From a virus: a stretch of 26,140 nucleotides of DNA. Of the stretch, positions 1 to 26,140 are shown piece after piece (within the stretch, counting starts at the first letter, position 1; every line of letters starts with the position of its first letter). The DNA lies in the IMG/VR virus record IMGVR_UViG_3300030105_002356, positions 1-26,140 of that record. One strand, 5' to 3'. The position numbers were made by a program, and so were the translations under genes. The notes under the pieces are model-generated. The model ran no database searches. It was not told where the DNA came from and saw only the letters and a list, made by a program, of their open reading frames with translations.

Positions 1-48
1 ATTGTTTTGAAGTCTTTTACCTTTGTTCTTGGCACTTCTTGATTTCAT
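1..48 (-). CDS. N-terminus of an unidentified basic protein, cut by window edge
   Basis: The minus strand opens with ATG at 48 and stays open to the window edge, giving MKSRSAKNKGKRLQNN. This short basic start resembles the N-termini of small phage nuclease or resolvase-like proteins that begin with an S-A-K-N-K-G-R-R-L-Q type sequence, but 16 residues cannot support a family call. A sigma70-like promoter (240-268) and a long leader with tandem repeats precede it. Unlike almost every other gene here, no Shine-Dalgarno sequence is visible before the ATG; the upstream bases are only A and T with rare G. It is partial, with the rest outside the window. Confidence 0.55.
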   Translation of the reverse strand, partial: MKSRSAKNKGKRLQNN

Positions 49-53
49 AATTT

Positions 54-145
54 ATTACTTATACTTAATACTTGTTAATTACTTATACTTAATACTTGTT
101 AATTACTTATACTTGCTAATTAATTACTTATACTTGTACTTGTTA
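54..145. repeat. 24-bp direct repeats, about four imperfect copies
   Basis: Two identical 24-bp units lie head to tail at 54-77 and 78-101; each begins ATTACTTATACTTAATAC and ends TTGTTA. A third copy starts at 102 and is shortened to about 17 bp. A fourth, one base shorter and with a changed middle, covers 123-145; traces of the pattern continue to about 157. The array sits in the predicted 5' leader of the gene that starts at 48. It could be an iteron-like protein-binding array, a leader regulatory element, or simple slippage in AT-rich DNA. The sequence does not decide between these. Confidence 0.8.
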
Positions 146-239
146 ATAGTTAATTACATTAGTTTGAAAACAAGGCATAGAAATTTAATTAAAAACCTAT
201 ACAGAATTTTTTAATGGAATTGTATGTTAACATTACTAA

Positions 240-268
240 TATATATAAGACTAAAACCTGTTATTCAA
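240..268 (-). promoter_or_regulatory. sigma70-like promoter before the repeat leader
   Basis: On the minus strand TTGAAT (268-263) is followed by a 17-base spacer and TATATA (245-240). It overlaps the stop codon of the metallopeptidase gene (265-267) and points at the gene starting at 48. The predicted transcript would begin near 233 and carry a leader of about 185 nt that includes the 24-bp repeats. The spacing and box pattern match other candidate promoters in this window. Confidence 0.5.
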
Positions 269-786
269 ATATATTTTTTTATTTCTTTTTCAGCAAACCT
301 TTCAGCTTTCTCTTCCCATCTATTATCATCATGAGGATCTAATCCGTCATAAGCAGCCATTGTTCCTGCTTGAGTATACTTCTTCAGAAACTTGACTCTG
401 CCTAATTTTTTAGAATCTAAAGCATGACCTATCTCGTGTAAAACCGTCATCAGAAATTCTTTGTAGGTTTTGTAAGATGTTCTTATAGTGATTGTATCAG
501 TTTCAGGAATATACTCACCAAAGTTTTTACCGCTGCCAATTTTAATCTTAGATTTCAAACCATACTTTCTTACTAACTCAGTAGCATTTTGCAAAAAGTC
601 AACCCTTTCTACCAATAAATAACCCATAGCCTTTTTATAAAAGGAAGCTAACGATTTATTTCTTTTCTTAAATTCATCAGGATTCTTTAAAAAGGCAGAA
701 TGTCCTTTTGGACCAGGTGATTTAGTTGTAGTGCTTGATTCTTTTAAGCTTGAAGCTGCTTCCATCATTTTTTTAAATTTACCCAT
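265..786 (-). CDS. HExxH zinc metallopeptidase-like protein
   Basis: A 173-residue protein with a clear zinc-protease signature: HEIGH at residues 117-121, followed by A-L-D. A downstream W-E-E-K-A-E-R-F-A-E segment (157-166) offers a glutamate as third zinc ligand, as in gluzincin-type or IrrE-like peptidases. The first 45 residues are Lys/Ser-rich and low in complexity. No signal peptide or membrane segment is visible, so it should act in the cytoplasm or in the virion. A GGAG ribosome site lies eight bases before the ATG, and a sigma70-like promoter lies just upstream, so it can be expressed apart from the fibre genes it follows. The substrate is unknown; prohead processing, host-protein cleavage and repressor cleavage are all possible. 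Confidence 0.8.
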   Translation of the reverse strand: MGKFKKMMEAASSLKESSTTTKSPGPKGHSAFLKNPDEFKKRNKSLASFYKKAMGYLLVERVDFLQNATELVRKYGLKSKIKIGSGKNFGEYIPETDTITIRTSYKTYKEFLMTVLHEIGHALDSKKLGRVKFLKKYTQAGTMAAYDGLDPHDDNRWEEKAERFAEKEIKKYI

Positions 787-805
787 ATACTATCTCCGTT
801 GAGTA

Positions 806-834
806 AATATACAGATATTTAAGATAAAAGTCAA
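806..834 (-). promoter_or_regulatory. sigma70-like promoter of the metallopeptidase gene
   Basis: TTGACT (834-829), a 17-base spacer and TATATT (811-806) on the minus strand. The gene's GGAG ribosome site is at 795-798, so the leader would be very short. The -10 reads on as TATATTTA, which also resembles the late-type element before structural genes, so dual use is possible. Confidence 0.6.
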
Positions 835-846
835 GATGTTTTTTCA

Positions 847-1866
847 TTACGCATCAAACCTAATTACAAACCCTAATGATAAATTTTTATCATTTTTAAT
901 TGGAGCAGATAATTGTCCTACAGCTAATAACTCATCAAAGTCATTATACAGTCCTATTTTAGTAACATATGGCGCAAAATCCGAATGAGTTACAAATGCT
1001 TCGTATTTAGTAGCAGCATTAAAGGAATTACCATAGGAGCCTGATTTTGTTACACCATCCCCTATTGGAAAAAATCTCCACGAATCATCACCGGTTGAAG
1101 TTATACTACCGCTTCTTTCAAATGTGGCTGTAATATTAGTTGTTGAATTAAATTCATTTTCACCTGATATACATGTGTAAGAGTATTCATTTAATGTAAC
1201 TTGTGCTTTATACTTTAATAAAAAACCATCAGAACCCTTTCCTGTTCCAACATTTACAAAATTAGAGCCTGTATTTGTAAATACCAATACTCCTTCCTCA
1301 TAAAAAACATTACCTGCAAAACTAGCAGTAGAATGTTCTATATCAGCATCAGCAAATCCACCCGAAGCAAACAATGCAAAGCTAGAAGAAAGGCTTTTAT
1401 CAAACAAGTTACCCTTACCATCATCCACTATAGTAATTGTCGCAGATGTGCTATCATCTTCTAATTCTATCGATCTTGGTTTTATCCGTTCACCATATAA
1501 ACTATCAGACACAGATATTATAGATGCTGATTTATGTAATAATCTATATTGAGTTGATTGATTAGAAGCAAAGTTATTAAATGGATTTATAGTAGAAAAA
1601 TCTCTTCTTATACCAGAGCTTTTTTGTCTATAGTATCTACTATTAATCATAAAGTATGCAGGAAGGTGATAAAAGTGCTGTGGCGTAGCAGTTTCTGTAT
1701 GAAATGAAGTTTTTTCGCCAGTCGAAGTTAAGAATGCTCTATGACTTCCACTTATAGCTCTAAAGTTATATACATAACTACCGCTATCAGCTTCTGTTAA
1801 ACTAAATTGCTTGTAAACCTTAAATGGCGTTTTATCCACATCTGTCGGGTCGAGCCTCTTAAACAT
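847..1866 (-). CDS. fibre-like tail structural protein (paralogue 1)
   Basis: A 339-residue beta-rich, Ser/Thr/Gly-rich protein with no signal peptide or membrane segment. Its last 45 residues contain V-T-K-I-G-L-Y-N-D-F-D-E-L-L-A-V and then a K-L/Q-L-S-x-P-type segment. These match the end of the neighbouring gene (1885-2967), so the two are paralogues. A segment near residues 115-155, with S-L-Y-G-E-R-I-K-P and then D-D-G-K-G-N-L-F-D, is typical of structural proteins in marine T4-like phages as I know them. It is the last gene of the run that follows the giant baseplate protein. A GGGAG site precedes the ATG. Likely role: distal baseplate or fibre component. Exact assembly position unknown. 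Confidence 0.7.
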   Translation of the reverse strand: MFKRLDPTDVDKTPFKVYKQFSLTEADSGSYVYNFRAISGSHRAFLTSTGEKTSFHTETATPQHFYHLPAYFMINSRYYRQKSSGIRRDFSTINPFNNFASNQSTQYRLLHKSASIISVSDSLYGERIKPRSIELEDDSTSATITIVDDGKGNLFDKSLSSSFALFASGGFADADIEHSTASFAGNVFYEEGVLVFTNTGSNFVNVGTGKGSDGFLLKYKAQVTLNEYSYTCISGENEFNSTTNITATFERSGSITSTGDDSWRFFPIGDGVTKSGSYGNSFNAATKYEAFVTHSDFAPYVTKIGLYNDFDELLAVGQLSAPIKNDKNLSLGFVIRFDA

Positions 1867-1884
1867 GACCTATATCTCCCAAAA

Positions 1885-2967
1885 TTAAAAGTCTAATTTA
1901 ACTTTGATAATTGCTTCTCTCGAATAAGATTTTAATAGTGGCTTACTTAATTTAGCAATTGCAAGTAACTCTCCATCATCATTGTATAATCCAACTTGTG
2001 TAATAAACGTTTTTGGATTTTTAAAGAATGTAGCTTGAGTTAATGAACCATCAGATGCAGTAGCAAATGTAGGATTAGAACTAAAGTTAAATTCTTTGTT
2101 TGGTATTCTACAAAAATAATGTTGTGATGTAATTACTTCTTCTCTACGAGCAGCAAAATATCCAGTAAAGCCTGTTTGAGCACTTCCTGTTATAGCTCTG
2201 AGAAATTTAACATTATTTCCACCTTCGACATTGGATGTTAAGCCCGTATTTAAAGAAGCAGAAGCATTTACTATAGGACCATTTAAAATTATTATTCCTA
2301 AATCAGGATAAAACAATCCATATGAACCTCCTGGCTGAGCAGCAGCAGTTGTATTAGTAACGGCCGTTCCGGTTGCAATAGAACCACTAACAACATTAAA
2401 TACCCTACCACCCTGATTTACTTCGGGATTAGTAGTAGCACCACTATCGTCAATTAGTTTTATTTTACCTTGAGCTCCGGCTATTACTAAAGTACTACCA
2501 CTTAAATGTAGTTCCCAATTGCCCGGATCCATTTTTTCTCTGAGTTGTTGTCTAGCCATAGCTATAGCATAAACAAATTTTGGTTTTATATGATTTCCTG
2601 CTCCAGCAAATGTAAATAGACTTTTATTAGGTCCTAATAATGTATTGGATAATTGTCTGTAAATAGCAGCTGATGCTCTATTTCCAGCAACTCCTTGCCT
2701 TCCAACAGAACCACTTCCATTAAAGTGTCCATATGCAATAGAAAATTGCGGTTTAGCTGTAGTATCGGTTGATGGGTTAGCTGAATAAACATCTAAATAA
2801 TGAGCAGCTGAGCTGGCTGATTGAGTAGATGATGTAAAAAATGTAGTTATAGAAGCTTTTCCAGCATCAAACATTCCGGAGGAAACTATATCTTTTGCAT
2901 TTGTTACCACATCTCCTGATTCAGGACTTAGGGGTGAAACTATATTAAATTCCTTATAAATAGACAT
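1885..2967 (-). CDS. fibre-like tail structural protein (paralogue 2)
   Basis: A 360-residue Ala/Ser/Thr/Gly-rich protein, beta-rich in appearance. The N-terminus (I-Y-K-E-F-N-I-V) parallels V-Y-K-Q-F-S-L-T in the next gene. The C-terminus (F-I-T-Q-V-G-L-Y-N-D-D-G-E-L-L-A-I-A-K-L-S-K-P-L... then I-K-V-K-L-D-F) is the same conserved ending. A central G-L-F-Y-P-D-L-G-I-I-I-L-N motif (about residues 220-233) also recurs in such phage proteins. AAAGGAG precedes the ATG, and the gene follows the 227-aa structural gene by 11 bases, so the two are probably co-transcribed. Virion component by context; its receptor or adaptor role is not shown by the sequence. Confidence 0.7.
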   Translation of the reverse strand: MSIYKEFNIVSPLSPESGDVVTNAKDIVSSGMFDAGKASITTFFTSSTQSASSAAHYLDVYSANPSTDTTAKPQFSIAYGHFNGSGSVGRQGVAGNRASAAIYRQLSNTLLGPNKSLFTFAGAGNHIKPKFVYAIAMARQQLREKMDPGNWELHLSGSTLVIAGAQGKIKLIDDSGATTNPEVNQGGRVFNVVSGSIATGTAVTNTTAAAQPGGSYGLFYPDLGIIILNGPIVNASASLNTGLTSNVEGGNNVKFLRAITGSAQTGFTGYFAARREEVITSQHYFCRIPNKEFNFSSNPTFATASDGSLTQATFFKNPKTFITQVGLYNDDGELLAIAKLSKPLLKSYSREAIIKVKLDF

Positions 2968-2978
2968 AAATTGCTCCT

Positions 2979-3662
2979 TTAACCAAATGCACCAGCACCA
3001 ACGCCAGAGGTTATGATTACTTTATTAGTAATTGTTATAGATATTGTAGCGCCTGTATCATTACCAATTATTGTTAATTGTGTTGATTTGCCTGTCGCAG
3101 TATTCCCTACTGACAAAGGTAGAAGTCCGATTCTAACAGAACCAGCAACTAATGTTTTACTATTTGGAACATCATCATCACCTAAGAAAAATGGTGTGGT
3201 TGCTCCTGCGCCACCTGCGCCTGCTGCATTTACCACTGTCATCGTAGCTACTGACTGATCGTGTAAGATATAAGTATAGGATGTATCGGCTACATTCGCA
3301 GTTGTTGGCGTAATTACTACAGGAGGTTGGTTTAATCCACCACCTGCTTCAAAAGTTACAGTATTTGGTTGAACACTAATGATAGGCATCTTTCTAGTGC
3401 TTTTCGGTAACGTTACCAACTTATATCTCATAATATGGTTTTCATCAGGAAAAGCTTCTAATAGCGGCATATTTTCAATTACAGCCCCATAAAAATCAGA
3501 ACCATTTGGATGAGATACATCAAAAAGTCTATAATCAACCTCATCATCTGCTAAAGCAAATTTTGTTATGTTAAAAGCATTAGTACCTTGTGCTAATAAC
3601 TCTCTACCTTTTTTGGTAAGAATAGCATCAACGGTAACTGTTGTGTTATTTAGAAATCCCAT
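2979..3662 (-). CDS. tail/baseplate structural protein with conserved N-terminal domain
   Basis: A 227-residue protein in two parts. The first 110 residues are charged and well ordered (A-I-L-T-K-K-G-R-E-L-L-A-Q-G, then F-A-L-A-D-D-E-V-D-Y and Y-K-L-V-T-L-P). The rest is Gly/Ala/Thr-rich, of low complexity and Ig-like in appearance (D-Q-S-V-A-T-M-T-V-V-N, then I-T-I-T-N-K-V), as in fibre decoration or carbohydrate-contacting regions. The N-terminal pattern recurs in tail proteins of marine phages, to my knowledge without a firm T4 gene counterpart. The gene begins a transcription unit: a late-type TATATTTATATATG element lies 46 bases upstream and AGGAG precedes the ATG. Confidence 0.65.
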   Translation of the reverse strand: MGFLNNTTVTVDAILTKKGRELLAQGTNAFNITKFALADDEVDYRLFDVSHPNGSDFYGAVIENMPLLEAFPDENHIMRYKLVTLPKSTRKMPIISVQPNTVTFEAGGGLNQPPVVITPTTANVADTSYTYILHDQSVATMTVVNAAGAGGAGATTPFFLGDDDVPNSKTLVAGSVRIGLLPLSVGNTATGKSTQLTIIGNDTGATISITITNKVIITSGVGAGAFG

Positions 3663-3707
3663 AAGATAACTCCTAATTTAAATGTTTGGATTTTGTATAA
3701 TTTGATT

Positions 3708-3721
3708 CATATATAAATATA
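3708..3721 (-). promoter_or_regulatory. candidate late promoter TATATTTATATATG
   Basis: The minus strand reads TATATTTATATATG 46 bases before the 227-aa structural gene. No TTG-type -35 box lies at the usual distance. The same 14-mer is found at 17249-17262 and a near copy at 14926-14937, each before a structural gene. T4 late promoters are likewise an isolated TATAAATA box read with gp55. Confidence 0.5.
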
Positions 3722-3774
3722 CTAATATCAAATTTTTATTAATTAAAATTGTATTTTCTAACTTTTTCTTCTAT

Positions 3775-6700
3775 CTAAAGTCTTTTTGGTTTTTTCTTCT
3801 TCTTTCCTCTCCTTCCCCGTTTTTTCTTCTTAGTGCCAGCAATACCAGCAGCTAATTTAAATTCTTTTATTGCTCTTTGAATTTCTAAAGCTGACAGCAA
3901 ACCACCCTTTTGTTCTTCAGCATCACCAACTGCCTGATTAGCATTTCTCGGCTTAAACTTTCTTCTACCGAATTGAACTTTTTTACGTTTCTTACGCCTT
4001 TTTGGCTTGAATTTAGCAACCGTTCCTTCTCCTGTATCCAATGAAGATTCTCCTGGAGTTTTCTTTACCAGCCTTGTCGGTGAGGTAAGAGTAATCTCAA
4101 TTGGAGGACCACCATCAATTGTCGTCAAAGCAGTATTTTTAACACCAGCAAAATAGGAACGAACCCTAGCTTCAGTATCTTCTAATAGGTAATCTGTATC
4201 AGTATTAAAGAAAGATGAAGAGAAAGAATTGCCGATTGAGGCACTTAGTGGCGTAGTATAAAACTTCATTTCTTTTGCGTTATTATTTCTAGTAACAGAC
4301 TCAGAAATTACTGGCTGAAGAGCTTCAAAGTATTTAAAATCTCCAAAGGTAATACTTGCAGTAGCATAAAGTTTATCCGGCTGATTTAATCTTTGCCATA
4401 AAGATAATTCATAACTTTCATCTAAAAATTGTGAAGATGATCCTTCATAGGTGGGAACTGATCCCGTAATATTATAAACAGAAGATCCAGATTCATAGCT
4501 ATACATATCTATTCTTCCATCATATGAATTGAAATTTGTTATTGTATAGTTATTGTCATGATTGTATGAACTTGACACTTTAATTAAATCTATTCCAATA
4601 TCTATAGATGAAGTATAATAAAAGTTTTCAAATTTAGGAGCTTTACCTATTACTACCTTTGATCTTTCAAATAAATTTGGTTCTACCAAAATACCCAAAT
4701 TTGCTTTAGCTCTAGCAGGAATCATTTTTCTTATCTGACCAAATAAAGATTGGTCGTAAAATTTTATAAGTCTGATATAATCCCAAAAGTTATTTGGTGA
4801 TTTATACTTTTTCCAATAATTATCGGCAGCATTTTTTAAACCACGATATTCTAATTCTTGTAAATCTCTAGGATCACCTAAGAAATTATCAAAATTTAAA
4901 TCAGCTACGGATTCTATTATATCTGTATTAATTACATCAGTTGGAGCAAAGAACACACCTACTTTATTAGAATCGTTAGGAGCAGTATCATATGCACTTA
5001 GTGTAGCTCTGTGTTTGGAGTTTAAATTAAATCCGGTTTTTAAAGGATTTGGTTCAATCCTTATTTTATTAGTAGTTCTTCTCAAAGCGCCGATGCTTGG
5101 AACATTACTTTTTGTCTCATCAACAACACTACTGAAAAAGTTTCCTGTAAATCCGTTATGAGATCCTGAATAAGCATTTGTTGAATTCGCACTAACATCT
5201 CTGATACCATCTGTATCTGTGCTTAAATCATTATTATCGTCAAAGGAATATCTTAAAACTAAATTTTCATATGATGAAGATAATGAGTTTCCATTATAAG
5301 CTTTTGGATTTCCTATGTGATTTCTAAAAGAGCCGGTATTTAATACCTCTGTCCAATGTCTATACTCCATTAATGATCCACTAAATTGATCTCCTACTAA
5401 AGCGTTATCTTCGCTTCCACCAATGAAAATATCACCATCGGTTGCCCAATTTTGATTGTAAGAAGCTGAAGAAGCTATATCGGTTACTAATGTAGACTTA
5501 GAATATAAATTTATTTTACTTCTACTAGCATCATACTTACTTAAATGTAATTCAAATGATTGAGATACATTTCTGTTATCACTTCCAGAAGTTCTACGAA
5601 CCATAACGGAAAAGAAATCATTGTCATATACAGGAAAATTAGAAGATGATATTTCCTTCAATCCATCAGAACCGCTTATCTGAAAAGCCACATACCCATA
5701 ATTATCAATTGAGTTATTTTCTTTTAATTTTATGAAAAAACTAGAAGATAAATTAGGACTTGCCGATTTCTTTTCAACTAGTATCTGATTTGAGCCAGTT
5801 GGCGTTCTAAATCTGAATTCAATCGTATCCGGCTTTCTTCCCGATGAGGAGTCATCAACCCAAGTGGTTTTAACAAATTGACCACCTCTAAAATCTAATG
5901 ACTTTGTAAACTTTCTTCCTATTTCAAATTGAGGAGTAGCGTTATCCGGCAAATCAGGTCCGCCATATTCCTTAACCCTTAAAATAGTTGATGGTATACC
6001 ATATGCACTTATCAAACCCTTAATAGCTCTAACACTTCCTTTATTTTTTAAGAAGTATGGCATATTGTTAACAATCCTACTCCAAATTTCTCTTGAAGTA
6101 TCACGCTCTGGCTGAGATGAATGAGCTGAAAAAGAGGAGCCTGTTACTTCTTTACCTAATGCATATTTAGCAAGAGAAATTGTATCTTTGCCGTCATTTA
6201 ATTGCCATCCCAATGATTTAGCAACACTCATAAATAAATCTTTAGACATACCTTCCGACAGTTTCTCTCTTCTATCGTGTACATCCCCCATAGCCTTAAT
6301 GTAAATCCATATATTATCAAAATGATGAGCTACCATATTCACTAAATCTACATAAGTTTGATTATTAGTATCAAATTTTATATGCTGTGGTATAATATTA
6401 CTTAATCTATTAAAACTGTCCTCATCATATAAAGAAGCACTCGAATTTTGTATAGTATACCAATTCTTAGCTTTAGATGATGTAGTATGTGCTAAAACAT
6501 ATGCATCGCCAACTTTTCCTGTTCCGGAAGTTTTAGGCCAAGAGTTATCAAAAAATTCACCTAATGAGCTTGTGACATATGATGAAGATTGAAAATACAT
6601 ATATTTTTCAAATCCATCAAAATTATTTTTTAACTCGTCAATAGAAGATACAGCCACTTTAACATCAGCGTTTGAACCGCTGATACCATTGTAGGATGCG

Positions 6701-9700
6701 CTTGTTGCTACATAACCTTCGATTTGATTTAATTTGTATTTAAAATTATTAATCCTTTTTGATACTGAGCTAAAGTTTATAAAATTTCTAAAATTACTGT
6801 AATCTACATTTATTTCTACGCTGTCCATACTCTGACTTAAAAATTCATCTCTCAGCAAACCAGATACAGTTGAATCCTCACTTAAAATTTCAGTTTGACT
6901 TACATAATCAGTAGTTCTTCTCTGTATAGGACTTTCAACATTCATCATATCTGGAGATTTTAAAACTACATCGCCAACATCAGTATCAACAAAGTCTATA
7001 ATCTCAATATCTTCTTCAACTACATCGCCCATTTCTTTTACAACGACTACTTCGTCTAATCTTTCGATGTCAGTTGGTAATGGCTCATATAACTTATACA
7101 CGACTGAATATGGATAGGGCATTGTTACAAAATCTTTTTTAAAATTAGTAGTTAAAAACATCCTATTTCCAAATTTTAGATAGGTTCTCATATCATATGG
7201 ATTATATACAAGATAAGAAACTGAAAAGTTAGGAAAATTTACAGGATTACTATCATCTTCATAATTAGTAACATTATCATTTGTTTGAATTAATTCACTG
7301 CCAACATTATTCCAATGTTTATTTACAGTTATCGTTGATCCCTCTCCTTGAATTCCAGTTATAGTAGCTTCGTAGTCAGCATATATTGGTTGCTCTGTTT
7401 GTTGTGCATTTAACGTAAAGTCTATGAATAAATTATCAACCCACGTTATTCCATATGAGTTATCTATTCCAAGTCCTTTGCTTGTATCCCAAGTATTATC
7501 ACCTCTTACTTCTAGAAAAAATTCTGCTGTTAAAAACCAATCATTTGGAACATCTACACTAAGTTCTAAGGTGCTCCACCCACCAGCATTTAATGTAAAT
7601 GCCTCCACTCCAATTTTATTATAAATGTATGCAATTGCGGCATCTTGTGAGTTCCAAATAGCAGCTTGACCATCCCATACCCATTGTTCTGCTGGACTTA
7701 AAGTTCCATCCTTAGATGGATTTAAATCATAGCTAAATTCACTACTTCCATCATCATATAAGGCTAATGAATCGTAATTATCAGCGCCTGGATTTCTACT
7801 ACCAAATATTATCTCCTCGCCTTCATCTCCTTTAATGCCGGCATTGTAAAATACGTCCTGTACAGATAATGTTTTATCTACACCATCAGAAGTGCTACTT
7901 TTTGAAAAATATACTTGATCTCCTACTATACCAATATAGTTTGAACTAAATCCTGAATTCTTAGCAAATGCAACCTCATATTCTGCTGGAATATCTGAAG
8001 AGAATCCGTCTGCGAACGGTTTTGGATCTTCAGAAAAGAAACTATCTTCATCCGATGCAGCCTCATAGTAATCTCCATCACCATCATCCATTGCATAATA
8101 TAATCCCGTGCCTGATATTGTAAAGTAATGTCTAAAATCAGAACTATTCTTTTTAAACCAAGTCTCGAACTTACCTTCGCCCGCATTTAATCTATCATTA
8201 AAGCCTTCGTCAAGATCTAACCAAGGGACTACGCCCCTATTTTGCTCGTTTATATCATCAAAGTTATCTTTAAATTTTCTTGCAATAAAAATTCTGTTCT
8301 GATCTTCAGCACCAGTTCCATTACTATAAAATATTATAAAACGTTCTGACCAAACACTATTACTACTGCCGGGTTTCCTAACTCTAGAAACACTCTGTAT
8401 AAATCCATATCTAAAAATGTCATCATATATAGAAACTGTAGATGATTGTCCATCGACTATTTGACTTATACTTACATTTCTAACTACGGGAAAGTAATCT
8501 TCAAATTTATGCAATACTAATTTATTTGAATTTACTGTAAATTCTGTCTGTTTAACTTCCCAAATTAAATCATCCTTAAATAATATCGCACCGTCACCAT
8601 CTGTTGTTCCTGTTTGCCAACCTGCGTTTTCACCTTGCCGCACTACCCTTTGGTATGCAGCAGGAGTTGTAAATCCCGGCGCTTGATATGGGTGACCATT
8701 TACAACATTTTCATCGGAATACTGAACACTACTGACAGTTCCATCAGGAGGACTGGGACTATTTGCTGAGGCTTTTACTACCCATTGAGAACCGTTCCAT
8801 AGCCAATCACCATCTTCGCTTAATATTCCTTTCTTCCAATACGGATCTTTTGCGAGATTTGGAGCAAAAATCCATTTCTTTGGATTTGTTAATATTGGTG
8901 GTATTATTTGAATAATTATCCAAGCTCCTGCTCCACCAAAGTCAGCCGTAGTTTGACCTATTTGTCCTTCGAAGAATGATACACCAAAATGTGTCATGAG
9001 TTGTGCTTCTCTTTTTGGTGGCTTATCTTCTATATTCGATGCATTAGAATTATTATTTGCTACATAGCCTTCAGGTATATTTGTCGGCTTTATTTCCGCA
9101 GGTGGTGGCGCAAACGGATTGAAATATCCAGCAGGCGGTGAATCTGGTTCGGATTCAATAAGTCTTTCAGTAGGATATTTAAAATCAACACCAACACCCT
9201 TTCCAGCCACACTGCTCTTTATATCTAACCTAATATTAATCGTATCGCCTGCAGCAGCTCCGAAATTAATTAATGATGGCATAGTTTGTCCAATCATCAT
9301 AAGTCGGTGTCCGCTTGCACCACCCCAAGCTTCAAAGTCTTGATATAAATTATTTTGATCTATAAATTTTATACAATTCCCACCAGAGTTTCCTTCTCCT
9401 TTTACAACTTTTGCATGATAACCAATAGCACCGGTTCCGACATGAGGTTCGCCATAGTTGAAATATCCAGTTGTCCAATCAACTAATTTTACAGCATCGC
9501 TATGTAAACTACCATCCCACCCAGCACTTATTATCGTAGGCGCGCCTGTAGTCGTATCTATTTCTATTTCTTCTAATTCAGCATTTTTTATTATATTTAA
9601 ATCTGTGCGGACTTGTTGAGTTACATATCCGGTTAAGTAAGCGTTAGGTAACTTAATAGTTCCACCCTTCATATTATCCGTAAATATGAAACCACCTTCC

Positions 9701-10449
9701 TCTACGTTAATTTCTATAATATTTGTAGCATCATATTCCATTTTTGTTTCCGGTGGATTTGCTGCACCTGCGCCTGGTCCGGGAGGTTGAATAACTAAAT
9801 TTCCTTTAAATGCGATTCCGCTTGATATATTTTCTATCTTTACAGCTTCTTGCAGTTGTAAAAAATCTGTTTGGTAGTTGAATGGACCCAATGGGCTATC
9901 TCCAATATTTTTAGCTGATAGCCTAATTTCTTTTCTTGTTGGGGAAATTGTTTCAATTTTGTATTTATAATCTGATATTAATAATTGTTCAGCTCCTGCG
10001 GGATTTTTTTCATACTCAGCTTGACTCTTATTAAATATTTTACCTAAATCATTTATATATATATTTTCTGCATTTGTACCGATTGAAAATATTTCATTTT
10101 CAAACCCTCTCTTTGTTCTTAGCAAAACAGGATCTTCTCTTCCAGCTAAATTTCTTATAAATCTATATCTAATTTTAAATCTACCGGTTTCATAACCAAA
10201 TAATTTTAAATGAGAAGCTGGGTTTATTTTTATAAAATCGTCATCTATTCCTACAATAGCATCATACTTTAATAAATCTTTATATTCTATTAAATTGCCA
10301 GCGTCATCTAATAATTCTACAAGAACATGATCTCTGTCTGCATTACCACCCTCGCCCCAATATCCATTTTCATAAGGCTTGTCCCCAATCTTTTTGGTAA
10401 TACCACGAATTAGTCGCTGTTTATCTACATCATTTAATTGACTTGACAT
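3775..10449 (-). CDS. giant baseplate/fibre protein with tail-protein-I-like and LamG-like regions
   Basis: A 2224-residue open frame, the largest gene here. Residues 1-100 form a conserved charged start. The region 250-1100 looks like a chain of beta-sandwich, carbohydrate-binding-type modules, with two W-x-W-N/D-G-x-x-x-W segments (near 565 and 930). Residues about 1220-1500 contain a segment like P2 tail protein I: N-M-P-Y-F-L-K-N-K-G-S-V-R-A-I-K-G-L near 1460-1480, then a glycine-rich turn. A concanavalin/LamG-like sandwich follows at about 1505-1720. The last 80 residues are extremely Lys/Arg-rich. It follows gp6, as protein I follows J in P2 and gp7 follows gp6 in T4, so it may fill the gp7 position. 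It starts at a TAATG overlap with the 101-aa gene, with GGGAG upstream. Confidence 0.75.
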   Translation of the reverse strand: MSSQLNDVDKQRLIRGITKKIGDKPYENGYWGEGGNADRDHVLVELLDDAGNLIEYKDLLKYDAIVGIDDDFIKINPASHLKLFGYETGRFKIRYRFIRNLAGREDPVLLRTKRGFENEIFSIGTNAENIYINDLGKIFNKSQAEYEKNPAGAEQLLISDYKYKIETISPTRKEIRLSAKNIGDSPLGPFNYQTDFLQLQEAVKIENISSGIAFKGNLVIQPPGPGAGAANPPETKMEYDATNIIEINVEEGGFIFTDNMKGGTIKLPNAYLTGYVTQQVRTDLNIIKNAELEEIEIDTTTGAPTIISAGWDGSLHSDAVKLVDWTTGYFNYGEPHVGTGAIGYHAKVVKGEGNSGGNCIKFIDQNNLYQDFEAWGGASGHRLMMIGQTMPSLINFGAAAGDTINIRLDIKSSVAGKGVGVDFKYPTERLIESEPDSPPAGYFNPFAPPPAEIKPTNIPEGYVANNNSNASNIEDKPPKREAQLMTHFGVSFFEGQIGQTTADFGGAGAWIIIQIIPPILTNPKKWIFAPNLAKDPYWKKGILSEDGDWLWNGSQWVVKASANSPSPPDGTVSSVQYSDENVVNGHPYQAPGFTTPAAYQRVVRQGENAGWQTGTTDGDGAILFKDDLIWEVKQTEFTVNSNKLVLHKFEDYFPVVRNVSISQIVDGQSSTVSIYDDIFRYGFIQSVSRVRKPGSSNSVWSERFIIFYSNGTGAEDQNRIFIARKFKDNFDDINEQNRGVVPWLDLDEGFNDRLNAGEGKFETWFKKNSSDFRHYFTISGTGLYYAMDDGDGDYYEAASDEDSFFSEDPKPFADGFSSDIPAEYEVAFAKNSGFSSNYIGIVGDQVYFSKSSTSDGVDKTLSVQDVFYNAGIKGDEGEEIIFGSRNPGADNYDSLALYDDGSSEFSYDLNPSKDGTLSPAEQWVWDGQAAIWNSQDAAIAYIYNKIGVEAFTLNAGGWSTLELSVDVPNDWFLTAEFFLEVRGDNTWDTSKGLGIDNSYGITWVDNLFIDFTLNAQQTEQPIYADYEATITGIQGEGSTITVNKHWNNVGSELIQTNDNVTNYEDDSNPVNFPNFSVSYLVYNPYDMRTYLKFGNRMFLTTNFKKDFVTMPYPYSVVYKLYEPLPTDIERLDEVVVVKEMGDVVEEDIEIIDFVDTDVGDVVLKSPDMMNVESPIQRRTTDYVSQTEILSEDSTVSGLLRDEFLSQSMDSVEINVDYSNFRNFINFSSVSKRINNFKYKLNQIEGYVATSASYNGISGSNADVKVAVSSIDELKNNFDGFEKYMYFQSSSYVTSSLGEFFDNSWPKTSGTGKVGDAYVLAHTTSSKAKNWYTIQNSSASLYDEDSFNRLSNIIPQHIKFDTNNQTYVDLVNMVAHHFDNIWIYIKAMGDVHDRREKLSEGMSKDLFMSVAKSLGWQLNDGKDTISLAKYALGKEVTGSSFSAHSSQPERDTSREIWSRIVNNMPYFLKNKGSVRAIKGLISAYGIPSTILRVKEYGGPDLPDNATPQFEIGRKFTKSLDFRGGQFVKTTWVDDSSSGRKPDTIEFRFRTPTGSNQILVEKKSASPNLSSSFFIKLKENNSIDNYGYVAFQISGSDGLKEISSSNFPVYDNDFFSVMVRRTSGSDNRNVSQSFELHLSKYDASRSKINLYSKSTLVTDIASSASYNQNWATDGDIFIGGSEDNALVGDQFSGSLMEYRHWTEVLNTGSFRNHIGNPKAYNGNSLSSSYENLVLRYSFDDNNDLSTDTDGIRDVSANSTNAYSGSHNGFTGNFFSSVVDETKSNVPSIGALRRTTNKIRIEPNPLKTGFNLNSKHRATLSAYDTAPNDSNKVGVFFAPTDVINTDIIESVADLNFDNFLGDPRDLQELEYRGLKNAADNYWKKYKSPNNFWDYIRLIKFYDQSLFGQIRKMIPARAKANLGILVEPNLFERSKVVIGKAPKFENFYYTSSIDIGIDLIKVSSSYNHDNNYTITNFNSYDGRIDMYSYESGSSVYNITGSVPTYEGSSSQFLDESYELSLWQRLNQPDKLYATASITFGDFKYFEALQPVISESVTRNNNAKEMKFYTTPLSASIGNSFSSSFFNTDTDYLLEDTEARVRSYFAGVKNTALTTIDGGPPIEITLTSPTRLVKKTPGESSLDTGEGTVAKFKPKRRKKRKKVQFGRRKFKPRNANQAVGDAEEQKGGLLSALEIQRAIKEFKLAAGIAGTKKKKRGRRGKKKKKPKRL

Positions 10450-10754
10450 TATAACTCCCTTAACTCTCTGTCGATAATACCATTTATCTCATCGGTATCT
10501 TTTAATTGATCTACTATTCTAGGAACAAAAAGAACTGTGCTTGCATCTTCATTTAATTCACCTGTATATGGATTTTCAAATGCTTGAATTACTCCTGCTT
10601 TATTTCTGGCTACTAATCCACCATCATATGCAGAGCCGGATATTTGTATTTTAGTCATCATCAATTCTTTTTCTATTAAATATTCTTGCTCATCAGCATT
10701 AGCTAAATTTTGATAAAAGGCTAAATCTTTGAGTTCTTCTTTTGTATATGGCAT
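10449..10754 (-). CDS. small conserved-looking protein between two tail genes
   Basis: A 101-residue acidic protein of no recognised family. Its start, M-P-Y-T-K-E-E-L-K-D-L-A-F-Y, is alpha-helical in character. The middle has G-G-L-V-A-R-N-K-A-G and E-N-P-Y-T-G-E-L, and the end returns to a charged helix. A GAGG site precedes the ATG. The gene lies three bases after the 388-aa structural gene, and its stop overlaps the start of the giant protein (TAATG), which suggests coupled translation and possibly a fixed ratio or chaperone role. Context places it in the baseplate module. Confidence 0.65.
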   Translation of the reverse strand: MPYTKEELKDLAFYQNLANADEQEYLIEKELMMTKIQISGSAYDGGLVARNKAGVIQAFENPYTGELNEDASTVLFVPRIVDQLKDTDEINGIIDRELREL

Positions 10755-10757
10755 CTT

Positions 10758-11924
10758 TTACCTCGTAACTTTAAATAAAAAATCATCATCAAAAAATTGA
10801 ATAGTTTCTTCAGAAGTTCCACTTCCGCTAACCACTTTGAATTCAAATTTATAATATCTTTCTGCTTGAAAAGCATCCATCCATACATTAAAATAGTTAC
10901 CTTTAGAGTCACAGCTCACAAGTGAGCCTGTTCCGAATGGAATGATAACATCAGCAGTCTTATCATCTACTATAGAATAGTAAACTCCATCTCCACCTAT
11001 GTTTTCTAAGCTTCCGCTTGGTAAATACTTCGATGTCAAAAAGGCTGATGATGTATTTGAAAAAGATTTAGTTGGATATCTTCCTCTACCATTTACTCTA
11101 AATTTAACTTTGGATTTTTCTTTATATGTAGCTCTTATATTTTTCATATAGAAAGCTAAATCATCCAATTCATCACTGTCTAAAGGACTTAAACTACCAG
11201 TAGACCACTTTGTATCAAACCACTCTACTTCTAACTTTGGTGGATAAATTGTATTGGTTTGTCTTGAAAAGAAAGAAAAGTTACCATATTTTTTCTTATC
11301 TCCTTCTTCGCCCGAACCGGATATGAATGATGCAGCTTCAGCCGCACCGTTACCTAAACTACCAGACCTCTTTAAAATAAATCCTTCGTTTGTATAAGTT
11401 AAATCTAACCATTTATTTACAATAGGAGTAACATCCATTCTCATATCTTGAGAACCATAACTAAATGACTGTGAAGCGTATACATTACTATAAAAAGTTC
11501 CACCCTGCGCAACAGAACCTGATAAACTAGCAGAAGCTTCTAACCACCAATCTTCAGCAGTTTCGCTTGTTCTATAATTCCAACTCGCTCCATCTGTAGT
11601 TGTTGGACTATCGAATCTAAATCCCTCTCCGACATCCCAACTCTGACTGACAGGATGAGCCCATATAGACTGACTGACGGATAAATCTGTTGGATTAGCA
11701 TCATATAAATTTAAGTAAAACTTTGGATTGGTAATCAATCCTCTGTCGATTGATTGTGATATATAAGCTAAATCAAATTTCATCAATATTCTCGAAACTT
11801 TAGTCTTAACTCCACTATCATCAACATCTTTTCTTATTTCTAGTATCTCATCTAAACCAGTATTCATACTTCCTGATGCGGAATATAATGTAGTGTCTGA
11901 TTCTGGATAAATAAAGTAATGCAT
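10758..11924 (-). CDS. DNRLRE-like tail structural protein
   Basis: A 388-residue beta-rich protein. Its N-terminus, with D-T-T-L-Y-S-A-S-G-S-M-N-T-G-L-D-E-I-L-E, followed by S-R-I-L-M-K-F-D-L, resembles the DNRLRE-type jelly-roll fold in which a list of properties along a surface protein starts with D-x-x-[IL]. No signal peptide or membrane segment is present. The ribosome site GGGAGG overlaps the end of the gp6-like gene, and the two genes are only two bases apart. The position between gp6 and the giant protein argues for a baseplate-wedge or fibre-attachment role. I cannot match it to a T4 gene number. Confidence 0.6.
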   Translation of the reverse strand: MHYFIYPESDTTLYSASGSMNTGLDEILEIRKDVDDSGVKTKVSRILMKFDLAYISQSIDRGLITNPKFYLNLYDANPTDLSVSQSIWAHPVSQSWDVGEGFRFDSPTTTDGASWNYRTSETAEDWWLEASASLSGSVAQGGTFYSNVYASQSFSYGSQDMRMDVTPIVNKWLDLTYTNEGFILKRSGSLGNGAAEAASFISGSGEEGDKKKYGNFSFFSRQTNTIYPPKLEVEWFDTKWSTGSLSPLDSDELDDLAFYMKNIRATYKEKSKVKFRVNGRGRYPTKSFSNTSSAFLTSKYLPSGSLENIGGDGVYYSIVDDKTADVIIPFGTGSLVSCDSKGNYFNVWMDAFQAERYYKFEFKVVSGSGTSEETIQFFDDDFLFKVTR

Positions 11925-11926
11925 TA

Positions 11927-13903
11927 TTAACCTCCCGCTGAGTCACCAACTACTCTACCTTCGATATCGATAGTTGGAAATTTTAATTGAAAACAACTTG
12001 GGTCCATAGATGGATAAATAACTCCTTCCTTAGTAGCCGTTTTTATATCATATATATTACCAGAGTAACCCGCAGATTTAGAAGATTTATTTACTATAGT
12101 AACCGGCGGTCTGTCGTTAGTGCTTGATTCAGGATCTACATCCTCAGGCGGAACGACTGCTGAAACTCCGTCTACTAGAGAAATTTGATAGGCTAAATCA
12201 GCCAATACTATAGGCTGTCCGATTTGCCATTTATCCACATCGAAAAACTCTTTAACTCTTTCTATAGCCTGTAAAACTACTTGTTCTTTATTATATCCTG
12301 TTTTTGTAAGTAAATTAAATTTAACCCCTACATTAATAACATAAGCATCTTTTATATTGACAGCATCTGTAATCATTCTAAATTGAGTTAAGTAAGTTTG
12401 TATATTTGATTTTACTGCTTGATTTACAGCGACTAAGCTTTTACTAGCATCAAATCCTAAAATATATAAGTTAAGAGCTAATGGATTTTCAATTCTCTTA
12501 GCTGCTACTCCTGTATTTCCTATTGTGCCAGCAGAAGGATCAATTTGAGAATCCTGCACTATATAGGCCTTTGCTATATTACCATACTTTGGTGGCATAG
12601 CATACACTCTTGTTATATAGTCAGCCTTAGTAACGGCTCTCTGTTGTGCTTGGAAATAAGCTAATGTATTATGTTTAACTTCAGTTACACTCTCAGCACC
12701 TTTACCGCCTGAAGTAGGATCAGGATTATTAACTGCTAAGGAACTCTTTGATGTAGCAACTAATCCAGCATTTAAGCCTGTATCATCTAAGGTAAGATTA
12801 AATGAAGCTAATTTTTGTATGGTGTTAGCTGCAACATTATGATCTACCCCACCACCATATCTATAAGTAATTGTTAATGTTGTATTGGATGGCGCTTGTC
12901 CATAAGTTTTTGTATTTAAAAAATTAGCCGGATCAAATGCAGTATTTAGATATGAAGGTGAACCGGGCAAACTAGAACCTACGCTATTCGGATTAGGAAC
13001 GATTTCTTCATCAGGAGAATCTGATATACCAGCTCCAAACCTAATCTCTGTTCTATTGTCAGTAGCTATAAAGGTTACAAATCTTCTAGAAGTTTTTAAT
13101 AACTTCATCAAATAAGGAGACTGGTCAGCATAAGAAGATAGTCCAGGATCATTCAGTTCTGTATTTTCCATATCTTGAAATACAGTGTCTTGTGCTAAAA
13201 AACCAACCTCATACCAATCGTTACCATCGTCATCTGTACAAGAAATAACTTCCGTTACTCCCACATTAGATAATTTAATTCTAGAATATTTTTCAGCAGC
13301 ATTAAACGTAAAAAATTCTGTTGCTGTATTTCCGCTTTCAATTTTAACTGTTTTTTTAAGTAAGTAAGTTGCAGGAACATTATCAGCACTCTCATATACA
13401 GAAACAGTCATCGGATCATAAGAGCTTGAAAATTTAAAATTTATATCTTCTACTGTTCTAAAATTAATTCCTGTGTTTGATCCCATTGATCCACCAGCAT
13501 TAACCTTTACAGCATATTTTAAATCAGGTCTTGTTACAAAGTTAGCTCCTATTCCTGATGATATAGCAGGCACTGTTTGGAATACTTCTATTATACCCGA
13601 AGATGGAGAAGAAACTTTTGGTTTATATCCAAATGATTGTGCCATATTATATACGGTTTTCTTTTCTTCGGCAAAAGCCAATAAACTTTCTTTAAATTGA
13701 TTATCTATATAATAGGATAGAACATCGCCAACATAAGATGCCATTTCTATAAACATCATACCAGGAGACGACTCATTAAAATCATTATATGTATTTGGAA
13801 AATAAACTTTAGCAAATTCAATTAGATTAGCTTTAAATGAAGAAAAATCTTTATTTAAATATCTAACTTCTTTTACTGATTTTTTAGAAACTGAATAAGG
13901 CAT
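11927..13903 (-). CDS. 6: baseplate wedge protein, T4 gp6-like (J family)
   Basis: A 658-residue protein, almost the length of T4 gp6 (660). The N-terminal block (about residues 8-70) has Y-L-N-K-D-F-S-S-F-K-A-N-L, then F-N-E-S-S-P-G-M-M-F-I-E-M-A-S-Y-V-G-D-V-L-S-Y-Y-I-D-N. This is the classic start of gp6-like wedge proteins. The centre carries Y-R-Y-G-G-G and A-D-Y-I-T-R-V-Y (about 410-430), and the C-terminal third has J-type alternating strands and helices. In T4, gp6 forms the (gp6)2-gp7 core that links the baseplate into a ring and drives sheath contraction. It follows gp25 by 12 bases, and its GGAG ribosome site lies in that gap. Confidence 0.93.
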   Translation of the reverse strand: MPYSVSKKSVKEVRYLNKDFSSFKANLIEFAKVYFPNTYNDFNESSPGMMFIEMASYVGDVLSYYIDNQFKESLLAFAEEKKTVYNMAQSFGYKPKVSSPSSGIIEVFQTVPAISSGIGANFVTRPDLKYAVKVNAGGSMGSNTGINFRTVEDINFKFSSSYDPMTVSVYESADNVPATYLLKKTVKIESGNTATEFFTFNAAEKYSRIKLSNVGVTEVISCTDDDGNDWYEVGFLAQDTVFQDMENTELNDPGLSSYADQSPYLMKLLKTSRRFVTFIATDNRTEIRFGAGISDSPDEEIVPNPNSVGSSLPGSPSYLNTAFDPANFLNTKTYGQAPSNTTLTITYRYGGGVDHNVAANTIQKLASFNLTLDDTGLNAGLVATSKSSLAVNNPDPTSGGKGAESVTEVKHNTLAYFQAQQRAVTKADYITRVYAMPPKYGNIAKAYIVQDSQIDPSAGTIGNTGVAAKRIENPLALNLYILGFDASKSLVAVNQAVKSNIQTYLTQFRMITDAVNIKDAYVINVGVKFNLLTKTGYNKEQVVLQAIERVKEFFDVDKWQIGQPIVLADLAYQISLVDGVSAVVPPEDVDPESSTNDRPPVTIVNKSSKSAGYSGNIYDIKTATKEGVIYPSMDPSCFQLKFPTIDIEGRVVGDSAGG

Positions 13904-13915
13904 TTATTATCTCCG

Positions 13916-14428
13916 TTAAAAGTCGTAGAATGGATTTACTTCAAAGTCATTTACATTTTCATATTCACCCGTATCTTCATTAAATGTAGTATCTATGTTA
14001 ACTCCATCTTCTACGCTTAAATCACCCTTTTTTAAATTTAAATCCAATTGAGCAACTTTTTGATCTATGTTTATAGTAAATTTTATTTGAACATTTACTG
14101 CATTATCAAATTCTCCACTTGTAGTTACATTTATAGACTCTATGTTTATATAAGATAACCATTCACCCATAGCTTCTCTTATAGTCTCTTCTATACTACT
14201 TCCAATATTTCCATCATCTGGCTCAAATAAAACTCTATATAGGTTACTTCCAAATGTAGGATTTCCTAATCGCTCGCCTTTTATAGTTAGCAAAAGGTTT
14301 TTAATATTAGAACGAGCTTGATCTAATGTTGTTTTTGTTTTTGAGAAAAATCCTTCAGTTCCGTGAGTTAGGGGTAGCGATACACCTATAAACACATTTG
14401 GATCTAAATCTTTTTCAAGAGTTGACAT
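13916..14428 (-). CDS. 25: baseplate wedge protein, T4 gp25-like
   Basis: A 170-residue gp25/W-family wedge protein, somewhat longer than T4 gp25 (132). The signature is G-V-S-L-P-L-T-H-G-T-E-G-F-F, then the central block G-E-R-L-G-N-P-T-F-G-S-N-L-Y-R-V-L-F-E-P, and I-R-E-A-M-G-E-W, ending in paired beta strands. These match the GPW_gp25 domain, which joins the wedge core to the sheath initiation site. The ATG overlaps the stop of the preceding gene as TAATG, implying coupled translation. The extra C-terminal 35 residues are acidic and probably flexible. Confidence 0.93.
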   Translation of the reverse strand: MSTLEKDLDPNVFIGVSLPLTHGTEGFFSKTKTTLDQARSNIKNLLLTIKGERLGNPTFGSNLYRVLFEPDDGNIGSSIEETIREAMGEWLSYINIESINVTTSGEFDNAVNVQIKFTINIDQKVAQLDLNLKKGDLSVEDGVNIDTTFNEDTGEYENVNDFEVNPFYDF

Positions 14429-14910
14429 TATATCTTACCATCTTTTTTATTTAAAGCTTTCATCACACCCCTATAATCTTTTGTTAAATCACCCATTACA
14501 TCTTGAACTGCTTTATTTGATGTATCAGCACCTGCTGCTTGTGCTGTTTGTATGGCTGATACCTTTCTTTTATCCTCAGCACTACCTAACATACCACCAT
14601 AACCCATAGCCTGTGCCATCTTTGAACTATCAAATGTTCCACCATCCATTGATGGATATTCATCTGTTTCGCCACCATTTGCAGTTTCATTTAAGATGTC
14701 ATTCAATACAGGATTCTTAGTATAAGTTATTTCTTCTTTCGGTTTAGGTTTTCTTTTAGGTAAAACTTCCACAACACTTTCCTCTGTCAGAGGAACACTA
14801 TTTGCCATTGATTTTATACCTTCGTTAATAAATATCTGTCTAACTTCTTTTTTAACTTCTTGTTTGACTATTTCTTTAATTAATGATAATAATTTACCCG
14901 ATTTTGCCAT
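14428..14910 (-). CDS. unknown protein of the baseplate module, basic helical start
   Basis: A 160-residue protein of no named family. The first 30 residues form a basic amphipathic helix (L-L-S-L-I-K-E-I-V-K-Q-E-V-K-K-E-V). A Pro/Lys-rich linker follows, then a Gly/Met-rich middle (M-G-Y-G-G-M-L-G-S), and a lysine-rich end. The composition suggests a largely disordered linker or assembly factor. Similar short proteins sit beside gp25 in marine T4-like phages as I recall, but this was not checked. AGGAG precedes the ATG, and a late-type TATATTTATATA element lies 16 bases upstream, so this gene may head the gp25-gp6-giant unit. Confidence 0.6.
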   Translation of the reverse strand: MAKSGKLLSLIKEIVKQEVKKEVRQIFINEGIKSMANSVPLTEESVVEVLPKRKPKPKEEITYTKNPVLNDILNETANGGETDEYPSMDGGTFDSSKMAQAMGYGGMLGSAEDKRKVSAIQTAQAAGADTSNKAVQDVMGDLTKDYRGVMKALNKKDGKI

Positions 14911-14925
14911 TACTAACTCCTATTT

Positions 14926-14937
14926 TATATAAATATA
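14926..14937 (-). promoter_or_regulatory. candidate late promoter TATATTTATATA
   Basis: The minus strand reads TATATTTATATA 16 bases before the ATG of the 160-aa gene, with AGGAG between. It is a near copy of the elements at 3708-3721 and 17249-17262. No -35 box is visible. A start point about seven bases on would give a leader only just long enough to hold the ribosome site. Confidence 0.45.
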
Positions 14938-14954
14938 ACATTTTTAATTTAATT

Positions 14955-15458
14955 CTAATTTCTCAAAGCTTCTTCTCTATCTTTTTTAAGCTGTTCTCTC
15001 TTTTTCTTATCTGCGATAGCTTTAGATAATTTTTTCTTAGTATTTCCAATGAAATCTCTTAACCCATCTACTGCTGGTTTTATAGCATCCTTAGCAGACT
15101 TTACATCTTCAATTTCTTTTTCTATTTTTTCTTGTAATTTTTCTTGAACAACTGATATAGCAGCTGCAGCTGGATTTAAGGCTGATCCTATTGTATTAGC
15201 TTCTTTTAGAGCAACGGCTGTTTTTTTAGTAGCCGAAATAGTATTAACTATATTACCAAGTTGCTGGTCAGCAGCTTCTAAAGTATCTCTTTTTTTCTCT
15301 AAGTCTTTTAAATCATTCAGCAACTTTTCAGCATCTTCAAGTCCACCGCCTCCGGCATTGATACCCTTAATTATTAAGTTAGCTTTATCTCCTAATACTT
15401 TAGATGGACTATTTATCAAATTTGTAATTTGCTTTCGTATTGCGTCACCTATACCCAT
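14955..15458 (-). CDS. coiled-coil protein of the baseplate-hub region
   Basis: A 167-residue protein, starting at the ATG at 15458, where it overlaps the stop of the gp5-like gene as TAATG; AAAGGA lies just before. A longer reading upstream would run inside the gp5-like gene and is rejected. Residues 43-60 and 100-165 are long charged heptad-like helices (L-L-N-D-L-K-D-L-E-K-K-R-D, then K-L-Q-E-K-I-E-K-E-I-E-D). An Ala-rich stretch lies between them, and the C-terminus is very basic. No enzymatic motif is visible. Position suggests a hub-associated or chaperone protein. Confidence 0.65.
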   Translation of the reverse strand: MGIGDAIRKQITNLINSPSKVLGDKANLIIKGINAGGGGLEDAEKLLNDLKDLEKKRDTLEAADQQLGNIVNTISATKKTAVALKEANTIGSALNPAAAAISVVQEKLQEKIEKEIEDVKSAKDAIKPAVDGLRDFIGNTKKKLSKAIADKKKREQLKKDREEALRN

Positions 15459-16819
15459 TATCCTTTCACTCCACCACCGCCTGTTTGTCTTTCGATTTGA
15501 TACTCTTTGGTAGTAACCTCTGCAATTTCTTCCCATTTAGTATCTGACCACATAGATTCTAAGCTTGGCAATTCACCTTCTGGTGTAACTTTGTCATCAG
15601 CTACAAAAACTTTTTTACTAAGAAACTCCACATCACCGCCTTCTATTTTCAATCTATCTACAAGATCTTCTACTGCTGTCTCAAATGGTTTAGCGAATAG
15701 ATCTACAGCCTTTTTTACTTCATCAGTTTTATTAGATGATAGATGCGCCTTTAAACTATCGTTATATAGTTTAAATAATGCTAATATATCAAATAAATAA
15801 GTTTTTAGTTCATTACCCTTAACTACGGGATTGATAGATTGTACAGTTCCTAAATTAATTTCTCCAAATTCGCTCTCTAAGTTTATACTTGTTCTTGCTG
15901 CTAATGATATGTGTCTTGAAGAGTAAAGATTTAAATCACCATTGTTTTTGGTATTAAACACTATCGAATCAGCATTCATAGTAATCGTAGGTTTTGGTCG
16001 TGTTTTCTCTTTATCATTAGCATCTTTACCATCAGGAGATACTCCCAAATAAGGCGTTTTCATTTCACTTACAGCATCTGTTTTTAAAGGAACATGCTCA
16101 TTCGTTGTTATATAAATACTAGCATCGTCATTATTAATATTAGTTTTATGAGTAACGAGATAACTAGCTTTTTTAAGATTTAATTGTTCACTAGCAACTT
16201 TTGATTGACCAACTGTTATTTTTATAGAAGGGTTAGTATATTTTTTATCGCTGCTAAAATGGATTGATTGACCAAACCTTCCTTGCATTACAGTATCACC
16301 TTGCTTAACTGAAATCTTTCTATTTAACTTTACGTTCTGAGGGAAAACTAATCCTTCTCCTGGCTCACCAACTAATCTATTCATTACAACCCTACCATTT
16401 AAGTTTAATGGATTTGAATAATATAAAGATGATTCGTTTTTACTATTAATATATTTAGCGACATTAACTACCTCACCCTTTAATGGATATTGGACTATAT
16501 GCTGCGATAGAGGTCTTATAGGTTTGCTGATTCCAATAGAACCACCACTTTTTTGACTCACTGTTAATTGAACAATGACGGCTCCCAAATAAGTTAAATC
16601 TGGAGACGCACTGCCTCCTTTTATTTTAGGAAAATTTGGCTCTGTTGGATCTGTGAATACTCTTATAACTTTAGCCGGCTCAATCTCATAGAATTCATCA
16701 TTATTTTGACTCATCTCTTTGATTTTGGAAACCACTTGGTTCATATTAGTGTATCCACCACCATCTTTAACCTTTCCACTATTAGATTTTATTCTTTTTC
16801 TATATCCGGGTAGCTGCAC
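15458..16819 (-). CDS. gp5-like baseplate hub/spike protein with OB-fold, no lysozyme domain
   Basis: A 453-residue protein beginning with GTG at 16819, two bases after the preceding stop, with GGAGA upstream. Residues about 40-150 form an OB-fold-type beta region (A-K-V-I-R-V-F, then Y-P-L-K-G-E-V-V-N-V). Next comes G-R-F-G-Q-S-I-H-F-S-S near 180-192 and a repetitive beta stretch near 285-330 (I-V-F-N-T-K, then L-N-L-Y-S-S, I-S-L-A-A-R, I-N-L-E-S), which is the kind of ladder that precedes or forms the gp5 needle. T4 gp5 (575 residues) has a lysozyme domain between its OB-fold and its needle; no such domain is present here. A helical C-terminal region follows the ladder. Likely central spike or hub. 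The gene symbol is left blank because the T4 equivalence is inferred. Confidence 0.7.
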   Translation of the reverse strand: MQLPGYRKRIKSNSGKVKDGGGYTNMNQVVSKIKEMSQNNDEFYEIEPAKVIRVFTDPTEPNFPKIKGGSASPDLTYLGAVIVQLTVSQKSGGSIGISKPIRPLSQHIVQYPLKGEVVNVAKYINSKNESSLYYSNPLNLNGRVVMNRLVGEPGEGLVFPQNVKLNRKISVKQGDTVMQGRFGQSIHFSSDKKYTNPSIKITVGQSKVASEQLNLKKASYLVTHKTNINNDDASIYITTNEHVPLKTDAVSEMKTPYLGVSPDGKDANDKEKTRPKPTITMNADSIVFNTKNNGDLNLYSSRHISLAARTSINLESEFGEINLGTVQSINPVVKGNELKTYLFDILALFKLYNDSLKAHLSSNKTDEVKKAVDLFAKPFETAVEDLVDRLKIEGGDVEFLSKKVFVADDKVTPEGELPSLESMWSDTKWEEIAEVTTKEYQIERQTGGGGVKG

Positions 16820-16821
16820 TT

Positions 16822-17214
16822 CTATTCTCCAAACAAATTATCTGATTTTTCTGTTATGTTATCTGAATGTTTTTGAACATCATTCGCAACATCTTCTACA
16901 GCGGCCAAAAGTTGTTCCTTCTCAGCATCGCTTAAACCAAAATCAGATACATCATTAGTTTTGGATTCGCTTGAAATCATACGTTGAACTATCGCAGCCA
17001 TCTTAACTAATTGATCGTCATTTTTGACATTAATTTCCAAATACTCTTTGAGCATAGGAATTATCTGAACAGCAGTATCTCCATCCTTTATAAATCCAAC
17101 AACCTCTTTCATAAGAACTTCTAACTGTGTTTTATTGGTTTTGGTATTATCATATATATCTTTGAATAAGTCGGATAATGACTTACCCTCAAATACTTCA
17201 AAATCGCTAGCCAT
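16822..17214 (-). CDS. acidic helical protein, first gene of the structural run
   Basis: A 130-residue acidic, almost entirely helical protein with no known motif. The first half (L-S-D-L-F-K-D-I-Y-D-N-T, then L-M-K-E-V-V-G-F-I-K-D-G) and the end (A-A-V-E-D-V-A-N-D-V-Q-K-H) look like packed or coiled helices. No signal peptide or membrane segment is present. It lies directly downstream of the terminator at 17299-17326 and the late-type element at 17249-17262, with an AGAGGT site before its ATG, so it heads the hub/wedge unit. It might be an assembly chaperone or hub component. No homologue is recognised. Confidence 0.65.
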   Translation of the reverse strand: MASDFEVFEGKSLSDLFKDIYDNTKTNKTQLEVLMKEVVGFIKDGDTAVQIIPMLKEYLEINVKNDDQLVKMAAIVQRMISSESKTNDVSDFGLSDAEKEQLLAAVEDVANDVQKHSDNITEKSDNLFGE

Positions 17215-17248
17215 TATGTTTACCTCTTGATATTTTAGGGAGTAGTTA

Positions 17249-17262
17249 CATATATAAATATA
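17249..17262 (-). promoter_or_regulatory. candidate late promoter TATATTTATATATG
   Basis: The minus strand reads TATATTTATATATG about 35 bases before the 130-aa gene, identical over 14 bases to the element at 3708-3721. It lies between a strong terminator and the first structural gene, the expected place for a promoter. Upstream sequence is A-rich and has no TTG box at 17 bases. Confidence 0.6.
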
Positions 17263-17298
17263 AGTTTATTATTTTTTTGATGAATATTTTTACGCACA

Positions 17299-17326
17299 AA
17301 AAAAGGGAGTGAAAACTCCCTTTTTT
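17299..17326 (-). terminator. strong rho-independent terminator after the sigma factor gene
   Basis: A 12-bp perfect stem (AAAAAAGGGAGT pairing with ACTCCCTTTTTT) encloses a four-base GAAA loop as read on the plus strand. Flanking A and T runs allow it to work in both directions. It lies 17 bases after the stop of the gp55-like gene and separates the middle operon from the structural genes. Confidence 0.92.
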
Positions 17327-17342
17327 ATTGTTATCGGTAGGT

Positions 17343-18125
17343 TTAGGATTCTTCTCTTATTAAAGATCCTGTATATGATAAATCTATTACTCCTTTCTGG
17401 TCAAACTCATTGTATAATCTATGTTGATATTTCTTCATAACATTTATTATACGGGTGATATGCTGGGTATTAGAACCTGTCATCTCACGAATAAGAATGT
17501 AAAGAGCTTTCTTATTAAAGTTCTCAATATTCTCTTTTATGCGAAATATATGCAATACAGAATCAGCAACTCTGATATCTTTATCTCTACTGAATATAGC
17601 TGTAAGGTTATATTCCCAAAATCTAATTAATTCATCAGTAAATAGTGCATTAACTTCTGAACGTATCCTAACACTTTCTTCACCAACTATATTTCTTTTA
17701 TAGTCAATTACATCTATCTTATCGTGTATCTTACCCATCTTATAGTTTTTGTTGTTATTGAGAATAAGATAGTTTTTAGCTACAATACTGAAGTATGAGA
17801 AAGCTTTACCTTTACCTTCTTTATACTTATGTATGTTCATAACTAAGAAAGCAACGACTTCATTCTTAACCTCTATTGAATTGCTGTCGAAGTAATAGAA
17901 TTTAAAAGTATGAATAATATTTTCAGCTAACTTATCAAAAGCGGCTCGAATATGTTCATTATAAATTTTATTTCTATCATACGGAATTACTGATTTATTA
18001 TAAGCAATTATACCATCTTCAGTTCCCTGATGAAAATAATAATTCTTTTTCTTTTTAGCCCTCTTTTTCTTAGGTTCTACTTGTACCACGTTTTCACTCT
18101 TAGATGATGATACTGCTGTTGCCAT
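17343..18125 (-). CDS. 55: late-transcription sigma factor, T4 gp55-like
   Basis: A 260-residue basic protein. After a Lys-rich start (P-K-K-K-R-A-K-K-K-K-N), the core at about residues 60-135 resembles sigma region 2 of gp55-type factors: A-A-F-D-K-L-A-E-N-I-I, then N-I-H-K-Y-K-E-G-K-G-K-A-F-S-Y-F-S-I-V-A-K-N. The K-A-F-S-Y-F-x-x-I-A-K-N style is shared with marine T4-like late sigma factors; T4 gp55 has K-N-P-H-A-Y-I-T-Q-A at the same point. A helical second half (175-235) may contact the promoter or other proteins. It would direct host RNA polymerase to late promoters, candidates for which lie before the neighbouring structural genes. AAGGAG precedes the ATG, which overlaps the previous stop as TAATG. 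Confidence 0.8.
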   Translation of the reverse strand: MATAVSSSKSENVVQVEPKKKRAKKKKNYYFHQGTEDGIIAYNKSVIPYDRNKIYNEHIRAAFDKLAENIIHTFKFYYFDSNSIEVKNEVVAFLVMNIHKYKEGKGKAFSYFSIVAKNYLILNNNKNYKMGKIHDKIDVIDYKRNIVGEESVRIRSEVNALFTDELIRFWEYNLTAIFSRDKDIRVADSVLHIFRIKENIENFNKKALYILIREMTGSNTQHITRIINVMKKYQHRLYNEFDQKGVIDLSYTGSLIREES

Positions 18126-18388
18126 TATTGTTGTTCTCCTTTGAACTTATCTAGTTGCTTTATCGTATTTTTAATTTGATTAAATATTACTCCGACTTCA
18201 TCGTCTGCTTCAAAATATCCTTTGTAATCTAATTTTTTCAAATCTACATTTACCTTATTTATTGTGTTTATGAAATTCTCAACCCAAGATTCCAATAGCT
18301 CTGTCTTTGATATCAAGTTCCATATTACATAACATGAAGTTAAGAACAAAATGGTCATTAATACAAGACTTATTTTTAAAAAAATCAT
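18125..18388 (-). CDS. small membrane protein or lipoprotein
   Basis: An 87-residue protein. Residues 1-25 are a hydrophobic stretch (M-I-F-L-K-I-S-L-V-L-M-T-I-L-F-L-T-S-C-Y-V) that could be a transmembrane anchor. Because it contains L-T-S-C at 16-19, it could also be a lipoprotein signal cleaved before Cys19. The rest is charged and helical, with G-Y-F-E-A-D-D-E-V-G-V-I-F near residues 57-69, which I recall as recurring in marine T4-like phage hypotheticals. AGGAG precedes the ATG. Its start overlaps the stop of the 41-aa gene (ATGA), and its stop overlaps the sigma factor start. Function unknown. Confidence 0.7.
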   Translation of the reverse strand: MIFLKISLVLMTILFLTSCYVIWNLISKTELLESWVENFINTINKVNVDLKKLDYKGYFEADDEVGVIFNQIKNTIKQLDKFKGEQQ

Positions 18389-18510
18389 AGTTTTTTCTCC
18401 TGTAATAGAGCGATTAAAATAAGTTCAATTTCTTCACATCTCTTTTCTAAGTCATTAACCTTATTGGTTAAACTTCTTACTGTTGTGAATTGTTTATTGT
18501 TCTTTTTCAT
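18385..18510 (-). CDS. 41-residue coiled-coil small protein
   Basis: A short frame fits exactly between two genes. Its ATG (18508-18510) overlaps the stop of the HD gene as TAATG, and its TGA overlaps the ATG of the 87-aa gene as ATGA. GGAG lies upstream. It encodes a basic start (M-K-K-N-N-K-Q-F) and a helix with leucine/isoleucine heptads (V-N-D-L-E-K-R-C-E-E-I-E-L-I-L-I-A-L-L). The paired overlaps with both neighbours and its own ribosome site make a real gene likely. It may partner the adjoining membrane protein. Confidence 0.65.
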   Translation of the reverse strand: MKKNNKQFTTVRSLTNKVNDLEKRCEEIELILIALLQEKKL

Positions 18511-19292
18511 TACTTTTCTCCGAACAACTCTTCAAATAAATCAGCTGATTTTTTGGTTAGGTTAGGTGTTTTATTTTCTTTAACCACTTCTTTCTTAGGC
18601 TCAACAGCCTTCTTAATATTATCACTTATTTTGGTGTTAGTCTCCTCATCAAGCCTATTCCATAAATCAGACTCAACATGCGTTGCCATCATATCTGCTT
18701 GATGTAAGATGTAAGCTATGTTAGACTTTAGAGACCAGTCGGGATTGTAAGACATTAAGTAAGTCTTATTAGCATCCTCATATAAACCATCCGTTAGTCT
18801 TAATCCGATATACTCCCACTCTGTCATCTTAACACCAAAATGGTTTAGTAAGTAAATTGCTCTGTCTGTTACAGTCATATATTGTAAGTTAGGATTGTGT
18901 TTGAATATCTCACCCCTATTCTTACGATGCCACTCTGAATCCTGTGGTATATAATAATCTTCTGTCAAATCACCCACCTTACCTAAGTCATGGTGCATAG
19001 CAGCAAATATTAATTCTTCATCTGTAAAATTTATTTTAGCTCCATCTTCTTCCCATAGCTTCTTAATCTTTAAAGCACAATCGGTAACGTGTAATACGTG
19101 ATCTACATAACCACCCACCATAGCATTGTGATATGCGGCCTTTCCACTCGCAGGCGCCACCGACATCCTATCTTCAAAGTATTTATACATCTCTAATAGA
19201 TTGTCTTTACGCTCTCCCTCAAACGTATCTTCTATAAGTTTCATTAACCTATTCCAATTGCCTAATATCTTTTCTTCTGAAAGTTGTCTCAT
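18510..19292 (-). CDS. HD-domain phosphohydrolase
   Basis: A 260-residue protein with the metal-binding HD motif set: H55 or H65 in the A-Y-H-N/V-D-H-V-L-H-V region, H-H-D-L-G-K at 100-105, and H-Q-A-D at 197-200. HD enzymes are metal-dependent phosphohydrolases acting on nucleotides, cyclic nucleotides or phosphorylated nucleosides; the substrate here cannot be read from the sequence. The last 55 residues are Lys/Glu-rich and disordered, ending in L-F-E-E-L-F-G-E-K, a possible protein-docking tail. It abuts the glycosyltransferase (TAAATG) with a GAGG site. Nucleotide-pool control, dNTP hydrolysis or anti-defence clearance of signal nucleotides are alternatives. Confidence 0.82.
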   Translation of the reverse strand: MRQLSEEKILGNWNRLMKLIEDTFEGERKDNLLEMYKYFEDRMSVAPASGKAAYHNAMVGGYVDHVLHVTDCALKIKKLWEEDGAKINFTDEELIFAAMHHDLGKVGDLTEDYYIPQDSEWHRKNRGEIFKHNPNLQYMTVTDRAIYLLNHFGVKMTEWEYIGLRLTDGLYEDANKTYLMSYNPDWSLKSNIAYILHQADMMATHVESDLWNRLDEETNTKISDNIKKAVEPKKEVVKENKTPNLTKKSADLFEELFGEK

Positions 19293-20666
19293 TTATCTAA
19301 CCTCGTATCTGTTTTTTGTGAATTTAATTGTTGGTTCATTTCTTAATCTATTGCGATAGCCACTAAAAGATATTCTCACACCCCATCCAAGATGTTCTAA
19401 TATTTCTTTTTTAGTAGTTGATTTCTTTTTGTGAATAAAATCTACTATCTTTTTATATGAATCGGTATCTTCCTTCAAAATATGTAAGTTATCTATTGCT
19501 CTATTAAACATACTATTAAACTGATTGATAGCAGTTGACCATTTACTTTGTTTAAATTTTCTCATTGATTTATCCGACCACCTACTTCTTAAATCTGAAA
19601 TATCCATCAAATCTTGTATGTTAGCATTTAGCTCATCAGCATCTTTATAGTATATACCAGCATAATCTGCTAATTCGTGATAGTAGCTGTCATTTGAAAA
19701 ATGATATGGAACACCAACCGACATGCCATCAGTAGCGGATATAGCCCACCCAGCATATTTTTGCTTTGCACAAACTCCGGTAAGGCATGAAGATAATTTT
19801 GAAAAATAACCTTTTCTATCGTATTTATCATTGGTGATATATTCCCTATCCATAGTTTCTGCTAAAGGCACCCATACTTCAAAGTCTTGTCTCTTCTCCC
19901 ACAACTTATCCATTTGTTTTAAAAACCAAGGATAATTTTTATATGCATGGGGTCTGTGATTAAAGACAATAATATTTTTATCTGTAGTTTGTTTTTCATA
20001 ATCTGGTGTTTCCCAGCCAAGATATTGTGGCTTTAGTATCTTATCTAACTTAGAAACTACATCATCATTAAAATATTCCTTAGCATTCTTCAATACCAAA
20101 TCTTTTTGAGCTTGTGTATTAATACCACATTCAATCATTTCTAAAAGACCAACGATATTATAAGATAATCCAGGTTTGTAGTGATAGTTTGTTATTTCTT
20201 TAAACTCTGTCCAATGTGTATACCCACCGATTATAGTAGGAGATATATTAGTAGTATTTTCTAATAAACACTTTAGGTTTCCTGTATGTTCTGGCAGATG
20301 AGAATATACAATATCATAGTCGTTATCTTTCCATTTAATAGCATTAAAGACTTCTCTGAAAGGGAAATCCATCCTCATTGAGTTTGGATAATTTCGATAC
20401 GCATCAAAATATTTTTGGCCATTAAACTCACGAATTACAAGCTGCTCAGAATTTTTAAAATTTAAACTATTAACAAAGGCAGGAGTTATAATTGAAAAAT
20501 ACAAATCATCACGTATTTTATTTAATTCTTTAATAATATTGCCTATAACAACAACGTAAGAATCTTTTTCTAAATCTTTTAAATAAGTTATATTTGGATA
20601 TACTAATACTTTATATTTATATTCCTTATCATCGCACTTACTATTTGAAAATTTGTATATGCTCAT
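19293..20666 (-). CDS. GT-B-like glycosyltransferase with C-terminal winged-helix-like domain
   Basis: A 457-residue protein starting at the ATG at 20666, which overlaps the previous stop as ATGA with AGGA upstream; a reading from 20708 would lie inside the preceding gene. Two Rossmann-like halves are suggested: the C-terminal half begins at I-I-V-F-N-H-R-P-H-A-Y-K-N-Y-P (about 232-246) and has D-G-M-S-V-G-V-P-Y (313-321), which sits where GT-B enzymes bind the nucleotide sugar. The last 55 residues (F-I-H-K-K-K-S-T-T-K-K-E-I-L-E-H-L-G-W-G, then Y-R-N-R-L-R) look like a winged helix with a basic recognition helix. That hints at DNA as acceptor, as for T4 glucosyltransferases. Neither acceptor nor sugar is proven. 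Confidence 0.75.
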   Translation of the reverse strand: MSIYKFSNSKCDDKEYKYKVLVYPNITYLKDLEKDSYVVVIGNIIKELNKIRDDLYFSIITPAFVNSLNFKNSEQLVIREFNGQKYFDAYRNYPNSMRMDFPFREVFNAIKWKDNDYDIVYSHLPEHTGNLKCLLENTTNISPTIIGGYTHWTEFKEITNYHYKPGLSYNIVGLLEMIECGINTQAQKDLVLKNAKEYFNDDVVSKLDKILKPQYLGWETPDYEKQTTDKNIIVFNHRPHAYKNYPWFLKQMDKLWEKRQDFEVWVPLAETMDREYITNDKYDRKGYFSKLSSCLTGVCAKQKYAGWAISATDGMSVGVPYHFSNDSYYHELADYAGIYYKDADELNANIQDLMDISDLRSRWSDKSMRKFKQSKWSTAINQFNSMFNRAIDNLHILKEDTDSYKKIVDFIHKKKSTTKKEILEHLGWGVRISFSGYRNRLRNEPTIKFTKNRYEVR

Positions 20667-21856
20667 CTTCCTACTTCTCCAAGATATTGTTTTTTTGTTT
20701 CTTCCCAAGTCATTCCAACTAAATCACCATAGAATAACTTTTCAGGTTTAAGTCTGTTCTCATCAAATAACTTGCTATACCTTCGTATAGCCTTTGGCTT
20801 CCACCATTTCATAACGTAATCACTATCATCGTTATACTTTTTCTTCATCTTTAAATCTTTCTCTTCTATCTCGCCACGTAAGAACTCTTTACCATTCTCA
20901 TAGATGTCAGCAAAAAAGATACCACGTTTGAATCCATGCATATAATCAGAACCTTTGACTCCAACTGCTTTGAATATCATATTAATTGTTTTTTGTTTTA
21001 CGCCTGTTGGAGGACCTGCTACACCTTCTTTCTGTGTAGTCTGTCTCAAATACTCTTCTGATTGGTTTTCTTTTAACCATTCGTGCCACGTCTCATAAAT
21101 TGCGTCATCAGGCTTTAATGCAATCCTACCTTTAGAAGAGCCTAATGTTTTCCAAAGCGGAATAGAATTATACATAGAATGAATACCATATAAAGAGGTG
21201 GTGGATAAGCCAACCAATGTCTGACCATATAGTTTCTTCCAAGCATCTCTAACTACTGATGTTGTAACCAAAGCGGCTACTAACTTACCACCTAAGAAAT
21301 TATAACCCAATGGCTGAGCGCAACATATAGTTGTGCCGATTGATGTATGCTTAAGCTTACCATCTACGAACTTATTATCTTTAGTCCAACCGATAAAGCT
21401 GTCTCTAGCTCCTAATGATGTTACATCTGAACCTAAGCATACAACACCTAATAGTTTGTTGGTTACTTTATCTTTAATAAAGAACTTAATGTTTCTGCCA
21501 GGATTAGCAGTAAACTCCATAGTATGAATTAACCTGCGAACTAATGTCCAAGTCTCATTATCCTTAGCATTACCTTGTTCTAACATTTCAACGTAAGGCT
21601 CTAATGCTTCTATTTCTTTTATGGTTTGTTCTTTATTGTTAATATCAGATGGCATCCAAATAGAACTGTTAATTCTTTTGAACTTAGATGCTTTTTGTGT
21701 CATAGAATAAACATCGGCATTAAATTCTAGCCACTTCTTATATAATGTTTGTTCTTGTACCGGCATTGTTTTTAGTAAATTGAGGTTATCTACAAAAGCT
21801 TTGCGCTCTTTCTCAAAATCGAATTTTGGCTCGTCAAAGAAATCTCCGAATCCCAT
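20663..21856 (-). CDS. DUF4338/DruA-resembling protein, possible Mom-like DNA-modification enzyme
   Basis: A 397-residue protein. Residues about 120-260 follow the pattern I associate with DUF4338 (the DruA component of Druantia) and similar phage proteins: K-L-L-G-V-V-C-L, then G-A-R-D-S-F-I-G-W at 149-157, L-G-G-K-L-V-A-A-L at 188-196, K-K-L-Y-G-Q near 207, T-T-S-L-Y-G at 219-224, and L-G-S-S-K-G-R at 238-244. The alternating hydrophobic strands also recall acyltransferase-like folds such as phage Mu Mom. N- and C-terminal extensions are charged and helical. It heads the operon with the glycosyltransferase and HD gene. The ribosome site is weak (GAGAG). The biochemical activity is not known from the sequence. 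Confidence 0.55.
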   Translation of the reverse strand: MGFGDFFDEPKFDFEKERKAFVDNLNLLKTMPVQEQTLYKKWLEFNADVYSMTQKASKFKRINSSIWMPSDINNKEQTIKEIEALEPYVEMLEQGNAKDNETWTLVRRLIHTMEFTANPGRNIKFFIKDKVTNKLLGVVCLGSDVTSLGARDSFIGWTKDNKFVDGKLKHTSIGTTICCAQPLGYNFLGGKLVAALVTTSVVRDAWKKLYGQTLVGLSTTSLYGIHSMYNSIPLWKTLGSSKGRIALKPDDAIYETWHEWLKENQSEEYLRQTTQKEGVAGPPTGVKQKTINMIFKAVGVKGSDYMHGFKRGIFFADIYENGKEFLRGEIEEKDLKMKKKYNDDSDYVMKWWKPKAIRRYSKLFDENRLKPEKLFYGDLVGMTWEETKKQYLGEVGR

Positions 21857-21914
21857 AGTGTTACTCTCTTTATTTAATATTCAATAGTTAAATAGCCTAG
21901 CTGGCCAATAGTTG

Positions 21915-21986
21915 AGCGAGTGGTTGGAGTCGAACCAACATCTCCACCTTGGAAAGGTAGTGTGTTTCCTATAACACTTCACTCGC
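21915..21986 (-). tRNA. tRNA-Gly (anticodon UCC)
   Basis: The minus strand folds as a full cloverleaf. The acceptor GCGAGTG pairs with CACTCGC, and the D arm is GTGTT/AACAC with GG in its loop. The anticodon stem is CTACC/GGTGG around loop TTTCCAA, giving anticodon TCC at 21951-21953. The T arm is GTTGG-TTCGACT-CCAAC, and the discriminator base is U. CCA is not encoded. It would read GGA (and GGG) glycine codons. It lies between the ParB-like and DruA-like genes, and a candidate promoter ends about six bases before its 5' end. Confidence 0.95.
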
Positions 21987-22029
21987 AATAATATATATAT
22001 ATTTATAATCCTAAATACAAATATATTTT
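21987..22029. repeat. direct repeat copy B beside the tRNA
   Basis: Shares with 22955-22999 an 18-base identical block (TAAATACAAATATATTTT) and an AATAATATATATAT block, with a variable middle. It carries a promoter-like pair of boxes. The two copies bracket the ParB-like gene. Confidence 0.75.
21992..22020 (-). promoter_or_regulatory. sigma70-like promoter of tRNA-Gly
   Basis: TTGTAT (22020-22015), 17 bases, then TATATA (21997-21992) on the minus strand. The expected start falls within a base or two of the tRNA 5' end (21986), so the primary transcript may need little or no 5' trimming. A TATAAATA box identical to the T4 late consensus also lies here (22007-22000) and is an alternative. Confidence 0.5.
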
Positions 22030-22046
22030 ACTTATTTTGTGTTTTT

Positions 22047-22895
22047 TTATACAGCTTCAAACCAATGATCAAAACTTACATCATCGGAGGGAAATGCAAC
22101 AAAATCTGAAAACCTAGCCTTTGTATTTAATTGTTCAATACTTCTTTGAAAGAATTTTTCCCAATTAGTAAAGTTGTTTAATTCTCTAGCTTTCCTACGA
22201 AGATTGTGAATATACAATCTCATAAATTGAGTATTACATAATCTTTTACCGTGGTTATTGGTAAAAGTATCTAATCTGTCTAACATCTTATCAACTACTG
22301 CTCTTTGGTAAGTGTCAAGTCTAAACTTCTTCGCTAATACTAAATCTTTAACTTTCGGATGACTTCTGATTGTTCCTGCATAAATAGATATGACACAAGC
22401 ATTAGTTATTCTAGGTTTCAACCTTTTCATATTATTGAAAATTTCTTTCCATAGTGATTGCACATCTTTAGGAAAATGGCCACTTTCTGAGTGAGATCTA
22501 ACAAAATTATAGTTAGTCCAAGCTTTACCTGTAACGTTAAATTCTATAACTGTTTGTTTTACTTCTTCAGGATCCTCTCCATCTTTCCAATATAATATGG
22601 AAATTGGCACCATAGGATCTTCATCATCTTGAAATATATTATTCAAACCTCTTACTCTATGATTAGCTTCTGCTACTTTATAACTTTGAGTTTTTTCATT
22701 AAATGGAAATACTTTGATTGAATCCATCATACCATTCTCCATAATTTTATCTTCAAAGCTTTTAGTGTGGGGTTTATCTTCCTCTCTATTTCCTTCTTCA
22801 GGTTCAATTATTTGAAGTTGAGATAGTGGAACATAAGTTTGTGCTACCATTTCAATACCTTTTGAATTGGCATGTTTAATTATATTGCTGGCCAT
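22047..22895 (-). CDS. ParB/sulfiredoxin-fold protein
   Basis: A 282-residue protein whose first 100 residues fit the ParB/Srx fold: a leading strand (Y-V-P-L-S-Q-L-Q-I-I), a helix with M-E-N-G-M-M-D-S-I-K-V-F-P-F, and the hallmark loop E-A-N-H-R at 76-80, equivalent to G-E-R-R/G-x-H-R in ParB-type nucleotide-binding proteins. The remainder (120-282) is helical, basic and Trp-containing, with no second known motif. It may bind or cut DNA or act on nucleotides. A textbook AGGAGGT site precedes the ATG. It has its own promoter and a leader with two hairpins. Its neighbour (23022-24791) has a related fold, so the pair may share ancestry. Confidence 0.7.
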   Translation of the reverse strand: MASNIIKHANSKGIEMVAQTYVPLSQLQIIEPEEGNREEDKPHTKSFEDKIMENGMMDSIKVFPFNEKTQSYKVAEANHRVRGLNNIFQDDEDPMVPISILYWKDGEDPEEVKQTVIEFNVTGKAWTNYNFVRSHSESGHFPKDVQSLWKEIFNNMKRLKPRITNACVISIYAGTIRSHPKVKDLVLAKKFRLDTYQRAVVDKMLDRLDTFTNNHGKRLCNTQFMRLYIHNLRRKARELNNFTNWEKFFQRSIEQLNTKARFSDFVAFPSDDVSFDHWFEAV

Positions 22896-22925
22896 AATGA
22901 CCTCCTTATTTTAGTTTATATTTTT

Positions 22926-22955
22926 TCTCATAATGAGATGTGATTTCATATCACA
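22926..22955 (-). promoter_or_regulatory. two adjacent hairpins at the start of the ParB-like leader
   Basis: Two abutting inverted repeats: TGTGAT/ATCACA with a five-base loop (22939-22955), and TCTCA/TGAGA with a three-base loop (22926-22938). The first begins where the promoter at 22962-22990 would start transcription, so the mRNA would carry a 5'-terminal stem-loop, a feature that can stabilise mRNA. The symmetry would also suit an operator. No T run follows on the minus strand, so it is not a terminator. Confidence 0.5.
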
Positions 22956-22999
22956 ATAATATATATATGTATATAGATTCTTAAATACAAATATATTTT
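22955..22999. repeat. direct repeat copy A upstream of the ParB-like gene
   Basis: Matches copy B at 21987-22029 at both ends (AATAATATATATAT and TAAATACAAATATATTTT). It lies 22 bases after the stop of the DUF262-HNH gene and contains a promoter. The two copies are about 970 bp apart and enclose the ParB-like gene. Confidence 0.75.
22962..22990 (-). promoter_or_regulatory. sigma70-like promoter of the ParB-like gene
   Basis: TTGTAT (22990-22985), a 17-base spacer, and TATATA (22967-22962) on the minus strand. It gives a leader of about 60 nt to the ATG at 22895. The boxes are identical to those at 21992-22020 and 24921-24949. Confidence 0.6.
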
Positions 23000-23021
23000 G
23001 ATTCAAATGAAAATAATTTTA

Positions 23022-24791
23022 TTAAGCCGCCTTATTATCTTCATCTAACTTCGCCATATAAGCCTCACCACTCATAGTCAATTTCTGACGATTATGATAA
23101 GCAGTAGTAATTTTGAGATTACTATATACGGTTAAACCACCTTTATTTATGCCCCAAGCGCGAGGGATATCATGATCACCAACGGCATCTTCTATTGGAA
23201 TAGGTTTGCCTGTATAATCATCAACTCCTCCGTTTTCTTCCCATCTTTGTTCTTTTTGTTTATTTGTAAAATTAGAACGATCGATTTTAACAAATCCCCA
23301 ATCTGGATCGAGAGCTATTTCGGATGTAACAATATCAACAGCAGTTTTAATCACATTAGAATTAAAAGAACCCCATAGTGATTTGAAAGCACCTAACATA
23401 GTAGTTCCATTTGACTGATAACGAGAGTTTCCATTTTCATCCCTCTCATAAACCGATGGGAGATTCCACTTGTCATATACATTAGTTATCTTTTCAAAAT
23501 ACGAATCCCAATCAACAGCGCCTGATTTCATAGATTCCTTATAATCTTTAGCAAAAAGAATTACAAATAACATAAAATTATGTTTTAAGTAAGCTCTTGC
23601 ATTTGATACGCTTCTTGTTTCTTTACCTTTGCTATTGATTTTAACAGTTTTATATTTTAAAACCCATTGAGAAAATTTCAAACCCATGTCTAATAAGGAG
23701 TTAATATCTTTTTCTATATTAGGCATTGAGTTTGTTGATAACTCATCTTTAAAATTCCATCCAAGTTGATGACCGCTTTGAACTGAGGTTTCTTCATAGA
23801 AGTTACTTACCACACTTGCGGTTACACCACCTTTCCAGTTATCGGTAACTACCATATATACCAACATAGCCAACCATTGATCTCCCTGCATACGACCAAT
23901 ACCTAAACTATGAAAGTATTTCCAAACTACCTCTTCTTTCGGTGTTCCTACATTCAACTTATCTCTAAGAAATAACTCATGAAACATTCTAATCGAATCT
24001 TCATCTTTCCATTCTCCATTTCCATTACGAGAAGTAAGTCTGACGAACTCAGCCAATTGACTACGAATTGCGTTACTTTTTTCTTGAACATTCAAATCAT
24101 TTGTATTGTTAAGAATCTTAATGAACAAATTTGATATGTCATTATCTTTAAAGTAATCGTAGAAAGTAGTTGCTATCCCATAATTTTTTATTTCATCAGT
24201 AGCATCACCTCCCATCATAAGCAGTTTAGTCCAATTCATACCTGCGTATTTACCAAAAGATTTATCTTTTTTTAGGTTAGGTAAAGTAAATTCATTATTC
24301 ATAAATTCAAATACAGCCGTAATTCGTTGTTGACCATCAGCAATCTCATATCCCATAACATCACCTTTTTCATTACGAACAACTCTGATATGAATAGGTG
24401 GTATCTTAACAGTTTTATCAAGTAAAATTGTTTTTATGATTTCGCATTTCCATTTATAGTCTGCAACTTTTTCACGTTGATATGAACGAGGCTGTGTATC
24501 TAAAGTTGAATTGTTACTTTCATCATATAAGAATTTTATAGTAACTTTAACTCCATCCTTAGAATCTTTTTTACCATCAAAAACATTCACAAGAAACTGA
24601 TTAATCTCTTCTTTATTTGAGAGAACATTCGTTACATAAAGTCCATTCTTTTTGACTAAACGCTGTATTTTCTTTTGTAATTCGCGTTTTTCTTTATAGT
24701 TTAAGGTTATGTTGTCTAATTTACTAAGAGATTGCATTATAGTGGAAGCCGTATCTCGAATTGCTTCTGTTGTTTGGCTTAATTTAGCCAT
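23022..24791 (-). CDS. DUF262 (GmrSD-like) protein with C-terminal HNH nuclease motif
   Basis: A 589-residue protein. After a coiled N-terminus, residues 100-165 carry the DUF262/ParB-type core: R-S-Y-Q-R at 102-106 and A-D-G-Q-Q-R-I-T-A-V at 151-160, a nucleotide-binding motif. The C-terminus is an HNH module: Y-T-G-K (526-529), D-H-D-I-P-R (539-544), N558, H566-N567 and K570, with the first Cys pair of many HNH proteins missing. DUF262 plus a nuclease domain is the architecture of single-chain GmrSD, a restriction enzyme that cuts glucosylated hydroxymethylcytosine DNA. In a phage it could exclude rival phages, cut host DNA or spread itself. AGGAG precedes the ATG. Confidence 0.8.
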   Translation of the reverse strand: MAKLSQTTEAIRDTASTIMQSLSKLDNITLNYKEKRELQKKIQRLVKKNGLYVTNVLSNKEEINQFLVNVFDGKKDSKDGVKVTIKFLYDESNNSTLDTQPRSYQREKVADYKWKCEIIKTILLDKTVKIPPIHIRVVRNEKGDVMGYEIADGQQRITAVFEFMNNEFTLPNLKKDKSFGKYAGMNWTKLLMMGGDATDEIKNYGIATTFYDYFKDNDISNLFIKILNNTNDLNVQEKSNAIRSQLAEFVRLTSRNGNGEWKDEDSIRMFHELFLRDKLNVGTPKEEVVWKYFHSLGIGRMQGDQWLAMLVYMVVTDNWKGGVTASVVSNFYEETSVQSGHQLGWNFKDELSTNSMPNIEKDINSLLDMGLKFSQWVLKYKTVKINSKGKETRSVSNARAYLKHNFMLFVILFAKDYKESMKSGAVDWDSYFEKITNVYDKWNLPSVYERDENGNSRYQSNGTTMLGAFKSLWGSFNSNVIKTAVDIVTSEIALDPDWGFVKIDRSNFTNKQKEQRWEENGGVDDYTGKPIPIEDAVGDHDIPRAWGINKGGLTVYSNLKITTAYHNRQKLTMSGEAYMAKLDEDNKAA

Positions 24792-24864
24792 TTCGAACTC
24801 CTATGATAGCCTTAATTAACTATCGTTTTTTTTTACTTCGTATCTCAATTTTACTTACATACTC

Positions 24865-24894
24865 ATTAAAGAATTTTCTTAAACTTTCTGTCAA
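24865..24894 (-). promoter_or_regulatory. second sigma70-like promoter of the DUF262-HNH gene
   Basis: TTGACA (24894-24889), 18 bases, then TTTAAT (24870-24865) on the minus strand. The -35 is consensus; the -10 and spacing are weaker. It lies inside the leader of the promoter at 24921-24949, about 70 bases before the ATG. Confidence 0.4.
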
Positions 24895-24920
24895 AGCGTT
24901 TGTGATACTTACTACATATA

Positions 24921-24949
24921 TATATATTACCGAATTTGGTGAAATACAA
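24921..24949 (-). promoter_or_regulatory. sigma70-like promoter of the DUF262-HNH gene
   Basis: TTGTAT (24949-24944), 17 bases, then TATATA (24926-24921) on the minus strand, directly after the HAD gene stop (24958). Outside the two boxes it differs from the 21992 and 22962 promoters, so the shared boxes are not just a copied repeat. Confidence 0.55.
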
Positions 24950-24957
24950 TTTTATTT

Positions 24958-25461
24958 TTAAAAATCTCCTGGTGCTACTTGGAAAGTATTAAGTCCTAAG
25001 TCTCTCCACATCTTCACAACCTTATCTCTATCATCAACAACAAGAAAAACATCATTGATATCAACAAAGGTATCTAACATATGTTTCTTTAAGATTTCAT
25101 CAGGCATAAATCTCATATCTTGAGTGGCTGGATTTCCATCGGCGATTTTATCTCCTCGCTTTAAGAACTTGTCGGGTCTCATAACTAATTTGCGAAATGG
25201 AACTCTGTATTTTGATAACCAACTTTTAGTAGTGTGAAACGATCTATCATTTCTTCCACTAAAGATTACAATATCAAATCCATCTTCAGCAAATAACTGA
25301 GCCATCTTAATAACAGGCTCATTAGGTTCATCTAATTTTATATTTTCAGCATCAAAGAATACATCCCAATCTATTTTTCCATTAGGTTTTAAAGACTTAT
25401 CCCTTCTAACTTCAATGTTAGCTAGTGTTCCATCTAAATCAAATATAACTGTCTTTTTCAT
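24958..25461 (-). CDS. HAD-family phosphatase resembling the T4 Pnkp phosphatase domain
   Basis: A 167-residue protein with all HAD motifs: F-D-L-D-G-T-L-A near residue 7, S-G-R-N at about 67-70, a lysine in the K-x-x-x-R-P-D-K region near 88-95, and V-V-D-D-R-D-K-V-V-K-M-W at about 141-152. The closing W-R-D-L-G pattern matches the 3'-phosphatase domain of T4 polynucleotide kinase and phage 5'-nucleotidase-like proteins. No kinase domain is present. Likely substrates are DNA or RNA 3'-phosphates or deoxynucleotides. The start at 25461 is preferred over an ATG at 25479: AAAGGGG lies just before it, and the predicted promoter would start transcription at about 25478, past the upstream ATG. Confidence 0.82.
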   Translation of the reverse strand: MKKTVIFDLDGTLANIEVRRDKSLKPNGKIDWDVFFDAENIKLDEPNEPVIKMAQLFAEDGFDIVIFSGRNDRSFHTTKSWLSKYRVPFRKLVMRPDKFLKRGDKIADGNPATQDMRFMPDEILKKHMLDTFVDINDVFLVVDDRDKVVKMWRDLGLNTFQVAPGDF

Positions 25462-25484
25462 TTTTTCCCCTTTTGTCATATAAG

Positions 25485-25513
25485 AAGATACACAATTTTA
25501 AGGAAAGAGTCAA
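25485..25513 (-). promoter_or_regulatory. sigma70-like promoter of the HAD phosphatase gene
   Basis: TTGACT (25513-25508), 17 bases, then TATCTT (25490-25485) on the minus strand, four bases after the preceding stop codon. It shares TTGACT and the 17-base spacer with the promoter at 806-834. Confidence 0.6.
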
Positions 25514-25516
25514 GGT

Positions 25517-25921
25517 TTATTTTTGAGGATCTACTAAAAACTTTTTTATAAATGTAGCAACGGCATCAATCTGTGTAGTAACCAAAGCCGCTGATATCGG
25601 AAAGGAAGGCGATGGTGCGCCAGCTACTGCTATTGATTGTGGTATGGTTGCAGTTATTCCTGCAGAGATAACCGTAAGTTGCGTAAAAACTGCAGCAGTT
25701 ATGTTAAGTCCTATTAGTGAAGGTGGAGCAACGGCTCCTGATAATGATAACGGAGTTTGTATTGCTGTAATAAAACCATTAGTAGCTACTATATTTGCAA
25801 GAACAGGTGCTATAGCAGCTGCATAACCAGCAGCTGCAGCTTCTGCTGTTTTAGAAAGTTCAACAGATAACTTCATAGCTTTTTCAGCAGCTATAGCTGG
25901 CGGTAATAGTAGGCTTGGCAT
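25517..25921 (-). CDS. Ala/Ile-rich hydrophobic protein of unknown function
   Basis: A 134-residue protein beginning M-P-S-L-L-L-P-P-A-I-A-A-E. The ATG at 25921 is chosen because AAGGAAG lies just before it; a longer frame from 25969 would run back into the tmRNA gene. It is rich in Ala, Ile, Thr, Pro and Ser. It has no Cys, His or Trp and few charged residues except at both ends (E-K-A-M-K near 13-17, F-I-K-K-F-L near the end). There are no clear catalytic motifs or a single long membrane helix. It could be a self-assembling virion protein or membrane-active. It follows the tmRNA gene by 23 bases, so it may share its transcript. Confidence 0.6.
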   Translation of the reverse strand: MPSLLLPPAIAAEKAMKLSVELSKTAEAAAAGYAAAIAPVLANIVATNGFITAIQTPLSLSGAVAPPSLIGLNITAAVFTQLTVISAGITATIPQSIAVAGAPSPSFPISAALVTTQIDAVATFIKKFLVDPQK

Positions 25922-25944
25922 ATACTCTTCCTTATTTAAGTTAG

Positions 25945-26140
25945 TGGAGCTGGCGGGAGTTGAACCCACGTCTTGTCTGCTTTCTCAACTGAGTCATTCA
26001 CAGCTTAGTTTAGTTTCTATAAGTAGCAACTAACAAACAACTTGTTACTTTACTCAGAGTAACCAACTGGTAGTTTCTTTAATCTCTAACTTCCATCCTA
26101 ACTAAAGAGAGTTTGTCTAACTTCTTTTATGACCGAGTGT
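25945..26140 (-). ncRNA. ssrA: tmRNA (ssrA), 3' part, running off the window
   Basis: The minus strand ends with the tRNA-like domain of tmRNA. A T arm reads GTGGG-TTCAACT-CCCGC, followed by the 3' acceptor strand CAGCTCC and discriminator A at 25945, the near-invariant bacterial tmRNA ending. Upstream, A-A-C-T-A-A-G-C-TGTGAATG matches the conserved block before the 3' half of helix 2. Further upstream, hairpins can form with loop pairing: TCTC/GAGA with TAGTT pairing to AACTA near 26110-26060, and GTTACT/AGTAAC near 26060-26040. The terminal CCA is not encoded; CTA stands there instead. The 5' half, with the resume codon and tag frame, lies beyond the edge, so the tag cannot be read. No separate acceptor-piece arrangement is seen, so a one-piece gene is more likely. 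Confidence 0.85.

Follow-up and report, generated by a model that had tools for sequence, protein, structure and literature searches.

Ribosome rescue by transfer-messenger RNA (tmRNA) is known from the bacterial one-piece molecule (RF00023, ssrA), which combines a tRNA-like domain, including the G3-U70 pair, the T arm and paired ends, with pseudoknot-type stems, an A at position -4 of the resume codon and a tag with a C-terminal alanine. In Escherichia coli, the resume codon lies approximately 12 bases past pseudoknot 1 and is set by A86, four bases ahead of it (PMC2481249), and the tags reported to date span 8-35 residues (PMC8012679). Genes for tmRNA are also carried by viruses; they are found in 402 of 18,146 phage genomes, with the T4-like phages Melnitz and Marzo among the examples (PMC9004378, PMC8928761). 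The Methylophilales phage Melnitz and the pelagiphages are, like the phages described here, marine T4-like phages with a tmRNA of their own; however, the tmRNA of Melnitz is permuted, consists of two pieces and has a glutamine riboswitch, whereas the present family is one-piece (PMC9004378). The Stenotrophomonas T4-like phage Marzo and the mycobacteriophages Wildcat and Bxz1 likewise bear tmRNA genes (PMC8928761, PMC7474061, PMC4131195), and that of Marzo resembles the gene of its host (PMC8928761).

Here we report on a tmRNA gene at the end of a window of 26,140 bases, which is the whole of an IMG/VR record and therefore ends where the contig ends. The family to which it belongs shares all of the above features of the bacterial one-piece tmRNA, but in these phages the tag is 34-43 codons long and has a conserved N-terminal module, its C-terminus is YAYA or YAYAA instead of LAA, and CCA is not encoded. 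Phage tmRNAs, those of T4-like phages included, are already known; it is the long conserved tag that is new, and our literature search returned no paper on tags of such length or sequence. An earlier note on this DNA had regarded a tmRNA in a T4-like phage as uncommon; the T4-type carrier is borne out by the baseplate genes of the window, but in view of the phage genomes listed above the combination is not exotic.

The 3' half of a one-piece tmRNA at the contig end

The last 199 bases of the window are the 3' half of a real one-piece tmRNA and not a remnant. The gene lies on the minus strand and is cut by the contig end, with the 5' side of the RNA at 26140 and A73 at 25945, where the earlier note had placed it. 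The piece matches positions 178-374 of the Rfam covariance model RF00023 with 37.8 bits (E 1.3e-13), a score below the gathering score of 47; the search marks the match as 5'-truncated, half of the RNA being absent. The T arm (GTGGG-TTCAACT-CCCGC), the acceptor strand and the upstream block with its ACTAAGC sequence, from which a tmRNA had originally been recognised, are all present (Table 1), as is an encoded end that reads CTA and not CCA. ARAGORN and a gathering-threshold Rfam scan of the window miss the gene and call only a tRNA-Gly because the 5' end of the RNA is cut off. The 199 bases on their own fold no better than shuffled sequences (z 1.46), as is to be expected for half of a pseudoknotted RNA. 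A two-piece permuted architecture (RF04321) was rejected; the window reaches 18.3 bits with this model, whose gathering score is 47, and the relatives are one-piece.

Close to the cut, the window retains the 3' strand of the stem that follows the tag. In the alignment this stem is backed by compensatory changes in the relatives (columns 252-284), and a strand of the GTTAGAC type is found in tmRNAs with long tags and absent from those with short ones.

Table 1 Features of the tmRNA locus in the window (all on the minus strand)
Feature	Position	Strand	Basis
One-piece tmRNA gene, 3' part	25942..26140	-	RF00023 E 1.3e-13, 5'-truncated; blastn to complete phage tmRNAs
Stem after tag, 3' strand GTTAGAC	26115..26121	-	Alignment; 5' strand beyond contig
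Conserved ACTAAGCTGTGAATGAC block	25993..26009	-	Pairs with RNA 5' part in complete relatives (alignment, consensus fold)
T arm	25969-25965 GTGGG, loop 25964-25958, 25957-25953 CCCGC	-	Sequence (T arm and acceptor together 25945..25972)
Acceptor 3' strand CAGCTCC	25952-25946, U70 25948, A73 25945	-	Sequence; G3-U70 in 17/17 aligned relatives
CTA replacing encoded CCA	25942..25944	-	Sequence
134-aa ORF directly downstream of tmRNA	25517..25921	-	Homologues between tmRNA and PNKP gene in relatives
PNKP-type HAD phosphatase gene	24958..25479	-	PF25109 E 1.6e-28; in synteny with tmRNA
tRNA-Gly (UCC)	21914..21986	-	ARAGORN, RF00005

Complete relatives and their conserved structure

The PNKP-type phosphatase has 156 relatives in IMG/VR, 80 of whose loci were retrieved. 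ARAGORN calls complete tmRNAs in many of these loci, and RF00023 scores above its cut-off in 21 of 50 PNKP-bearing records searched in their entirety, the complete relatives reaching 60-106 bits. The covariance-model and ARAGORN checks proposed for the window thus yield an RF00023 match in the window itself and complete genes called by both programs in its relatives, where the GGGGCTG acceptor strand predicted for the missing 5' half is present and paired. The distance between tmRNA and PNKP gene is approximately 460 bases in three relatives (L009, L020 and L033) and 463 in the window, with a homologue of the 134-aa ORF in between. This ORF has no Pfam or PHROG match, and searches for related loci with it and with the GmrSD-like protein of the window as queries returned none.

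In blastn comparisons the window piece matches complete relative tmRNAs over its full length, at best with 76-84% identity and E values down to 2e-52. Two genes, L269 and L234, are closer still; they are 92% identical to the 199 bases, and the first 149 bases after the tag stem (window 25992-26140) are identical, followed by a diverged P2 and T-arm region. On account of this pattern the tmRNA genes appear to be mosaic, with exchange inside the gene; the neighbouring genes of L269 and L234 also differ from those of the window. The exact pattern of the window T arm and acceptor recurs in no other viral contig searched, blastn finds no match to the window piece among isolate phages, and these match the complete relatives only in a short stretch at the 3' end of the tRNA-like domain. 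Another contig that ends inside its tmRNA (L155) has a tag ending in IGDYQPTYAYAA, together with a DruA protein and a baseplate protein that are 84% and 68% identical to those of the window. One genome that already has a tmRNA carries a second (L156, G078:C9) with the tag ANNNLHFEQRLAA, possibly on a contaminant contig.

An alignment of 17 complete long-class genes reveals compensatory double changes in 28 of 65 consensus pairs. The 7-bp acceptor stem is intact and itself contains such changes, and the alanine determinant G3-U70 is invariant (17/17). Among 53 readable 3' ends, CAA (42) is far more common than CTA (6), CCA (2), CGA (2) and CAT (1); CCA is left unencoded in nearly all, and therefore the CCA-adding enzyme of the host is needed. 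SmpB (PF01668) was found in none of 30 phage records, whose length reaches 205 kb, and the host protein would consequently be needed as well. In several copies the RNA starts a few bases past the apparent end of the upstream gene, for which reason trimming from a longer transcript by RNase P is likely.

A long tag frame under protein-level selection

The tag frame was expected just past the window and to end in small hydrophobic residues; in the relatives it lies at the predicted place and ends in small or aromatic residues. In all 18 long-class genes found without selection for the tag, a GGC resume codon with an A at -4 opens a frame of 34-42 codons. Over codons 1-15 of these genes the differences fall on the first, second and third codon positions in a ratio of 202/121/635, and synonymous codon differences account for 372 of 750 in the tag frame, as opposed to 53 of 700 and 179 of 709 when the frame is shifted. 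Scanning IMG/VR with a pattern for the tag region returned 117 stretches, which together with the earlier loci provide 87 unique coding sequences of 34-43 codons (76 of them with at least 36). Since the pattern fixes some of the N-terminal codon bases, conservation of the N-terminus was judged from the 18 unselected genes; the A at -4 (87/87), the stop codons (TAA 79, TAG 7, TGA 1) and the lengths lie outside the pattern. The resume codon is mostly 11-13 nt past PK1. The tags are laid out as G[DE]xSLxGLx[IV]DWHLA, followed by a variable linker and then QPTYAYA(A); the last residue is alanine in 86 of 87, the C-termini being YAA (39), AYA (29), ANA (5) and a few others, and the C-terminal motif is YAYA, once YAFA. 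With the RNA-borne alanine added to 34-43 codons, these tags reach or exceed the upper limit of the lengths reported.

ARAGORN calls shorter tags of approximately 10-22 residues (e.g. GDYQPSYSYAA), and it might be argued that this is an ordinary phage tmRNA in which the conserved stretch before the called start is RNA structure only. A hairpin, GGCGA...TCGCT, indeed overlaps the proposed resume codon and is kept there, and a short class of tmRNA genes with 344-351 bases in related phages (L087, L091, L093 and L098) truly has tags of 9-11 residues, namely GTQFNYAYA, GNTANYAYA and GTQANLTYAYA. However, upstream of the ARAGORN start substitutions are mainly in third positions and the peptide is kept, the A at -4 and the spacing from PK1 favour the GGC start, and the starts called by ARAGORN differ among homologous long-class genes; we regard the calls for this class as wrong and the short tag as unlikely. 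Resumption at UAGCY|GAG, with tags some 20 residues in length, was likewise dropped because frame and peptide conservation run further upstream and the GGC start fits throughout, whereas the A at -4 is inconstant at this alternative. The short class shares the same type of GGC start, and a long-class tag accordingly resembles a short one that has some 25-30 additional codons after the resume codon.

No known protein is recognisable as the source of the tag; searches of 50,697 phage records, Pfam, the PDB and the retrieved contigs with the peptide gave no match, and AlphaFold returned no confident model (mean pLDDT 61.7). Other phage tags in the public annotations of blastn matches are short, e.g. 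ANSKNASAYALAA, DNSNVAFALAA and AADVAADYAAVGA. The ssrA tags of Mollicutes that end in NYAFA, e.g. in Mesoplasma florum, are also longer than the E. coli tag and share an aromatic residue in the C-terminal motif (YAFA, here YAYA), but they are bacterial and recognised by Lon (PMC9382460). The chromosomal tmRNAs of the 'bacterium TMED198' phylum are one-piece, usually leave CCA unencoded and have tags rich in tyrosine and alanine (ADYGYAAAA, ADNYGMAYA, ANNGQIAYA); these tags, however, are 9-10 residues long and without the long module, and the acceptor is mostly GGGGGCG.

The window record stops approximately 20 bases short of the tag, which lies with the 5' half beyond the contig. L269 and L234 both encode GDNSLEGLNIDWHMAEYDVPALPISRKADVQSTYAYSA and both end in CTA. 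On the strength of the long-class type of the post-tag stem and of the 149 bases identical to these two genes, the best inference is that the window copy has a long-class tag with GDNSLEGLNIDWHMAEYDVPALPISRKADVQSTYAYSA as its nearest match; recombination could nevertheless have given it another 5' half, as the P2 and T-arm region differs from that of L269 and L234.

The phage group, its host and the proposed role of the tmRNA

The T4-type baseplate genes of the window comprise gp25 (PF04965) and a gp6/Baseplate_J-type gene (PHROG baseplate wedge), and the nearest isolates are the Microcystis phage Mel-JY01 and the Flavobacterium phages immuto. Homologues of window genes occur in the retrieved flanks of 91 of 116 long-tag loci, and the long tag therefore belongs to this phage group. 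The window further encodes a homologue of Druantia DruA (20663-21856, minus strand; PF14236, E 8e-26), with relatives of 60-85% identity in 11 related loci, a protein with a GmrSD/DUF262-like N-terminal domain (23022-24791, minus strand; PF03235, 30.3 bits, below cut-off), of which L028 has a 78% identical copy, and a protein of 2224 amino acids without a PHROG match (3775-10449, minus strand). The relatives of the latter, in Microcystis and Flavobacterium phages and in one uncultured phage, are no more than partial (26-32% identity).

Two leads point to the TMED198 phylum as a possible host, both of which could be binning or assembly artefacts. The phage contig NHIV01000037.1 (L113), with tmRNA, tRNAs, DruA and PNKP, is binned in the species-representative MAG 'bacterium TMED198', and a phage-like PNKP gene 71-73% identical to that of the window is surrounded by bacterial metabolic genes in another genome of the phylum (L153, 7294-7881, minus strand), an apparent case of gene exchange between phage and bacterium. 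Of 245 genomes of the phylum, one contains the long-tag pattern, and there it lies on the phage contig itself. Far-T4 phages have been linked to marine Bacteroidetes (PMC7198788).

The locus holds a tmRNA with conserved pairing, conserved gene neighbours and, in its relatives, a conserved translated frame, and we infer that the window copy is expressed, processed and active in trans-translation. We consider it to be a functional one-piece phage ssrA, truncated by the assembly only, that would perform trans-translation with a tag of 34-43 residues, and give this reading a probability of roughly 0.78. The gene has the orientation of all the main phage genes of the window, and its RNA would be trimmed at the 5' end by host RNase P, completed with CCA by a host enzyme and charged with alanine via G3-U70 by the host AlaRS. 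Host SmpB and EF-Tu would then join it to rescue ribosomes stalled during infection, and resumption at GGC, four bases past the conserved A, would append alanine and the 34-43 residue tag, whose C-terminal QPTYAYA(A) is degron-like. Most likely, ribosomes would be kept free while host mRNA is destroyed, and the tagged fragments would pass to a protease via a two-part signal. Standard trans-translation is the best-supported reading of the sequences, since all of the required RNA elements are conserved and the host would supply the remaining components. A need for ribosome rescue during infection is plausible, because T4 infection leads to degradation of the tRNAs of the host but spares its SsrA (PMC9697503), and because no lytic gene of phage Wildcat is expressed more highly than its tmRNA (PMC7474061).

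It is much less probable that the RNA is a decoy, which occupies SmpB or AlaRS and thereby inhibits trans-translation in the host. There is a precedent in mycobacteriophage DS6A, which has a molecule with the tRNA-like domain only, and a molecule similar to it is a strong inhibitor of tmRNA (PMC4131195). A decoy, however, would have no need of the mRNA-like domain, which is kept here with an open frame under protein-level selection. Less credible still is a remnant, either an attachment site or a degraded piece of host ssrA: prophages commonly integrate at the 3' ends of tmRNA genes and the window holds a 3' half only, but the gene is cut where the contig ends, intact genes share 149 bases with the window without a difference and the relatives carry complete genes at the same place without an integrase (PF00589) in any of the 21 tmRNA-bearing records, so that for the family as a whole this reading, including the ssrA attachment site of a temperate phage, is already refuted.

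Returning to trans-translation with a long tag, ribosome release alone cannot explain the conserved N-terminal module. The E. coli tag is read both by an adaptor and by ClpXP. By analogy, the explanation we prefer is that the phage tag may constitute a two-part signal for degradation or routing. Its N-terminal module would bind a specific partner, such as an adaptor of the host or a protein of the phage, and a protease would be engaged by the YAYA(A) end, such that proteins rescued during infection would be routed differently from those bearing the short host tag; we put this forward tentatively, with somewhat less than even confidence. That tag ends can switch the protease is known from the NYAFA tags of Mollicutes (PMC9382460).

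For annotation, the consequence is that standard tmRNA tools mis-start such tags, and other long tags may have been overlooked. The tag described here is under strong protein-level selection and exceeds the tags of the possible host group, which have 9-10 residues, three- to fourfold in length. Were freed ribosomes all that the phage required, conservation of the tag sequence would be unnecessary, and the purpose of a phage tmRNA is thereby made testable; the long tag suggests that these phages do more than copy the ribosome-rescue system of their hosts.
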